Part shown: piece after piece, positions 1 through 64,000 of the stretch | Layout: the number at the start of each line of letters is the position of its first letter | Position numbering within the stretch: the first letter of the stretch is position 1 | NCBI GenBank assembly: GCA_036268055.1 | Contig: DATAUW010000017.1 | Span: forward strand, 186,001 to 250,000 | Direction: 5' to 3' | DNA: 64,000 nucleotides | Origin: Verrucomicrobiia bacterium | GTDB lineage: Bacteria; Verrucomicrobiota; Verrucomicrobiia; Limisphaerales; Pedosphaeraceae | Program-made: the position numbers and the translations under genes | The notes under the pieces: model-generated | Databases searched by the model: none | Seen by the model: only the letters and a program-made list of their open reading frames with translations | Told to the model about the DNA's origin: nothing

Positions 1-1198
<1,198 letters not shown>

Positions 1199-4100
1199 TT
1201 AAAACTTCAGCATCTCCGAACGTCGCAACGCCAGGAAATGCAAACACACTCGCGTCACTGGCCGTTTATAAATTCGCCCTAAAGCCTGCGTGTACAACTT
1301 CAGTTGCAATTCGTATGTCTTCACCCGCGCCGGCAGTTCCGCCGCCGTCAATTCATCCGTCTTGAAATCCACCAGCCAGATTTCTTCCGGCAAAATCACC
1401 GCCAAATCCGCGACGCCCTGCACCACCACAAATTCACCTTCGGGCAATTCTCCATCCATCGCACTCCGCAATTCCCCCGGCGAAAACCGCGCCGTAAACG
1501 CCAACTCCCGCCAAACCCTCCCATAGCAGGGCGGTGCTGCCGCGCCGCCGTCCGCACTCTGCGACAGCATTTTGTTTTCCACCGCCCGAATATCTTTCCC
1601 CATCTCCGATTGCCAAAACGCCGACAACGCATCGAAATCCAGCGCCGCAATTTCTTCCGCCGACAAAACTTCCTCCAGCCCCATTCGCCGCGCCTCCGCC
1701 CGCAAGCCAATCAATGAACCCACTTCCGCGAGCGACGCGAATTCTAAAAACGTGTGATGCGCCGTGCCGATTTCCGATGCCGACAACTTGCTTTTTTTCG
1801 CCCCCGATTTTCGCCCGCGAATCTTGAATGGAAACAGCGGTTCCGCCTCATCCGCATCCTCCTCTTCCTGCTGCCGCCGCAATGCGGACACCGACGTCTT
1901 CGCCGCCCGCATCGTCGCCGCTTCATGCGGATATTTCCAGGTCAGCCGCGCCCGCAAATCCGTCCACGCCGTCCCGGCCACCGCTTCCGCCTTTTCCTCC
2001 GCCACCGCCCCGGGAACTCCACCTTCCAGCAACCGCGCATCCAGATCTTCAAAAATTTGCCAGCGCCAGAATTTATTTTCACCGGCTCTCACGTCCGCCT
2101 TTTCAAATCCCGGGCTGCTCCCATTTTGCGCCGCCCACGCGGCGAGCCAGTCGAGATAATTTCTCGCCGCCAGCAGCGAAGCCGTCGTCACCGTCGCGCG
2201 TTCGCTCCACCGCGTGAAATATTTTTTCGCCGGCAGATTGCCCGTCAGGATCAACAGATCGCGCGCGCGCGTCGCCGCCACATAGAGCAGCCGCATTTCT
2301 TCCCCCAGCATTTCCTGTTTCTGCCGCTGCCGCGCGAGCCAGTACGGCAGACTCGGATAATGCTGCCCCGTGTGCGGCGGCTTGATCTGCGGGCACAATC
2401 CGTAACGCTCATCCAAAATAATTTCCGCGTGCAGATCAAGCAGGTTGAACGGCTTGCCCAAATCGCCCGCCACCACCACCGGAAATTCCAGCCCCTTGCT
2501 CTGGTGAATGCTCATCAGCGAAACCGAATTTTCCCCCGACACCGCGGCCACTTGCGGCTCCGTCTCTGCTGCCTGCTGCGCCTCGATGAAATGCAAAAAC
2601 CGGAACAAACCCTGCCGCTGAAATTGGTCGAACTGTTGCGCGAGCGTGAGCAGCCGTTGGACATTTGCATGGCGCTGCTCGCCGCGCGCTTGCGTCAGCA
2701 GCCACGCCGCGTAATGGGTTTCGTCCAGCACCGCCGCGAGACAACGCGAGAGCGATACCTGCCGCGCCAAATTTCTCCAGCGCGCATAATTTTTCAAAAA
2801 CCGTTCCACCTTTTCCCAACCTGTAAGCGAGCGGCTCGTTTCGTGAAAGCGTTGCAGCGCCGTCCAGCATCGGCTTTTCGGCGCGGTCAAACGGATCGCC
2901 GCCAGTTCGTCCAGCGACATCCCCACCAGCGGCGAACGCAGCACCGCCAGCGTCGGAATGTCCTGCAACGGATTGTCGAGCACTTGCAGCAGGCTCAGCA
3001 AATCCGTGATTTCCAAACTCTCGTAAAATCCGCCGCGCGCCACTTGCAGCGGCACGCCCAGCCGCGTGAATTCCCGCGCGTAACTTTCCACTTTGCCCGA
3101 CGGCGAGCGCAACAGCACCGCCATGTCGCCCCACTCCACCGGGCGCATTTTTTTTGTCTCGTTATCCCAAACCAGATGCCCGGCATTTTTTAATTCGCGC
3201 AAACGCAACGCCGTCAGCCGCGCTTCCTTTGCCGACTCTTCGAGATTCACCATCTCGTTCCACGCGCGGCCGCCTTCGGTATCCGTCGCCTCGGCCTCAC
3301 CGCCCTGCAATCGCAAACGCAATTCCACGCACGGCCCCGGATTCGCCGCCACACTCAACGCCGCGCGATTTTCCGGATCGCCAAATTTCAACCGCGCCTT
3401 CTCGTCGTAAGGCACACTCCCGATTTCACGCCGCATCAACGCGCCAAAAACCGAGTTCACAAAATCCAGGATCGCCTCGCGGCTGCGAAAATTATCCACC
3501 AGCGGAATCGCGTTTCCCTCGTCGCCGCTCCACGTATCCACGTAATTCTGGAAAATGTGCGGGTCGGCCAGGCGAAACCGATAAATGCTCTGCTTCACAT
3601 CGCCCACCAGAAAACGGTTCGCGCCCTCGCCGTCGCGGCTCAGCGCCTTGAGGATCGCGTCCTGCGCGTCGTTGATGTCCTGGTATTCGTCCACGAAAAC
3701 AAAACGCAATTTCTCGCGCCACTCGCGCGCGGTCGCCTTCGGCGCGCCGGTCGCGCGCTCCACGAGCAACTCGAGCGCGTGCTGTTCCAGATCGTGAAAA
3801 TCCACCGCGCCCAGTTCGCGCTTGGCGTCGCTGAACTGTTTCGTGAACTCCTGCGCCAATCCCAGCAGCGTTGCCATTTTTCCGCGCATCCAATCCCAAT
3901 CCTGCGCCAGCGGATCGTTCTTCCCGTCGGTGCGCGCCAGCGAACGCAGAAACACCGCCTCGGAAAAAAATGCGACAAACGGCTTGCGCCACTTCTCTTT
4001 TTTCCCCTTCGGCCAATCGCCATCCAATGCGCTCACCCGCCCAAGCATATCCGCGCAATCCTCCCGCGAAGGCTGTTCGGGAAAATCGTTTAAAATTTCC

Positions 4101-4813
4101 CCGCACTCGATCGCCTTCAAATTTTCTTTTTCATTTTGCAATGCCGGCAGCCATCGGTTGCGCCACTCCACCACGCCTTCGATTAGCCACGTTTGCCATT
4201 GCGCGGGCTTGGCTGAATTCAACATAGCCAGTTGCTCATCAAACCAGCCTTGGGGATTCCGCAAAGTTTGCATGTAATGATGCAGCTTGAGTACGAGCGT
4301 GCGAATCGGCAGGTCCCACCCGCGCGCCTGCTTTTGGATCAACTCCTGCACGGCGGCGGCATTCGGCGTTTCGCCCGCGTAATGCGCCTGAAAAATATCT
4401 TCGAGCGTTTCGTCCGCCAGCAATTTCGCTTCTTCTTCCGCGAGCACGTTCAGTTGCGGGTCCAATTCCAACTCGTAAAAATGTTGCTTCACGAGTTGCA
4501 GGCAAAAACTGTGCAGCGTGCCGATGTGCGCCGTCTCGAACAGCGCCAACTGTTCCTCCCAACGCCCATGCTGGCCGGGCTTCGCCAGTTCTTCTTCCAA
4601 CCGCGCGCGAATGCGATGCCGCATCTCCGCCGCCGCCGCGTCGGTGAACGTCACCATCAAAATCTGGTCCAGCGATGCCGGCGGCTTTTCGCTGATGAGA
4701 CAATCCAGGCAACGCTCGACGAGCGTGCTTGTTTTGCCCGTGCCCGCCCCGGCGACGACGAGCACATTCCCGCGCGCTGCGATGGCTTTTTGTTGAGCAG
4801 GCGTGAAACTCAT
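1199..4813 (-). CDS. addA: AddA-type UvrD-like helicase/nuclease
   Basis: Large subunit of an AddAB-type ATP-dependent helicase-nuclease that resects double-strand breaks for RecA. The 1204-residue protein starts MSFTPAQQKAI. Its Walker A motif AGAGTGKT is at 21-28 and the superfamily I motif DEYQD at 375-379. A RecB-family nuclease core at the C-terminus includes LVDFKTD, with Asp1149 and Lys1151, preceded by GVADLAV. The start at 4813 is chosen because it overlaps the upstream addB stop as ATGA, which indicates translational coupling; an in-frame start 51 bases further upstream would lie inside addB. All key motifs look intact. Confidence 0.93.
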   Translation of the reverse strand: MSFTPAQQKAIAARGNVLVVAGAGTGKTSTLVERCLDCLISEKPPASLDQILMVTFTDAAAAEMRHRIRARLEEELAKPGQHGRWEEQLALFETAHIGTLHSFCLQLVKQHFYELELDPQLNVLAEEEAKLLADETLEDIFQAHYAGETPNAAAVQELIQKQARGWDLPIRTLVLKLHHYMQTLRNPQGWFDEQLAMLNSAKPAQWQTWLIEGVVEWRNRWLPALQNEKENLKAIECGEILNDFPEQPSREDCADMLGRVSALDGDWPKGKKEKWRKPFVAFFSEAVFLRSLARTDGKNDPLAQDWDWMRGKMATLLGLAQEFTKQFSDAKRELGAVDFHDLEQHALELLVERATGAPKATAREWREKLRFVFVDEYQDINDAQDAILKALSRDGEGANRFLVGDVKQSIYRFRLADPHIFQNYVDTWSGDEGNAIPLVDNFRSREAILDFVNSVFGALMRREIGSVPYDEKARLKFGDPENRAALSVAANPGPCVELRLRLQGGEAEATDTEGGRAWNEMVNLEESAKEARLTALRLRELKNAGHLVWDNETKKMRPVEWGDMAVLLRSPSGKVESYAREFTRLGVPLQVARGGFYESLEITDLLSLLQVLDNPLQDIPTLAVLRSPLVGMSLDELAAIRLTAPKSRCWTALQRFHETSRSLTGWEKVERFLKNYARWRNLARQVSLSRCLAAVLDETHYAAWLLTQARGEQRHANVQRLLTLAQQFDQFQRQGLFRFLHFIEAQQAAETEPQVAAVSGENSVSLMSIHQSKGLEFPVVVAGDLGKPFNLLDLHAEIILDERYGLCPQIKPPHTGQHYPSLPYWLARQRQKQEMLGEEMRLLYVAATRARDLLILTGNLPAKKYFTRWSERATVTTASLLAARNYLDWLAAWAAQNGSSPGFEKADVRAGENKFWRWQIFEDLDARLLEGGVPGAVAEEKAEAVAGTAWTDLRARLTWKYPHEAATMRAAKTSVSALRRQQEEEDADEAEPLFPFKIRGRKSGAKKSKLSASEIGTAHHTFLEFASLAEVGSLIGLRAEARRMGLEEVLSAEEIAALDFDALSAFWQSEMGKDIRAVENKMLSQSADGGAAAPPCYGRVWRELAFTARFSPGELRSAMDGELPEGEFVVVQGVADLAVILPEEIWLVDFKTDELTAAELPARVKTYELQLKLYTQALGRIYKRPVTRVCLHFLALRRSEMLKF

Positions 4814-7800
4814 TCGTCTCCGTCCTCGCTCGCCTTGCGCAACACCCGATATTGATGCGTCCACGGATCAATCCGGCAGATCGAACGATAGTCGCACTGG
4901 TCGCAAGCCGTCACGTTGCCCCGGCGAAACGGGTCCACCCGCGTGTCGCCCGCATAAATCGCCGCGCCCATTTTTTTCAACGCCGTCTCCACCCCATCGA
5001 GCATCGCGAGAAATTTTTCCGGCGTCATGACTTCGTGAGAACCGCCGTGAATGCTCCCGTCCTGTTTCAAACGATAATTAAACTGGTCGCCCTCGCTCAC
5101 ATTTTTGCGCTGATCAAAATGCGCAAGTTGCTCCGCGTCGAATCGTCCGGCATGGCGATACGCCAGCTTGCGCGCCGCCTCCACGCCCGCGAGAATTTCA
5201 TCGCGATTTTCGCCGCGATCATATTTGCCGCGCAAGTTGACGTAAAAAACCCCCGCCGGAATCAGCCGTGCAACGCCAAAGTGCGAGCGCGGGTCCGGCC
5301 AGTGGCGCAGCACATTGAGATAGCCCGGCAGTTGCAGTTGCAAGCCATGTTCCATCAGCAGCGCGTCGAGTTTCTTCTGGCTCGATTTATAATCCACCAC
5401 CGCGCACAACGCCGTCTCGCCATTCTCATCCTTCAAAATATCAATGCGATCAATCCGCCCGTGCAGATGGAGCCGATGCCCCCCGCCCAAATCCAAATCC
5501 CACGGCGGAAACATTCCCTCGCCAAACGGCAGTTCCACCGCCGCCGGATCGAACGCGTATTGGCCGCGCATCCAGCCCACCAGCGTCTCGACAAAATCCT
5601 TCAGCGACTCCACTAAAATCCGCGCCGTGAATTTCCCCTCCTCGCTCGCCTCGAGCAACCCGTCGCGAAAACTCCCCAGCATCCCGTCCGCGATTTTCCC
5701 GATGCGTTCGCGCGCGTCTTCCGGCGTGACGTCGCGCCACCGGCGATTTTCCCCGCGCAATTCCTCGTGAAACGACGCCAGCGCCTCATGCTGGAAATTT
5801 CCCTGGTCGCGAATGTCCAGTTCAAAAACTTTTCGCTCCTCGGCCCGCAAACCTGAGTGCACAAAAAATTTAAACGGGCACGCCGCGAATTGTTCCATGC
5901 GGCTGACCGACGTCCGCAAAATCTGGCCGTAAAGCCCTTCCGCAAATTTCGGCAAAAGCGTTTCTCCCGGCGACACCAGCGTGAGATGTTGCAAACTCGC
6001 CCGCAAATCCGCCAGCGCCGGCAAATCATCCAGCCGCGAAAGTTCCGCCACGCGATTCGGCGACGCCTGGTTGAGCAGCAGCGGCACGATGAGTTCGGAC
6101 GCGTGCTCACTCTGACGCCAATCCCGCGCGCGCGGGACGTTTTCAAATTCAAGCGTGGGAAACAGTTGCTTGAACTGCGCAAGAAACGGCGAGGGATTCA
6201 GCGGCTTGCCCGCCACATCACCCGCCGACGCAGTTAATACCAACCGCTCGCGCGCGCGGGTGAAAGCGAGATAACCGAAGAAGCGTTCCTGGCTGAGTTG
6301 CTGCCGCGCCGTGGTGAGGGTGATGCCTTCTTTTTCCAGCGCGACGCGATCGGCATCCGTCAGCAAAACCGAACCGCGCGGCGGCGCGGGAAAAATGCCT
6401 TCGTTTATGCCCAGCACCAACGCGAGCCGGATGTCCGCGTTGCGGGACCGGTCAATCGCGCCGATGGAAACCTGGTCCAGCGCGGGCGGAATCACACCCA
6501 CGCTTAAGCCCGCCAGCCCCGCTTCCAGAATCGGCAGCCACTCGCGCAACGGCAGCGGCTCCGTCGGAAACGCCAGTTCCACATTGTCGAGCCATGCGTT
6601 CATTTGCTCCCACACGGTCAAATGAATCGGATTCGGCGCAGCCTCGGTTTCACTCCATTGCTGCAAAGTATCCGCAACCTTAAAACTCTCCCAAAATTCA
6701 CGCATCGCGGCCGCAAGTTCCGCGCCCGTCGGCTTAGCGGAACTTTTCTGCCCGCGCGAACCCGGTTCCTTTTGCCCAAGCCGCGCGGCAAGTTTTTGAA
6801 ACGGCTTGATGATTTTTTCGCGCGTGGCTTCGAGATCGCGCGTGAGGCCGGGATCGTCCTTGATGAAAAGTTTTTCGTGCCAGACGTTCCCGCGCCAACC
6901 GCGTTCGAGCGCCGCATTTTCGAGACGGTCAATCGCCGCATCCGAAACCGGAATCAGCCCCGTTTTGAGCGCCGCAAACCAATCGGCGCGTTCCCACCAA
7001 TAAGTCACCGTCCGCAGCGCATTGCGCGAAAGCTCCGCCAAGGGGTGATGCGAAACCGACTCGCGCCGGTCGAGAAAAAACGGAATCTGATAACGGTTGA
7101 AAACATTCACCAGCGGCTCGTGATAACTTTGCAGATCTCGCGCCAGCACCGCCGCTTCGCGATACCTTCCACCCGCGCGAACGAACCGTAATATCTCATG
7201 CGCCGCCAACACCGCCTCCGCCTCCGCATCCGCGCACGTCGCCACGCGAATGGATTTTTTTACCAACTCACTGGCTGGCGCGGACGCCGTTTCCTCGAAC
7301 GGTTTCGGCGAAACCCAATGCGCTTCGAGATGCCGCAGCGCCGCATTATTTTCAAAACGATTTTGTTTTCGCGCGCGCGGCAACAATTCATCCGTGATCA
7401 CGCACTGCGGCAACCCGGCAATCCGCTGGCGGCATTGTTCGTACGTGTTGCGCACACTGGACCACGACGAAAGCCACGAGACTCTTTCCTTCGGCACGCG
7501 ATCCAGGCAAAACGTAATCGTCGCCGCAGCCGAGTGTGGCAAAATTTCCGCAAGCATCCCCAACTCCTGCGGCGAAAGCGCATGAAATCCATCCAGCCAA
7601 AGCCCGCCGATTTCAATCCGCCCGCCCTCGCGAAGCGTCTGCGTTGCGATATCGAGCACGCAGTCGGCATCCTGTAATTGGTGCGCGTGGAGCCACCCAA
7701 GATAATCGCGCAGCAACATCGCGAGATCGTGCAATTTGGAACTGAGACTCTCGACCGCGTTCACGTCTTCGGCGAGCCGTTCGAGCGCGTCGGGAGTCAA

Positions 7801-8202
7801 CTGATGCCGTTGCAACTCGCGCAACACGAGGCTGAGATGTTGCGCAAAACCCGTGAGCCGCGCGCTCGCGCGAAAAAGCCTGAGTTCATCGCGCTTCTTC
7901 GCGAGCAAACTGCGCAAGACCATGAGCCGACCCTGTTCGTCGAGCATGCGCGGCGGCGATTTCCGCAACCGCTCGAAAATAAATTTCGCGAGCCGCTCGA
8001 AGGAAAGAATATGCAGGCGTGTGTAACCCTTCAGCGAGCCGTCGGCGAGCAACTCGCGCTCAAGCTGGTAAGTCGTCTGTTTCGGCGCGATCAACAACAG
8101 CGGCGGGCCTTCCGGCGCAGCGGCCAGCGCGGCGCGAATTTCCGCCAGGCAGCGAAACGTCTTGCCGGCGCCGGCCGGGCCCAGAAGAAATCGCGTTTGC
8201 AT
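4810..8202 (-). CDS. addB: AddB-type helicase/nuclease subunit with Fe-S cysteines
   Basis: Partner of AddA in double-strand-break end processing. The 1130-residue protein has an N-terminal Walker A GPAGAGKT at 8-15. Near the C-terminus is a PD-(D/E)XK nuclease core, VVDYKSS, with Asp937 and Lys939. Four cysteines at 775, 1100, 1103 and 1109 match the arrangement that binds a 4Fe-4S cluster in AddB, clamping the nuclease domain. It is the first gene of the operon and its stop overlaps the addA start by ATGA. The middle of the protein is divergent, as expected for this inactive-helicase subunit. No chi-recognition claim can be made from sequence alone. Confidence 0.9.
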   Translation of the reverse strand: MQTRFLLGPAGAGKTFRCLAEIRAALAAAPEGPPLLLIAPKQTTYQLERELLADGSLKGYTRLHILSFERLAKFIFERLRKSPPRMLDEQGRLMVLRSLLAKKRDELRLFRASARLTGFAQHLSLVLRELQRHQLTPDALERLAEDVNAVESLSSKLHDLAMLLRDYLGWLHAHQLQDADCVLDIATQTLREGGRIEIGGLWLDGFHALSPQELGMLAEILPHSAAATITFCLDRVPKERVSWLSSWSSVRNTYEQCRQRIAGLPQCVITDELLPRARKQNRFENNAALRHLEAHWVSPKPFEETASAPASELVKKSIRVATCADAEAEAVLAAHEILRFVRAGGRYREAAVLARDLQSYHEPLVNVFNRYQIPFFLDRRESVSHHPLAELSRNALRTVTYWWERADWFAALKTGLIPVSDAAIDRLENAALERGWRGNVWHEKLFIKDDPGLTRDLEATREKIIKPFQKLAARLGQKEPGSRGQKSSAKPTGAELAAAMREFWESFKVADTLQQWSETEAAPNPIHLTVWEQMNAWLDNVELAFPTEPLPLREWLPILEAGLAGLSVGVIPPALDQVSIGAIDRSRNADIRLALVLGINEGIFPAPPRGSVLLTDADRVALEKEGITLTTARQQLSQERFFGYLAFTRARERLVLTASAGDVAGKPLNPSPFLAQFKQLFPTLEFENVPRARDWRQSEHASELIVPLLLNQASPNRVAELSRLDDLPALADLRASLQHLTLVSPGETLLPKFAEGLYGQILRTSVSRMEQFAACPFKFFVHSGLRAEERKVFELDIRDQGNFQHEALASFHEELRGENRRWRDVTPEDARERIGKIADGMLGSFRDGLLEASEEGKFTARILVESLKDFVETLVGWMRGQYAFDPAAVELPFGEGMFPPWDLDLGGGHRLHLHGRIDRIDILKDENGETALCAVVDYKSSQKKLDALLMEHGLQLQLPGYLNVLRHWPDPRSHFGVARLIPAGVFYVNLRGKYDRGENRDEILAGVEAARKLAYRHAGRFDAEQLAHFDQRKNVSEGDQFNYRLKQDGSIHGGSHEVMTPEKFLAMLDGVETALKKMGAAIYAGDTRVDPFRRGNVTACDQCDYRSICRIDPWTHQYRVLRKASEDGDE

Positions 8203-8275
8203 CTTTTAATTTTAGATGCTGCCGGTGGCTTGGCCATAAAAAAACGAAACGGCAGTGGTCATTGGGGTAAATTTG

Positions 8276-8423
8276 AGAAACGGTTGAAAACCGTTTCTGG
8301 CGCAGGTATTTCTCGCAACCCTTCGGGTTGCAAGACTGAGATGCGGCCGATATTGCAGGTGGATGGGAAGTGGGTTCGGCGGGACGCCGAACACGGCACG
8401 CGGGACGCGGGCGCTCGCCAAGA
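8276..8423. repeat. Composite hairpin repeat, left copy (direct repeat of 11612-11718)
   Basis: Three near-adjacent perfect hairpins with 3-base loops: AGAAACGGTT/AACCGTTTCT (8276-8298), GCAACCC/GGGTTGC (8315-8331) and GTTCGGCG/CGCCGAAC with loop GGA (8374-8392). The part 8315-8423 is repeated in the same orientation at 11612-11718 with roughly 80-85% identity by eye. The 8203-8698 gap holds nothing else I can support; bases 8424-8698 show no recognisable gene. Confidence 0.8.
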
Positions 8424-8698
8424 TCCAAAGTAAAACGCTCGATTTTGGCTGCGAATCAGCGATGTTAGTGAGGCTATTTACCCCTTGTGAAATCTGACCT
8501 GCAATCGTGCAACCGAACGCCGCTACTTTGGGGCGTCAGCGGAGTTGCCATCGCGGCGTGCCTGGCGACGAACCCTTTTTATGCGCCAGACGTTTCACCC
8601 GGCGTTTGTGTTGCGGCGTGGGGCGCGGACATGTGGCTGGTTTTAATCCTTTCATCCCGCCGGTTTTTAAAACGCGTCTGAAGGATTCTTGTTGTAAT

Positions 8699-8848
8699 AT
8701 GTCGTCAAGCGAGGGATGGCGAGTTTATTATGCGGTAAGCGGAAAAACTTCTAAGGTTTATATGCTTTTTCTGCATCACAAAAAGGCGTTTGAGAATCCA
8801 TCCAAGGAATTTCTACAGCAAAAGATTCAACGCGCATTTGAGGGATAA
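8699..8848 (+). pseudogene. RelE/ParE-like toxin remnant
   Basis: A 49-residue open frame begins MSSSEGWRVYYAVSG and continues KVYMLFLHHKK. This resembles the central beta-strands and tail of RelE/HigB-type mRNA interferases (pattern G-RVYY ... YLL-LY-K). The family is normally 90-110 residues, so the N-terminal half is missing. The frame stays open upstream but without toxin-like sequence. No convincing antitoxin gene follows; a 17-codon frame at 8977-9030 could be a scrap of one. The assignment rests on a weak motif resemblance. It could equally be an unrelated small protein. Confidence 0.3.
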
Positions 8849-9188
8849 GTTTTCAATTCGTTTTCAAACTGACCTGCTACTAAATTTTGCTCGGAGCCGA
8901 CACGTTTACACCGTGTTTATGGTAGGGTTACGATTGCAACCCCGCCACGGACATCCGAGACTTGCTGGCAATAAACATGAAGATTATTCACAAGAAAGAA
9001 AATATTAAATTCGGTAGTGTCCTAATTTGAAATTCTATCCGATCTCAGAAGGGTCACTTGGAGATCGAACACCTCCACGTCCCTTGCCAGACCGTCTTGC
9101 CTTGAAACTTTTCATGGACTGGCACGGTGGCGCGATCAGCCGCCCCGCAGTTGTGTAATTGACTTGCAAACGAGTTAAATAATCCTGC
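8849..9188. other. A+T-richer stretch without a supported gene
   Basis: About 340 bases between two gene remnants. Base composition is closer to the accessory patch than to the host background. No reading frame here has a good start and recognisable content, and no strong hairpin was seen. Confidence 0.5.
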
Positions 9189-9330
9189 TTATTCTCCACA
9201 CCGTTCAATCAGTTCACCGACGCGAACACCTAAGCGCATGATGGTATCGCGATGGACGTCGGAAATGCGCTCAATGGCGCGGATGCTTGAAACCTTCGCA
9301 GAGGAGAGAAACCGCCAGGATGTTTGCCAT
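9189..9330 (-). pseudogene. IS1-family transposase N-terminal remnant
   Basis: On the minus strand an ATG at 9330 opens MANILA, a usual N-terminus of IS1-type transposases in this phylum. After a frame change the helix-turn-helix SIRAIERISDVHRDTIMRLG follows, matching the family's N-terminal DNA-binding domain. The frame stops at 9189, before the conserved zinc-like and catalytic DDE parts. The initial Met frame itself ends after about 19 codons. It is therefore frameshifted and truncated and cannot encode a working transposase. No inverted terminal repeats were identified. It is a trace of past insertion activity in this accessory patch. Confidence 0.55.
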
Positions 9331-9348
9331 ATCGTTATTTAAGTTGAC

Positions 9349-9399
9349 ATATTTGTATTACAAATATTATCTTAGGTCAACAACTATTTTTGTAATACA
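9349..9399. promoter_or_regulatory. Paired operator-like sites and promoter for the ribbon-helix-helix gene
   Basis: A perfect 9+1+9 palindrome at 9349-9367 contains TGTATTACA. Its exact reverse complement TGTAATACA recurs at 9391-9399, 37 bases further on and 12 bases before the start codon. A TTGACA hexamer at 9344-9349 abuts the first site, and TATTAT at 9365-9370 is a possible -10 with a short 15-base spacer. Sites straddling the promoter suit autorepression by the downstream protein. That role is inferred. Confidence 0.5.
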
Positions 9400-9410
9400 T
9401 AAATTATTTT

Positions 9411-9602
9411 ATGGCTAAGAAAGCTGGTCGTCCCCGCACCCCGATTGATAAGACTCGCGCCCCAGGCATATCAATACGTTTGACCGCAGAAGAATCTAAG
9501 CTAATTTCTGACGCTATAAGTCTTTCAACTGTAAAGAGAAAGACGGAATGGGCCAGAAAAGCCTTGATTCATGTTGCCTCCCATGGTATTCGTATTACGT
9601 AA
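9411..9602 (+). CDS. Small ribbon-helix-helix-like protein
   Basis: A 63-residue basic protein beginning MAKKAGRPRTPIDK. The segment ISIRLTAEESKLISDAI followed by TEWARKALIHVA has the beta-strand, helix, helix pattern of ribbon-helix-helix DNA-binding proteins, many of which act as plasmid or island repressors or antitoxins. The ATG lies 11 bases downstream of the second TGTA-TACA site. No toxin gene follows directly: the next feature is an RNA-like sequence on the opposite strand. It is probably an autoregulated transcription factor. The specific family was not identified. Confidence 0.6.
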   Translation: MAKKAGRPRTPIDKTRAPGISIRLTAEESKLISDAISLSTVKRKTEWARKALIHVASHGIRIT

Positions 9603-9608
9603 ATTGAA

Positions 9609-9678
9609 TGGAGCTAAAGGGAATCGAACCCTTGGCGGCTAGGATGTAGAGCCCCGCGCCGTCGCCAGAGCCAGCCCC
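9609..9678 (-). ncRNA. tmRNA-like mini-gene: tRNA-like domain without the tag-coding part
   Basis: The minus strand folds as a 7-bp acceptor stem (GGGGCTG/TAGCTCC, discriminator A) with a G3-U pair, the alanine identity element. It also has a 5-bp T stem closing the loop TTCGATT. The 5' part has TCTGG and CGACGG in the order seen in tmRNA 5' ends, rather than a tRNA D-arm. No normal 7-base anticodon loop forms. The mRNA-like tag region and pseudoknots (about 250-300 nt in ssrA) are absent, and CCA is not encoded. It may be an internally deleted ssrA, a decayed attachment site, or a functional small tRNA-like RNA. It lies inside the accessory patch. Confidence 0.45.
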
Positions 9679-9691
9679 ATAAAATTTGCCT

Positions 9692-9738
9692 ATCGGCCAG
9701 CAGGCACTCCGTCAAGAGATTATCGCCTGCTGGCCGAT
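9692..9738. repeat. Perfect 14-bp inverted repeat beside the tmRNA-like gene
   Basis: ATCGGCCAGCAGGC at 9692-9705 is exactly complementary to GCCTGCTGGCCGAT at 9725-9738, with a 19-base loop. It sits 14 bases upstream of the tmRNA-like 5' end on the minus strand. It lacks a T-run, so a simple terminator is unlikely. It could be a recombinase or regulator site, or part of a longer transcript. Confidence 0.7.
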
Positions 9739-9867
9739 GTCTTTTATGTCATCGCGCTACACATGTTCGGCCCGATCATGTTGCGCTTGGAACTCTCCTA
9801 AGCATGTTTAGACGATACCCCACGCAATACCAGCAGGTCAAGTATTTATTTTTATCTCACTACTCAT

Positions 9868-9913
9868 GGCTACGCGTAGTATAAAAGAAGCGACTTGACT
9901 GATAGGCGTAGCC
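9868..9913. promoter_or_regulatory. Inverted repeat upstream of the 9930 gene
   Basis: GGCTACGC at 9868-9875 is repeated inverted as GCGTAGCC at 9906-9913. The left arm also forms the palindrome CTACGCGTAG at 9870-9879. It ends 16 bases before the start of the next gene, a usual place for an operator. Bases 9739-9867 show nothing else. Confidence 0.4.
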
Positions 9914-9929
9914 GTGTTACTCGTTATAT

Positions 9930-10847
9930 ATGAATGATGAACAAATCCAAAAAGAAAAAAGCCCACGATCCCCAAAAACTTCTTTGGCCGACGCCATAGA
10001 ATTGGTTGGCAAACTTTACGCAAAAGCGAATCGTGCCGGATTAAAGCGCGAAGTTGCAGTTGGACCGCTTGGGTATAGCAGCCTAAACGGTGCCGCGATG
10101 TCAGCTTTAGCTGGACTGACACATTATGGCCTGATCGACCAAGCCGGTGGATTGGTGACTGTTAGCTCTCTGGCAGTTAAACTAATTCACCCCATCAACG
10201 AACAGCAAACACTAGAGGCTCGAAAGGAGGCAGCACTCAAACCCAAAGTTTTTTCTGATTTGTTCACTGGTGGCTTCCATGAGTGTTCGGAAGAAGTGCT
10301 AGCGAGCCATTTAATCCAAGGCGGTTTTGCTCCAGATATAGCAAAAAAAGTTGCCCGTGTTTACAAAGAAAATTCAGAGTTTGCAAAACTGAAATCGGGG
10401 GATTACAATGCTAGCCATGATCCTAAAAAGGACACTGCTGTTACGCCTCCGCTTGAGCATAAAAACGATGGAAAACCGGCCTTGGAGGGCGTAAAATTGC
10501 CTCTCACCGGAGTAGCGCCTTCAAAGCCAAATATGAATACAAATCCTTTGATATCCCAATTGCCAATCCCATTAGCAGAGGGCTTAACAGCCATTGTCCC
10601 CTATCCAATGGCGGAGGACGATTTCAATCTTCTCTTGGAAACACTTAAATTGTGGAAGAAAAAGCTCATCCAACCAATGGAAAAAGCTCCATCCGAAACA
10701 TTCCCGTTTGCGGCACTTTGGAAAAATGCCGACTTTGATAAAACGGTTAAAATCGTTGGTGTTATGGGAGAACGCGAAGGGCAGAAATATTACCAAACTG
10801 AAGACGGAACCGGAATACCCGAAAAAGAGTTGTTTCCTAACAAATAA
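9930..10847 (+). CDS. Uncharacterised protein with winged-helix-like N-terminus
   Basis: A 305-residue protein I cannot name. Residues about 18-88 (SLADAIELVGKLYAKANRAG through SSLAVKLIHP) have the helix-helix-helix-wing pattern of small winged-helix DNA-binding proteins. The middle, about 155-215, is polar and Pro/Lys-rich and looks like a linker. The C-terminal ~90 residues form a second block containing LPIPLAEGLTAIVPYP and LLETLKLWKKKLI. Codon use and A+T content differ from the flanking housekeeping genes, which suggests acquisition. A DUF1737-like gene follows after 24 bases, probably in the same transcript. A regulator role is inferred only from the N-terminal pattern. Confidence 0.65.
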   Translation: MNDEQIQKEKSPRSPKTSLADAIELVGKLYAKANRAGLKREVAVGPLGYSSLNGAAMSALAGLTHYGLIDQAGGLVTVSSLAVKLIHPINEQQTLEARKEAALKPKVFSDLFTGGFHECSEEVLASHLIQGGFAPDIAKKVARVYKENSEFAKLKSGDYNASHDPKKDTAVTPPLEHKNDGKPALEGVKLPLTGVAPSKPNMNTNPLISQLPIPLAEGLTAIVPYPMAEDDFNLLLETLKLWKKKLIQPMEKAPSETFPFAALWKNADFDKTVKIVGVMGEREGQKYYQTEDGTGIPEKELFPNK

Positions 10848-10871
10848 ACCATATCCAAAACAAAATATATC

Positions 10872-11105
10872 ATGAACAAGATCATTGAATATGCAGTAGT
10901 CGTAGCCTCAGTACACAATCATTGGGAAATGGGTGATGCGGTGAATGAGAAAATTAAGCAGGGCTTCCAACCTTATGGTCATCCCTGCGCCTCGGGAGCA
11001 ACTAGCAAAAACTCGGATGGCGATGATGAGTCCGATTTTATCATCGTTCAGGCGATGGTTAAATATGAGAGCGGCAAAGGCAATGTTGGTGCTATGGTTG
11101 GCTAA
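10872..11105 (+). CDS. DUF1737-like small protein
   Basis: A 77-residue acidic protein. The pattern EYAVVVAS ... VNEKIKQGFQPYGHPCASG ... FIIVQAMVKYE matches DUF1737-type proteins, in which a short strand is followed by a helix, the W/F-QP-G-P turn and a final Q-MVK strand. The function of the family is unknown. It lies 24 bases downstream of the 9930 gene on the same strand and shares its A+T-richer composition, so the pair was probably acquired together. About 285 bases after it, up to 11392, show no gene. Confidence 0.6.
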   Translation: MNKIIEYAVVVASVHNHWEMGDAVNEKIKQGFQPYGHPCASGATSKNSDGDDESDFIIVQAMVKYESGKGNVGAMVG

Positions 11106-11392
11106 TTGAATAAACGCTTCCAACCCCGCTTTTACGACTTGTCATTACATATCTTTTTCGGAGATAAATAAGTTGAGTTGCAAATTATTGTTTGTTAGGC
11201 GATTGCGACGATTTTATTTTTCAGATTATCCACGTTAAATAGTAATGTTCTGGTTGACGAAACATCCTTTGCGGAATACATTTTTTGCTCTTTTATTGGG
11301 CTTTTAAGCGTTAGTAGAAACATTGATTCGTCAGAATAAAAGATGTGTACAATGACAAGCCATAAATGGCTGGGCTAAGATCTTTCGTCCCT

Positions 11393-11718
11393 GGGACTTC
11401 GGACGGCTGCGCGGCAGCGCAGCCCTACCATGCGCTGGGATATCAGTTGTCCCTGCGGGAATTTGGCGGGGTTGGCAGGGCTATGCGAGGGTGGGGAAAA
11501 GTTATGTTCTCAACGCATTTAAGTCGCATCTGTGGTGAGGTCCGCCGTCCCTGCCGGGACGGATTTTTTGTTTGAGGTTTGTCCGGGGATGTTATCCCCG
11601 GCTGATGTCGGGCAACCCTCCGGGTTGCAAGACTGAGATGCGGGCGATAGGCATGTAGATGGGAAGTGTATTGGCGGGACGCCGAACACGACACGCGGGA
11701 CGCATGCGATCCCCAAGA
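11393..11718. repeat. Composite hairpin repeat cluster, right flank of accessory patch
   Basis: Several hairpins in a row. The first is GGCTGCGC/GCGCAGCC at 11405-11424, inside a unit (11393-11430) shared with 43970-44007. Next are CCGTCCC/GGGACGG followed by a T-run (11545-11570, terminator-like), CCGGGGAT/ATCCCCGG (11583-11601) and GCAACCC/GGGTTGC (11612-11628). Bases 11612-11718 are a direct repeat of 8315-8423. Together with that copy it brackets the A+T-richer patch. No protein gene is supported in it. Confidence 0.8.
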
Positions 11719-11765
11719 ACTACTTTGGTTTCATTCGCGAACGGAAGGGAAGCTTGGGGTTTTTA

Positions 11766-12962
11766 TTATTGCGGGATGGCGCGGTAGAAGCGGCTGGCGT
11801 TGTTGGTGGCGTCAGGGTCCACGAAATCTATGGAGCCTTGGACAACCTGGTTGGTGCAGACGGGGGTCCAGTTCAACAGGTCGGTGGTGTATTCGACGCG
11901 GAACCAGGCGCCGTCGGGGCCGATGGCGTTGACGTGGAAGCTTTGGTCGGGCAGCACGGCGACGGTGCGCGGGAGGTTTTCAAAGATGACGGCTTCGGCG
12001 CGCGCGGGATATCCGACGGCGTAGGCGGGCGGTTGGTTGGTGGAGGGGGTGATGGATAGAATGACGGTGCGGCTGAGGAGGTTCGACTGGGCGGCGTCCA
12101 TGGGCACGATGGTGGTTTGGGCGTAGGCTTGGCCGGCGGGGATGACGACGGTGTTGCTGATCACGGCGTAGTCGAGGCCGTTGGTGGCGGTGCCGGTTAT
12201 ATTATAATTGATGGCGAGGTCGGCGGAGACATCGCCGTAACGGGTGAAGGTGAAGGTGGCGCTTTTGGGCCCGCAGTTAGTGATGCGGGTAAATTGGATG
12301 GGAGGCCAGTTGGTCCAGGAGGGTGTGGCGTTGGTGGAGCCGAGTGTGACCCAGCAGTTGGTTCCCGCGACGGCGATGGGGTCGGTGGCGACGACGCGGA
12401 CGATGTCGAGGCGATTGGTTCCGGTGGAGATGGGCGGGAGGACGGTGATGGTGACGGGTGCGGAGGTGACGCTGAGGGCGACGTAGGCGGGATCAATCGG
12501 GATGGGCGATGGGTCTGGGACTAAAAATCTAGTTCGCCGGGCGACGGCCCTCAAGGAATAGGTGGCGGGCGGGGGATTGGTCCAGACGTAGGTGAATTCG
12601 GGTAGGTACGATATGCCGTACGGGAATTGGGGCAGTTGTAAACCGCGCGGGAAGGAATTGCTGACTCGATTGGCGGCGCCGAGGTCGTTGGTGCCGGCGA
12701 AAATTTCGACGTTGGTGAATTGACCGATGTTTGGCCCGTAATCGCCGGCATAAACAAAGATGGGGATGTCCACGGGTGAGTAAAAGGTGGCGCGGTTTGC
12801 GGGGCTGAGAATTCGGACTTGCGGGACGACGTAGGGAGCGACGACGGGGCTGAGCCAGAGAGTCGGCGTCTGCGATGGGGCGGCGCAGGCGAACAGGAAG
12901 ATGAATAGGGCGATGGCGCCGGGATTCTTCAGGGCGCGGGAGAACGAACGAAATGTTTTCAT
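11766..12962 (-). CDS. Secreted protein with Calx-beta-like domain
   Basis: A 398-residue exported protein. A basic N-terminus and hydrophobic segment ALFIFLFACAAP (about residues 17-28) form a signal peptide. Residues about 45-175 resemble an Ig-like fold (PANRATFYSPVDIPIFVYA). Residues about 215-330 match a Calx-beta pattern (ATFTFTRYGDVSADLAINY, then TVVIPAGQ). The last ~50 residues, with FRVEYTTDLLNW and SRFYRAIPQ, are the C-terminal module found on many verrucomicrobial secreted proteins. Enzymatic residues were not recognised. It is probably a cell-surface or extracellular adhesive protein. It is transcribed alone from the right-hand side of the repeat cluster. Confidence 0.75.
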   Translation of the reverse strand: MKTFRSFSRALKNPGAIALFIFLFACAAPSQTPTLWLSPVVAPYVVPQVRILSPANRATFYSPVDIPIFVYAGDYGPNIGQFTNVEIFAGTNDLGAANRVSNSFPRGLQLPQFPYGISYLPEFTYVWTNPPPATYSLRAVARRTRFLVPDPSPIPIDPAYVALSVTSAPVTITVLPPISTGTNRLDIVRVVATDPIAVAGTNCWVTLGSTNATPSWTNWPPIQFTRITNCGPKSATFTFTRYGDVSADLAINYNITGTATNGLDYAVISNTVVIPAGQAYAQTTIVPMDAAQSNLLSRTVILSITPSTNQPPAYAVGYPARAEAVIFENLPRTVAVLPDQSFHVNAIGPDGAWFRVEYTTDLLNWTPVCTNQVVQGSIDFVDPDATNNASRFYRAIPQ

Positions 12963-13101
12963 GACGAGTCCTCGTTAAGGTGTCAAATCAGTTTAATTAG
13001 AGGGCATTATGGCAAAATGGCGGCGAAAGTCAAGGATCGCGGGGCCGGAGTTGTCCTACAAGTTGAGAGATTGCGGGACAGGTGGTTGCGAAAAATTGCA
13101 G

Positions 13102-13977
13102 TCAGAGCAAGGTGGGTTCGCCGGGATCGGGGGGAGGAGCGGCGATGGGCGCGATTGTGGTGACAATGGGTGCGGATGTGGGAGCGTCGGCGGTTTGTGG
13201 CGGGGGATTTTGGAGGGCGACGAGGGCGGGACGAATGAGTTTGCCTTGGTAGGTGTAGCCGGTGGCGATGGTGTCGCGGACGCGGGGGTTGGCCATGGAG
13301 ACGGCCTGGGAGTCGGGCGACTCGTGGACCTTGGGATCGAAGGGAGCGTCGGGCGTGGCGACGAAGGGGACGAGGCCGATGCGACGGGCGACATCGCGGC
13401 AGGCGTTTTGAAATTGGCCGAGTTGGTCAATCAAACTTGGCTGGCCGGAACGCACGGCGGCCTGGTTCAAACCATAGGTGTGATCGAGCAATCGCACGAC
13501 GACTTGCAACCAATCGTTTTCGGCGCGATGAAGTTTTTCGACTTCGAGTCGCAAGGTGGCGCGTTCGCTGTCGTTGGCTTTTTTGAGAAAGTCGGTGAAG
13601 GCGGCGGTCTCGGCGCTCATGCGTTCGGAGATTTCTTTTGAGGCGATGTTGGTGCGTTGCGCGTGTTCCTGGACGGTCTGCCATTGCGAAGTGGCGCCAC
13701 CGATTTGGGCCGCGAGCGCTTCGAGATTTTGAATTTGCGAGATGGTGGAAACCACCGCGCCGGTCTCGACCATTTTCACGGCGGCAAGATATTCCAAAAC
13801 GTAAGGCATCACGGCGAGCACCGCACCGACGATTCCGCAACAGACAAAAAGCACCGCCTCCACCGAGCTAAATGCGCCTTCGTGTCCGTGATAAACAAAC
13901 CACGCGAACGCGAGCAGGATCGCGTCGCCCACGAAAAAGGGCCACTTCATCAATTTGACGGCGGTTGGATCAGTCAT
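13102..13977 (-). CDS. Membrane protein with GrpE-like C-terminal domain
   Basis: A 291-residue protein starting MTDPTAVKLMKWPF. Two adjacent hydrophobic helices (about 14-33 and 43-63) anchor it in the inner membrane. A long alpha-helical, probably coiled-coil stretch (about 80-185) follows. The segment containing VPFVATPDAPFDPKVHES and GYTYQGKLIRPALVAL corresponds to the GrpE head (FDP-HE ... GY---RV-RPA-V). The end is Pro/Ala-rich. GrpE is normally soluble and dimeric through a long helix, so this could be a membrane-tethered DnaK nucleotide-exchange relative, but that is inferred. A longer frame reaches 14124 but has no better start or extra domain. Confidence 0.7.
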   Translation of the reverse strand: MTDPTAVKLMKWPFFVGDAILLAFAWFVYHGHEGAFSSVEAVLFVCCGIVGAVLAVMPYVLEYLAAVKMVETGAVVSTISQIQNLEALAAQIGGATSQWQTVQEHAQRTNIASKEISERMSAETAAFTDFLKKANDSERATLRLEVEKLHRAENDWLQVVVRLLDHTYGLNQAAVRSGQPSLIDQLGQFQNACRDVARRIGLVPFVATPDAPFDPKVHESPDSQAVSMANPRVRDTIATGYTYQGKLIRPALVALQNPPPQTADAPTSAPIVTTIAPIAAPPPDPGEPTLL

Positions 13978-14188
13978 GGCGAAAGGGTAGGAAAAATTGC
14001 GCGACAGTTCAAGGATGGGTCTGAGAATGGGATGGCGACATCGTGTACAAGAAGGATTGTTGAGCGTTCCAACGTCTTGCCCGATTGTATAGGTCGGACT
14101 ATACTTCAATTCGCACAGCATCAAACGAAGAGAAGAAAAAATTCGTTTGATTGTCCTGAGAGTCGCCGGTCGTTCGTCTTAGGTATAT

Positions 14189-14881
14189 ATGAAGACAAAG
14201 AAATCGAAAAAAACTACGAGAAAGATCATTGCCATCACCCATGTCACGCTGGACGGCGTGATGCAAGCGCCGGGGGGCCCCGAAGAGGATTCGACGAACG
14301 GGTTCACTCACGGAGGCTGGAGCGGGCCATACGGGGACGAAGAGACGGGCCGGGTCGTTGACGAGATTGTCACCGGTGAATTCGGCCTGCTTTTGGGACG
14401 CCGAACCTACGAGATCTTCGCCGCCTATTGGCCGAATCATGGCGACAATCCTATCGGCAAGGCGTTCAACCAGGCGGCGAAATATGTCGCCACACGGAGC
14501 CTCGATCAACTCGACTGGAACAACTCCCATAAAATAAACGGCGATGCCGTGAGTGGAGTCCGCCGGTTAAAGGCCACGGCTGGGCCGGAATTGCACATCT
14601 GGGGCAGTGGCGATTTGCTGCAGTCGCTGATTGCCGCCGACCTCGTGGACGAATACCGCGTGTGGGTTTATCCAGTAGTGCTCGGCAAAGGAAAGCGGTT
14701 GTTCGAAAATGGTGTGCCGCCGCGCCGCCTAACTTTGGTTGAATCGCGAAGCAGTTCCGAGGGCGTCCTTCTCAACACTTACCGGCCGGCTGGTCCTCTT
14801 CCGAAAGCGCCGACTCAATCGAAAAAGCCATCAAAGGGGGAACTGCTTCGTCGGAAGAAACTGGCGGCCGAAGGTTCCTGA
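14189..14881 (+). CDS. Dihydrofolate reductase-family (RibD C-terminal-like) protein
   Basis: A 230-residue NAD(P)H-dependent reductase-like protein. It has the family opening KIIAITHVTLDGVMQAPGG, the GRRTYEIFAAYWP motif, and LHIWGSGDLLQSLI with VYPVVLGKGKRLF near the end, as in YwjB/YyaP-type proteins. The last ~30 residues form a Lys/Pro-rich basic tail unusual for the family. The N-terminus KTKKSKKTTRK is also basic. The substrate is unknown. It is transcribed divergently from the GrpE-like gene, 211 bases away. It ends 97 bases before ligA on the same strand. Confidence 0.85.
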   Translation: MKTKKSKKTTRKIIAITHVTLDGVMQAPGGPEEDSTNGFTHGGWSGPYGDEETGRVVDEIVTGEFGLLLGRRTYEIFAAYWPNHGDNPIGKAFNQAAKYVATRSLDQLDWNNSHKINGDAVSGVRRLKATAGPELHIWGSGDLLQSLIAADLVDEYRVWVYPVVLGKGKRLFENGVPPRRLTLVESRSSSEGVLLNTYRPAGPLPKAPTQSKKPSKGELLRRKKLAAEGS

Positions 14882-14960
14882 GTCTGGCGCTGAAGGCGAA
14901 CCGCGATAGACGCAACGCGTTCTTCAAGCTGGAATTCGATTTGCGGCTGGGGCATTTTGA

Positions 14961-17010
<2,050 letters not shown>

Positions 17011-17012
<2 letters not shown>

Positions 17013-17076
17013 CCACGGATGGAACACGGATAAATGGGTTTCTAATCTGTGTTTCGTCCGTGTTCCATCCGTGGCT
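17011..17076. repeat. Perfect 20-bp inverted repeat after ligA
   Basis: The 20 bases at 17011-17030 are exactly complementary to 17057-17076, with a 26-base loop. The left arm overlaps the last two bases of the ligA stop codon. The arm contains the word CCACGGATGGAACACGGA, a type of dispersed repeat seen in several phyla. The perfect pairing would form a very stable RNA hairpin and could stop transcription or protect the 3' end. An A-run, not a T-run, follows on the plus strand. Confidence 0.85.
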
Positions 17077-17171
17077 GATAAAAAAATTTCAGCCACAGTG
17101 AACGGCATTGAAAAGTTTCGAGTAACTCGTACAATCACTTAGCGTCGCAGCGCCATTGAGTTACTTGAGTT

Positions 17172-17960
17172 ATGCGCAAAAAAATAATCTCGCTGGTTAT
17201 ATTATTTGAGTTACTCGCTTGTGTTGGATTTTCGCAAACGAACGCGGCGCTGCCATCAAGCTCAATCGCCTTGTCTCCGCTCACCGGCTGCAAACAAGTT
17301 TTGCTGGTAACGACTGCCGACTGGCCCGTTGTGACGGGAACGATGCGACGTTTCGTGCGAACCAATGCGGAATCGTCCTGGATTCAGGTGGGTGAAAGTA
17401 TTCCGGTGGTTGTGGGACGCAACGGTCTCGGTTGGGGGCGTGGATTGAATGCAGTGCCGAACCCCGCGATGCCCGCCAAGCATGAAGGCGATGGCAAAAG
17501 TCCGGCGGGAATTTTTCGGCTGAGTTCGGCGTTTGGTTTGTTATCGGTGGATAAGGTTGCGCCGTTGAAATTGCCGTATGAATATTTGACCAATGGAATT
17601 GAATGCGTGGATGACGTGAAATCGGCGCATTACAATTCCATCGTGGATCGCGCGCAAACGCAACCGGTGGATTGGAATAGTTCGGAAAAGATGAACACTG
17701 TCGCGCAGTATCGCCTGGGCGTGGTGGTAGAGCATAACACCGATCCGCGCGAACCCGGCGGCGGTTCGTGCATCTTTATTCACACTTGGGCCGGGCCGCA
17801 AACGGGCACGAGCGGCTGCACGGCGATGGCTTCGGAGAATATTGACACGGTCGTGCCGTGGCTGGACCCGGCGGATGCGCCCGTGCTGGTGCAGTTGCCG
17901 GAGGCTGCGTATCGGCGGTGGCGGGTGGAATGGGAGTTGCCGCAAATCACCAAATTTTAA
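17172..17960 (+). CDS. Secreted L,D-transpeptidase-like (YkuD-type) protein
   Basis: A 262-residue exported protein with a signal peptide at residues about 1-22 (KKIISLVILFELLACVGFS). The catalytic region has FIHTWAGPQTGTSGCTAM, with His204 and Cys216. This fits the HxnG(S/T)xGC(I/T) motif of YkuD L,D-transpeptidases, which cross-link peptidoglycan or attach proteins to it. Upstream PVVVGRNGLGWGRGL and KHEGDGKSPAGIF are the typical 'G-GDGKTPEG-F' approach to the active site. The PBP4 gene follows 31 bases later on the same strand, so both may act on the cell wall together. Confidence 0.85.
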   Translation: MRKKIISLVILFELLACVGFSQTNAALPSSSIALSPLTGCKQVLLVTTADWPVVTGTMRRFVRTNAESSWIQVGESIPVVVGRNGLGWGRGLNAVPNPAMPAKHEGDGKSPAGIFRLSSAFGLLSVDKVAPLKLPYEYLTNGIECVDDVKSAHYNSIVDRAQTQPVDWNSSEKMNTVAQYRLGVVVEHNTDPREPGGGSCIFIHTWAGPQTGTSGCTAMASENIDTVVPWLDPADAPVLVQLPEAAYRRWRVEWELPQITKF

Positions 17961-17991
17961 CGGTGGAGACGCGGAGAGAAAAATAAATGAT

Positions 17992-19551
17992 ATGAAAAAA
18001 TGGATCCTCAAATTTTCGCTGGCGGCAATTTTAATTAGCGGCGCGGGCAGTTTTGCTTTGGCGCAAGAAACGAGCAAAGCCATTGAAGTGGCGAAAGAGC
18101 CGGAGTCGGTGGAGGCGTTGCAAAAAAACATTCGCGAACTGATTGAGAATCCGCGCTACGACGCGGCGATGTGGGGTATCAAGATCGCATCGCTGGATTC
18201 GGAAAAAATTTTGTTCGAGCACAACGCGCAAAAACTTTTCAGCCCGGCTTCGAACTCGAAACTCTATACGATGGCGCTGGCGTTGACGCGGCTCGGGCCG
18301 GAGCATCGCATCAAGACCTCGCTTTACGCCAAGGGGCGTCCCAACGAAACCGGCACGTTGAACAGCGACCTTATTATCTATGGCCGCGGCGACCCGACCA
18401 TCAGCGGTGAATATAATCACGGTGACGTGATGCGCGCGTTTGAGCCGTTGGTGGCAGCGCTCACGAATGCGGGCGTGAAAGAGATCGCCGGTGACTTGAT
18501 CGGCGACGATAGTTTTTTTCACAGCGCGCCGTTTGGAGCGGGCTGGGATTGGGGCGATTTGGAGGCGGATTATGGAGCGGAAATTTCCGCGCTCACGATC
18601 AATAGCAACACGGTCCAGCTGATCGTGAAGCCGGGCGAAAGCATCGGCACGGTGGCGCGATTGGCGTTTTCGCCGCCCACGACTTACATCGCGATAAGCA
18701 ATCGCACCGAGACAACGGCGAAAGGCACGCGAAGCACGTTGCGGTTGTATCGTCCGCTGGGTGAAAATCTGGTTTATGTCACCGGCCACGTGCCGCTGGA
18801 CTATGCGGGTTCGAGCGAAGACGTGACGATGCACGACCCGGCGGCGTTGTTTGCGTCGCTGTTCAAGGAAGCGTTAAAACAGCATGGCATCGCGGTGTCG
18901 GGAGTCACGCGGTCCGCGCATTGGCTGGATCGGGAAAATGCGCCGCTGGATTTTTCGCAATGGTCGGAGATCGGCGTGGTGGAGTCGCGGCCGTTTCGCG
19001 AAATCATCAAGTCGGTCGAGAAGCCTTCGCAAAATCTTTACACCGATATGATGTTGGAATACGTCGGCGCAAACGCGCTGGGCACAAATGCGACCGGCGC
19101 ATCCACCGAAGCCGGTTTGCGTGAACTGGGATCTTTTTTGGCGAAGGCAGGCGTGCGCCGGGGCGATACGATTTTTGACGAAGGCTCGGGACTTTCGCGC
19201 AATAATTTAACGACGCCGAACGCGACGGTCGCGCTGCTGACTTATATGTCGCGGCAAAAAGATTTTCCGGTCTATTACGACGCTTTGCCGATTGCTGGCG
19301 TGGACGGGACATTGCGGCGGTGCATGAAAGGCACACCTGCGGCGGGAAATGTGCGCGCAAAAACGGGGACGCTGCGCTGGGCGAATTCAGTTTCCGGTTA
19401 CATGACCAACGCGGTTGGTGAACACCTGGTTTTCTCGATGATGTTGAACCGATTCCAATCGCCGCCGGGTTACGAACGCTCGAAGACGGCGGACATGGAT
19501 GTCATTCTGGAGATGCTGGCGAAATTTGCCGTGAACAGTGGGACCAAATAA
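17992..19551 (+). CDS. dacB: D-alanyl-D-alanine carboxypeptidase/endopeptidase (PBP4 family)
   Basis: Periplasmic serine peptidase that trims or cleaves peptidoglycan cross-links. The 519-residue protein begins MKKWILKFSLAAILISGAG, a signal peptide ending near ALAQ. Active-site motifs are SNSK (Ser87-Lys90), SRN (Ser402-Asn404) and KTG (457-459), in the S13 family order, with the large insertion between the first two as expected. The ATG at 17992 is chosen because the signal peptide starts there. Upstream codons in the same frame lie in the previous gene. It follows the L,D-transpeptidase-like gene closely. Confidence 0.95.
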   Translation: MKKWILKFSLAAILISGAGSFALAQETSKAIEVAKEPESVEALQKNIRELIENPRYDAAMWGIKIASLDSEKILFEHNAQKLFSPASNSKLYTMALALTRLGPEHRIKTSLYAKGRPNETGTLNSDLIIYGRGDPTISGEYNHGDVMRAFEPLVAALTNAGVKEIAGDLIGDDSFFHSAPFGAGWDWGDLEADYGAEISALTINSNTVQLIVKPGESIGTVARLAFSPPTTYIAISNRTETTAKGTRSTLRLYRPLGENLVYVTGHVPLDYAGSSEDVTMHDPAALFASLFKEALKQHGIAVSGVTRSAHWLDRENAPLDFSQWSEIGVVESRPFREIIKSVEKPSQNLYTDMMLEYVGANALGTNATGASTEAGLRELGSFLAKAGVRRGDTIFDEGSGLSRNNLTTPNATVALLTYMSRQKDFPVYYDALPIAGVDGTLRRCMKGTPAAGNVRAKTGTLRWANSVSGYMTNAVGEHLVFSMMLNRFQSPPGYERSKTADMDVILEMLAKFAVNSGTK

Positions 19552-19631
19552 AAAATGTAAAATGCAAAATTAAAAATGGGGTACGCGCCATTTAGGCTCC
19601 GGCGAAATTTCGGGATGCAGAAACTTTGTAA

Positions 19632-20198
19632 TCACGGCACGCTGCATTGCTTCGCCGCTTTCGCGTAGTAATCCTGATTATACGCCTCGGCCACATAGAA
19701 TTCTTGCGCGGGTGAAATCTGAGTCGTGATCGGTTTTGAAAATAATTTAGCCTCTGCTGACATGGATTTTTCGGCGGCCTGTTGCTGTTCCGGCGAGTAA
19801 TAAAAAATCACCGATCGCCCTGCGATAGAATTGGATTGCGTCAGCTTGTGCGACGTCCAGAAGACTTGCAAAATTTTTTCGAGGCTGGTTCGCGTCGGAT
19901 CATAAACCACACGCGCAACCTCGGTATGTCCCGACTTGCCGCGGCTGACCTGCTCATGCGTTGGATTGGCCGTTGTCCCGCCCATATAACCCGCCGTCAC
20001 CGACACGACGCCCGGCACTTGCTTAAAGACCGCTTCGGTATGCCAAAAACATCCCATGCCCAAGGTGATCACCTGTGCCCCGGGCGGAATTGCCGGAACG
20101 ACGGCCGGCGATTCGGGCGCGGGCGGCTGCGAAATCGCATTCGCATACCAGAACCCGCCGATGCCAATTAGTATGGCTGCCAGGCAAACAAATTTCAT
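19632..20198 (-). CDS. msrA: Peptide-methionine (S)-S-oxide reductase, exported or membrane-anchored
   Basis: Repairs oxidised methionine in proteins. The motif GMGCFWHTEAVF carries catalytic Cys50. VTAGYMGGTTANPTHEQVSRG and GHTEVARVVYDP follow, as in MsrA. A possible resolving cysteine lies close to the C-terminus (KQCSVP). The N-terminal ~24 residues, FVCLAAILIGIGGFWYANA, are hydrophobic, so this MsrA is likely secreted or tethered and acts outside the cytoplasm. Length (188) is normal with that added segment. It lies just after greB and may share the leftward transcript. Confidence 0.95.
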   Translation of the reverse strand: MKFVCLAAILIGIGGFWYANAISQPPAPESPAVVPAIPPGAQVITLGMGCFWHTEAVFKQVPGVVSVTAGYMGGTTANPTHEQVSRGKSGHTEVARVVYDPTRTSLEKILQVFWTSHKLTQSNSIAGRSVIFYYSPEQQQAAEKSMSAEAKLFSKPITTQISPAQEFYVAEAYNQDYYAKAAKQCSVP

Positions 20199-20231
20199 AT
20201 CACATCCATCCGCAGTTCCAACTATAACCTA

Positions 20232-20732
20232 TCACTCGTAAGAAATCTCAACTATCGTCCAATCCTGTTCGCCAGCGGGCATTTTGAATTTCACCTGCTG
20301 TCCAAGCTGCTTTTTCAACAGCGCCCGCGCAATCGGCGAAGTCCAACTGACCCAATTCCGATCCAGATCCATCTCGTCAACGCCCACGATCCGATAGCTG
20401 GCCTCCTCACCATCTCCGCCCCGCAGTTTAACCGTCGCGCCAAAAAAGATTTGTTCCCAGGGCGGTTCCGGCGGCGGCGATATGACTGCGGCAGCGAGGC
20501 TCTGTTGCAGATAAGAAATTCGCGGCAGCAAAGATTGGCGTGCGCGTTTGTTGTCGTCTGAACTCGAAGCCGCGAGATCCTGTGACTTTTGTAGAAGAAC
20601 GCCAAGTTCGTTTTCCAAATTCTTCGCCCCTGCTGGCGTTAGATAATTTTTTCCGCCCGGCACCGAGAATGGCCGCACCGCGGGCAGTGGATCAGGCGCA
20701 TCGTCCGATTCGCGCGTGAAGGCTTTGCTCAT
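20232..20732 (-). CDS. GreA/GreB-family transcription factor
   Basis: A 166-residue relative of the transcript-cleavage factors that rescue backtracked RNA polymerase. The N-terminal half has the coiled-coil region beginning KNYLTPAGAKNLENELGVLL. The C-terminal FKBP-like half has IFFGATVKLRGGDGEE, then YRIVGVDEMDLDRNWVSWTS and PIARALLKKQLGQQVKFKMP. The order fits GreB. The acidic residues at the coiled-coil tip cannot be confirmed by eye, so an antagonist-type paralogue is possible. It starts 9 bases after the hisC stop and is probably cotranscribed with hisD-hisC. Confidence 0.85.
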   Translation of the reverse strand: MSKAFTRESDDAPDPLPAVRPFSVPGGKNYLTPAGAKNLENELGVLLQKSQDLAASSSDDNKRARQSLLPRISYLQQSLAAAVISPPPEPPWEQIFFGATVKLRGGDGEEASYRIVGVDEMDLDRNWVSWTSPIARALLKKQLGQQVKFKMPAGEQDWTIVEISYE

Positions 20733-20741
20733 AACCAGCCA

Positions 20742-21851
20742 TCATTTCAAAATCCTGCGCGCCGCCGCAAGGAGCGCATTCGCTTCCGCGTCCGTGCCGA
20801 TGGTGATGCGCAAATAATTTCGCACCGACGGATATTTGAACCAGCGCACCAGGATTTTTTGCGCACGCAATTTTTCCAGCCACGCTTCTGCTGCAAATCG
20901 CGGCGGACGCGCCAGAATAAAATTCGTGTCGCTTGGCAATACGGAAAATCCGAGCTTCGTCAATTCATCACCCAGCCGCTTTCGCGTGGAAATAATTTTC
21001 GCAAAATTAACGCGATAATATTCCAAGTCATCCAGCGTGGCGACCGCGGCGATTTGGCCGAGCCCATTCACATTATAACTGTCACGAATTTTGTCCAACG
21101 CCGCGATGAGCGCCGGATGCGCGACAAAATAACCCACGCGTTGAAAGCAAAGTGAATACGCTTTTGAAAATGTCCGCGACACGATGACGTGCGGATATTT
21201 CAAGGCGAGCGCCATCGCATGCTCCCGCGCGAAATCCACATACGCCTCGTCCAATACAATCACTCCCTGGTGCTCGCGGCAGAGCGCATCGAGCTTGCTC
21301 GTGGCATAACCGCGTCCGCTCGGCGCATTCGGTGTGGTCACGAGTGACAACGCGGCGTGAAAATCCCAGGCCTTGGATTTTTTCAAAACCGCGACCGGCG
21401 GAATACCGAATTGTTCGTTCAACGCCACGACATTCGTTCGTGCGCCGTGTATCGCCGCAAGCACGGGATACAATGAATAACTTGGCGAAAAATATTGAAC
21501 CGTTGACGCGGACCGCTGCGGTCCCGCTGTGTCATTTTTCCGCGCTGGTTCCACAAATGCGCGCGTGGCGAGCGCCAGCAATTCGTCCGAACCATTGCCG
21601 ATCAAAATATTTTCCGACGCGCACCGGTGAAGCTTCGCGAGTTTCTCACGCAAGACCTGTGCGGTCGGATTGGGATAAAGCCGCAGCTGCCCATCCACGG
21701 CGTTGCGCACGGCAGTCAAAACTTTCGGCGATGGTGGATAGGGATTCTCATTCGTATTGAGCTTGATCAACCCTTTGATCTTCGGCTGTTCGCCGGGCAC
21801 ATACGCGTGAAACTCGTGGACGAGCGGGCGGATGAGAGTTTTTGGATTCAT
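20742..21851 (-). CDS. hisC: Histidinol-phosphate aminotransferase
   Basis: PLP enzyme that transaminates imidazole-acetol phosphate in histidine synthesis. The 369-residue fold-type I aminotransferase begins with IKLNTNENPYPPSP, the substrate-binding loop. It has the ASENILIGNGSDELLAL segment, VIVLDEAYVDFA and the PLP lysine in RTFSKAYSL at Lys230. It lies 35 bases downstream of hisD and 9 bases upstream of greB on the same strand, forming a small operon. Length and motifs are normal. Confidence 0.96.
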   Translation of the reverse strand: MNPKTLIRPLVHEFHAYVPGEQPKIKGLIKLNTNENPYPPSPKVLTAVRNAVDGQLRLYPNPTAQVLREKLAKLHRCASENILIGNGSDELLALATRAFVEPARKNDTAGPQRSASTVQYFSPSYSLYPVLAAIHGARTNVVALNEQFGIPPVAVLKKSKAWDFHAALSLVTTPNAPSGRGYATSKLDALCREHQGVIVLDEAYVDFAREHAMALALKYPHVIVSRTFSKAYSLCFQRVGYFVAHPALIAALDKIRDSYNVNGLGQIAAVATLDDLEYYRVNFAKIISTRKRLGDELTKLGFSVLPSDTNFILARPPRFAAEAWLEKLRAQKILVRWFKYPSVRNYLRITIGTDAEANALLAAARRILK

Positions 21852-21886
21852 GAAATCAAATGCGCGGGCCGAAGCGGCTTCGCAAA

Positions 21887-23176
21887 TCAGGAACGTATCT
21901 CCGCGCTGCGGCCATGTGCGGTCAACCCTTCCACTTCGGCAAATTTTTTCACGATTGGCAGCGATTTTTTCAGCGCGCCGCGATTGAATTCCACGACGCT
22001 CGTGCGGCGTTGAAATTGGTCCACCGTCAATCCCGCGAACGACGCGCCCGCACCGCCGGTCGGCAGCGTGTGGCTCGGCCCGGCCATATAATCACCCACG
22101 ACGGTTGGTGAATAATCGCCCAAAAAGATCGCGCCCGCCGTGAGGATTTTTTCCGCCACCTTCGCCGCGCCGCGGGTCATAATTTCGCAGTGTTCCGGCG
22201 CAAGCTGGTTCGTGAGATTTACGGCGTCGTCGAGCGTCTTGACCTGGATGAGCCAGCCGTTGTGATCGAGCGCCCGCTGAATGTAATTGCGGCGGGAAAG
22301 TTTCGGCAGTTGCTTCGCGATTTCGCGTTCGACGGCCTTGAGCATCTTGCCCGACGTGGTGATGAGCCACACACGTTCGTGGCCAGAACCGTGCTCGGCC
22401 TGCGCGAGCAGATCGGCGGCGGCGAATTTTGGATTCGCGGTTTCATCGGCCAGCACGAGCACTTCGCTCGGCCCCGGCAACAAATCAATCGCCACGTGGC
22501 CGAAGAGCAGCCGCTTGGCCATCACGACGTAATCGCCGCCCGGCCCAAAAATTTTCCGCACGCGGCGAATTGTATTGGTACCGAGCGCCATCGCGGCAAT
22601 GGCTTGTGCGCCGCCGACGCGATAAATTTCCGTTGCTCCAGCCGCGCGCGCCGCGAACAGAAGCGCCGGATTGATTTGTCCGCTCGCATCGCAGGGCGAG
22701 CACACGACGATTTCTTTGCAACCGGCAACCCGCGCGAGCGTGATCGTCATCAGGCACGTGGACGCCAAAGGCGCCGCGCCCGCTGGTATATATATGCCCA
22801 CACGCGTGAAAGCATCGAACTTTTCGCCGACCTTGCCGCCCTGCGAATTCTTCGCCGACCAATTTTTGCGCAAGGCTTTGCGGCTGAAATTTTCGATATT
22901 GCGGATCGCCGCCGCGACCGCGGTGCGCAACGAATCGTCCGCCGCAAGGGAAGCCGCCAGCATTTCCGGCAGCGTGACCGCAAGACCGTCCGCAGTGAGT
23001 TTCGCCTTGTCGAACTTCTCCGCCATTTCGAGCAGCGCCGCATCGCCGCGAGCCTTCACCGCTTCGATGATTGCGCGGGTGCGTTCTTCGACGACGGGAT
23101 CGAACAAACCCGACGGCGCGGTGAGCGCTTTCATGCGCTCGGCGAAGTCGGCATCCGTATGGCGGATAATATTCAT
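21887..23176 (-). CDS. hisD: Histidinol dehydrogenase
   Basis: Zinc enzyme performing the last two NAD-dependent oxidations of histidine synthesis. The 429-residue protein starts MNIIRHTDADFAERM; an in-frame TTG ten codons upstream is a weaker alternative. Recognisable motifs are RVGIYIPAGAAPLAST, YRVGGAQAIAAMALGT, KIFGPGGDYVV, the metal/active-site QAEHGSGHERV, and near the end NHLPTGG-type GPSHTLPTGGAGASFAGLTV. It is the first gene of the hisD-hisC-greB cluster. Other histidine genes are outside this window. Confidence 0.97.
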   Translation of the reverse strand: MNIIRHTDADFAERMKALTAPSGLFDPVVEERTRAIIEAVKARGDAALLEMAEKFDKAKLTADGLAVTLPEMLAASLAADDSLRTAVAAAIRNIENFSRKALRKNWSAKNSQGGKVGEKFDAFTRVGIYIPAGAAPLASTCLMTITLARVAGCKEIVVCSPCDASGQINPALLFAARAAGATEIYRVGGAQAIAAMALGTNTIRRVRKIFGPGGDYVVMAKRLLFGHVAIDLLPGPSEVLVLADETANPKFAAADLLAQAEHGSGHERVWLITTSGKMLKAVEREIAKQLPKLSRRNYIQRALDHNGWLIQVKTLDDAVNLTNQLAPEHCEIMTRGAAKVAEKILTAGAIFLGDYSPTVVGDYMAGPSHTLPTGGAGASFAGLTVDQFQRRTSVVEFNRGALKKSLPIVKKFAEVEGLTAHGRSAEIRS

Positions 23177-23336
23177 GTCTGCCGAAACTATGGCAATGCG
23201 AGGCAAAAGTCAAAGTGACTCATGCTGCGGCGTCCGACGATCTGCTCTTTAAATGCGTGAAATTCCCGTTGGACGAAACGCGCCTTTGTGAACCATTATA
23301 GGCGACAGTCGGCTGAAATCGCCGACGAAGAATTTA

Positions 23337-25169
23337 ATGCCGACATACAGCAACATTGCCGCTTATAAATTTGCGCCGCTGATGGAACTGCGTCCGTTGC
23401 GCGCGCGACTCCTGGCGCTTTGCCGCGAGTGGAATTTGCGGGGAACGATTTTGTTGAGCCCGGAAGGCATCAATCTTTTTGCCGCGGGCGAGCCGGATAA
23501 AATCGAGTTGCTGCTCGTCGAACTGCGAAATATTCCCGGTCTGGAAACCTTGCAGCCAAAGATAAGCGCGAGCGATCATCAGCCGTTCAATCGCATGCTC
23601 GTGCGGCTCAAAAAGGAAATCATCGCATTCGGCGTCGAGGGCATTGACCCGTCGCGGCGCACCTCGCCAAAACTTTCCGCGAGCACACTCAAGCAATGGC
23701 TCGATGAAGGCCGGCCCGTCACGCTGCTCGACACCCGCAACGACTACGAGGTGAAGCTGGGCACTTTTAAAAATGCGCTGCCCATCGGCATTGATCATTT
23801 TCGCGATTTTCCGGCGGCGGTTGCCAAGTTGCCGTTCGCGATGAAGGAGCAGCCCATCGTCATGTTTTGCACGGGCGGAATTCGTTGCGAAAAGGCGGGG
23901 CCGTTCATGGAGCGCGAAGGTTTTAAAAATATTTTCCAGCTCGACGGTGGCATCCTGAAATATTTTGAGGAATGTGGCGGCACGCATTACGACGGTGAAT
24001 GTTTTGTCTTTGATCAGCGCGTGGGCGTGGACCCGATGTTGCATGAAACCGATTCCACGCAATGTTTTCAATGTCTCACGCCGCTCAATGCCGCGGATCA
24101 AAAAGATTCGCGTTACATCGCGGGAAAATCCTGTCCCTATTGCGCGAAAACGACTGCCGAGGAGGACGCTCTCAAACTCGCACATCGCCACGAATTGATT
24201 CGCCGGGCGGTGACGCCGCTGCCCGGAAGCGTGGCGTACGATAACTATCGCCCGCTCACCGTGCCGCCGTATTGCGATGGTTTTACCGTCATCGAATTCT
24301 TGTGCGCGATTCTCTCGCATGTGCCGCGAGAAAATTGGGACGCACTTTGCGCGCAGGAATTGGTGGTGGATCATGCGTTGCAACCGGTCGCAGCTTCGCA
24401 TCGTGTCCACGCGGGCGAACGCTATGCGCGCAAGGAGCCGGACAATGTCGAACCCGGCGTCAATGCGAATATCCAAATCCTCCACGAGGACGAGGCTTTG
24501 ATTGTGGTGAACAAACCCGCGCCACTGCCGATGCACGCGGGCGGACGCTTCAATCGCAACTCGCTCGAATATATTTTGCATCGCGCGTATCATCCGCAAA
24601 AACCGCGCGCGGCGCATCGCCTTGATGCCAATACCAGCGGCGTGCTGCTCGTCACGCGGACGCGCCATTTTGCCGCCGGGTTGCAACCGCAATTCGCGCG
24701 CGGTGAAGTTGAAAAAGTTTATCTCGTGCGCGCGCAAGGTTCGCCGGAGAGCGACGCATTTTTTTGTGATGCGCCCATCAGTGACGAACCCGGCGCGGTC
24801 GGCACGCGCACGGTGGATGTTGAAACGGGTTTGCCCGCGCGGACGGAATTTCGGGTTTTGCATCGCCATGCAGACGGCACGACGTTGCTTGAAGCCCGGC
24901 CGCTTACCGGTCGCACAAACCAAATCCGCGTGCATCTCTGGCAGATGGGCATGCCGGTGTGCGGCGATCCGGTTTACTTGCGCGACAAAAAAATCGGCAC
25001 GACGCAAACGCTGGGTGTGAACGATCCGCCGTTGTGTTTGCATGCGTGGCGAATTTCATTTGTCCATCCGCTGCATCAAAAGCGCACGGAATTTACCGCG
25101 CCGCCACCGGATTGGGTAGGAGTGGAATTAGTTGGCCAAGACTTGCCGGGTGTCGAAATTCGGTTTTAA
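23337..25169 (+). CDS. Fusion of TrhO-type rhodanese tRNA hydroxylase and RluA pseudouridine synthase
   Basis: A 610-residue protein joining two RNA-modification enzymes. Residues 1-110 and the rhodanese domain (about 115-210) match TrhO, which makes 5-hydroxyuridine at tRNA position 34; the loop CTGGIRCEKA has Cys178 and Cys184. Four cysteines at 243, 246, 266 and 269 resemble a zinc site. From about 375 the chain is an RluA-type pseudouridine synthase with HRLDANTSGVLLVTR, catalytic Asp430, and RPLTGRTNQIRVHL. The two halves are in one uninterrupted frame. Whether both act on the same tRNA is unknown. It lies next to pyrF, 8 bases apart. Confidence 0.9.
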   Translation: MPTYSNIAAYKFAPLMELRPLRARLLALCREWNLRGTILLSPEGINLFAAGEPDKIELLLVELRNIPGLETLQPKISASDHQPFNRMLVRLKKEIIAFGVEGIDPSRRTSPKLSASTLKQWLDEGRPVTLLDTRNDYEVKLGTFKNALPIGIDHFRDFPAAVAKLPFAMKEQPIVMFCTGGIRCEKAGPFMEREGFKNIFQLDGGILKYFEECGGTHYDGECFVFDQRVGVDPMLHETDSTQCFQCLTPLNAADQKDSRYIAGKSCPYCAKTTAEEDALKLAHRHELIRRAVTPLPGSVAYDNYRPLTVPPYCDGFTVIEFLCAILSHVPRENWDALCAQELVVDHALQPVAASHRVHAGERYARKEPDNVEPGVNANIQILHEDEALIVVNKPAPLPMHAGGRFNRNSLEYILHRAYHPQKPRAAHRLDANTSGVLLVTRTRHFAAGLQPQFARGEVEKVYLVRAQGSPESDAFFCDAPISDEPGAVGTRTVDVETGLPARTEFRVLHRHADGTTLLEARPLTGRTNQIRVHLWQMGMPVCGDPVYLRDKKIGTTQTLGVNDPPLCLHAWRISFVHPLHQKRTEFTAPPPDWVGVELVGQDLPGVEIRF

Positions 25170-25177
25170 TAGCGGCG

Positions 25178-25885
25178 ATGCAAAATCCGATCATTGTTGC
25201 GCTGGACGTGCCTGATGCAAAAACCGCGCTGGCACTCGCGACTGAAGTGGCGCCGGCGGTGGGAGCGTTTAAAATTGGCAGCGAACTTTTCACGAGCGCG
25301 GGGCCGGACATCGTTCGCTGTATTCGCAAAACGGGCGCCTCGGTTTTTCTCGATCTCAAGTTTCACGACATTCCAAATACCGTAGCCAAAGCCGTTGCCT
25401 CCACCACGCGATTGGATGTGCAGATGCTGACGATTCACACTTGTGGCGGTTCGGAAATGATGCGCGTGGCCGAGGAATCCGCGCAAAAGACCGCGCGCGA
25501 AATGGGACGGACTCCGCCGCTCGTTCTGGGTGTCACCGTCTTGACGAGCATGGACGATGCGAATCTTGGCGAGGTTGGCGTGGGCGCGAAAATGGTGGAG
25601 CAGGTCGGACGGCTTGCAAGTCTCGCCGCGAAATTCGGCATTCGCGGACTCGTGTGTTCGCCGCTGGAAATTTCCACGTTGCGAAAAATCATTCCGGCCA
25701 CGATGCAGTTGGTGACGCCGGGGATTCGCAGCGCGAATGCGAAGGCGGATGATCAAAAGCGCACGCTGAGTCCGAAAGAGGCGTTGGCGGCGGGCGCGAA
25801 TTGGCTGGTGATCGGGCGTCCGATTTATGCGGCGGAAAATCCGCACAAGGCGGCGGAGGAGATTTTGGCTTCGTTGAAAGCATAA
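25178..25885 (+). CDS. pyrF: Orotidine 5'-phosphate decarboxylase
   Basis: Last step of UMP synthesis. The 235-residue type I enzyme starts MQNPIIVALDVPD. The catalytic segment FLDLKFHDIPNTV has Lys61 and Asp64, and the phosphate-binding end has VTPGIRS and ANWLVIGRPIY. A longer open frame to the left is rejected because its content overlaps the previous gene and the decarboxylase domain begins exactly at this ATG. It follows the TrhO-RluA fusion by 8 bases and is probably cotranscribed. Confidence 0.96.
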   Translation: MQNPIIVALDVPDAKTALALATEVAPAVGAFKIGSELFTSAGPDIVRCIRKTGASVFLDLKFHDIPNTVAKAVASTTRLDVQMLTIHTCGGSEMMRVAEESAQKTAREMGRTPPLVLGVTVLTSMDDANLGEVGVGAKMVEQVGRLASLAAKFGIRGLVCSPLEISTLRKIIPATMQLVTPGIRSANAKADDQKRTLSPKEALAAGANWLVIGRPIYAAENPHKAAEEILASLKA

Positions 25886-25945
25886 TTAAATGATGTGGTC
25901 GGCGCAAAAGAGAATTCGCCGGCGGCAATCTTTTCTTGAGTTGCT

Positions 25946-25962
25946 GCGAGTCATAGACTCGC
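25946..25962. repeat. GCGAGTC hairpin repeat
   Basis: GCGAGTC-ATA-GACTCGC forms a perfect 7-bp hairpin with a 3-base loop. The word and its flanks (TGCGAGTCATAGACTCGCG-TCCGT) recur at 53441-53464. A stem-covarying relative is at 29825-29843. It lies between pyrF and the DUF255 gene. Confidence 0.8.
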
Positions 25963-26014
25963 GATCCGTTGGGATGGAGTTTGCTTTGCGTGGTTGGCGG
26001 AGGTGGGTTACCGT

Positions 26015-28201
26015 GTGCGCGTGACCATCAAGCGCGGGATGATTTTTGGATTAGGCGCGCTCGCGCTGGCGTTGGCCGCGTGGAAATTAACACCGAACAA
26101 ATCTCAGACTGATTTTATTGTGACGAATCCTATTTCATCCGAAACCGCGACGACGCATTCGCATACAAACCGGCTCGCGCGCGAGAAATCGCCTTACTTG
26201 CTGCAGCATCAATATAATCCGGTGGATTGGTATCCGTGGGGCGAGGAGGCGTTCGCAAAGGCGCGCGCGGAAAACAAACCGATTTTCCTGAGCATCGGTT
26301 ATTCGACCTGCCATTGGTGTCATGTGATGGAGCGCGAATCGTTCGAGAAGGACGACGTGGCGCGCTATCTCAACGAGCATTTTGTCAGCATCAAAGTGGA
26401 TCGCGAGGAGCGGCCGGACGTGGACAAGATTTACATGACGTTCGTGCAATCCACGACTGGCAGCGGCGGCTGGCCGTTGAATTGTTTTCTTACACCCGAT
26501 CTGAAACCGTTTTTCGGCGGCACTTATTTTCCGCCGGAGAATAAATATGGCCGACCCAGCTTCATGCAGATGCTCGCGCAAATCGTGAAGCTTTGGGAAA
26601 CGAAGCATGGCGCGGTCGCCGATTCGGCGAACGATTTGCACGCGCGGCTCGAAGCGATGACTGAAAAAACGGCGGTCGAAGGCATCGCGCTCGATGCGTC
26701 CGTGTTGACGAATGCGGCGGCGCAATTCAAGCAGACTTTCGATCCGCGCAATGGCGGTTTTGGCGGTGCGCCGAAATTTCCACAACCGAGCCAGCCGTCA
26801 TTCTTATTGCGCGAAGGCACGCGCACGGGCGATGACGACGCCGTGCGCATGGTGCTTCAGACTTGCGATCGCATGGCGGCGGGCGGCATTTACGATCAGT
26901 TGGGCGGCGGGTTTTCGCGTTACTCGGTGGATGCCGAATGGCTTGTGCCGCATTTCGAGAAGATGCTTTATGACAATGCCCAGTTGGTGAATCTGTATCT
27001 CGATGCGTATCTCGTGAGCGGCGAAACGCGCTACGCCGACACGGCGCGCGACATTATTCGTTACGTATTGCGCGACATGACGCATCCCGGTGGTGGATTT
27101 TATTCAGCGGAAGACGCGGACAGCGAAGGCAAGGAAGGAAAATTTTATTGCTGGACGCGAACCGAGCTGTCGCACCTGCTGACGCCGGAAGAATTCAACG
27201 TGGCGGTGCGCTACTTCGGCGTGACCGAGCAGGGAAATTTTGTGGATCACAGCGACCCTCAACCGCTGCCGAATCAAAATGTGTTGAGTATTGTTGAGCC
27301 GAATTTGCCGAAGGCGGATGAACCGTTGTTACAGGCCGCTAAGGAAAAAATGTTTGCGGCTCGCAGCAAACGGGTGCGACCGCATCTCGACGACAAGGTG
27401 CTGGCGTCGTGGAACGGGCTGATGTTAAGCGCACTGGCGCAGGCGTACGCGGTGCTTGGCGATGAAATATATCGCGCGGCGGCGGAAAAAAATCTCGCGT
27501 TCATCCAGGCAAAATTATGGGATGCAAAAACGGGAACGCTTTATCATCGCTGGCGCGACGGCGAACGGGACTCGGTGCAGTTGCAACCGGCATACGCATT
27601 TTTGCTGGCGGGCGTGCTGGATTTGTATGAGGCAACGCTGGACCCAAAGCAGCTTGATTTTGCGATCGCTTTGGCGGATGGGATGATGGCGCGCTTTTAT
27701 GACCAGCAGGACGGCGGTTTCTGGCAGAGTCCGAATGACGCGCCGGATTTGATCTTGCGCGTGAAGGACGATTACGATGGCGCGGAGCCCTCGGGCAATT
27801 CCGTCGCCACGCTCGCGCTATTCAAGCTCGCGGCGATCACCGACCGCGCGGATTACCGGCATGCGGCGGAGAGCGGTTTGAAATTGGACGCGGAACGGTT
27901 GCAAAAATTTCCCCAAGCTGTGCCGTATATGTTGATGGCGCTGGATTTTTCGCTCGAAGAACCGAAGCGCGTCGTGATCGCGGGAGATGCTGGCCACGCG
28001 GATGCGAAAACTTTATTGCGCGCGGCGCATTCGGTTTATCAACCGGGCAAGGTCGTGCTGGGAACGAGTGGGGCAGTGGAGGCGTTTGCGAAGACCTTGC
28101 CAGCGGCCAATGGCGCGGTGTTCTATTTGTGCATTGGCACGGCGTGTCAGCCGCCGACCAGCGATGTGGCGCGAGTGAAAGAAATGTTGAAGAAGAATTA
28201 A
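26015..28201 (+). CDS. Thioredoxin-fold DUF255 protein (YyaL/SSP411 family)
   Basis: A ~728-residue member of a family with an N-terminal thioredoxin fold and a C-terminal (alpha/alpha)6-barrel similar to sugar epimerases. The conserved opening [20 protein letters not shown] is followed by the [13 protein letters not shown] active-site CxxC and the [14 protein letters not shown] block. [20 protein letters not shown] is also present. The first ~25 residues are hydrophobic ([16 protein letters not shown]), so it may be exported or anchored, unlike most relatives. The start is uncertain: GTG at 26015 follows GGAGG at 25999-26003, with GTG 26021 and ATG 26039 as alternatives. The biochemical role is not established. 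Confidence 0.88.
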
Positions 28202-28322
28202 TCAGCGCGCCTCTAGGGCAGGTGATTGGGATGCTTGCAGACTATGAGTGACTGAAATAGTTTGACGCTATGGGGATTATCCTGATGATGGCGCGCTTGA
28301 GCGTCATGGGATTCATCAGGGT

Positions 28323-28433
28323 ATGACAAGCCGCGCGAAACTAAATTGGCTGGGGATAATCATCGGGATAGCCGTGGCGGCGATCATCGGGACGCTTCTG
28401 TATTTTCTGAACCAGTCGAACCGCGTTTTGTAA
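28323..28433 (+). CDS. Possible 36-residue single-helix membrane protein
   Basis: A short frame reads MTSRAKLNWLG, then a hydrophobic run IIIGIAVAAIIGTLLYFL, then a polar tail. This looks like a one-span membrane micro-protein with a basic N-terminus. It sits in the 256-base gap between the DUF255 and rrf2 genes. No clear ribosome-binding site was seen and no family was recognised, so translation is uncertain. The rest of the gap shows nothing. Confidence 0.35.
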   Translation: MTSRAKLNWLGIIIGIAVAAIIGTLLYFLNQSNRVL

Positions 28434-28457
28434 ATCGCAATCTTTTCCTGCCGAGCC

Positions 28458-28877
28458 TCAGATATAATACATCTTTTCCTTGTCGGCGCTTTCGTCGAGC
28501 AGGTTTTGAAAGGTGATGGCACCGGCGGAGGCATCGAGCGCGGCCTGAAGTTTTTTCCACGCGGCGCGGAGTTCGGGCGGGCAATGCGGATCAGCAAGCG
28601 CGGGTGAATCAAACACCTCGCCATGCACGCAGCGCAGCACATCGGCCATAGTGATTTCCGCGGGCGCGCGAGCCAGCAGGTAACCGCCTTCTTTTCCGCG
28701 TAAACTTTTCACGATCTGCTGCGACTTCAATTCGATCAGAATCTGCACCAGATAATTTTGCGGGATGCCTTCCTGCACCGCGAGGTCTTCGACGCGCACG
28801 GATTCGCCGGAGGCGTAGTGGCGCGCGAGGCCGATGACAGCGCGCGCGGCGTAATCGCTCTTGGCGGAGAGTTTCAT
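28458..28877 (-). CDS. Rrf2-family transcriptional regulator
   Basis: A 139-residue winged-helix regulator beginning MKLSAKSDYAARAVIGLARH. The recognition region is EDLAVQEGIPQNYLVQILIELK, and the wing is SLRGKEGGYLLARAP. Rrf2 proteins often sense Fe-S, nitric oxide or cysteine status. Only two cysteines lie in the C-terminal half (CVHGEVFDSPALADPHC), not the usual three of IscR/NsrR. Fe-S sensing is therefore doubtful and CymR-like behaviour is possible. The neighbouring genes do not suggest an obvious target. Confidence 0.9.
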   Translation of the reverse strand: MKLSAKSDYAARAVIGLARHYASGESVRVEDLAVQEGIPQNYLVQILIELKSQQIVKSLRGKEGGYLLARAPAEITMADVLRCVHGEVFDSPALADPHCPPELRAAWKKLQAALDASAGAITFQNLLDESADKEKMYYI

Positions 28878-28914
28878 TCAGGAAAATTTAACAGGCTTTG
28901 CGGGGATTGCCAGT

Positions 28915-29685
28915 TTATCGGGGTGAATACTTAGTTGGATCGAAGCCGTATTCGCGGAGGAAATTTTCGACCGGCGCCTGGATGTAAATCGGGCGTTTTT
29001 GAAATGGATCGGGGTAGGAAAGTTTCACGGCGCGCAAGGCGAGGCGTTGGCGGCCCTTTGATTCGGCGGCGGCGTCCGTGCCGTAGAGCGGATCGCCGAC
29101 GATGGGATGGGTCGCGGCGGCGAGATGCACGCGGATCTGGTGGGTGCGTCCGGTGGTGGGACGCGCTTCGACGAGCGCGGTGTCTTTCAAGGTTTGCAAA
29201 ACTTTGAAATGGGTTTCGGCGTCCTTCTCGTCTTCCGAAGGCGTGGCGCTGGGCTTCTTGATTGCGCGCATGCGGCCTTTGGTCGCGGGATCGGCGATGA
29301 GCGGGAAGCGGCAGACCCATTCGGGCGCTTGCGGAAGGCCATGCACGACGGCGAGATATTTTTTCTCGACCTTGCGCTCTTCAAAAAGCTCACTATAGGC
29401 GCGAAGTGCGCCGGGACTTTTCGCGAAGAGGGTAATGCCAGTGGTCTCGGCGTCGAGGCGATGGATGAAGCGGAGAAATCTCAGGTTGCGCGAGTGCGCC
29501 CAAAAATCGCCGGCGTTGATGGAGGAGTGCAGCGCGAGTTGGAGATTGCGGCCGGTGCGGTCCCACGAGTCCGGCGCGAGCATCCAGCCGGCGGGTTTGT
29601 CGAGCGCGAGGATGGCGCGGTCTTCGTATAAAATCGGGATGATGATTTCACCTTCATTGAGTTCGACATTTTTGGGCTTGGCCAC
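28915..29685 (-). CDS. RluA-family pseudouridine synthase
   Basis: A 256-residue enzyme that isomerises uridine in rRNA or tRNA. It has the family signature IHRLDAETTGITLFAK with the catalytic Asp, KKYLAVVHG, and ARPTTGRTHQIRVHLAA. The N-terminal KPAGWMLAPDSWDRTG replaces the common 'P-G--VHP' loop. There is no S4 domain, so this is a short RluA-type protein. The target base cannot be deduced. It is 37 bases upstream of the rrf2 start on the same strand. Confidence 0.92.
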   Translation of the reverse strand: MAKPKNVELNEGEIIIPILYEDRAILALDKPAGWMLAPDSWDRTGRNLQLALHSSINAGDFWAHSRNLRFLRFIHRLDAETTGITLFAKSPGALRAYSELFEERKVEKKYLAVVHGLPQAPEWVCRFPLIADPATKGRMRAIKKPSATPSEDEKDAETHFKVLQTLKDTALVEARPTTGRTHQIRVHLAAATHPIVGDPLYGTDAAAESKGRQRLALRAVKLSYPDPFQKRPIYIQAPVENFLREYGFDPTKYSPR

Positions 29686-29824
29686 GAGGTGAGGATACTA
29701 TGATTTTTGCGGATGGCGAGAGCCGTATGAATCTTGACCACCATCGGGGGCGAATCGGAATTGTTCAACCGGTGAGCGGAGTTTAGTCACGGCTCGCGAG
29801 TACGTTCGCCCTCCCATTGGAATT

Positions 29825-29843
29825 CGGCGGTCGTAGACCGCCG
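29825..29843. repeat. CGGCGGTC hairpin repeat
   Basis: CGGCGGTC-GTA-GACCGCCG is a perfect 8-bp hairpin followed by CTACAG. It shares the loop core GTC(A/G)TAGAC with the hairpins at 25946-25962 and 53442-53458, but the outer stem bases differ in a compensated way. It lies just beyond the 3' end of the DUF4956 gene. Confidence 0.75.
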
Positions 29844-29853
29844 CTACAGTACA

Positions 29854-30537
29854 TCACAATTCCACTGTGGTGCGCTGGAGCAGAAGGTTCGGTTCGGTCA
29901 GGTCGGGAATTTTGCGGAGGCCCTGGACGACGTCGAGTTGGTAGGACGGATCGAGCAAGCGGACTTGATAGCAGCATTCGACCAAGTCGCCCTGGCCGAC
30001 TTCACGCACGGCGATCAGTGAGAAGGTCGCGCAGGTCGCGCGCAGAACATTTTTTACCTTGTCGTCGGCGCTGAACTTCGCGGGCACGACGTAACGGAGG
30101 AGCGCTTCATGGGCGCGGCGCGAGGCAAAAGGCGACCAGTGAAGCAGCAACACGGCGAGGCTGATGGTAAAGGTGCTGATGATCGCCACTCCGAAAGCGG
30201 CGGCGCCACAGGCGATGCCGACACCCATGCAGGCATATAGAAAAACCATGTCGCGCGGGTCGCGGACGGGGGTTCGGAAACGCACGATGGCCAGCGAACC
30301 AAGGATGCCGAGTCCGCGAGCAAAGCTATCGCCCACGGCCATGATGACCATGCTCACGATCATGCTGCTGAGCACCATCGTATGAATAAAGGAGCGCGAG
30401 TAGGAAATGCTTTGGAAGGTCCAGCGGTAAACCGTGGCAAGCACGCTGGCCAAAAGAAACGGCACCAGCAGCGCAAGAAAGATCTGTTCCGCGTCCAGCC
30501 AGCGCGTGCTGCCGTAGATTGAAAGAAAGTCATCCAT
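29854..30537 (-). CDS. DUF4956 membrane protein
   Basis: A 227-residue inner-membrane protein with about four hydrophobic helices. These include FLALLVPFLLASVLATVY, MVLSSMIVSMVIMAVGD and ISTFTISLAVLLLHW. The conserved family stretch GLGILGSLAIVRFRTPVRDPRDMVFLY is intact. The soluble C-terminal half resembles a small ferredoxin-fold domain. DUF4956 genes are often found next to VTC-type polyphosphate polymerase genes, as here, where it starts 18 bases after the VTC-domain gene. A membrane partner for polymer synthesis or export is inferred from context. Confidence 0.88.
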   Translation of the reverse strand: MDDFLSIYGSTRWLDAEQIFLALLVPFLLASVLATVYRWTFQSISYSRSFIHTMVLSSMIVSMVIMAVGDSFARGLGILGSLAIVRFRTPVRDPRDMVFLYACMGVGIACGAAAFGVAIISTFTISLAVLLLHWSPFASRRAHEALLRYVVPAKFSADDKVKNVLRATCATFSLIAVREVGQGDLVECCYQVRLLDPSYQLDVVQGLRKIPDLTEPNLLLQRTTVEL

Positions 30538-30555
30538 CGAAAAAAATCGGTTGGT

Positions 30556-31512
30556 TTACAAATAGCGTAGGTAGTCCACTTCGTATTCCGGCGTCCACGG
30601 GGTGGACCGGAAAATGGACTCGGCCCAGATCGCGTTGCTGAATTTGCAATGGCCCTGCCGGGTAAGATTGAGGTCCTGGACCATATTACGCATCCACCTG
30701 GGCACGTCCGACAGCGTCTTCAATTCCAGGATCACACCGGAGAAATTATATTCCTGATCGTGGCGGCGGGTTTGGTCGAGGGTTTTATCCAGGCTGCGCC
30801 AGGTGCCGTTGCGGCCCCAGCAATCCCACGCGTAGGTTTGCTGGTACTGAAGCTTGCGGTCGAAGGTGACGCGCGAGTAGTGATCGTTTTTGCCGAAGTA
30901 ACTTTCGCGCGCGTAACGGATGAGCATGATGGGACGCGCCCCGATCTGTTTGGTCAGCCGTAAAAATTGGAAAAAATTCTCGGACTCCTTGCTGGTCTTG
31001 AAATGGACGCCCTTGATGGTTTCGCCGCTGAACAGATGCTCGCCCCAGCATTCAAAGGGAATTTCTGAACGATACTTGACGACGGTGGTCCGAAACTTGG
31101 CTTTCACTTCCATGAAAACGGGAGCGCTGCCGATGGGTTCGTAAGTGCGCACCCGGAGTTTGAAGCGATCAATAAAATCCCAGAGCTTGGCGTAATGAAG
31201 GGCGAGGTTGGGCGAGTCCAACTGCAAGGTCGTGATGGTGTATTCCGAATTCTCATTGGCGCAATGGGGATCCATCTCGCAGTGGGGCCGGATGTATTCC
31301 CGAATGCTGGGAACGAGCGCGGGCGGAATGACGTATTTAAGCTCATAGCGGCCGGCGTATTCCTCCGCCGACTCGCTCTCTTCCTGGGTGGCAGGCGGAG
31401 GGATGGGAAGCGGCGGACGCGAAAATTGCACGGGTACGATCACGCCTTCCGCAGGAACTGATAATGGCGCCAGCAAGTCTTCTTCCCGAGATTTGTAAGG
31501 TTTTTCGATCAC
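30556..31512 (-). CDS. VTC-domain polyphosphate polymerase-like protein
   Basis: A 318-residue soluble protein. From about residue 52, YAGRYELKYVIPPALVPSIREYI opens a VTC tunnel-fold domain, which in yeast Vtc4 makes polyphosphate from ATP. Basic and acidic tunnel residues appear in ELKYVIP, RFKLRVRTYE, VFMEVKAKFRTTVVKYRSEIP, RYARESYFG and ILELKTLSDVP, in family order. The GTG start overlaps the upstream TolC-gene stop (GTGA), showing translational coupling; an in-frame ATG alternative is not obvious. Activity is inferred from the fold. The product could be another polymer. Confidence 0.85.
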   Translation of the reverse strand: MIEKPYKSREEDLLAPLSVPAEGVIVPVQFSRPPLPIPPPATQEESESAEEYAGRYELKYVIPPALVPSIREYIRPHCEMDPHCANENSEYTITTLQLDSPNLALHYAKLWDFIDRFKLRVRTYEPIGSAPVFMEVKAKFRTTVVKYRSEIPFECWGEHLFSGETIKGVHFKTSKESENFFQFLRLTKQIGARPIMLIRYARESYFGKNDHYSRVTFDRKLQYQQTYAWDCWGRNGTWRSLDKTLDQTRRHDQEYNFSGVILELKTLSDVPRWMRNMVQDLNLTRQGHCKFSNAIWAESIFRSTPWTPEYEVDYLRYL

Positions 31513-32948
31513 ATCTTTCTATTATCGGCATTTAACGCCACAGCTAGAGGGGCTCCGACGACACGTTCCAGGTTTAATTGCGCAAGTTGATAGAGCCAGC
31601 GCGCTTCCAAATCGAGGCGCAACGACTCAACGATCTGCGCCTCCGTGCCGGCCACCTGGGCAGGCATCACGTTTGGGGTGCGCTTGAGCAGTTCGAGAGT
31701 TTGCCGCATTTCGGCGAGGAGCGGTGCGACTTCACTTTGATTGCGCTTCTGGCGAACACGCTGCGCCTCGACTTCCTCCAAGGCGTCGCGAATTTCGTGG
31801 CGAACCACTTGCACGATGTTGGATTCATTCACCGCCGCCAAGTGAGACTGGGCAAGTTGTACGGTGTCGGCCTTATTGACCGTCCAAGTGAACAACGGCA
31901 CGTTGACCTCGATCGCCACCCACCATTCGCTGGCGGGCTCGCGATGCACGGCGCTGACGTTCTTAATCCACGGGACGCGGACATTGCGCGCTTCGTCATA
32001 ATCAGACTTCGCAGCCAGCGCCCGCCAATGCAGCGCGGCGACATCGTTGCGATATTGCATGGCGGTCTGTTGCATCGGGCCGGGCATAAGGCCGGATTCG
32101 GGAAGCGGTGCGGGTGAAGGGACATTCGTCGTGAGTTGCAAAGACGTCGAGTTCAGGTCAAGCAAAGCGGCCAGTTCCCGCCGCGCGAATTGCCAATGAT
32201 AACGCGCCTGATCCATGTCGTGTTGTGCCTGAAGCTGATGCTGCACGGCGGTGACGATTTCCGAAGCGGTGGCCGCGCCCTGGCCTTCGCGCGCGCGGGC
32301 ATCGTCGAGGATCAAGCCGTTTTGATGCGCGAGTTCCACTGTGAAGTCTACGTCCTGGGACAAATATTGAATCTCGGCAAACAGACGGCGCACGTCGTTT
32401 TCGACCAGCCATTGGGCGGCGTGAAGATCGGCGAGCGCGGCTTGAAAATCGGCGGTCCTCGCGCTGACGCGCGGCACGATCAGGAAAGGATTGGGAATGG
32501 GCAGGCGTCCGCCAAAGCGTTTTTCGCCGTCGAGATTGGACTGGTTTCCTGCGCCGTCAAACTCGTCATCAATATTGCCCCAGGTAACGATGGCTTCCGG
32601 GTCTTGAAGATCTGTGGCAGAAGCTTTGCGTTGTTTCGCCACAGTAACGGCGGCGCGAAGCGCTTTGATTTGCGGACTGCAAGCGGTCGCGCGGTCAATC
32701 GCGGCTTCGACCGATAGGGGAGCGAGCGGCGCATCCGGCGTTGCCGCGAGTTGAGCATTTGTTTGCGCCGCCGAAAAGGTAATGGGCTGTGGTGCGGGCG
32801 AGGGTGATTGAGACGACGGGGGCGTTGCCGGTTGGGTGGCGCAACCCGCGAGCAACAGGGCGCCAGCCACGCCCAGTTTATTCAACGGCCACGCTGGTCT
32901 CGTGGCGCGGGAAAAATTGTGTTGAGGATTGGCCTGCTCCTGAGTCAT
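31509..32948 (-). CDS. TolC-family outer-membrane efflux lipoprotein
   Basis: A 479-residue outer-membrane factor. The start MTQEQANPQHNFSR overlaps the HlyD-gene stop as ATGA. A signal peptide ends in the lipobox LLLAGC with lipidated Cys36. A Pro/Ser-rich linker follows, then two long helical-hairpin repeats typical of TolC/OprM proteins (SVEAAIDRATACSPQIKALR; ANTLRHE-type helices such as ESNIVQVVRHEIRDALEEVE). It would form the outer duct of a tripartite export system with the upstream membrane-fusion gene. No inner-membrane pump of RND, MFS or ABC type is in the operon. Confidence 0.88.
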   Translation of the reverse strand: MTQEQANPQHNFSRATRPAWPLNKLGVAGALLLAGCATQPATPPSSQSPSPAPQPITFSAAQTNAQLAATPDAPLAPLSVEAAIDRATACSPQIKALRAAVTVAKQRKASATDLQDPEAIVTWGNIDDEFDGAGNQSNLDGEKRFGGRLPIPNPFLIVPRVSARTADFQAALADLHAAQWLVENDVRRLFAEIQYLSQDVDFTVELAHQNGLILDDARAREGQGAATASEIVTAVQHQLQAQHDMDQARYHWQFARRELAALLDLNSTSLQLTTNVPSPAPLPESGLMPGPMQQTAMQYRNDVAALHWRALAAKSDYDEARNVRVPWIKNVSAVHREPASEWWVAIEVNVPLFTWTVNKADTVQLAQSHLAAVNESNIVQVVRHEIRDALEEVEAQRVRQKRNQSEVAPLLAEMRQTLELLKRTPNVMPAQVAGTEAQIVESLRLDLEARWLYQLAQLNLERVVGAPLAVALNADNRKM

Positions 32949-34129
32949 AACCGAAAAAAAGTCAGGCCGCGTTTGGTTTTGCCCCACCAATCGTTATCCA
33001 TCCGGATTTCGACTTTTTCGCCGGGCATGATGTCCGAGGGGCCTTCGGTTTGGAAAACGATTTTCTGCGAGCGCATGCTGGCTCCCAGCGGGGCCGAGAT
33101 GGGACTGATCTGGACGGGCATGGGATTGATCTCGGGCACGACATTTGCCACGCGCACTTTCACGGCCGGACGCCCGGCGCGAAACGCGTAACCTTGATCG
33201 TCAATCTTTACGCGGCCCAGGCGGATTTCCGGCAGGTAACCGATGACGAGGTCGCTCTTGGAAATAACGGTCATCACGCTATCGCCCGCCTTGGCGACAA
33301 CGCCGGGGAAGAGCGCGATGTCCGAGACGACGCCATCGGTTTCCGCACGGAGAGTGTAAGTGTCTTTTTCGAGGCGGCGCATTTGGACGACGGCTTCCAA
33401 AATTTTGGCTTCGGCCACGGCTTTATCCGCGATGGCTTTCGTGACGTCATCGTCCGGGCTGAGGCGCAAAGTTTTCTGAAGATCGGCGCGATGCTTGCGT
33501 TGATCGTCGAGCGCTTTTTGGTCGCGGGCGATCTGCGCGGGATAAGCGGCCACCGCTTTTTCGATGTCGGCGATTTCGGGGCGCAAGGCGTCGGCTAATT
33601 GTTCAGGGATAAGGTTCGATTTGAAAAGTTTGTCGCGTTCGGCCTGGATGGAATGCAACTGCTCCAGCCGGGCGATGGAGCTTTCCATCTGGTTCGTTTC
33701 CAATTCAATTCCGTGCTGGGACTTGAGGATTTCATCGTCAACGGCGGTGACCATGGAGAGCATCTGGCCCTGATAACCGGCCATCGTGTTTTGCGCGGTG
33801 GCCATGGTTGCCTCCGCTTCGGCGAGTTGAACGTCAATGAGCGTGGTATCGAGTTGCGCGAGCGGCTGGCCTTTGGTAACGCGGCTGCCGATCTGGACGA
33901 AGATCTGTTTTACGCGCGCGGCTTCGAGCGGCGCGACCTGGTGCTGGATGACCTGGGCGGTGGCGGTGATGATGCCGTATTGAATCGTCCGCACATAAAG
34001 CACTATGCAAATGAGCGTCAGGCCCAGCCACGAAAAGATCGGCCAATTAATGGCCAGCCGCCGCAAATGCCACCGCTGGACGCGGCGCGATCCCATGAGA
34101 CTAAGAATGTCATCGTTTTCTTTTCTCAT
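32945..34129 (-). CDS. HlyD-type membrane-fusion protein
   Basis: A 394-residue periplasmic adaptor. The N-terminus MRKENDDILSLMG is followed by one membrane helix (IFSWLGLTLICIVLYV). The split lipoyl/biotinyl half-motif VAPLEAARVKQIFVQIGSRVTKGQPLAQLD comes next, then a long coiled coil and the second half ETDGVVSDIALFPGVVAKAGD. It is the first gene of an operon running HlyD, TolC, VTC, DUF4956. The first two junctions overlap by four bases. An upstream TTG at 34210 is a less likely start. The cargo is unknown. Confidence 0.9.
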   Translation of the reverse strand: MRKENDDILSLMGSRRVQRWHLRRLAINWPIFSWLGLTLICIVLYVRTIQYGIITATAQVIQHQVAPLEAARVKQIFVQIGSRVTKGQPLAQLDTTLIDVQLAEAEATMATAQNTMAGYQGQMLSMVTAVDDEILKSQHGIELETNQMESSIARLEQLHSIQAERDKLFKSNLIPEQLADALRPEIADIEKAVAAYPAQIARDQKALDDQRKHRADLQKTLRLSPDDDVTKAIADKAVAEAKILEAVVQMRRLEKDTYTLRAETDGVVSDIALFPGVVAKAGDSVMTVISKSDLVIGYLPEIRLGRVKIDDQGYAFRAGRPAVKVRVANVVPEINPMPVQISPISAPLGASMRSQKIVFQTEGPSDIMPGEKVEIRMDNDWWGKTKRGLTFFRL

Positions 34130-34831
34130 GGCCGGGGTAAACTCCGCGGGTGCGGTTGGGCGGAAGTGATTAAGGTGAAGCGGGGACGATTCGATTGAAA
34201 TCGCCGGCAAAAAAATGGAAGTATCAAGCTCAAGATTGAATTAGAAAATTAGTCCGCAGGATTCTGCCTCAATGGCAAAAAAGAAATGGATATGGATGCA
34301 GTTCGATTTGCATTGCCATCGTACGGTTCTATCCTTTGACCGATGGGCGCTGACAAACGGTGCACCAAAACTTTTTTACTTCCTCGTAACAATTTCTTCA
34401 CTTTCTTGTAACAAACAACTGTGGAACAAGAGGTAGCCTAGGTCGCTCTAATCAAAAATTCAACTTAAATCTTGGTTTTTGGGACAAGCAAGGCAAAGAG
34501 AGGTCAGATATTCATACAAAAAAGAAAGCACAAGGAACCAACGCATCAACTCATTGGCCGGGTTGTTTCATAAAACGCACGAATTATCGGTGAATATGAG
34601 TGGAAACTCACGCTGGCTTTCCGGCAGGCCCAGCGGTATTAATGCTGTTTTCTGACATTGAGATAAGTTTTAGGACAATCGGATGGGTCATTTTGCCATT
34701 TTATTGACCTTTATTTTGGACTTATCTCCAGGCTCATATAGAGGTTCTTTCGTCCTGTGAGACTTGGTTTGTCTGCTATCGGAGCAGTGGGCGGTTGCGC
34801 CGCCCGGCAAAAGGTGAAAAGATTCATTATT
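34130..34831. other. Long A+T-richer intergenic region between divergent genes
   Basis: About 700 bases separate the leftward HlyD operon from the rightward cupin gene. They hold the direct repeats at 34379-34414 and probably both promoters. Open frames in this stretch lack family resemblance. I see no strong terminator or RNA-like fold. Confidence 0.5.
34379..34414. promoter_or_regulatory. Two 14-base direct repeats upstream of the HlyD operon
   Basis: CTTCCTCGTAACAA at 34379-34392 and CTTTCTTGTAACAA at 34401-34414 match at 12 of 14 positions and start 22 bases apart, two helical turns. They lie about 250 bases upstream of the HlyD-type gene start. Response-regulator dimers often bind such tandem sites. 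No regulator gene is adjacent, so the role is a guess. Confidence 0.4.
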
Positions 34832-35227
34832 ATGGAAATCAAAAGAGTTGGCTCTCAGGCATCCGGCAAAGGGCCGGGTGATTGGTTTACCGGCACGGTG
34901 CGGATTGATCCGCTGTTTCAGGCGGGCGCACCGGGGCGCGTGGTGGGGGCGAATGTGACGTTCGAGCCCGGCGCGCGAACGGCGTGGCATACGCATCCGC
35001 TGGGGCAGACGCTGATTGTGACGGCGGGTTGCGGACGCGTGCAGCGCGAGGGCGGGCCGATCGAGAAGATTTATCCCGGCGACGTGGTTTCCTTTTCGCC
35101 GGGCGAAAAACATTGGCACGGCGCATCGCCAACCACGGCCATGACACACATCGCCATTCAGGAACAACTCGACGGTAAGGCGGTGGATTGGATGGAGAAA
35201 GTCAGTGATGAACAATACCAAGCCTGA
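34832..35227 (+). CDS. Cupin-domain protein
   Basis: A 131-residue single-domain cupin starting [12 protein letters not shown]. It carries the two cupin motifs: motif 1 [20 protein letters not shown] and motif 2 [17 protein letters not shown], with the histidines that bind a metal. It closely resembles small manganese cupins related to hydroxynitrile lyase ([18 protein letters not shown]). The natural substrate of most such proteins is unknown. A longer frame starting at 34757 is rejected because cupin homology begins at this ATG. An SRPBCC gene follows 25 bases later. Confidence 0.88.
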
Positions 35228-35252
35228 AAAGTTCCGGCGCAGATCATAAATT

Positions 35253-35708
35253 ATGGAGCCGAAATTCTCGCGCACTCGAAACACCTTTTCAATGGTGTGC
35301 CGGGTGGAGATCGGCATCCGCGCAAAAGCCGAGACGATTTGGAAGCTCCTCACCGATGCGGAGGGTTTTCCACGTTGGAATTCGACGGTCACGCGGATTG
35401 AAGGAATCATTCGCGAAGGCGGAAAGCTGCGAATTCATGTTCCCGGTACTGACCGTACATTCACGCCAACGGTTTCAGCGGTTGTGCCCAATGAACGGAT
35501 GACCTGGAGTGGCGGATTCGCGCCACTTTTCAAGGGCGTGCGCACCTTTGTGCTGAAGCCGGGCGAAGATAGTTCGACCACTTTCGTGATGGAGGAGCGG
35601 TTCTCCGGTTTGATTTTTGCGCTCGCTAAAAATGCGATGCCTGACTTTGGCCCGATTTTTGAACGGTACGCCAGCGATTTGAAGCAGGAGGCAGAACGGG
35701 CTGGCTGA
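35253..35708 (+). CDS. SRPBCC-domain (START/Bet v1-like) protein
   Basis: A 151-residue protein with a helix-grip fold. IGIRAKAETIWKLLTDAEGF, then PRWNSTVTRIEG, then ERMTWSGGFAPLFKGVRTF and a C-terminal helix ERYASDLKQEAERA match small SRPBCC proteins that bind hydrophobic ligands. The first ~15 residues may be a non-homologous leader, and ATG at 35292 is an alternative start. It lies 25 bases after the cupin gene, which suggests one transcript. The ligand is unknown. Confidence 0.85.
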   Translation: MEPKFSRTRNTFSMVCRVEIGIRAKAETIWKLLTDAEGFPRWNSTVTRIEGIIREGGKLRIHVPGTDRTFTPTVSAVVPNERMTWSGGFAPLFKGVRTFVLKPGEDSSTTFVMEERFSGLIFALAKNAMPDFGPIFERYASDLKQEAERAG

Positions 35709-35856
35709 TTTCACTCGCAAGTTAAGTACGAATGATCTTATCAGGTTGAAGCGCGCATCCGCACACTGTCCGAATATAATAGGCTGAGCTGCTGCCTGGA
35801 ATCGCCTGGTCTCAATGACGGCATAACAATGTACAATGTAGCCGTGGCTGAAAAAT

Positions 35857-36811
35857 TTATGGATACCGCAGGCGATAGTAGCGTTGCGGCTGGCTCAGCG
35901 CGTTCGTGTCGGTGAAAAGATAGCGCGGGGTGGCGGGGCCCAGCGGTTGCCACGTGGTGAGGTTCGTGCTGTATTCCGCCGTGTAAGCGCCGAGAATTGA
36001 GTTTGAGAGTGAGAATTCCACGTTGGTGCCGCCGAGGCCGGCCATATTCGTAATCATGAGCCACGGGCTATTCGTCACGTAGTTCGCATACACGGCGTCG
36101 AGTTCGGCCCGGCTTACGACGCCGTCATTGTCCGTGTCGCCGGGAATGCCTGAAGTCGGCAGGATTACGGCCACAGAGCGCTGCGCCATACCGGTATTGC
36201 CACTCGAATCCGTGGCGCTATAGGTTATGGTATAAAGGCCAGAACGATTCAGATTTACTGTGCTGTTGGTGGTGATGGGATAACTTCCCTGACTGCAAGC
36301 ATCGAACACCGTTGCGCCGGGGTCCACCAGCGTCGAGGAAAGATTGGTGATAATCATGATGTTGGATCCCAGCAAAGTGATGACAGGCGGAAGCGTGTCC
36401 TCGACGACAACGGAGCGGGAGAGGCTGCCCACGTCACCGAGAGAATTGGTGATGCTGTAAATGACTTGATAATTGCCGGTCACATTGGCGTTGACGCCAT
36501 TGGCGGTTGCGTGCAGCGGCGTGGTCAAGTTGTTGGGAACAAAAAGACTCCCTCCCCATTGAACAATCGTCCCGTCACTTTTCAACGCCAGACTCTGATT
36601 TCCTCCCCCGGCAACGGCCACCACATTGCTCAACCCGGCGGGAATGGTGACTTGGCCAGAGCCGTTTTGTCCCCATCCGACGACGGTTCCGTTACTCTTT
36701 AAGGCGAAACCATGATACTCTCCCGCAGCAAATGGCCATCACGTTATTATTCAAGGCGGGAGGAACGACAATCTGGCCAAGGTTATTGGTTCCCCACCTG
36801 AAAACCGTCCC
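35857..36811 (-). pseudogene. Broken RCC1-repeat / DUF5011 secreted protein
   Basis: The intact 3' part encodes an RCC1-type repeat (SLALKSDGTIVQWGG), an Ig-like stretch, and a DUF5011 domain (LPPVITLLGSNIMIITNLSS ... SGLYTITYSATDSSGN). The usual C-terminal module AEYSTNLTTWQPLGP ends it. Upstream, two more RCC1 pieces appear in different frames: AGEYHGFALKSNGTVVGWGQ and TVFRWGTNNLGQIVVPPAL. They are separated by a one-base frameshift near 36735. Beyond 36811 the homology ends at a stop with no start or signal peptide. It is a 5'-truncated, frameshifted gene of a secreted surface-protein type common in this phylum. Confidence 0.7.
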
Positions 36812-37269
36812 ACAGTGCCGTGGGCTTTAGTGGTTCGTGGCCCGAATCAAGAAATGCCAAAGCTGCGCACGAACGCTCTCCGTTTTTTTGCTGATAAGTC
36901 AACAAAATTAGGGGTTTAGCCCATTAAGGGTGAGCCGGAGAGTGAAGTGGGTGAAGGGTGAATATCAACGAATGTGCGACGGTATTACAAGCTCGGGGGA
37001 TCGCGGCGCGCAAAACGAAAAGCTTATCTTGGAAAACTTATCGCGGTGGGTTTGGGGGAGAAGTGGGATGGTGAGGGATCGTTCCTTCATCTAACTTGAC
37101 CCGCGCTCGGTTGTTTAAGAGCAGTGTCAAAATGCGCGGCTTTCTTCATATGCTGCCGTAAACAATGAATCGATTTCAATGGCCGTTGATATGGCCATTG
37201 AAATCAATGCTCTGGCTGGCGCGACACGCGCTGGGCTATAGTAGTTCCAGCTTGTGTCTCCGCTATTAA
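36812..37269. other. Gene-free stretch with a 13-bp inverted repeat
   Basis: About 460 bases between the broken RCC1 gene and a tiny lipoprotein gene. A perfect 13-bp stem, GATTTCAATGGCC with its complement, spans 37172-37205 with an 8-base loop. It lacks a T-run in either direction. The rest shows no gene I can support; it may include debris of the truncated gene's 5' end. Confidence 0.5.
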
Positions 37270-37440
37270 CTACTTGGTTTGTTGGGTATCCGTAGTAGTG
37301 GTAGTCGTGGTGGGACTATGATAGGTGGTGGTTTGATCGGTGGTGGTGGTCGTGCTCGTGGTCTTGGGCGCGTCACTCGAGCAGGCGGAGAGAGACACGA
37401 GGGCAGCGACGATGAAGCATGGAATCATGAATTTTTTCAT
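37270..37440 (-). CDS. Small threonine-rich lipoprotein
   Basis: A 56-residue frame begins MKKFMIPCFIVAALVSLSAC. This is a full signal peptide with lipobox LSAC, predicting lipidation at Cys20. The rest is polar and very Thr-rich (TTSTTTTTDQTTTYHS, then a second Thr run and TQQTK). Such tiny lipoproteins with low-complexity tails occur widely in this phylum and have no known function. The signal peptide is the main evidence. It is not part of an evident operon. Confidence 0.6.
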   Translation of the reverse strand: MKKFMIPCFIVAALVSLSACSSDAPKTTSTTTTTDQTTTYHSPTTTTTTTDTQQTK

Positions 37441-37603
37441 AATAGGAATGGAGTTATGGTTGTTGTTTGTAAGGTGGATTTGTTCGTGAAGAAGCTACAA
37501 TGGGAGATTACGGCAGTTTTTTGAGTTGTCAAATTGCAGACGCCTTTTTGAATTTGTTGAGTTGCACCTCGCGGGAAGGCGGATTTTATTGCCGGGAGGA
37601 AAG

Positions 37604-37631
37604 TGGAGGGGTGAAGAAATCGAACCCTCGT
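37604..37631. repeat. Degenerate copy of the tRNA-Gly 3' end (att-like)
   Basis: The 28 bases here match the 30 bases at 40754-40783 (CCA end, acceptor and T-arm of the tRNA-Gly gene) except for two single-base gaps and one change, and in the same orientation. Similarity stops after the T-arm. It sits just beyond the 3' end of the leucine-rich-repeat gene, so the pair of copies brackets that gene, as attachment sites do. Confidence 0.6.
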
Positions 37632-37723
37632 GAAAATTCAATGGAAACGAGACATAAAATGGGACAAAACCGCGCGGTCATACAGGACTGACTCTTTCAC
37701 TTTACCTTGCAATGCGGTTTGAT

Positions 37724-40705
37724 TTACTCCGCACGCGCGCGGAAAAACAAAAGGCCATCATCGGTATTCACGGGCTGCGAAACATCAATAAAACCCCCGG
37801 CAAGCATGTTGGTGTTTATTGGTTGCCACGTCGAGGCGTTCAAATTCGACGAACTTTCAACAATGACGGAAAGATTCGTTGCCCATGAAATGCGAAAACC
37901 TATTGTTTTATTTTGGCTATTCCAAGACACACTTTTGCTCAATATTATTGGGTATGGGAGCGTCCACAAAGATGTTGATAAACCGGCAAATGAGGGCGCC
38001 CATCCAGCGGTGCCGGGCAAATAATAAATGGTGGCTGAATCACGTGAAAAACCTGAACCAAATATCAAAGTGCCAATACTTGGGGCATTCCCGCCAAAAT
38101 ATACGGATTGTAAAGCAGGGCAGTCTGCAAATGCAGAACTATTTATAAAATTCAAGCTGTTTGGAAGTGTGATACTTGTAATTTTCGTACAGTCCTGAAA
38201 TGCACTTATACCAATAGATCTGACTGTATTCGGTAAATTGACGGTGGTGATATTGGTGCAGCCCTCGAACGCGCCAGGCCCGATCGAAATGCAACCGTAC
38301 GGAATTGTATAGGAGTTCGCGCTGTTTCCGGGAGGATATTCGGTCAAACTGAGAGGAGCACGGGCAAAAAGCACCCCATTAATGCTTATATAAATCGGAT
38401 TGTTTACGTTGACGTTAATTGCGTCCAGATTATAGCAATATGCAAAAGCGCTCGTTCCTATATTCGTAACTGAACTTCCGATGACTACGTTGGAAAGGCT
38501 TGATCCTGAAAATGGATCATTTCCTGCAAATGCCAGAGATCCAATGCTGGTGATTCCATTTTGAAGGTTTATGGCGTTTAAGTTGCAGCCTTGGAATGCG
38601 CTTGCTCCAATGCTGCAATTTGTGGTGCCAAAAGTCACATTAGACAATCCTGAGTCCTCCCAGAAGGCAAAAGGACCTATGTTGGTCACACTTCGGGGAA
38701 TAACAACATTGGTAAGCGCTGGGCAACTTTCGAATGCATTGCTATTAATATCAAGCAGTTCTTGTCCCAAATGTATGTATGACAAGCTCGAGCAACCCAA
38801 AAAAGCTTCAGAACCAATAGAGGTGACCGAATCGGCGATGGTTAGTTGTCGTAAATTGCTACAAGCATAAAAGGCGCTTTCGCCAATTTGTAATACGGAA
38901 TTAACTATATTTATATTTGTCAAGCCAGAGCAGCCATCAAATGCCTGATCTCCGATATTTGTCACGCCGTACGGAAGCGATACATCTGTCAGATTCTTAC
39001 AGTATAAAAAAGCTGCCGGACCTATTATTACCACCGTCGGCGGGATAGTATAACTTCCCGATAGACCAGCAGGATATTGCAATAGAGTGGACTGGCTCCT
39101 GTCGAGCAGCACTCCATTTAGGCTGCTATAAGAGAGGTTGGCGGCATCTACAGTTATATTAAGCAGCGTTGGACACGAGAGCGCATATTGCCCAATAGAC
39201 ATCACACTCTTAGAAATAAAAATATTCGTAAGGAAATAACAATTATAGAAAGCTTCAATTCCTATGCTCGTCACATTTGTGCCGAATTGTATGCTGCTCA
39301 AGTCGGTTTGAAAGAATGCGTACATTCCTATGTTGGTTATGCTGTCTGGCAATATTATACTCGCAAGTCCAGTCTCTGAAAACGCGCTGTCCGCGATAGT
39401 TTGCAGCCCGTTTGGCAACACAACATTTGTTAACATATAGCACGATTGGAATGTGCCAGATCCCAGGTTGGTAAGATCATGTGGAAGAATAATTGATGTC
39501 AAATAAGAGCAGTTCTGAAACGCATGTTCACCGATACTGACAATACTAGTTGGCAAAAGCATCTGGGAAAATTGCCCTCCAACAAATGCATTTGACTCAA
39601 TGCTGGATACAGGTAAACCATTAATAGTTGAAGGAATGGTTGCCAATGTGTTTGTCCCCGTGTACCCAGTTATAACAATTCCCCCATTGTTTGTTGTGAA
39701 CGCAAATGGGATAACATTAACAGTGAGTGTGGCTGCCGAGCTTAACACGGCACCAACCGCATTACTTACAACCACTGAGTATGCGCCATTATTGGAGACG
39801 GAGGCGCTAGGAATAGTGTAACTTGATGAGGTCGCTCCTTGTATCGCTAAAGAACCATAATACCACTGGTAGTTAAGCGTGCCTGCACCCGAAGCGGCGA
39901 CAGTAAAATTGGCCGAACTGCCGCCCATTATTGACACACTTTGTGGAGGGGTAGTGATCGAGGGCGGCGCTATCGTGGAAGCATAGACGTGTGCATTTGG
40001 GTTGGCGGTACTCGTAGTGCCAGTGTCGGAAAAGACCACCACAACATTTGCGTTGTTATCACTCAATCTGTAGGAAACTCCGGAAATGGCGCCGCCATCA
40101 GCCGCTTGTGGTTCTGCGTAAAATCCACCCAAATCTACCTGCCCTTGAGATGCATTGACGGTTGCTGGTTGATTATCGCTGGCTGTTCGAACAGCCGTAT
40201 TCACAACCGACACTAATGCTGGATACGACGCGGTGGCGGAGGCGGCGCTGACCTGCAGGTAATATGTCTGGGCAGCAGTCACTCCAAATGTAAAACTCCC
40301 GCTTTGATTAAACGGACCATTTACGTTGTAGGTGGCTTCTTTTATTATTGACTTAGAAGAGTCCAGAATTTCAGCCCGCCCATAAACAGTCGAAATTGTT
40401 CCGTCGGTCGTGTACGTACCAACGGATAGCGTATAGCTTACAGTTGCTGTTCCACTTTCTGGTGCACCAAAGCTGACTTCATCAGGTACCGATTGACTAA
40501 TTGGGGAAAACGCGCTGATTTGCTCCGACCCCTGCGTTTGGCTTGTCCAAGTTTCGGTTCCCGTACCAACAGCGAGCCAAGAAAATGCCTGGTTCGGGTA
40601 CAGTGGGTATCCCGTTGGTTGTGCGCGAAGTGATTGAAAGGCCGCTAATGCTAACGCCAATACAATCGAGGCTGTAAATGTAAATCGGAGGGGTCTAATC
40701 TTCAT
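37724..40705 (-). CDS. Secreted leucine-rich-repeat (BspA type) surface protein
   Basis: A 993-residue exported protein with signal peptide at residues about 1-29 (FTASIVLALALAAFQSLRA). The N-terminal ~190 residues look like a beta-sandwich. An Ig-like domain follows (PPQSVSIMGGSSANFTVAA ... YQWYYGSLAIQG). Then come many 22-24-residue LRR_5 repeats of the form SIG-AF--C--L--I-LP--VT-I, roughly residues 340-900. A short C-terminal module completes it. BspA-type repeats occur in adhesins and cell-contact proteins. Base composition is clearly A+T-richer than its neighbours, and tRNA-Gly 3' sequences flank it, which suggests acquisition. ATG at 40705 gives the signal peptide. Confidence 0.85.
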   Translation of the reverse strand: MKIRPLRFTFTASIVLALALAAFQSLRAQPTGYPLYPNQAFSWLAVGTGTETWTSQTQGSEQISAFSPISQSVPDEVSFGAPESGTATVSYTLSVGTYTTDGTISTVYGRAEILDSSKSIIKEATYNVNGPFNQSGSFTFGVTAAQTYYLQVSAASATASYPALVSVVNTAVRTASDNQPATVNASQGQVDLGGFYAEPQAADGGAISGVSYRLSDNNANVVVVFSDTGTTSTANPNAHVYASTIAPPSITTPPQSVSIMGGSSANFTVAASGAGTLNYQWYYGSLAIQGATSSSYTIPSASVSNNGAYSVVVSNAVGAVLSSAATLTVNVIPFAFTTNNGGIVITGYTGTNTLATIPSTINGLPVSSIESNAFVGGQFSQMLLPTSIVSIGEHAFQNCSYLTSIILPHDLTNLGSGTFQSCYMLTNVVLPNGLQTIADSAFSETGLASIILPDSITNIGMYAFFQTDLSSIQFGTNVTSIGIEAFYNCYFLTNIFISKSVMSIGQYALSCPTLLNITVDAANLSYSSLNGVLLDRSQSTLLQYPAGLSGSYTIPPTVVIIGPAAFLYCKNLTDVSLPYGVTNIGDQAFDGCSGLTNINIVNSVLQIGESAFYACSNLRQLTIADSVTSIGSEAFLGCSSLSYIHLGQELLDINSNAFESCPALTNVVIPRSVTNIGPFAFWEDSGLSNVTFGTTNCSIGASAFQGCNLNAINLQNGITSIGSLAFAGNDPFSGSSLSNVVIGSSVTNIGTSAFAYCYNLDAINVNVNNPIYISINGVLFARAPLSLTEYPPGNSANSYTIPYGCISIGPGAFEGCTNITTVNLPNTVRSIGISAFQDCTKITSITLPNSLNFINSSAFADCPALQSVYFGGNAPSIGTLIFGSGFSRDSATIYYLPGTAGWAPSFAGLSTSLWTLPYPIILSKSVSWNSQNKTIGFRISWATNLSVIVESSSNLNASTWQPINTNMLAGGFIDVSQPVNTDDGLLFFRARAE

Positions 40706-40753
40706 TATTTGCCGTTCCAATTATTGCACTTTTCTCAAGTCATTGACTATCAA

Positions 40754-40827
40754 TGGAGCGGGTGAAGGGAATCGAACCCTCGTCTCAGCCTTGGGAAGGC
40801 CACATTCTACCATTGAACCACACCCGC
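40754..40827 (-). tRNA. tRNA-Gly (anticodon CCC)
   Basis: The minus strand folds as a complete cloverleaf. The acceptor stem GCGGGTG/CACCCGC is followed by discriminator U and an encoded CCA (40754-40756). The D-arm is of the type GGTTCAATGGTAGAA. The anticodon loop TTCCCAA gives CCC, reading GGG. The T-arm is CGAGGGTTCGATTCCCTTC. Its 3' end is copied imperfectly at 37604-37631. Confidence 0.93.
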
Positions 40828-40930
40828 ATTTGGCGCAGACAATGATTAACCGAGGCGGTCATCGCTGGCAATTCAAAAGTCGGCGGTCTTGTCGCTTGGG
40901 GATTATTGATGTGGGGGGACACAAAGATGT

Positions 40931-40976
40931 GGTTGGCGGGACGCCAGCCACTGCACGCGAGACGCGCGCGCTCCCG
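40931..40976. repeat. Partial copy of the GGCG-gga-CGCC repeat
   Basis: GTGGTTGGCG-GGA-CGCCAGCCAC forms a 10-bp stem with one G-U pair. It is followed by CACGCGAGACGCGCGCGCTC, which parallels the tail of the repeats at 8374-8410 and 11668-11712. The stem bases outside GGCG/CGCC differ from those copies but still pair. The 280-base gap holds no gene. Confidence 0.65.
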
Positions 40977-41107
40977 GGGAAAAGGAATGACTGTCGTCCG
41001 CAATTTTAAGAGCGCGTTTCTGGGTTCTTGACGCCGCCGCGCGCTGGTCTTATGACTTGTCGCAGGTGGATGTTGTGGACCAACTCAATTACTGACTTAC
41101 TCATATC

Positions 41108-42415
41108 ATGACTAACTCGGATTCTCGGCTTAACGTGGCGTCGCGGCGTGAATTTTTAAAATCTTCGGCGGTCATCGGCGGCGCTTTGATGGCGCCCGCG
41201 ATTTTGCCGCGAAGTGTTTTTGGCGCGACGGATAATGTGTTGAAAATTGGCCTCATCGGTTGCGGCGGACGCGGCACGGGCGCGGCCGGCCAGGCGTTGA
41301 AGGCGGACAAGCAGGTGGTGTTGACGGCGATGGGAGACGTGTTCGAGGACAAAATCACGGAGCATCTCGCGGCGTTGAAGCACGCGGAGCCGGACCGGGT
41401 GCAGGTGGATGAAGCGCATCGGTTCGTGGGTTTGGATGCGTATCAAAAGGTGATTGATAGCGGCGTGGACGTGGTGATTCTCGCGACGCCGCCGGGCTTT
41501 CGTCCGCTGCATTTGAAATATGCCATTGCCGCGGGCAAGCATGTCTTTTGCGAAAAACCGGTGGCGACGGATGCGCCGGGGGTGCGTTCGGTTTTGGAAA
41601 CGGTGGAGGAAGCGAAGCGCAAGAACCTCGCGCTGGTCGCGGGTTTTTGCTGGCGTTATAATCTGGCGGAGCGCGGATTGTTTGAGCGGATTCACGTGGG
41701 AGATATTGGCGACGTGCGGGTCGTCTATGGCACTTACTACGGCGGTCCGGTCAAGCCGATGCCGCCGGCGAGCGAGCGCAAGGCAGGCATGACGGATGTC
41801 GAATGGCAGTTGCGCAACTGGATGAATTTTTATTGGCTCTCGGGAGATAGCCTGGTCGAACAAGCCGTGCATGCGGTGGATTGGATGTGCTGGGCGATGA
41901 AAGATGTGCCGCCCCTCAAGGCCATCGGCGTCGGTGGCCGGCAGATTCCGGCGGAAGGCGGAAATATTTACGATCATTTCGAAATCAATTACGAATATGC
42001 CGAGGGCGCGCGGGGATTTATCGGTTCGCGCCAGCAAGCCGGTTGCGCGAATGACAACAGCGCCACGATTTTCGGCACGCAAGGCACGGGCCGCGAATTG
42101 GGTTTTCGCGCGGTGCCATTCATCAAGGGTAAAAACGATTGGAAATATCAGGGGCCGCGGCCAGATATGTATCAGATCGAGCACAACGAAATGTTTGCCT
42201 CCATTCGCGCGGGCAAACCGATCAACGACGGCGTGCGTCTCGCGCACAGCACGCTCACGGCCATCATGGGCCGCATGGCAGCTTACACGGGGCAGGAGAT
42301 CACATGGGACATGGCGCTGAATTCCACGGAATCGTTCATGCCCGTAAATCTCGCGTGGGACATGCCGCTGACGGCCGTGCCGATGTCGCTGCCCGGGCAA
42401 ACAAAATTCGTCTAA
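41108..42415 (+). CDS. Tat-exported Gfo/Idh/MocA-family oxidoreductase
   Basis: A 435-residue NAD(P)-dependent sugar oxidoreductase-like protein. The N-terminus SRREFLKSSAVIGGALMAPA is a twin-arginine signal. The Rossmann motif IGLIGCGGRGTGAAGQ follows, then VDVVILATPPGFRPLH and the AGKHVFCEKPVATD lysine motif typical of the family. The C-terminal half holds the alpha/beta substrate domain (DWQLRNW-like EWQLRNWMNFYWLSGD). Such exported forms are abundant in Verrucomicrobiota and Planctomycetes that process unusual sugars. The isomerase-like gene follows 8 bases later in what looks like one operon. Confidence 0.92.
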   Translation: MTNSDSRLNVASRREFLKSSAVIGGALMAPAILPRSVFGATDNVLKIGLIGCGGRGTGAAGQALKADKQVVLTAMGDVFEDKITEHLAALKHAEPDRVQVDEAHRFVGLDAYQKVIDSGVDVVILATPPGFRPLHLKYAIAAGKHVFCEKPVATDAPGVRSVLETVEEAKRKNLALVAGFCWRYNLAERGLFERIHVGDIGDVRVVYGTYYGGPVKPMPPASERKAGMTDVEWQLRNWMNFYWLSGDSLVEQAVHAVDWMCWAMKDVPPLKAIGVGGRQIPAEGGNIYDHFEINYEYAEGARGFIGSRQQAGCANDNSATIFGTQGTGRELGFRAVPFIKGKNDWKYQGPRPDMYQIEHNEMFASIRAGKPINDGVRLAHSTLTAIMGRMAAYTGQEITWDMALNSTESFMPVNLAWDMPLTAVPMSLPGQTKFV

Positions 42416-42423
42416 CTCATTTC

Positions 42424-43362
42424 ATGACACGCGCGCTTAATCGCCGAAATTTTTTGAAGCTCGGCGCAGGAATTTCCGCGGCTGCCGCACTAGGGCAAGC
42501 GACGTTGCTCGGCGAAGAGACAAATACTGCGCTCACATTCGCGGCAAAAAAGCCTCGGCTCAAGCGCGCGATTATGTTTGCGACGGTTCCCGGGAAAATG
42601 TCCGTCGCGGACAAATTCAAGATGATTCGCGATGCCGGGTTTGACGGCGTGGAGGCGATGAGCGGCATGGATCGTGACGAAGTTCTGCACGCACGCGATG
42701 CCGCCGGGCTTGAGATTCCCAGCGTGTGCGACTCCGTGCATTGGATGAAGACCTTGTCCGACCCGAACCCCACCGCGCGTGCAACCGGGCTTGAAGGGCT
42801 GGAGACCGCCTTGCAGGACAGCAAAACTTATGGCGGCAGTTCGGTGCTTTTGGTTCCAGCCGTCGTGAACAAACAAGTCAGTTACGCCGATGCCTATACG
42901 CGTTCGCAAGCCGAGATTCGCAAGGCCATTCCGCTGGCCGAAAAATTGGGCGTGAAGATCGCCATCGAAAATGTCTGGAACCAATTTTTACTGAGTCCAC
43001 TTGAAGCTGCCCGTTACGTGGATGAATTGGGGGCCAGCGCGGTTGGCTGGCATTTCGACATCGGCAACGTCATTAACACCGGCTGGCCCGAGCAGTGGAT
43101 TCGCATCCTCGGTTCGCGCATCCAAAAATTACACTTCAAGGAATTCAGCCGCAAGAAACGCGATGAGGAAGGCTTGTGGAAAGGTTTTCAAGTGGATTAT
43201 CTCGAAGGCGACAACGATTGGCCCGCCATCATGCGCGCGCTGGATGAAATCAATTATCGCGGCTGGGCCATCGCCGAGCCCGCGTTCCATCCGCCGGGCC
43301 TGGATGACGCGGCATTCGTCCGACATGTCCGCGAAAAAATGGATCAAATTCTCGCGCTTTGA
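42424..43362 (+). CDS. Tat-exported sugar phosphate isomerase/epimerase-like TIM barrel
   Basis: A 312-residue AP-endonuclease-2-type TIM barrel. A twin-arginine-like leader NRRNFLKLGAGISAAAALG opens it. Barrel features follow: FKMIRDAGFDGVEAMS, SVLLVPAVVNKQ, KIAIENVWNQFLLSP with a likely metal-binding Glu, GWHFDIGNVINTG, LHFKEFS and AIAEPAF. These fit xylose-isomerase-like or hydroxypyruvate-isomerase-like proteins. It begins 8 bases after the Gfo/Idh/MocA gene. The two probably work on the same exported sugar pathway, whose substrate is unknown. Confidence 0.9.
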   Translation: MTRALNRRNFLKLGAGISAAAALGQATLLGEETNTALTFAAKKPRLKRAIMFATVPGKMSVADKFKMIRDAGFDGVEAMSGMDRDEVLHARDAAGLEIPSVCDSVHWMKTLSDPNPTARATGLEGLETALQDSKTYGGSSVLLVPAVVNKQVSYADAYTRSQAEIRKAIPLAEKLGVKIAIENVWNQFLLSPLEAARYVDELGASAVGWHFDIGNVINTGWPEQWIRILGSRIQKLHFKEFSRKKRDEEGLWKGFQVDYLEGDNDWPAIMRALDEINYRGWAIAEPAFHPPGLDDAAFVRHVREKMDQILAL

Positions 43363-43448
43363 TTTTTTTCGCGCGGATGTCAAAGGATAAACGGTGTTCG
43401 TCTTAATCTTCCATTAAGGTTGGCCCGCGTAACTTCGACGGATGACGA

Positions 43449-43880
43449 ATGCTGTATCGCCCAGTGACGACCGGCAAACGCGCGCGCTGGATGATCGTGG
43501 ATGACGATTGGGGCGTGCTGACACTTCTGCAAAAACTCGCCACCCGCGTGACCGATGCCGAGATTGAATGTTTCCGCGCCGCGCAGGACGCGCTTGCGGC
43601 GTTCGAGGCGCAGCCCAATGCGTTTTCGCTCGTGCTCACCGACCTCGACATGCCGGAGATGACGGGGTTGCAATTGTGCGCGCTGCTGCGGGCGATGTCG
43701 CCCAAATTGAAAGTATTGTTCGTGACCGCGAATGAATCGTTGAGCGGCGAAGCGGCTTTGCACAAAGGTTTCTGTGGAGTCATTAGAAAACCATTTTCCA
43801 TTACCGAACTGGAAAGCGCGCTTGTGGCGGCGATGGAAAAGAAAAATTGCGGTTTGTCACCGGCGTTGGCGCCCGCGTGA
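43449..43880 (+). CDS. Stand-alone response-regulator receiver protein
   Basis: A 143-residue CheY-like domain. The acidic pair is in WMIVDDDWG (Asp18-Asp19 region), the phospho-acceptor in LVLTDLDMPEMTG at Asp65, Thr93 in FVTAN and Lys114 in IRKPF. There is no DNA-binding output domain and no histidine kinase beside it. It could be a phosphorelay intermediate or act by protein contact. It starts 86 bases after the isomerase gene with its own spacing. Confidence 0.9.
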   Translation: MLYRPVTTGKRARWMIVDDDWGVLTLLQKLATRVTDAEIECFRAAQDALAAFEAQPNAFSLVLTDLDMPEMTGLQLCALLRAMSPKLKVLFVTANESLSGEAALHKGFCGVIRKPFSITELESALVAAMEKKNCGLSPALAPA

Positions 43881-43969
43881 TAAAGATCACGAGCGCAATC
43901 ACCAAGTCTTGTACGTGAGACGGGTATTCGATGGCGGTTGCTATCGGAATATTTCTTTTCGTTGCTTAC

Positions 43970-44040
43970 GGGACTTCGGACGGCGGAGCAGCAGCTCCGC
44001 TCTACCAGCACTTAGATTGTCAGCCGTCCGAGCGGCTGAC
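43970..44040. repeat. Hairpin repeat unit, second copy of the 11393-11430 type
   Basis: GGGACTTCGGAC is followed by the hairpin GCGGAGC-agca-GCTCCGC and then TCTACCA. The copy at 11393-11430 has the same flanks but a different, fully paired stem (GGCTGCGC/GCGCAGCC). A second hairpin, GTCAGCCG/CGGCTGAC, is at 44019-44040. The region 43881-44427 has no gene. It also contains the sigma-54 promoter. Confidence 0.8.
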
Positions 44041-44288
44041 ATTGAGGTTTTGGCGCTTTTCCGTCCTCTTTTCTTCTATTTTCCCATCATCCGCCTCGCA
44101 TTAAAGCGGCATAAAAAATTACTCAATAAATATAAAATAGGAGTCATTTTTAGCTGATTAAAAAACAACAGCTTGTTCAAATTAACACAAGCTTGCCAGA
44201 AATCCCGAGGAGGCAATTTTCACCGAAGCCCCGCTAAATCCATTGGAAAATAAAGTGTTATAGCGGTGCGGGATATTTTTAATCCGGG

Positions 44289-44304
44289 TGGCACTGGTCG
44301 TGCT
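44289..44304 (+). promoter_or_regulatory. Sigma-54 (RpoN) promoter of glnB-amt
   Basis: TGGCAC-TGGTC-GTGCT matches the -24/-12 consensus TGGCAC-N5-TTGCW at every fixed position but one, with exact GG-to-GC spacing. It lies 124 bases before the glnB start. Sigma-54 control of PII and ammonium-transport genes through NtrC is well known in other bacteria. The role here is inferred from site and context. Confidence 0.75.
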
Positions 44305-44334
44305 CAGACCGCTGCATGCGTTCAAAAGTTTTGA

Positions 44335-44766
<432 letters not shown>

Positions 44767-44830
44767 CCAAGCCCACCACCTGAGCACGAATACGAACCCA
44801 TACAAAAATAACAGTTAAGGAAAAAAACGA

Positions 44831-46453
44831 ATGAAAAAATATTCCCTGCAAAACTTTTTTAGGAAGATGCAAGACCCTGATCAGCGAAAGTATTTCTTCG
44901 CGATCTTCGGCGGCAAGCTGCTCGGCCTCGTCGCCCTCTTCATCACGATCGGCCTCATCACCATGTATCTCGGCGCTTCGGCCACCAAGGTCCATGCGCA
45001 GGATACCAACACGGCGACGAATGTCGTGGCGGCTGCGACGAATGCGGTGACTGATACGAACGCGGTGGCTGCCGCGGGAACGAATGCTCCGGCCGGCGCG
45101 CCCGCCACACCGCCGCCCGCGCCACCCGACCCGCCCTATTGCAGCCCCATCAATACGATGTGGGTACTGGTGACGGCGTTCCTCGTGTTCTTCATGCAAG
45201 CTGGCTTCATGTTTCTGGAAGCGGGCTTTGCGCGTGAACGCGAAACGGTGAATGTGCTGCTCGAAGGTATCGTGGATACGTGCCTTTGCGGTATTCTGTT
45301 CTACGCTTTCGGTTTCGCGTGGATGTTCGGTCATGGCAACGGTTACATCGGTCACGGCGATGCCGCCGGTCATGGCTGGTACTTCCTGCAAAATCTGCCG
45401 GACACTTATGAATCCACTGGTGTGGCCACGCTGGCTTATTTCCTGTTCCAATTCGCGTTCGCGGATACGTGCTCGACGATCACTTCCGGCGCCATGCTGG
45501 GCCGCACGGGTTTCTGGGGCGATCTTTGGTACAGCATCGGGGTCAGCGGTTTTTGCTATCCGATCTTCGGTCATTGGGCCTGGGGCCCGGACGGTTGGTT
45601 GAACACGATTCCTTTCTGGAAGACACCGTTCCATGATTTCGCCGGTTCCACGGTGGTGCATACCATCGGCGGCCAGATCGCACTCGTGGGCGCCATTGTT
45701 CTCGGACCTCGTATTGGTCGCAGATTCAAGCGCGACGGCGGCGGGCCCATGCCTTATCACAACATGACCATTGCGTCGGTCGGCGCGGTGATCCTGTGGT
45801 TCGGCTGGTACGGCTTCAATCCGGGCAGCACGCTCTCCGCGATGGACATCGTGGGCATCGGCCGCGTGGCGGTCAACACGACGCTTGCCGCGTGCTCCGG
45901 TGGTTTGGCGGCGTTGTTCTTCGTATATCCGCGCTCCAAGAAATGGGATTGCGGCGCGACGCTGAACGGTTTGCTCGCGGGTCTGGTGGCGATTACCTGT
46001 CCGTGTTATTGGGTTTCACCCACGGGCGCAATCATCCTGGGCGCGATCGCGGGCGTGATCGTGATTCTCGCGACGGACTTGCTCGAGTATCTGCGCATTG
46101 ATGATCCCTGCGGCGCTTGGCCGGTGCATGGCGCTTGCGGCATCTGGGGAACTTTGAGCCTTGGGTTGTTTGCGACTGGCCAATTCGGCGCACCCACCAC
46201 GACTGGCGCGGATAACTCCGCCGGAGCAGTGGTCAAAGGCTTGTTCTACGGCGGCGGCCCGGATCAGTTGGTCGCGCAGATCATCGGCAACTTCTCGATC
46301 GGCATCGGCGTAACGATTGCCGCGGTCATACTGATGTATGCGGTGAAAGCGACTGGCACACTGCGCGTGACCAAGGAAGGCGAAATCGAAGGCCTGGACT
46401 TGCACGAACATGGCGGCCCGGCTTATCCCGATACGCGTTCGACCTCGCACTAA
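44831..46453 (+). CDS. amt: Ammonium transporter with long N-terminal extension
   Basis: A 540-residue Amt channel. The Amt domain (about residues 105-515) has FFMQAGFMFLEAGFARE, GHWAWG-D, and the pore histidines in GSTVVHTIGG (His277) and WPVHGACGIWG (His433). Before it is an unusual ~100-residue extension. This is a hydrophobic helix (LLGLVALFITIGLITMYLG) followed by an Ala/Thr/Asn-rich linker with TNAV-like repeats and a Pro-rich end, which may be a signal peptide and spacer. The extension is not needed for transport in known homologues. It is cotranscribed with glnB and ends before a strong terminator. Confidence 0.95.
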   Translation: MKKYSLQNFFRKMQDPDQRKYFFAIFGGKLLGLVALFITIGLITMYLGASATKVHAQDTNTATNVVAAATNAVTDTNAVAAAGTNAPAGAPATPPPAPPDPPYCSPINTMWVLVTAFLVFFMQAGFMFLEAGFARERETVNVLLEGIVDTCLCGILFYAFGFAWMFGHGNGYIGHGDAAGHGWYFLQNLPDTYESTGVATLAYFLFQFAFADTCSTITSGAMLGRTGFWGDLWYSIGVSGFCYPIFGHWAWGPDGWLNTIPFWKTPFHDFAGSTVVHTIGGQIALVGAIVLGPRIGRRFKRDGGGPMPYHNMTIASVGAVILWFGWYGFNPGSTLSAMDIVGIGRVAVNTTLAACSGGLAALFFVYPRSKKWDCGATLNGLLAGLVAITCPCYWVSPTGAIILGAIAGVIVILATDLLEYLRIDDPCGAWPVHGACGIWGTLSLGLFATGQFGAPTTTGADNSAGAVVKGLFYGGGPDQLVAQIIGNFSIGIGVTIAAVILMYAVKATGTLRVTKEGEIEGLDLHEHGGPAYPDTRSTSH

Positions 46454-46473
46454 GATAAGGTAATTAAAAGCAG

Positions 46474-46515
46474 ATGCTGTGTGAGGGGCATCCTTCACAC
46501 AGCATTTTGTTTTTA
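46474..46515 (+). terminator. Rho-independent terminator after glnB-amt
   Basis: An 11-bp perfect stem ATGCTGTGTGA/TCACACAGCAT with a 10-base loop (46474-46505) is followed by TTTGTTTTT. It starts 20 bases after the amt stop and closes the operon. It could also serve the converging thioesterase gene. Confidence 0.85.
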
Positions 46516-46527
46516 AATGAGAGTGCG

Positions 46528-46956
46528 CTAGGTTTTTGTTTTCTCCGAATGCACATATGGTTCGAGCAGCCCGGCCAATTCATCGGGAATGCGCCGGGGT
46601 TTTTCATTGGTTCCAGTGCAGGCGTGAATGGTTTCGGCTGTGATAATTTTTACGCCCGCCGCGTTGTGAATGACGGCGTTAAATTTCATGCACACGGGGC
46701 GGAGTTCGCCGAGCCAAAGTTCGACCGTGAGCAGGTCGTCGTAACGCGCGGGGGCGTGGTAGCGAAGGTGGCATTCGATCACTGGGAAAATAATTTCCTG
46801 CTCCTGCCATTGCAGCATTGGTGTGCCGAGATGCCGGAAAAATTCTCCGCGCGCCAATTCCAAAATATCCAGGTAACGCGAGTAATAGATGTGATTGCCG
46901 GCGGTGCATTCCGAGTAACTCACGCGATGGCGATATTTAAAAGTGGCCGTGACCAT
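46528..46956 (-). CDS. Hotdog-fold acyl-CoA thioesterase (YbgC-like)
   Basis: A 142-residue 4-hydroxybenzoyl-CoA thioesterase-family protein. HRVSYSECTAGNHIYYSRYLDILELARGEF corresponds to the active-site region 'D-D--G-V-Y--Y----E' (motif at about 11-37). Here the usual catalytic Asp position reads Thr or Cys in SECTAGN, so chemistry may differ or rely on the downstream Glu. The middle strand PVIECHLRYHAPARYDDLL is typical. The substrate is unknown. It converges with amt. Confidence 0.85.
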   Translation of the reverse strand: MVTATFKYRHRVSYSECTAGNHIYYSRYLDILELARGEFFRHLGTPMLQWQEQEIIFPVIECHLRYHAPARYDDLLTVELWLGELRPVCMKFNAVIHNAAGVKIITAETIHACTGTNEKPRRIPDELAGLLEPYVHSEKTKT

Positions 46957-47057
46957 GCGGTGATTAATAAGGAGGATGGAAATTTTGTCGAGGCTCGTCC
47001 GTTGTAACCAGGCAAATCAGAAGTTGCGCCGGGATTGAAAGGTAGTATGTTGTTTTT

Positions 47058-47261
47058 GTGGATTGGCAAAAGATCGTTTCATTGGCAATCGTCGGAGTTA
47101 CAGCCGGAATTTTGCTTTGGAGCAGATTTCGGCCGCGCAAGTTTAGTTTTCAAAAAGACACTCATTGCGGCTGCGCTTCGCCGAGCAAGTCATCGCCACA
47201 GAGCACGATGGTATTCCGCGCCCGCCGGGGCGAACGCCCGCAGATATTCATAAAAAAATAA
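47058..47261 (+). CDS. Small membrane protein with CGC motif
   Basis: A 67-residue protein with a GTG start (MDWQKIVSLAIVGVTAGILLW). A single N-terminal membrane helix is followed by a basic stretch SRFRPRKFSFQKD, the cysteine pair in THCGCAS, and VFRARRGERPQIFIKK. The layout resembles small Cys-bearing membrane proteins that accompany metal transport, but the match is too weak to name. It stands alone between thioesterase and hsp20, 50 bases before the latter. Confidence 0.55.
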   Translation: MDWQKIVSLAIVGVTAGILLWSRFRPRKFSFQKDTHCGCASPSKSSPQSTMVFRARRGERPQIFIKK

Positions 47262-47311
47262 TCGCGCGCTTGCATATCTCCCAACCCTGAGCTACTTTCA
47301 AACTCCTAAAC

Positions 47312-47719
47312 ATGGCCATGTGCAAAGTCAGTACAACCGTGCATTTTTCGTCGCGACAATCCGTCGTTGGAGAACGTCCAGCCCATTGGGTTCCCAATAC
47401 CGATATTTACGCCACCGATGAGGGACTGGTGATCAAGATGGAACTCGCGGGCATGCGCAGCGAAAACTTGCAGATCACCGTCGAGGGAAATCAACTGTGC
47501 ATCAGCGGCCAGCGCCCGGACGGCTGCCGCGCGGCGAAGGTCAGTTTTCTCGCGATGGAGATCAATTACGGTCCTTTTGAAAATGTTTTGGAATTGCCCG
47601 CGGGCTATGATTTGACGCAGGCCAAGGCTTCTTATCTGAACGGGTTCCTGAGAATTGACGTACCCCACGCCGAAAAACCCACCTTGAAACGCACCAAGGT
47701 CGCGGTTACGGGAAAATAA
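47312..47719 (+). CDS. Hsp20/alpha-crystallin small heat-shock protein
   Basis: A 135-residue holdase chaperone. The alpha-crystallin domain runs from about residue 27 (PNTDIYATDEGLVIKMELAG) through LQITVEGNQLCISGQRP to the family motif ASYLNGFLRIDVP. The last residues lack an obvious I-x-I anchor (KPTLKRTKVAVTG). Lon begins 42 bases downstream on the same strand, which suggests a shared heat-stress unit; no CIRCE or sigma-32-like site was found upstream. Confidence 0.92.
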   Translation: MAMCKVSTTVHFSSRQSVVGERPAHWVPNTDIYATDEGLVIKMELAGMRSENLQITVEGNQLCISGQRPDGCRAAKVSFLAMEINYGPFENVLELPAGYDLTQAKASYLNGFLRIDVPHAEKPTLKRTKVAVTGK

Positions 47720-47761
47720 TTTTGGAATTCCTGGGGGGCTGCTAATATCTATGGCGCGACC

Positions 47762-50227
47762 ATGAATTCGCCCGACACGGAATTTATCAGCATCCTTGGC
47801 GCCACCTCCAGCGGCGGGGGAGGGGAATCGCCAGCCGAACGCATCTCTTCGCGTTCCATTCCCGAAGTCATGCCCATTCTGGGCTTGTCGGACATCGTGA
47901 TTTTTCCCGGCATGGTCGCGCCGCTTCTGGTCGAGACCGCGCAAAGCATTCATCTCATTGACGACGTGGTGGGCGGCGACCGTTTGCTCGGCGTGGTTTT
48001 GCAGCGCAAACCCGAGGCGGAAAATCCGGTTCCGGCGGACATGTATGAGATCGGTTGCGCGGCGCGCGTGTTGAAGATGTTGAAATTTCCCGACAACACC
48101 GTGCGCGTGCTGGTCGAAGGTTTGTGGCGTATCCGCATCCAGGAATACGAATCGCAGATGCCTTACCTGCGCGCGAAGATTGAGATCTGGAAAGATGCCA
48201 AGGAAGATTCCATCGAGTTAAAGGCGCTCACGCGCAACGCGCAAACGCAATTTCAGGAGATCGTCAAATTGTCGCCGGGCATGGCCGATCAGGTGAAGAT
48301 CGCCGCGCTCAATACCGAAGACCCGGGGCATCTCACCGATTTGATCGCGGTGAATTTGAATTTGAGCTTGCCTGAGCGCCAGCAAATGTTGGAGACGAAT
48401 TCCGTGAAGGAACGGCTCACGCGGATTTTGCCGATGCTCAATCGCGAGCACGAAGTCCTCACGCTCAGTTCGAAAATCCAGACGGACGTCGCGAGTTCCA
48501 TGTCCAAGAGCCAGCGAGATTTCTTTTTGCGCGAACAGATGCGGGCCATCCAGCGCGAGTTGGGCGAGGGCGATGTCAATTCGACCGACACGCGCAATCT
48601 TCGCGAGCAGTTCGACAAAACTCCGCTGCCGGACGATGCCAAGAAAGTCGCGCTGCAAGAGTTGGAGCGGTTGTCGCAGATGTCGCCGGCGATGGCGGAG
48701 TACGGCGTGACGCGCCACTACCTCGACTGGATTTTGAACATGCCGTGGGGAAAATACACGGAAGACAAAATTGACGTTGAGGAAGCGCGCAAGATTTTGG
48801 ACGAGGAACATTTCGGTTTGCAAAAGGTGAAGGATCGCCTGCTGGAATTTCTCGCCGTCATCAAATTAAAAAAACAAATCAAGGGGCCGATCCTTTGTCT
48901 CGCGGGCCCGCCGGGCGTGGGCAAAACGTCGCTCGGCAAAAGCGTGGCGGACGCCCTGGGCCGGAAATTTGCGCGCATCTCCCTTGGCGGCATGCGCGAT
49001 GAAGCGGAAATTCGCGGCCATCGCCGCACTTATGTTGGTGCGCTGCCGGGTCGCATCATTCACGCGCTGCGCCGTGCTGAAAGCAATAACCCCGTTATTC
49101 TGCTCGATGAGATTGATAAAGTCGGCGCGGATTTTCGCGGCGACCCGGCGTCGGCCTTGCTGGAAGTGCTCGACCCCGCGCAGAATTCGACCTTCACCGA
49201 TCATTATCTTGATCTGCCGTACGATTTGTCGCGTGTGCTTTTCATCACGACGGCGAATTGGCTCGACCCGATCAACCCGGCGTTGCGCGACCGTTTGGAA
49301 GTGATCGAACTACCGGGTTATACTGAATCGGAGAAATTGCAAATCGCGCGCCGTTATCTGGTGCCGCGGCAACAATCCGAAAACGGTTTGCCGGCGGGCG
49401 CATTTAAAATTCCCGACCCCGTGTTGCGCAAAGTGATCCAGGATTACACGCGCGAAGCGGGCGTGCGGCAGCTTGAACGCGAGATCGCCGCGCTGATGCG
49501 CAAGGCCGCGTTGAAGATCGTGCAGAAAAATGGCGCCGCCAAATCCCTGGTGTTGAGTCCGAAAGATTTGGCCGAATATCTCGGCCCGGTGCGCAATTTT
49601 TCCGAGAGCGCGGAAGCCATCAAGGAAATTGGCATCGCCACGGGCCTCGCGTGGACGCCGGTGGGCGGGGAAATTTTATTTATTGAAGCCACGCGCATGC
49701 CGGGCAGGGGACAAGTCATTCTGACCGGTTCGCTGGGCGAAGTGATGAAGGAAAGCGCGCAGACGGCGTTGAGTTATTTGCGCAGCCAATCCAAGGCCAT
49801 GGGCATTGACCTGAGCGATTATAATAAATTCGATTTGCACATTCACGTGCCTGCGGGCGCGACGCCCAAGGACGGCCCGAGCGCGGGCGTGACGATGACG
49901 GTGGCGCTGGCGTCGCTGCTGCTCAAGCGCTGCGTGAAATCCAATTTGGCGATGACGGGTGAAATCAGTTTGCGCGGGCGGGTGATGCGCGTGGGCGGCA
50001 TCAAAGAAAAGGTGCTGGCGGCGGCGCGTGCGGGCATCAAGGAATTGATTTTGCCGGACCAAAACCAGTCCGACTGGCAGGAAGTCCCGGCGGAAGTGCG
50101 CGAAAAAATGAAAGTGCATTTCGTCAAACATATCGCGGAATTGATTCCGCTCGCCCTGCGCCCGGCGGTTGCGCCCAAAAAGGAAAACAAAAAAGTTCCC
50201 GCGAAAAAAGTTGCGCGCCGCAAGTGA
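47762..50227 (+). CDS. lon: ATP-dependent Lon protease
   Basis: Degrades misfolded and regulatory proteins in the cytoplasm. The 821-residue LonA type has an N-terminal substrate domain (VMPILGLSDIVIFPGMVAPLL). The AAA+ module has Walker A GPPGVGKTS (Lys388) and Walker B PVILLDEIDKVGADFRGDPA. The peptidase domain has PKDGPSAGVTM (Ser707) and the lysine in GGIKEKV (748-750). The first ~35 residues are a Ser/Gly-rich leader and the C-terminus is a Lys-rich tail (KKENKKVPAKKVARRK). It follows hsp20 by 42 bases. Confidence 0.97.
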   Translation: MNSPDTEFISILGATSSGGGGESPAERISSRSIPEVMPILGLSDIVIFPGMVAPLLVETAQSIHLIDDVVGGDRLLGVVLQRKPEAENPVPADMYEIGCAARVLKMLKFPDNTVRVLVEGLWRIRIQEYESQMPYLRAKIEIWKDAKEDSIELKALTRNAQTQFQEIVKLSPGMADQVKIAALNTEDPGHLTDLIAVNLNLSLPERQQMLETNSVKERLTRILPMLNREHEVLTLSSKIQTDVASSMSKSQRDFFLREQMRAIQRELGEGDVNSTDTRNLREQFDKTPLPDDAKKVALQELERLSQMSPAMAEYGVTRHYLDWILNMPWGKYTEDKIDVEEARKILDEEHFGLQKVKDRLLEFLAVIKLKKQIKGPILCLAGPPGVGKTSLGKSVADALGRKFARISLGGMRDEAEIRGHRRTYVGALPGRIIHALRRAESNNPVILLDEIDKVGADFRGDPASALLEVLDPAQNSTFTDHYLDLPYDLSRVLFITTANWLDPINPALRDRLEVIELPGYTESEKLQIARRYLVPRQQSENGLPAGAFKIPDPVLRKVIQDYTREAGVRQLEREIAALMRKAALKIVQKNGAAKSLVLSPKDLAEYLGPVRNFSESAEAIKEIGIATGLAWTPVGGEILFIEATRMPGRGQVILTGSLGEVMKESAQTALSYLRSQSKAMGIDLSDYNKFDLHIHVPAGATPKDGPSAGVTMTVALASLLLKRCVKSNLAMTGEISLRGRVMRVGGIKEKVLAAARAGIKELILPDQNQSDWQEVPAEVREKMKVHFVKHIAELIPLALRPAVAPKKENKKVPAKKVARRK

Positions 50228-50271
50228 TTTGGGATTTGAACAAGCGCGCGGTTCACTGGTCTGAATAGGCG

Positions 50272-51042
50272 ATGAGGACATACCGATTAATTTTAAGCGC
50301 GTTAATGGCATTCTTTTTTTGCGCGGCGGTATTCGGGTTGCGCGCGCAGGATGTTTCTCCAACCGGGCCTGAGGCCGGACGCGAATTGGCCGAGAGCTTG
50401 CGCTCGATGCGACCCGCCGAGGATTTTAAATGGAGCGGTGTTTTGAAAATTGCCGGACGGGGACATCCCATTCCGCCGGTGCTGGTTCAATGCGAAACCA
50501 AAACCAATAAAACAAATTGGTCGGTGACTTATTGGACGGCGGCTACGCCGACGGCGGGCGCGGAGAAATTAGTCGTAATTTTTTCGCCGGACGGCCCCAC
50601 CCAATATAAATATGCGCGCGCGAGCAAACCGGGCGATTCACTGCCTGAAGCAAAAAATTTGACGGGCGCGGAAGCGGACATTCCGCTGGGCGGGTCGGAT
50701 TTTTGGCTGTCGGATTTGGGTTTTGAATTTTATCAGTGGCCGGATCAGGTACGTTTGCCGGGCCAGATGCGACGCGGGCAGCCTTGCAACGTCCTGGAAA
50801 GCCGCAATCCGCATCCTGAGCCGGGCGGCTACTCGCTCGTGCGCACATGGATCGAAAAAGAATCCGGCCAGCCTTTGCAAGCGGAGGCGTACGGGGCGGA
50901 TAAAAAATTGTTGAAGGAATTTGAACTGGGCAGCGTGGTTAAGATCAATGGTCATTATGAAGTCAAAGACTTGAAAATGATCAATGACAAAACCGATTCC
51001 CGCACCTCGCTCAATTTCGATTTGGACAAGGAAAAGAAGTAG
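50272..51042 (+). CDS. LolA-like outer-membrane lipoprotein-sorting-type protein
   Basis: A 256-residue exported protein with signal peptide LILSALMAFFFCAAVFGLRA. The body has the half-barrel pattern of the LolA-like group: WSGVLKIAGRGHPIPPVLVQ, TAGAEKLVVIF, the GSDFWLSDLGFEFYQWPDQ block, CNVLESRNP, WIEKESGQPLQAEAYG and VKDLKMIN. Relatives are annotated as outer membrane lipoprotein-sorting proteins, but the transported ligand is unproved. It lies 44 bases after lon, with no clear functional link. Confidence 0.8.
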   Translation: MRTYRLILSALMAFFFCAAVFGLRAQDVSPTGPEAGRELAESLRSMRPAEDFKWSGVLKIAGRGHPIPPVLVQCETKTNKTNWSVTYWTAATPTAGAEKLVVIFSPDGPTQYKYARASKPGDSLPEAKNLTGAEADIPLGGSDFWLSDLGFEFYQWPDQVRLPGQMRRGQPCNVLESRNPHPEPGGYSLVRTWIEKESGQPLQAEAYGADKKLLKEFELGSVVKINGHYEVKDLKMINDKTDSRTSLNFDLDKEKK

Positions 51043-51073
51043 AACGCTGCCAGCAGGGCTTTTTGAAGATTCA

Positions 51074-51135
51074 TAAACCGTTAAAACGGTTTACCACGTC
51101 GTGAGCCGCAAGAATCCCCGCGCTGAAGCGCGGGG
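51074..51135. repeat. Two hairpin repeats
   Basis: TAAACCGTT-AA-AACGGTTTA at 51074-51093 and CCCCGCGC-TGAA-GCGCGGGG at 51116-51135 are both perfect. The first carries the same AACGGTT core as the hairpin at 8276-8298. The 51043-51354 gap contains no gene I can support besides these. Confidence 0.75.
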
Positions 51136-51354
51136 TTAATGAGAAGTTCTGGAAAATTTCTCGCAATCGGACAATGCACGCTCGTTGCATTGGTGAACGG
51201 TCGAACGCCAAGTTGAAGCCATACAGAACATTGATCATTTTGCACCGGGCGAAGTATCACTGTTTTGCTTTGCCTCGGGGCAGTGTCAAAATACGCCCGG
51301 CGGGATCGTCCCGAGGGAAACGTGTTGGGACGCTGCAGCATCTATGGATATGCG

Positions 51355-52506
51355 TTAATGTTTTAGGCCGAGGAAAATCATGATCAGGTCTATCACGAAG
51401 AGGACTACGATCGTGACTTCCAAAATAAACATCCAGCGGTTGTTCTGGTCGTGCTTGAGAAGCTGGTAGAGGTCATCGAGCGTTTTTAATTTGCCACCGA
51501 TGGAGCGGTGCCAATCGCTGAGATGAAAACGCGCGGAGACATTTTCGTAGATGCGCGCGAGATGCCAATCGCCGAAAAATTTGGTGATGTTGGATAGTTC
51601 ATCGTTAAAGCGCGCGAGGTCAATGCGGATGTCGCGGAGTTCGCGCATGACATCGCTGCGGCTGCGGACACTGCGTTCGCTGAGGTCGCGGTAGGAGCGT
51701 TCGAGGGCATCGTCGAGGATGCGGTCATAGGCTTCGAGTTCGGCGAGTTGGAGGTTCGCCAATTCCATCACGTAGAGGGTTTCGTCAAAATTTTCCGAGC
51801 GATCAATCACGAGCGCGGCGTCCCAGTCAATCACGACCAGGTCATGCTCGTAATAACTGAGATAGCGTCCGGTGGATTCGTCGGCTTCCTGGTTGGAAAG
51901 ATGGTCGGCGTCCGGTTCCTGGGTGAGCAACGCGGCGATTTCACGGCGATTTTCCTGAAGCCAGTGTTCGGTTCGGAGCGGCGCGCCATCGGCGGTGGTC
52001 AACGGCGACTTGATGCAGAAAACGGTGTAGGCCTCTTCTTGAAAGAGCTGCGTGACGGGCCGGATGAGATAGGGCGAGAGTTCGCGCCGCACTTCATCGG
52101 CGAGTTGGCGCACTTCTTCCTGCAAGACGCCGTTGCTGAATTGCAAATCGTGATAGCAGACGAGGTCTTCCACGTTGCGCACGGCGAAGGGCACACGCAC
52201 CGTGATGCTGATGGCGCCGACGGGAAGAATTTTTACGGCGCGTTCCATGCGCACGGGGCCGTGCGGGCCGATGCGTTCGAGCGGCGGGAGGCGGATCATT
52301 TGCGGTTTGTAAAAGAAGAGATGGCGCGGGCTGCGTTTGCTGGCGTCCACGGCGAATTGAGCGACGGGCTGGCCGAGCAATTCGCGCAAGGGCCGCCGCG
52401 ACATTTCATAAGCGACGTCAAAAGCATAGACGTAAACCACTTCGCCGGTGTATTGGCGGACTTGATTGAGGCTGGCTTTTAACTCCGTTGTGCGGGCCGA
52501 TTCCAT
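51355..52506 (-). CDS. RMD1/DUF155-like membrane protein
   Basis: A 383-residue protein starting MESARTTELKAS; an upstream start at 52563 adds only low-complexity residues. The body has YLSYYEHDLVVIDWDAALVI and VMELANLQLAELEAYDRILD. The C-terminal region LRDIRIDLARFNDELSNITK and FFGDWHLARIYENVSARFHL leads to a single C-terminal membrane helix (FILEVTIVVLFVIDLIMIFL). This order fits the RMD1/Sif2 (DUF155) family, known from yeast mitochondria and bacteria, with no fixed function. It is anchored in the membrane with most of the protein in the cytoplasm. Confidence 0.7.
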   Translation of the reverse strand: MESARTTELKASLNQVRQYTGEVVYVYAFDVAYEMSRRPLRELLGQPVAQFAVDASKRSPRHLFFYKPQMIRLPPLERIGPHGPVRMERAVKILPVGAISITVRVPFAVRNVEDLVCYHDLQFSNGVLQEEVRQLADEVRRELSPYLIRPVTQLFQEEAYTVFCIKSPLTTADGAPLRTEHWLQENRREIAALLTQEPDADHLSNQEADESTGRYLSYYEHDLVVIDWDAALVIDRSENFDETLYVMELANLQLAELEAYDRILDDALERSYRDLSERSVRSRSDVMRELRDIRIDLARFNDELSNITKFFGDWHLARIYENVSARFHLSDWHRSIGGKLKTLDDLYQLLKHDQNNRWMFILEVTIVVLFVIDLIMIFLGLKH

Positions 52507-52766
52507 GAGTAAAATTAACCCATCGCGCCGGGGAAGTCTATTGTGTTGAAGGTGTTGATTCACTAGGGCGTTGGGTGTTCGGGAGGAAAAATTGACGCAG
52601 AGGCGCAGAGGTCCTTGCGGACGGCCACTGGGAGAAGGGAAGTTTAGTCATGGAGGGACACGGAATAAACACCGCGCTGCACGCGGGACGCGTAAGCTGC
52701 CCAAATCTATTTTGATTTCACTTTCGAGTGACGGGGAAGTCCGTGCTTTCTTTAGGGCAGGATAAT

Positions 52767-53267
52767 TCAATCGCGGCTGCGCAGGAGGATGCCGGCGTAG
52801 TAGGCGATTCTATAGCTGGCGAGGAGTCCAAAGAAGAAAACGGTCAGCGGACTTTGAACGAAGGCGGGGGAATTAGGATTTCCAAGCGTCGGCATGTTGG
52901 CGTAAAAAATACCGAAGCGATAGACGAGGCGTCCCATCAGCAGGACGGAAAGAATAATTCCAATGTAGGTGTTCGGCGTGTAGAAGCGGCCGGCGGGCGT
53001 GTTTTCAAATTGGGTCAAATGGAGTCCGAGGAACGCCAGCGGCACGCCAAGCAACAGGCCGATGCCCAATCCCCGGAGCACGGGCAAATGCAGGATGGAG
53101 TCAACCGCCACCACCAGCGTGATCACACTGTAGATGACGATGCGCATGATGATGCGTTTGGTGCGCAGTGGCTGGCGGCCGATGTTGCGGTTGAAACGGC
53201 GATAGGCGCGCCAGGCGATGAAAGATACGAGCAGCGGTGGAACTACATTGCCGGGCGTAAGAGGCAT
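52767..53267 (-). CDS. CcdC/DUF1453-like integral membrane protein
   Basis: A 166-residue protein with about five membrane helices (VVPPLLVSFIAWRAY, IVIYSVITLVVAVDSIL, GLGIGLLLGVPLAFLGL, IGIILSVLLMGRLVY, PLTVFFFGLLASYRIAYYAG). The motif FENTPAGRFYTPNTYIGI between helices is typical of CcdC-type (DUF1453) proteins. These have no established role despite the cytochrome-assembly name. It lies alone between the RMD1-like and lysR genes. The 203-base stretch on its right holds only hairpins. Confidence 0.6.
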   Translation of the reverse strand: MPLTPGNVVPPLLVSFIAWRAYRRFNRNIGRQPLRTKRIIMRIVIYSVITLVVAVDSILHLPVLRGLGIGLLLGVPLAFLGLHLTQFENTPAGRFYTPNTYIGIILSVLLMGRLVYRFGIFYANMPTLGNPNSPAFVQSPLTVFFFGLLASYRIAYYAGILLRSRD

Positions 53268-53301
53268 TCGTTTGGTGGCGTAGAGTTTGTTTAACGCGAT
53301 T

Positions 53302-53458
53302 GCAGCCTTGGGCTGCGCCAGATCACGAAAGAGTCAATCATATCGCGAGGCGCGAGGCGATAAAAAAAGGACTTTGAAAATGTAATGGATTTATTTTTGC
53401 GCTCTCGAAATAGGCGCGCGGCAGTCCGTTCTTGAATGGCTGCGAGTCATAGACTCGC
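53302..53458. repeat. Hairpin repeats beside lysR
   Basis: GCAGCC-TTG-GGCTGC at 53302-53316 and GCGAGTC-ATA-GACTCGC at 53442-53458 are perfect hairpins. The second, with its flanks, is the same unit as at 25941-25968. It ends 7 bases before the lysR stop codon. Confidence 0.75.
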
Positions 53459-53464
53459 GGTCCG

Positions 53465-54358
53465 TCAGGAGGGAATACGCACGGCTTGAGCACATTTTAA
53501 GAAGTGCGCGGTGAGATCAGAGATTTCGCTCTTGGGCCAGACGGCGCCGACGACGAGGGGATCAGGGGCGGGGGTGACGGGGATGAGTTTCAAGCGCGGG
53601 CCGGCGAAACACGCGAGTGATTCGGGCGCGAGCGCGATGCCCGTGCCGATTTCGACGGCGGTGATGAGGCTGGTGACGTTGTCGTGTTCCTCGGCGATGC
53701 GCCATTTGGTTTTGGTGCCGGCGAAAGTGGCCGCGAGAAATTCGTGGTACTCGGGATAATCCTTGCGGCTGTAGGCGACGATTGGTTCGCGCGCGGCTTG
53801 GGCGAGGCTCACGGCGCGCAGGCGCGCGAAGAGATGTTTTGGGGCGACGGCGATGCGGAATTGATAACGCGCCAGTTCGGCGAAATTGAAGCCGCGCAGC
53901 ATCGCGGGCGGCGGACGGACGAGCAGGGCGACTTGCAACCGGCCTTCGCGGAGCTGGCCGAGCATTTCCTCGGTCGAAAGGTCGTGCAAGGCGACGCGCA
54001 CCCCGGGCATCTCGGCCTGGAAGGCGCGCAGGATTGGCGGGAGAATTTGCACGGTGAGCGAAGGCGCGTAGCCGGCGTGGATTTCGCCGCGCTTGCCGGT
54101 GGCGACGGCGCGGGCGGCGAGGATGGCTTCGTCGGCGCGTTGCAACACGGCCCGGGCTTCGGCGAGAAAGACGCGTCCGGCGGCGGTGAGGCGGACGGAT
54201 TTTGCGCTGCGTTCGAGCAGGAGGAAACCGAGTTCGCCTTCGAGGTCGCGAATCTGGCGGCTGAGAGCGGGTTGCGAGACGTGAAGCTTCAACGCGGCGC
54301 GGGAGACGTTTTCGTTTTCGGCGACGGCGACGTAATAACGGAGATGGCGGAGTTCCAT
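53465..54358 (-). CDS. LysR-family transcriptional regulator
   Basis: A 297-residue regulator. The N-terminal winged helix MELRHLRYYVAVAENENVSR continues to LHVSQPALSRQIRDLEGELGF. The C-terminal co-inducer domain has the GEIHAGYAPSLTVQILPPIL region and an HNVTSLITAVEIGTGIALAPE-type pocket. ATG at 54358 gives the standard N-terminus; six extra codons upstream are not needed. It is divergent from pirin-wrbA, and a T-N11-A box lies between them. It probably controls those two genes, perhaps in response to an aromatic or redox-active compound. Confidence 0.94.
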   Translation of the reverse strand: MELRHLRYYVAVAENENVSRAALKLHVSQPALSRQIRDLEGELGFLLLERSAKSVRLTAAGRVFLAEARAVLQRADEAILAARAVATGKRGEIHAGYAPSLTVQILPPILRAFQAEMPGVRVALHDLSTEEMLGQLREGRLQVALLVRPPPAMLRGFNFAELARYQFRIAVAPKHLFARLRAVSLAQAAREPIVAYSRKDYPEYHEFLAATFAGTKTKWRIAEEHDNVTSLITAVEIGTGIALAPESLACFAGPRLKLIPVTPAPDPLVVGAVWPKSEISDLTAHFLKCAQAVRIPS

Positions 54359-54365
54359 GCGCGGT

Positions 54366-54388
54366 GAGTATAACATTTAGTTATGCTC
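54366..54388. promoter_or_regulatory. LysR-type operator between lysR and pirin
   Basis: GAGTATAAC-ATTTA-GTTATGCTC is an inverted repeat with one mismatch, containing the T-N11-A core (T at 54371, A at 54383). It begins 8 bases from the lysR start and 55 bases from the pirin start. This is the usual site for LysR autorepression and activation of the divergent genes. Confidence 0.65.
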
Positions 54389-54442
54389 AGGCAAGAAACA
54401 TGGTCTTTCACGTGCGCGCGAATGATGTGGCATTGTGGGTGC

Positions 54443-55141
54443 ATGAATATGAATATACGCAGAGCCAATGAAAGGGGCCACGCGAACCACGGGTGGCTGG
54501 ACAGTTATCACACGTTCAGTTTCGCGAATTATTATGATCCGAATTGGATGAGCTACCGGAGCCTGCGCGTCATCAATGACGACCTCGTGATGCCGGGCAT
54601 GGGGTTCGGCAAACATCCGCATCGCGACATGGAAATCATCACGTACATCTTGAGCGGCTCGCTGGAGCATAAGGATTCCATGGGCAATGGCCGCGTGATC
54701 AAAACCGGCGACGTGCAATACATGGCGGCGGGCACGGGCGTGCAACACAGTGAATTCAATCCTTCCAAGGATGAGGCGGTTCACTTGCTGCAAATCTGGG
54801 TGCAGCCGGATCGCAAAGACGTGACGCCACGGTATGCGGAAAAATCATTTAAGGACGCCGCGACCGGCACGCTGCATCTGGTGACGAGCAAAGCGGGTCG
54901 CGATGGTTCGATCGCGATCCACCAGGACGCGGATCTTTGGCTCGCGAAATTGGATGGCGGCAAAAGCGTGAGCCAAAAACTCGCGGCGGGTCGTCATGCG
55001 TGGGTGCATGTGGCCGAAGGCGAAGTGACCTTGAACGGCACCAAACTCAGCGGTGGTGACGCGGCGGCGGTGAGCGGCGAAGGCACGCTCGATATTGCTT
55101 CAACGAAACCGGCGCAAGTCCTGTTATTTGATCTCAACTAA
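54443..55141 (+). CDS. Pirin-family protein (YhhW-like)
   Basis: A 232-residue bicupin. It opens IRRANERGHANHGWLDSYHT and carries the metal-binding motif GFGKHPHRDMEIITYILSG with two His and the Glu, then VQYMAAGTGVQHSEFNPS. The C-terminal cupin is degenerate. YhhW-type pirins have quercetinase activity in vitro. ATG at 54443 (or 54449) matches the family start; a longer frame upstream is excluded. Together with wrbA and the divergent lysR it forms a common redox-stress arrangement. Confidence 0.92.
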   Translation: MNMNIRRANERGHANHGWLDSYHTFSFANYYDPNWMSYRSLRVINDDLVMPGMGFGKHPHRDMEIITYILSGSLEHKDSMGNGRVIKTGDVQYMAAGTGVQHSEFNPSKDEAVHLLQIWVQPDRKDVTPRYAEKSFKDAATGTLHLVTSKAGRDGSIAIHQDADLWLAKLDGGKSVSQKLAAGRHAWVHVAEGEVTLNGTKLSGGDAAAVSGEGTLDIASTKPAQVLLFDLN

Positions 55142-55189
55142 AACCCTCAGCTCGAACCCATCTCAAACTGAGATGAGTTCACTTTTATT

Positions 55190-55789
55190 ATGCCTAAATT
55201 ATTAGTCCTGTATTACTCCACTTACGGCCATGTCGAAACGCTCGCGAATGCGATTGCAGAAGGCGCGCGCGGCGTGCCCGGCGTGGAAGTTACTATTAAA
55301 CGCGTGCCGGAAACCATGTCGCCCGAGACGGCGAAACAATACGGCGCGAAATTGGACCAGGCGGCGCCAGTGGCATCGCCGGGCGAACTGGCAGATTATG
55401 ACGCGATTATTTTCGGCACGCCGACGCGTTTCGGAAACATGGCGGCGCAGATGCGAAACTTTTTGGATCAGACGGGACAGTTGTGGGTGAAAGGTGCGCT
55501 GGTTGGAAAAGTCAGCAGCGTGTTCACGAGCACCGGAACCGGCGGCGGAAATGAAAGCACGATCATCAGTTTCGTAACGACGCTGATCCATCACGGGATG
55601 ATTTATGTGGGACTGCCTTATGCGTGTCCGGAACTTTCGGACATCACCGAAGTGCGGGGCGGTTCGCCGTGGGGCGCGGCCACGATCGCGGGCGCGGATG
55701 GCTCGCGCAAACCGAGCGCAAAGGAATTGGCGATGGCGCGGTTTCAGGGAAAGCATGTCGCGGGGATCGCGGTGCAGATGAAGAAGTGA
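55190..55789 (+). CDS. wrbA: NAD(P)H:quinone oxidoreductase, WrbA type
   Basis: A 199-residue flavodoxin-fold enzyme that reduces quinones with two electrons to avoid radicals. The FMN phosphate loop [19 protein letters not shown] is at about 8-26. [21 protein letters not shown] and the [14 protein letters not shown] loop are typical of WrbA, as is the [12 protein letters not shown] end. It follows pirin by 48 bases and is closed by a terminator, so the unit is pirin-wrbA. Confidence 0.95.
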
Positions 55790-55820
55790 AATAGGACGAA
55801 TCACAGAAATTAAATCCGAA

Positions 55821-55855
55821 CGCCGCTTTGGGCCAAGCCTGGAGCGGCGATTTTT
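55821..55855 (+). terminator. Rho-independent terminator after wrbA
   Basis: CGCCGCT at 55821-55827 pairs with AGCGGCG at 55843-55849, with further weak pairing in the 15-base loop, and ATTTTT follows. It lies 32 bases after the wrbA stop. Confidence 0.7.
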
Positions 55856-55930
55856 GCGGTCGTTGCCGCGCAGAAGTTGGCCGTTACTTTTATCTTTTCC
55901 ACTCGCGGGGACTTGCGCTAGGCTAGCGCC

Positions 55931-56335
55931 ATGTCCGAAATCGTCGATTTCGTTAATCGCGGTGCGTCGTCTATCACGCCCGCCGTCGTGGAAAAAGTCC
56001 TGCGCCAACTGCCGCAGTGGAAACTGGAATTCACCCAAATATATGCGCCGCTGTTTCCGCACTTGGTGGACCAGTTGGAATTTCTGGCCGACGCCGTGGA
56101 AGATACTGGCGAGGGTGTTTATAAAGACTTGCCGTATTTCGCGCTCGCCGAGGCGGTCTTCGCGCTGGTGTATGCGCACAAAAAGGTCGGCATCATTCCC
56201 GACACCGTGCTCAATCTTGGCCGCGCGGATGATTCGAGCATCGTGCGCGCTGTGCTGATCCAAAACGAAAAAGCCTTTGCGATCTACGCTGCGTCACAGA
56301 ATCTCGAATGGTCGAAGGTGACGAGCGCGCCGTGA
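55931..56335 (+). CDS. DUF1232 (YkvA-like) protein
   Basis: A 134-residue protein. The core YFALAEAVFALVYAHKKVGI, then IPDTVLNLGRADDSSIVRAVL, matches the DUF1232 pattern 'Y---P-D-IPD--P--G--DD--V----L'. Relatives are small, often membrane-associated, with unknown function. The region before it is helical and polar. It starts after the wrbA terminator with its own spacing, so it is a separate unit. Confidence 0.75.
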   Translation: MSEIVDFVNRGASSITPAVVEKVLRQLPQWKLEFTQIYAPLFPHLVDQLEFLADAVEDTGEGVYKDLPYFALAEAVFALVYAHKKVGIIPDTVLNLGRADDSSIVRAVLIQNEKAFAIYAASQNLEWSKVTSAP

Positions 56336-56432
56336 TTCGGCGGCAGGTTTCCAGCGGGCGTTGACGAAGCGGTATCGAAACGCCGCGCGCGATTTTCTCT
56401 CGGTTTAGTATCACTCTAACTCACCACCGCGC

Positions 56433-56975
56433 TTGAAACCTTTTCCCGTGCTTGAGACCGAGCGATTGCTGTTGCGCGCGCTCGCAGTGGAAGATGCAGC
56501 GGGAGTTCTGGCGGTTTACGGCGATGACGAGGTCACCCGGTTTTCCGAAATGGTAACGCTAGCGACCGTCGAGCAGGCGCAAACCGTGATCGGATTTTTC
56601 CAACACGAATTTGAGCGAGATGCGGGTATCCGATGGGCAATGGTTGAAAAATCCTCCTCGCGGGTGGTCGGCACCTGCGGGTTCGGTTGGCTGCGGCAGA
56701 ATTTTTCCGCGCTGTTGAGTTATGATGTCGCTCGCGAATTTTGGAATCGCGGATTTACGACCGAGGCGATTCGCGCAACCGTTTCACATTGTTTCGCAAC
56801 GACGGAAAGCAATCGCATTTCAGCCACGACGACGGTGGATAACATTGCGTCCCGGCGCGTGCTGCAAAAGCTGGGCTTCACTGAGGAAGGCGTGCTGCGC
56901 GACTGGGGTTTTTGGAAAGGCCAATTCGTGGACTTGCGCTGCTTTTCACTGTTGCGCAAAGACGTGAAAGTTTAA
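56433..56975 (+). CDS. GNAT-family acetyltransferase (RimJ/RimL-like)
   Basis: A 180-residue acetyltransferase opening PVLETERLLLRALAVEDAAG. Acetyl-CoA-binding motif A is in the WNRGFTTEAIRATVSHCFAT region, and VDNIASRRVLQKLGFTEEGV is the usual C-terminal signature. It starts with TTG at 56433; GTG at 56448 is an alternative. The substrate could be a ribosomal protein N-terminus or a small molecule. Confidence 0.88.
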   Translation: MKPFPVLETERLLLRALAVEDAAGVLAVYGDDEVTRFSEMVTLATVEQAQTVIGFFQHEFERDAGIRWAMVEKSSSRVVGTCGFGWLRQNFSALLSYDVAREFWNRGFTTEAIRATVSHCFATTESNRISATTTVDNIASRRVLQKLGFTEEGVLRDWGFWKGQFVDLRCFSLLRKDVKV

Positions 56976-56989
56976 ATTGGAAACGTGAG

Positions 56990-57901
56990 TTACGGAGTCG
57001 CTCCGGTTTTGATCGGCTTTAGTCGGCTGGTCGTCAGGTACTCGTAAAACTCGTCATGCTTCGACAACACGTCGTTATGTTCGAGAGCGCTGTAGAGGAA
57101 AATCAGGCGATTGGCTTTTAGATCTTCGGGCGTGGCATCGCTCTCGTTTTTGGCAAACAGCGGAGTGTTTTGCGCTTTCAAAGCGGCGATGAGTTTCTCG
57201 GTTTCTTCCTTCGTGCCGCCGTGCTCGGTATAAATATCAATCAGTCGGCGATCGGGAAATGCGTTGAACCAATTTGTGAATTGCTCCGTGCGGGCGTAGA
57301 GCGCGTCGAAAAGCCAGACCTCTTTCACGTCACTGGAAAGCCCGCCGCGCGCGACGATGGACGACATGACCTGATAGCCGCCGCTGTGGCCGGAGAGGAT
57401 GATGTCGCCGATATTCGTGGAATGGATCATGCCTCGGTCATGGAGCGTGGTTACCACGTCCGTCATGAAACGCTTGAAGCCATTTGTGTCTTCGAGCTTG
57501 CCGCCGAAAGAATCCGGAGCGTCGCGCGGGCCTTGCGGCACGATGAGAATGGCGTTGCGGCCGCTGCGGGAAAATTGCTCGATGAGCTGATATTGCGAAA
57601 GCACGGTCTCGATGTGATTGCGCCAGCCGTGAAAATGAATGACGAAATCCGTGCGGTCCGTTTGCCGAAAACCTTTCGGGACAAACATCGCGACGCTGCT
57701 GTCCGAATAATTTGTCTCAGCAGTGAAAATCTCGTTGTGATATTTATGGCCTTGCGCGCGGTCGGGATGCGGAAAGGGCGCGGAGCCGAGCTTCACGACC
57801 AATAAATCGCCATAGGCCGCATAGCGCTCCGGCAAGGTCTCCGCGGCGAGCGAAATCGTGAACGCCACGAGCAACCACAACGACAAAGAAAAGTTCTTCA
57901 T
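56990..57901 (-). CDS. Secreted alpha/beta-hydrolase
   Basis: A 303-residue exported protein with signal peptide MKNFSLSLWLLVAFTISLA. The hydrolase core has FVIHFHGWRNHIE (oxyanion region), AILIVPQGPRDAP, the nucleophile elbow ILSGHSGGYQVMS with Ser in GHSGG, and WLFDALYA. The catalytic Asp/His candidates are further on (IYTEHGG, EHND). The substrate is unknown, possibly an ester or polysaccharide. Starts further upstream are rejected because the signal peptide begins here. Confidence 0.85.
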   Translation of the reverse strand: MKNFSLSLWLLVAFTISLAAETLPERYAAYGDLLVVKLGSAPFPHPDRAQGHKYHNEIFTAETNYSDSSVAMFVPKGFRQTDRTDFVIHFHGWRNHIETVLSQYQLIEQFSRSGRNAILIVPQGPRDAPDSFGGKLEDTNGFKRFMTDVVTTLHDRGMIHSTNIGDIILSGHSGGYQVMSSIVARGGLSSDVKEVWLFDALYARTEQFTNWFNAFPDRRLIDIYTEHGGTKEETEKLIAALKAQNTPLFAKNESDATPEDLKANRLIFLYSALEHNDVLSKHDEFYEYLTTSRLKPIKTGATP

Positions 57902-58037
57902 ACCAAGTAACTCATTGAGCATGGCAACCCGGAAGATTTTGGGAAGCAGTTTTCTCGCGAAACCGGCGGATTTGAAAGGGCTGGACTCATGGCAAAGGCT
58001 GGGGAACACTATGTAAAAACCGCCGCATGGGCGAGTC

Positions 58038-60797
58038 ATGAAGAAACGTCATCTTCTCGGAACATTTTTGGCCTTGATGGCCCTTGGAGGAAGTGCCCGC
58101 GTTTTCGCCGCTGGCAAGGCCGTTGCGCCTGCAAAAGAAAGTCCCGCGTCTGTAGTATCTCCGGTCATTGATTATCTTTCGCCGGAGGACGAGGCGAAGA
58201 CTTTTTTTCTCCAGCCGGGTTACGAATTACAACTCGTGGTGAGCGATCCCATCATCAAGGAGCCCGTGCTGACGGTGTTCGATGGCAATGGCCGCATGTT
58301 TGTCGCGGAGATGCGCAGTTACATGCAGGATGTGAACGGCTCCAATCAGCGCGCGAAAAACAGCCGTGTCTCCGTGCATTGGTCGAGCAAGCACAATGGA
58401 GTCTATGACAAGCACGCCATCTTCGCGGACAATTTGGTTTTGCCGCGCATGGTGCTGCCACTCGCCAATGGCGCCGTCATCAACGAAACCGATTCGGACG
58501 ATTTTTATCTCTACACCGATACCAAGGGCGACGGTATCGCCGATAAGAAAACGATGTTTTTTTCCGGCGGCCAGCGCGGCGGCAATCTCGAGCATCAAGC
58601 CAGCGGATTGATTTGGGATATTGATAACTACCTGTACATGGCGATGAATCCATACCGCCTCCGGGTGCAGGGGAAAAATGTGGTGCGCGAAAATATTTCG
58701 ATCAATGGCGGCCAATGGGGCACAACCCAGGACAACTACGGCAAACAATGGTTTGTCAACGCCGGCGCCGAAAGCGGCCCGCTTTATTATCAAACGCCCA
58801 GCCAGTATGGTTATTATTCCGTGAGCGGAGAAAGTCCGCCGGATTTTCCTGAGGTCTATCCACTGATCGGTTTGGCGGACGTGCAGGGCGGCACGGTGCG
58901 TTTTCGTCCGGAGCAAAAAAGTTTGAATCATTTCACGGCGACGTGCGGCGGGGAAATTTATCGCGGCGACCGTCTGCCGGCGGATTTGCGCGGCGATTTC
59001 TTTTTTGCCGAACCGGTCGGTCGTCTGATCCGGCGCGCAAAAATAGAAGTGCGGGACGGCATCAGTTATCTCAGCAACGCCTACGACAAATCGGAATTCA
59101 TCCGCTCAACCGATCCTGATTTTCGCCCGGTGAATCTGGCCAACGCGCCGGACGGCACGCTTTATATTACCGACATGTATCGCGGCATCATTCAGGAGCG
59201 CGATTGGGTGGGCGCGGGATCGTATCTTCGCGGCGTCGTGGAGAAATTTCATCTGGAAAAAAACATTGGACGCGGTCGCATCTGGCGCGTGGTTTACAAA
59301 GGCATCAAGCCCGGACCGCAGCCGGAAATGTTGCGTGAGAAACCCGCGAAACTCGTCAGCAACCTGGCGCATCCGAACGGCTGGTGGCGTGATACCGCGC
59401 AAAAATTAATCGTGCTCAGCGGCGATAAATCGGTCGTGCCGGCGTTGCAGGAAATGGCGCGCTCGAATCCCAATCCGCTGGCACGCATCCATGCGATCTG
59501 GACGTTGGACGGGCTGGACGCGTTCGATGCCGCGTTTCTACGCGAGAAACTTCAGGACACGAATGCCGAGGTGCGGGTGGCCGCTATCCGCGCCAGCGAA
59601 CGGCTTTACCAAAAAGGCGATCATTCCATTCCGGCCATCGTGGAACCCTGCGGCAAAGACCCGGACCCGAATGTTATTCTGCAAGTGCTCGAAAGCGCGA
59701 GCTTCGTGAAGTGGCCTGATTGGCAGACGTTTCTCACCGCGACCATCAATGCGAGTTCTTCCAAAGGCGTGAAAGACATTGGTTCGCAATTAGGCGGCGG
59801 CGCTTATCGTTCTCCGTCCGCGCCGGCGATCGTCGCGCCCGCTCCGCCGCCTTCGCGATTTACTTCCGAAGAAAAACGCATCCTTGAGCGTGGTGAAATT
59901 ATCTACAAACAACTTTGTTTTGCCTGCCACGCGCAGAATGGGCGCGGAACACCTTTCCAGGGCGCCGCCGCCGGCGCCACACTCGCGCCACCGTTGAGCG
60001 GTTCAAAGACGGCGACGGGATATGGCGATGGGATCATCAGCGTCGTGCTCAAAGGCTTGAGCGGCCCGGTCGAAGGGAAAAATTATTCTGCCCAAATGGT
60101 GCCGATGGAAAGCAATGATGACGATTGGATCGCCGCCGTCATTTCGTATGTGCGCAATAATTTTGGGAATCATTCTACCTTCATCACGCCGGCGGATGTC
60201 GCGCGCGTGCGCTCCGCGATCCAGGCGCACACGAACGCGTGGACGCTGGACGAATTGGGCGACACGCTGCCCCAGCCCATGCGCAATCGGCATCAATGGA
60301 AACTGACGTCCAATTACAGCGCCGCGAGTTTGCCGCTGGCGATTGATGGCAACCTCGCCACCGGCTTCAACACGCGCATTCCCCAGCGGCCCGGCATGTG
60401 GGTGCAAATCGAGTTGCCGGAAGCGGCGGAGATCGCCGGGGTAGAATTGGACGCGGGCACGGCGATACAAAATTACCCGCGCAGTTATAAAATTGAATTA
60501 GCGGACGACGGGATAAATTGGAAAGTCATCGCCACTGGTCATTCGAGTGCTGTGCGAAATCAAATTCTTTTTCCACCGACCACAGCCACTTTCATACGCA
60601 TCATGCAAACCGGATTAGATCCGGGATACTCGTGGTGCATCAATGAATTGAATCTTCTCAAAATGCTGAGCGCGGAAGAATTATTGCAGCCGCCCGAGCT
60701 TTTTCCGCTGCTCGATGGGGCGGTGTCCGTGACCGATCAACCTGGCAATCCGCCGCCACCGGAGACGCATGAACGCACGCCCTTCACGGTTGAGTGA
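58038..60797 (+). CDS. PVC-type c-type cytochrome with propeller, HEAT and discoidin-like domains
   Basis: A 919-residue exported protein. A signal peptide (residues about 1-25, LLGTFLALMALGGSARVFA) leads to a PQQ-dehydrogenase-like beta-propeller (about 50-420; EPVLTVFDGNGRMFVAEM, DFFFAEPVGRLI). A HEAT-like region follows (about 450-560). The haem c site CFACH (Cys627, Cys630, His631) has a downstream Met ligand candidate in QMVPM. The C-terminal ~150 residues resemble an F5/8 discoidin domain (LPLAIDGNLATGFNTR). This layout is characteristic of planctomycetes and verrucomicrobia, probably acting in periplasmic sugar oxidation. The substrate is unproved. Confidence 0.9.
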   Translation: MKKRHLLGTFLALMALGGSARVFAAGKAVAPAKESPASVVSPVIDYLSPEDEAKTFFLQPGYELQLVVSDPIIKEPVLTVFDGNGRMFVAEMRSYMQDVNGSNQRAKNSRVSVHWSSKHNGVYDKHAIFADNLVLPRMVLPLANGAVINETDSDDFYLYTDTKGDGIADKKTMFFSGGQRGGNLEHQASGLIWDIDNYLYMAMNPYRLRVQGKNVVRENISINGGQWGTTQDNYGKQWFVNAGAESGPLYYQTPSQYGYYSVSGESPPDFPEVYPLIGLADVQGGTVRFRPEQKSLNHFTATCGGEIYRGDRLPADLRGDFFFAEPVGRLIRRAKIEVRDGISYLSNAYDKSEFIRSTDPDFRPVNLANAPDGTLYITDMYRGIIQERDWVGAGSYLRGVVEKFHLEKNIGRGRIWRVVYKGIKPGPQPEMLREKPAKLVSNLAHPNGWWRDTAQKLIVLSGDKSVVPALQEMARSNPNPLARIHAIWTLDGLDAFDAAFLREKLQDTNAEVRVAAIRASERLYQKGDHSIPAIVEPCGKDPDPNVILQVLESASFVKWPDWQTFLTATINASSSKGVKDIGSQLGGGAYRSPSAPAIVAPAPPPSRFTSEEKRILERGEIIYKQLCFACHAQNGRGTPFQGAAAGATLAPPLSGSKTATGYGDGIISVVLKGLSGPVEGKNYSAQMVPMESNDDDWIAAVISYVRNNFGNHSTFITPADVARVRSAIQAHTNAWTLDELGDTLPQPMRNRHQWKLTSNYSAASLPLAIDGNLATGFNTRIPQRPGMWVQIELPEAAEIAGVELDAGTAIQNYPRSYKIELADDGINWKVIATGHSSAVRNQILFPPTTATFIRIMQTGLDPGYSWCINELNLLKMLSAEELLQPPELFPLLDGAVSVTDQPGNPPPPETHERTPFTVE

Positions 60798-60851
60798 GCG
60801 AATGCGCCGTTCGGCATTGCCAGCATTGACGCTTGGTGGCACGCTGCTTTT

Positions 60852-61823
60852 ATGAGTCATCTGGACCGTGCCCGCGAAGTTTTCGATATTGAATTGGCGG
60901 CGTTGAAAAGTGTTCGCGCGCTGCTCGACAAGTCGTTTGACCATGCGGTCGAACTCATCGCCGAGACGCTCAACCGCCGTGGAAAAATCGTCATGGTTGG
61001 CATCGGCAAATCCGGGAACATCGGGCGAAAAATCGCCGCCACCTTGACCAGCACCGGTTCAACAGCGGTCGTGCTCGACAGCGTGGACGCGGTGCATGGC
61101 GACCTGGGCATCGTCAATGATGGTGACGTGGTGATTGTGTTGAGTTACTCCGGCGAGTCGGACGAATTGCTGAATTTGATTCCCGCGCTAAAACGATTTT
61201 CCGTGAAAATCATCGCGTTCACCGGATCGCCAAAATCCTCCATCGCGCGCTACAGCGACATCGTGCTCAACGTCCGCGTGCCGAAAGAAGCGTGCCCATT
61301 CAACCTCGCGCCGACTTCGAGCACCACCGCCACGCTCGTGATGGGCGACGCCCTGGCGATGGCGATTTTACAGGCGCGCGGCTTCAAGCAAAAAGATTAC
61401 GCGCGTCATCATCCCGCCGGAGCGATTGGCCGCGCGATGCTGCTCAAGGTCGGCGACATCATGCGTAGCGGCGCGCGCAACGCCGTGGCGCAGGAAACTT
61501 TTCCGGTGAAGGAAGCATTGCTCGTGATGACACGCTGCAAGTCCGGCAGCCTGAGCATCGTGAATGCGCGCGGCAAACTCGTGGGCGTTTTCACCGACGG
61601 CGATTTCCGCCGTCACATGGCCTTGCACGAAGATTTGCTGGGCAAGCCGCTCAAAAGCGTCATGACGCGCAACCCCATCTGCATCCGCGCCGAAGCCCTC
61701 GTCGCCGACGCCCTGAAAATTTTCAACGACCGCAACATAGACGACCTCATCGTCGTCAACGCAAAGAAAGAGCCGGTGGGTTTGATTGATTCACAGGATC
61801 TGCCGAAGTTGAAGTTGATGTGA
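60852..61823 (+). CDS. kdsD: Arabinose-5-phosphate isomerase (KdsD/KpsF type)
   Basis: Converts ribulose-5-phosphate to arabinose-5-phosphate, the first step to Kdo for lipopolysaccharide. The 323-residue protein has an SIS domain (about 30-180: VMVGIGKSGNIGRKIAATLT, VIVLSYSGESDELLNLIP, APTSSTTATLVMGDALAMA with a catalytic His in ARHHPAGAIG). A pair of CBS domains follows (about 205-323, VGVFTDGDFRRHM and NIDDLIVVN). All standard parts are present. It begins 54 bases after the cytochrome gene, an unrelated neighbour. Confidence 0.94.
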   Translation: MSHLDRAREVFDIELAALKSVRALLDKSFDHAVELIAETLNRRGKIVMVGIGKSGNIGRKIAATLTSTGSTAVVLDSVDAVHGDLGIVNDGDVVIVLSYSGESDELLNLIPALKRFSVKIIAFTGSPKSSIARYSDIVLNVRVPKEACPFNLAPTSSTTATLVMGDALAMAILQARGFKQKDYARHHPAGAIGRAMLLKVGDIMRSGARNAVAQETFPVKEALLVMTRCKSGSLSIVNARGKLVGVFTDGDFRRHMALHEDLLGKPLKSVMTRNPICIRAEALVADALKIFNDRNIDDLIVVNAKKEPVGLIDSQDLPKLKLM

Positions 61824-61845
61824 TGATCCAGACTGTTTTATTTCC

Positions 61846-62061
61846 ATGTCAAACTGCATTGAGATTAATCCAGAAGTCTGTAATGGAAAACCTGTGATCC
61901 GTAGTACGCGCATCGCGGTTCAAACTATTCTCGAATTTCTTGCTGCGGGTGATTCTATTGACGAATTGCTGGAATCCTATCCGAGCATTACTCGCAAAGA
62001 TGTTTTGGCGTGCATTGATTATGCCGCACGATTGATCGGCGAACGCAGCACAACGATTTGA
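61846..62061 (+). CDS. DUF433 antitoxin-like protein
   Basis: A 71-residue protein with the DUF433 pattern: INPEVCNGKPVIRSTRIAVQ, then ILEFLAAGDSIDELLESYPS and TRKDVLACIDYAA. DUF433 proteins have a winged-helix core and usually pair with DUF5615 PIN-like toxins. No such partner lies downstream, where ftsK converges, or upstream. It appears to be a solitary copy, so regulation is as likely as antitoxin activity. Confidence 0.85.
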   Translation: MSNCIEINPEVCNGKPVIRSTRIAVQTILEFLAAGDSIDELLESYPSITRKDVLACIDYAARLIGERSTTI

Positions 62062-62080
62062 ATTTAAAATTTCTTAGATT

Positions 62081-64000
62081 CTATTTCCCATGACTTCCCT
62101 CACCACCGCCATCCGCGCCATCTCCGTCGAGGTCAATTAATATGTCCCGTGGCTCCGCGCCTTTGCTGGGGCCGACGATGCCGCGGTTTTCCAGTTCGTC
62201 CATGATGCGCGCGGCACGAGTATAGCCGAGGCGCAGGCGGCGTTGCATCAATGACACGCTCGCCTTTTGTTCGCTGCGGATGACTTCAATGCATTGCTGG
62301 ATCAAGTCTTCGTCTTCATCGCAGCCGGATTCTTCGTTCAACGAGACGTTGGGTTTGGAAAGTTGCTTGTGAATTTCAACTTCGTAGCTCGGTTTGCCCT
62401 GGGTGGCGATGAAGTCCACCGCTTGTTGAATTTCCTGGTCGGTGATGAGCGCGCCCTGGGCACGGATTAATTTCGCTGAACCCGGCGGGAGATAAAGCAT
62501 GTCGCCTTTGCCGAGCAATTTGTCCGCGCCCATCGCATCAAGAATCGTGCGCGAATCCACCTTGGCGGCGACTTGGAACGCGATACGCGCGGGGATGTTC
62601 GCCTTGATGACACCGGTGATGACATCCACGCTCGGGCGTTGCGTCGCGACGATGCAATGAATCCCCGCCGCGCGCGCCATTTGCGTGATGCGCGCGATGG
62701 CCATTTCGACATCGGCAGGCGCGACAAGCATCAGGTCGGCCAGCTCGTCAATGATCACGACGATGTAACTAAGCTTCTCGGGAATAACGATGTCGTCCTC
62801 ACGCGGCACGACAATTTGTTCGTCCACTTCCACCGCGAAGCCATCCGTGCCCGGCTCAACTTTTTCCTTTTTCACTGTGAGCGGCAATTCCAGTTCTGCC
62901 GGAGGAATCGGTTTATTTTTCGGGCGGTCGTTGAACGATTTAATATTGCGCACGCCGACCTTCGCGAAAATCTGGTAACGCTTTTCCATTTCGTTGACGA
63001 CCCAGCGCAGCGCGAGAATCACTTTTTTAGGATCTGTCACGACGGGCACGACCAAGTGCGGCAGCGCGTTGTATTGCTGCAACTCGACCACCTTTGGATC
63101 AATCATCACGAAGCGAAGCTGGTCGGGCGAAAATTTATAAAGCAACGACGCGATGATAGAATTGATGCAAACGGATTTGCCGGAACCGGTGCTGCCGGCG
63201 ATGAGCAAGTGCGGCATCTCGGCGAGATCGGCAATGATCGGATGGCCGTAAACGTCCTTGCCAAGCGCGAGCGGGATGCGCGCCTTCGTGTTGATCCATT
63301 CGTCGGACTCAAGCAGGTCACGCATGATCACCTTGGTCTTCACCGCGTTGGGCACTTCCACGCCAACAGAACTCTTGCCGGGCACGGGCGCGAGAATATT
63401 GATGCGTTCGGCCTTGAGCGCGGCGGCGATGTTGTTGCCGAGACCGGAAATTTTTTCGAGCTTCACACCCGGCGCGGGATGCAATTCGTAGCGCGTGATG
63501 GTCGGGCCTTTCGTGATGTCGCCGAGTGAAACATCAATGTCGAATTGCGCGAGCGTCTGCTGCATCAGCCGCGCATTGGCCATCAATTCCTCTTTGGACT
63601 CGGTCGGCTTCAGCGTGGTATCGGGATGCTGAAGAAAATCCATCGGCGGCAACCGGTAATTGCCGATCAACGGCGTGGAAGCGACGGCGATGGGTTTGGG
63701 TCTGCGCGGCGCAGGCTTGGGCCGGGCGGGCGGCGCAACGGCGGGTGCGATTTCAATCACCGGTTCGGGTGTAGCCGAAGGTTCAACAGGTTTCTCAACG
63801 CCTTCAACTTTTGCCACGACAGGCTCCTCAACTTTTGGCGGTTCCGTCTTGGGCGTAGGCGCAGGTTTTTTGCCGAGGACATCGGACAAACTCGCGGCGG
63901 CAACTTCGCGCGCCGGAATAACCACGCCTTCTTCCGGTGGCGCAGGTTCCACAGGTGGAGCGACGTCGGCGGTTTTTTTCGAACGCGCGCCGGAAGCTTT
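62081..64000 (-). CDS. ftsK: FtsK-type DNA translocase (N-terminus beyond window)
   Basis: Pumps chromosome ends at the division septum. The frame is open to base 64000, so this is the C-terminal 639 residues. A Pro/Glu/Ala-rich linker opens it (about 1-110). The motor module follows, with Walker A IAGSTGSGKSV, ITQMARAAGIHCIVATQRPS and Walker B VVIIDELADLM. The gamma winged helix ends it (SVSLMQRRLRLGYTRAARIM, IVGPSKGAEPRDILI), which reads KOPS and activates XerD. The membrane part is outside the window. Extra residues follow the WH domain (DGADGGGEGSHGK). Confidence 0.93.
   Translation of the reverse strand, partial: KASGARSKKTADVAPPVEPAPPEEGVVIPAREVAAASLSDVLGKKPAPTPKTEPPKVEEPVVAKVEGVEKPVEPSATPEPVIEIAPAVAPPARPKPAPRRPKPIAVASTPLIGNYRLPPMDFLQHPDTTLKPTESKEELMANARLMQQTLAQFDIDVSLGDITKGPTITRYELHPAPGVKLEKISGLGNNIAAALKAERINILAPVPGKSSVGVEVPNAVKTKVIMRDLLESDEWINTKARIPLALGKDVYGHPIIADLAEMPHLLIAGSTGSGKSVCINSIIASLLYKFSPDQLRFVMIDPKVVELQQYNALPHLVVPVVTDPKKVILALRWVVNEMEKRYQIFAKVGVRNIKSFNDRPKNKPIPPAELELPLTVKKEKVEPGTDGFAVEVDEQIVVPREDDIVIPEKLSYIVVIIDELADLMLVAPADVEMAIARITQMARAAGIHCIVATQRPSVDVITGVIKANIPARIAFQVAAKVDSRTILDAMGADKLLGKGDMLYLPPGSAKLIRAQGALITDQEIQQAVDFIATQGKPSYEVEIHKQLSKPNVSLNEESGCDEDEDLIQQCIEVIRSEQKASVSLMQRRLRLGYTRAARIMDELENRGIVGPSKGAEPRDILIDLDGDGADGGGEGSHGK

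Follow-up and report, generated by a model that had tools for sequence, protein, structure and literature searches.

The operon at positions 29,854 to 34,129 of the window, by which we mean the whole 64,000-nucleotide stretch of Verrucomicrobiia DNA analyzed here, raises the question of why genes for an envelope duct are joined to those for a VTC-domain protein and a DUF4956 membrane protein. The 4 genes lie on the minus strand and encode, from upstream to downstream, a HlyD-type membrane fusion protein (MFP) of 394 amino acids (32945..34129), a TolC-type outer membrane lipoprotein (OEP; 31509..32948), a VTC-domain (triphosphate tunnel) protein of 318 amino acids (30556..31512), and a DUF4956 (MgtC-like) membrane protein of 227 amino acids (29854..30537), each identified as an ORF with a Pfam match (HlyD_3, OEP, VTC, and DUF4956, respectively). 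The ORF list and the sequence agreed with the layout described in an earlier note on this DNA: an ATGA overlap between the HlyD stop and the TolC-type start (32948-32945), a GTGA overlap between the TolC-type stop and the VTC start at 31512, and a gap of 18 bases between the VTC end and the DUF4956 ATG (30537). HlyD starts at an ATG (an alternative TTG 27 codons upstream is possible), and from the ATG its counterpart in the sister locus L118 is likewise 394 amino acids long. The host is a soil bacterium.

The first 2 proteins are both duct parts, MFP and OEP, of tripartite efflux or type I secretion systems. HlyD scored 32.5 bits against HlyD_3 (cut-off 22.2) and is built of a single N-terminal TM helix, a lipoyl/barrel-sandwich domain, a long coiled-coil hairpin, and beta domains; EmrA (4tko) was the nearest solved fold (E 4e-19) to its AlphaFold2 model (mean pLDDT 88.3). 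The TolC-type protein scored 59.1 bits against OEP (cut-off 22), and a sequence scan located its lipobox, LLAGC, with C36 as the lipoprotein cysteine. MFPs carry a TolC-docking tip motif, R-x3-L-x6-S/T. At the columns of this motif the window HlyD has E, L, and P, and the motif was complete in 9 of 46 HlyDs by column and in 16 of the 46 anywhere in the sequence. The operon shares an EmrA-like adaptor fold and a TolC-type channel with tripartite HlyD/EmrA-TolC exporters. These exporters use an ABC, RND, or MFS pump, whereas none was found beside the operon: the 27 other window ORFs scanned included no such pump, and in 30 relatives, for which 112 neighbouring ORFs were surveyed, no pump family was among those with at least 2 matching ORFs, families with 1 member being mostly unlisted. 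The earlier claim that no ordinary pump accompanies HlyD-TolC therefore stands within the window and among the recurring neighbours.

To what extent the 4 genes belong together was read from 80 named VTC-DUF4956 loci, mostly from Verrucomicrobiota. A phmmer search with the window HlyD as single query missed most sister-clade HlyDs, which profile HMMs recovered; a HlyD search of plasmids gave no match. HlyD lay beside VTC-DUF4956 in 77/80 loci, and 57/80 had in addition a TolC-type (OEP) match, nine of them weak (ten of the 57 scored below 60 bits in the purpose-built profile, and of these L119 is a clear Pfam OEP). The OEP candidate of Pontiella (L137) reached 21.4 against the Pfam cut-off of 22. 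OEP is not a constant neighbour: a transaldolase occupies the next-gene place in L196, and at the OEP place of L138 and L165 the next ORF had no Pfam match. We dropped the reading of the OEP count as a lower bound because of this different gene and the several weak matches. In a phylum survey whose set overlaps the 80, HlyD was present in 30 of 33 loci, and VTC-DUF4956-HlyD reached Sumerlaeota; HlyD was absent within reach at L121, L129, L085, L094, four Sumerlaeota loci, and several Limisphaerales VTC loci. Co-occurrence beyond the genus, as the earlier note had envisaged it, thus held for HlyD and in most loci for OEP, but the full four-gene set was not universal.

Three arrangements were seen: HlyD-OEP-VTC-DUF4956, VTC-DUF4956-HlyD(-OEP), and MgtC/DUF4956-OEP-HlyD without a recognised VTC. 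The usual order among relatives is VTC-DUF4956-HlyD-TolC, and the window order, common to the window and L118 only, is a rearranged exception that the earlier note had missed; the DNA alignment of these 2 loci spans 34093 to 29856, that is, the operon ends and nothing beyond. The third arrangement is that of the Sumerlaeota loci L234 and L235, where the MgtC/DUF4956-type gene stands with OEP and HlyD as though substituting for the pump. Because dozens of divergent genomes have these genes adjoining, the grouping is more than chance. HlyD and OEP are common families, as would be expected of an ordinary tripartite efflux pair that VTC-DUF4956 adjoins by accident, but the same partners recur in more than one arrangement and without a recurring pump, which already contradicts that explanation and makes it highly improbable. 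Two further analyses were set aside: a Mantel correlation of DUF4956 and HlyD distances (r 0.76, 67 loci) shows only the common descent of the unit and is no evidence of contact, and a tree of HlyD presence (8 changes needed) was unsafe for inferring origins owing to long branches.

The VTC protein, encoded by the only VTC gene of the window genome, scored 111.9 bits against Pfam VTC (curated cut-off 23), the sole Pfam match across its 318 amino acids, with no SPX and no transmembrane domain of its own. Fourteen residues (R55, K59, R120, R122, E135, K137, K146, R148, Y200, R202, R214, D218, E263, and K265) mapped to tunnel residues of yeast Vtc4, among them the catalytic R264, R266, and E426. 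All fourteen were invariant in an alignment of 29 VTC sequences, so that the tunnel conservation to which the earlier note had looked is borne out within the mapped region; the catalytic Vtc4 K458 falls beyond the printed alignment. In the alignment to Vtc4 (3g3q/5iiq), R120, R122, and E263 correspond to R264, R266, and E426, whose mutation impairs Vtc4 according to the available text of PMC9911596. Among 58 family- and order-level relatives, no close VTC orthologues were found, the matches (27-38% identity) belonging to other subfamilies, and viral contigs gave no confirmed VTC match. What looked like a 1684-aa 'VTC fusion' in L113/L141 proved to be an artefact ORF, CotH occupying another frame of the same stretch.

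One residue of the tunnel resembles TTM hydrolases: E57 is acidic where Vtc4 has T198, and we take it to be the second Glu of the hydrolase ExExK motif. This would suit a triphosphatase or other tunnel enzyme that produces no polymer, and in the literature passages covered no bacterial VTC protein had been assayed. Against this, R55 stands in place of the first Glu of the motif, like Vtc4 R196, and K265 comes after E263, like Vtc4 K428. In a mapping to AtTTM3, the hydrolase-patch positions R55, R148, and K265 are basic and E57 is acidic; polymerases have basic residues where hydrolases have an acidic patch, as stated in the available part of PMC4641920. Vtc4 was the best match in the PDB search (E 8e-11), with no CYTH hydrolase among 12 sequences up to E 10. 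We consider an enzyme of this kind improbable here.

DUF4956 is the sole inner-membrane candidate within the operon. It scored 51.5 bits against its Pfam family (cut-off 30.6), with MgtC matches that were weak and under the cut-off, and consists of approximately five membrane helices followed by an ACT-like C-terminal domain. Its sequence found nothing better than E 0.35 in the PDB; in its model (pLDDT 76.7, pTM 0.54) the C-terminal domain matched the ACT structure 3ibw. In the membrane part, Arg 48, 74, 86, 88, 92, and 95 were invariant in 56 aligned sequences. The ACT-like fold and the weak MgtC matches are what would be expected if DUF4956 sensed an amino acid or nucleotide and tuned phosphate metabolism, HlyD-TolC reporting on the envelope. 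In Streptococcus intermedius, according to the accessible text of PMC12345266, deletion of the VTC gene SIR_1593 brought no reported change, and mutants of CotH and of the MgtC/ACT gene SIR_1592, taken here for DUF4956, did show changes; the SIR_1592 mutant had more Pel yet aggregated less, which also fits a regulator. A sensor leaves unexplained, however, why a periplasmic adaptor, often with an outer-membrane channel, adjoins these genes across two phyla, and we regard it as a rather poor prospect.

The closest known systems also speak to this arrangement. Like the yeast VTC complex (Vtc1/3/4), the operon has a VTC/TTM polymerase domain with catalytic residues, and it may likewise couple synthesis to a basic path through the membrane, as described for yeast in the text available of PMC9911596. 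Unlike Vtc1/3/4, the window VTC has neither SPX nor a fused membrane domain, DUF4956 would be the membrane part, and the operon has two additional envelope proteins. In Gram-positive pel loci, CotH-PPP-DUF4956(-DUF4832) accessory genes likewise place VTC (there PPP) beside DUF4956 with a functional link to CotH, but the available passages on them (PMC7112168, PMC12345266) describe no HlyD/TolC, which were also absent from two annotated examples of monoderm CotH-VTC-DUF4956 modules; in the operon's relatives HlyD is near-constant and OEP a frequent partner. A related set, VTC-'tubulin'-CotH, is reported for Clostridium perfringens NELoc-2 in the part of PMC2879425 available; its membrane genes, there called 'tubulin/FtsZ', are in our view DUF4956. 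As far as these sources go, the Gram-positive modules are mostly tied to Pel or other glycan genes, whereas no glycosyltransferase family was matched by at least 2 of the 112 neighbouring ORFs of the relatives, nor any pel or other exopolysaccharide synthase family, and the scanned window ORFs held no such synthase.

The CotH link, overlooked in the earlier note, extends to the genomes studied here. CotH was found in 54/56 genomes matching the window VTC and in 45/331 others (Fisher p 8e-36, relatedness ignored), or by genus in 38/40 against 24/158 (p 7e-22, relatedness again ignored). The window has no CotH beside VTC-DUF4956; its genome holds six CotH genes, all on contigs other than the operon's. 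At some of the loci CotH/LTD giants adjoin the operon. One such locus is L118, where DUF4956 is followed downstream by a large LTD/CotH protein; partial homologues of it (50-63% identity) are encoded elsewhere in the window genome, on contigs other than the operon's.

What the analysis shows is a gene unit conserved among relatives, whose VTC retains the polymerase residues that could be mapped, whose duct genes have no pump gene at their flank, and which co-occurs with CotH; co-occurrence, tunnel residues, and pump absence together support the dedicated synthesis-plus-duct module of the earlier note. This suggests a putative dedicated machine that would move a phosphate polymer, perhaps polyphosphate that is exported rather than sensed, to the cell surface. 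Our preferred reading, held tentatively and at somewhat less than even chances, is that in this operon the bacterial VTC-DUF4956(-CotH) module appears in its diderm form, making polyphosphate and exporting it via HlyD-TolC. Points against this reading are the acidic E57, the lack of change reported for the SIR_1593 deletion in S. intermedius, the negative polyphosphate stain of Pontiella, the loci that lack HlyD or OEP, and the docking motif, which few HlyDs have complete. Judging from its conserved active site, VTC would polymerise phosphate from ATP on the cytosol side. DUF4956 would be its membrane partner at the place of the inner-membrane pump, a putative channel whose invariant arginines may receive the nascent chain and pass it to the periplasmic side, by analogy with the Vtc1/3/4 membrane helices of yeast. 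By their fold and linkage, HlyD and the TolC-type protein would lengthen the path across the periplasm and the outer membrane, and large secreted CotH/LTD proteins could bind or use the product at the surface. The window genome also encodes a PPK1-type kinase, and VTC is therefore not required for ordinary polyphosphate storage. A literature search on polyphosphate export gave no matching account. A bolder version, in which the MgtC-like DUF4956 takes the place of a pump in the HlyD-TolC duct and VTC-fed polyphosphate is extruded across both membranes as an ATP-free phosphate donor for extracellular CotH kinases modifying giant surface proteins, we think unlikely.

Alternatively, DUF4956-HlyD-TolC would export another cargo (a small molecule, a glycan, or a surface protein) with VTC as an accessory, making cytosolic polyphosphate or another signal that energises or regulates export. 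The VTC-less Sumerlaeota loci L234 and L235 favour this, as do the CotH/LTD giants flanking some operons and perhaps a HlyD-DUF4956-TolC grouping in Hymenobacter, whose HlyD-like protein (hhalign probability 38%, E 3e-4) was read mainly by eye, with no Pfam match at 0.1 and no PDB match at 0.01. On the other side, the L118 protein region behind DUF4956 opens, by eye, with a Sec-type signal, so that crossing the inner membrane requires no type I system; glycosyltransferase families do not recur among the neighbours; and VTC retains its mapped active site. We rate another cargo as possible but on the doubtful side.

Polyphosphate export by the operon, if true, would amount to a pump-less export duct driven by a polymerase, and it bears on how polyphosphate leaves bacteria, on the role of DUF4956, and on the phosphate feed of CotH kinases outside the cytosol. 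The accessible text of PMC7356697 gives a negative polyphosphate stain for Pontiella in exponential phase, which speaks against such export. The cultured Pontiella sulfatireligans carries the operon (L137, with its borderline TolC-type gene), and gene deletion and reconstitution make these questions directly testable.

The HlyD-type membrane fusion protein (34129-32945), the TolC-type outer membrane protein (OEP, 32948-31509), the VTC protein (31512-30556) and the DUF4956 protein (30537-29854) are encoded in this order on the minus strand of the window, and each matches its Pfam family above the curated cut-off. Both the window ORFs and the sequence agree with the earlier note on the placing of the four genes, and the ATGA and GTGA overlaps and the 18-base gap that it described are all present. 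A lipobox is present in the window OEP; a lipobox-like motif was found in 12 of 54 OEPs, which therefore are not generally lipoproteins. By Pfam, divergent cupin and cyclase genes border the operon upstream, and pseudouridine synthase and Rrf2 regulator genes border it downstream. At 23337-25169, a single ORF fuses a UPF0176/rhodanese part with an RluA-type pseudouridine synthase domain, and 3.6 kb upstream of the operon (37724-40720) a large, probably surface-exposed LRR protein of BspA type, which also carries an Ig domain, is encoded beside a tRNA-Gly gene (40754-40827).

The window VTC was matched in 56 of the 387 genomes of the phylum (a count that includes the window genome), and 33 of the 55 other matching genomes contain window-like VTCs with 38% to 53% identity to it. 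HlyD follows VTC-DUF4956 in 30 of these 33 survey loci; 2 (L085 and L094) lack HlyD behind the pair and 1 (L104) is cut off. Scanning named genomes with the DUF4956 alignment gave 234 relatives, the best 80 of which were analysed; these loci overlap the 33 survey loci, and at least 2 genomes contribute two loci apiece. By title they are mostly from Verrucomicrobiota groups (Kiritimatiellae, Lentisphaerae, Verrucomicrobiales and others), the remainder being a few plain 'bacterium' and one Sumerlaeota. Among these best 80 of 234, VTC-DUF4956-HlyD-OEP occurred in 53 loci, the same arrangement with HlyD or OEP split in 3, VTC-DUF4956-HlyD in 20, VTC-DUF4956 alone in 3 (one of them, L142, cut off), and HlyD-OEP-VTC-DUF4956 in 1. 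OEP presence was scored with a custom 15-sequence profile, in which 10 of the 57 matches fell below 60 bits; Pfam clearly confirms one of these (L119), another (L137, Pontiella sulfatireligans) is just below the Pfam cut-off, and the other eight were assigned by the profile alone. Four of the 20 loci without an OEP match end at most 0.7 kb past HlyD (L133, L162, L176 and L188), a transaldolase gene instead of an OEP gene comes next in L196, and the next ORF in L138 and L165 has no Pfam match. These arrangement counts and OEP checks show that HlyD is a near-constant partner of VTC-DUF4956 and the OEP a frequent one. VTC-DUF4956-HlyD, often with the OEP, is thus very likely a conserved and functionally linked unit. 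A VTC was also found in 41 of 58 family- and order-level relatives, but of subfamilies other than the window's. In 20 such sister-subfamily loci, hand-picked among the relatives, HlyD directly follows DUF4956 in 7, L047 has a weak HlyD match, CotH is near 5, and an OEP match was found in none. An HD-domain-like protein (18 bits, weak and below the cut-off) follows VTC-DUF4956-HlyD in one order-level relative (L036:9980-12069).

The gene order of the window is an exception among its relatives: within the best 80 of 234 loci it is common only to the sister locus L118 of Limisphaerales bacterium palsa_1440, whose DUF4956 is 92% identical to the window's, and L119 and L120 (69% and 66% identical) have the usual order. 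The alignment of L118 with the window spans 34093 to 29856 and stops at both ends, the L118 flanks compared being 8 kb downstream and 455 bases upstream, 55 of them N; therefore, the block persists and at least one flank differs. Behind DUF4956, L118 has an ORF of 687 aa in which a signal peptide is recognisable by eye, and next a 1923-aa ORF with five LTD stretches, a CotH domain and a carbohydrate-binding domain. Two unknown bases (6909-6910) near the ORF junction suggest that both ORFs may form one gene. Elsewhere in the window genome, two further contigs encode partial homologues of the 1923-aa protein (50% to 63% identity).

The families matched by at least 2 of the 112 same-strand neighbours, which were taken from the 30 longest loci, include LTD (7), CotH (6), POR (6), alcohol dehydrogenase (6) and DUF6807 (5), and ABC, RND, MFS and glycosyltransferase families are absent from them. 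Of the 27 other window ORFs scanned, 5 had no family match and a single one, at a distance of 10.7 kb, encodes a transporter, which is for ammonium. The window genome has six CotH-domain genes, each on contigs other than the window's. CotH occurs in 54 of the 56 genomes matching the window VTC versus 45 of the 331 without a match, and in 38 of 40 versus 24 of 158 by genus, a comparison that ignores relatedness and in which the 331 genomes may hold VTCs too distant from the window's. A five-sequence CotH profile detected CotH ORFs near 14 of the 80 named loci (best 80 of 234) and 10 of the 33 survey loci, so adjacency is common but not general.

DUF4956 was also matched in 18 of 40 Sumerlaeota genomes, from which 16 loci and L177 (genome G443) were analysed, G446 being left out. 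VTC-DUF4956-HlyD was found in 9 of the 16 loci; L228, L229, L232 and L233 had no HlyD match, and L225 is cut off. L177 carries a partial VTC followed by DUF4956, HlyD and an OEP (22.1, cut-off 22). In two closely related Sumerlaeota loci (L234:3780-7569 and L235:6814-10564), in neither of which VTC was recognised, a DUF4956-like gene is followed by OEP and HlyD. The L235 membrane protein scores 36.9 for Pfam MgtC (cut-off 31.4) and 24.4 for DUF4956 (cut-off 30.6), and the duct genes are clear (OEP 63.1 and HlyD_3 38.9; OEP 57.7 in L234). An MgtC/DUF4956-type protein thus accompanies HlyD-TolC even in loci without VTC, from which we infer that it may take the pump's place. By eye, the genes preceding the L235 triple resemble those for PspA and PspC-type phage-shock proteins. 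A row of genes on a Hymenobacter volaticus plasmid (L204:5796-10777) encodes a weakly supported HlyD-like protein, DUF4956, a TolC-family protein and proteins with T9SS sorting domains. On Sinorhizobium meliloti pSymA (L236:5290-7660), as judged by eye, a DUF4956-like gene directly follows one for a caspase-like secreted protein.

Two monoderm plasmids carry CotH-VTC-DUF4956 and VTC-DUF4956-CotH, respectively, and HlyD and TolC are absent among the annotated neighbours in their incomplete gene tables. The Streptococcus intermedius MgtC/ACT protein SIR_1592 is presumably a DUF4956 protein. In the accessible parts of the corresponding study, loss of SIR_1592 or CotH affects both the amount of Pel and aggregation, the VTC mutant has no reported change, and the authors state that they did not find this synteny anywhere but at the Pel locus (PMC12345266). 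Accessory genes already described for the pel loci of Gram-positive bacteria include those for CotH, a polyphosphate polymerase (PPP) and DUF4956 (PMC7112168), and in C. perfringens NELoc-2 the genes for VTC, 'tubulin' and CotH adjoin each other (PMC2879425). Among the matches listed in open-licence literature, no description of VTC-DUF4956 joined to HlyD-TolC was found.

The alignment of the window VTC with 28 of the 33 window-like survey sequences matched yeast Vtc4 (E 8e-11). All fourteen mapped Vtc4 positions are invariant in it (window-Vtc4 pairs R55-R196, K59-K200, R120-R264, R122-R266, E135-E279, K137-K281, K146-K294, R148-R296, Y200-Y359, R202-R361, R214-R373, D218-D377, E263-E426 and K265-K428), and all of them are presumably tunnel residues. 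Window E57 aligns with Vtc4 T198, where hydrolases have an acidic patch, a mixed signal on polymerase versus hydrolase. R264A/R266A/E426N Vtc4 is the catalytically impaired form used in cryo-EM (PMC9911596) and K458 is catalytic (PMC4641920); K458 falls beyond the mapped alignment, and its candidate counterpart in the window is K290. Judging from these residues, the window VTC, the only one in its genome, probably produces polyphosphate (polyP). The genome also encodes one PPK1-type polyP kinase. For Pontiella, a negative polyP stain in exponential phase and the presence of ppk and ppx are reported (PMC7356697).

The model of the window HlyD has an EmrA-like fold (pLDDT 88.3), and a strong N-terminal hydrophobic stretch was found in 59 of 72 HlyDs. 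Of 46 HlyDs, 30 have R, 34 have L and 12 have S at the hairpin-tip positions that we assume to dock TolC, and 9 combine all three residues (S or T as the third). Exit of the polymer through the candidate HlyD-TolC duct of the operon is a tentative reading, somewhat short of an even chance. In the DUF4956 model (pLDDT 76.7, pTM 0.54), roughly five helices are followed by a C-terminal part with an ACT-like fold (match 3ibw), and Arg 48, 74, 86, 88, 92 and 95 are invariant in an alignment of 56 sequences.
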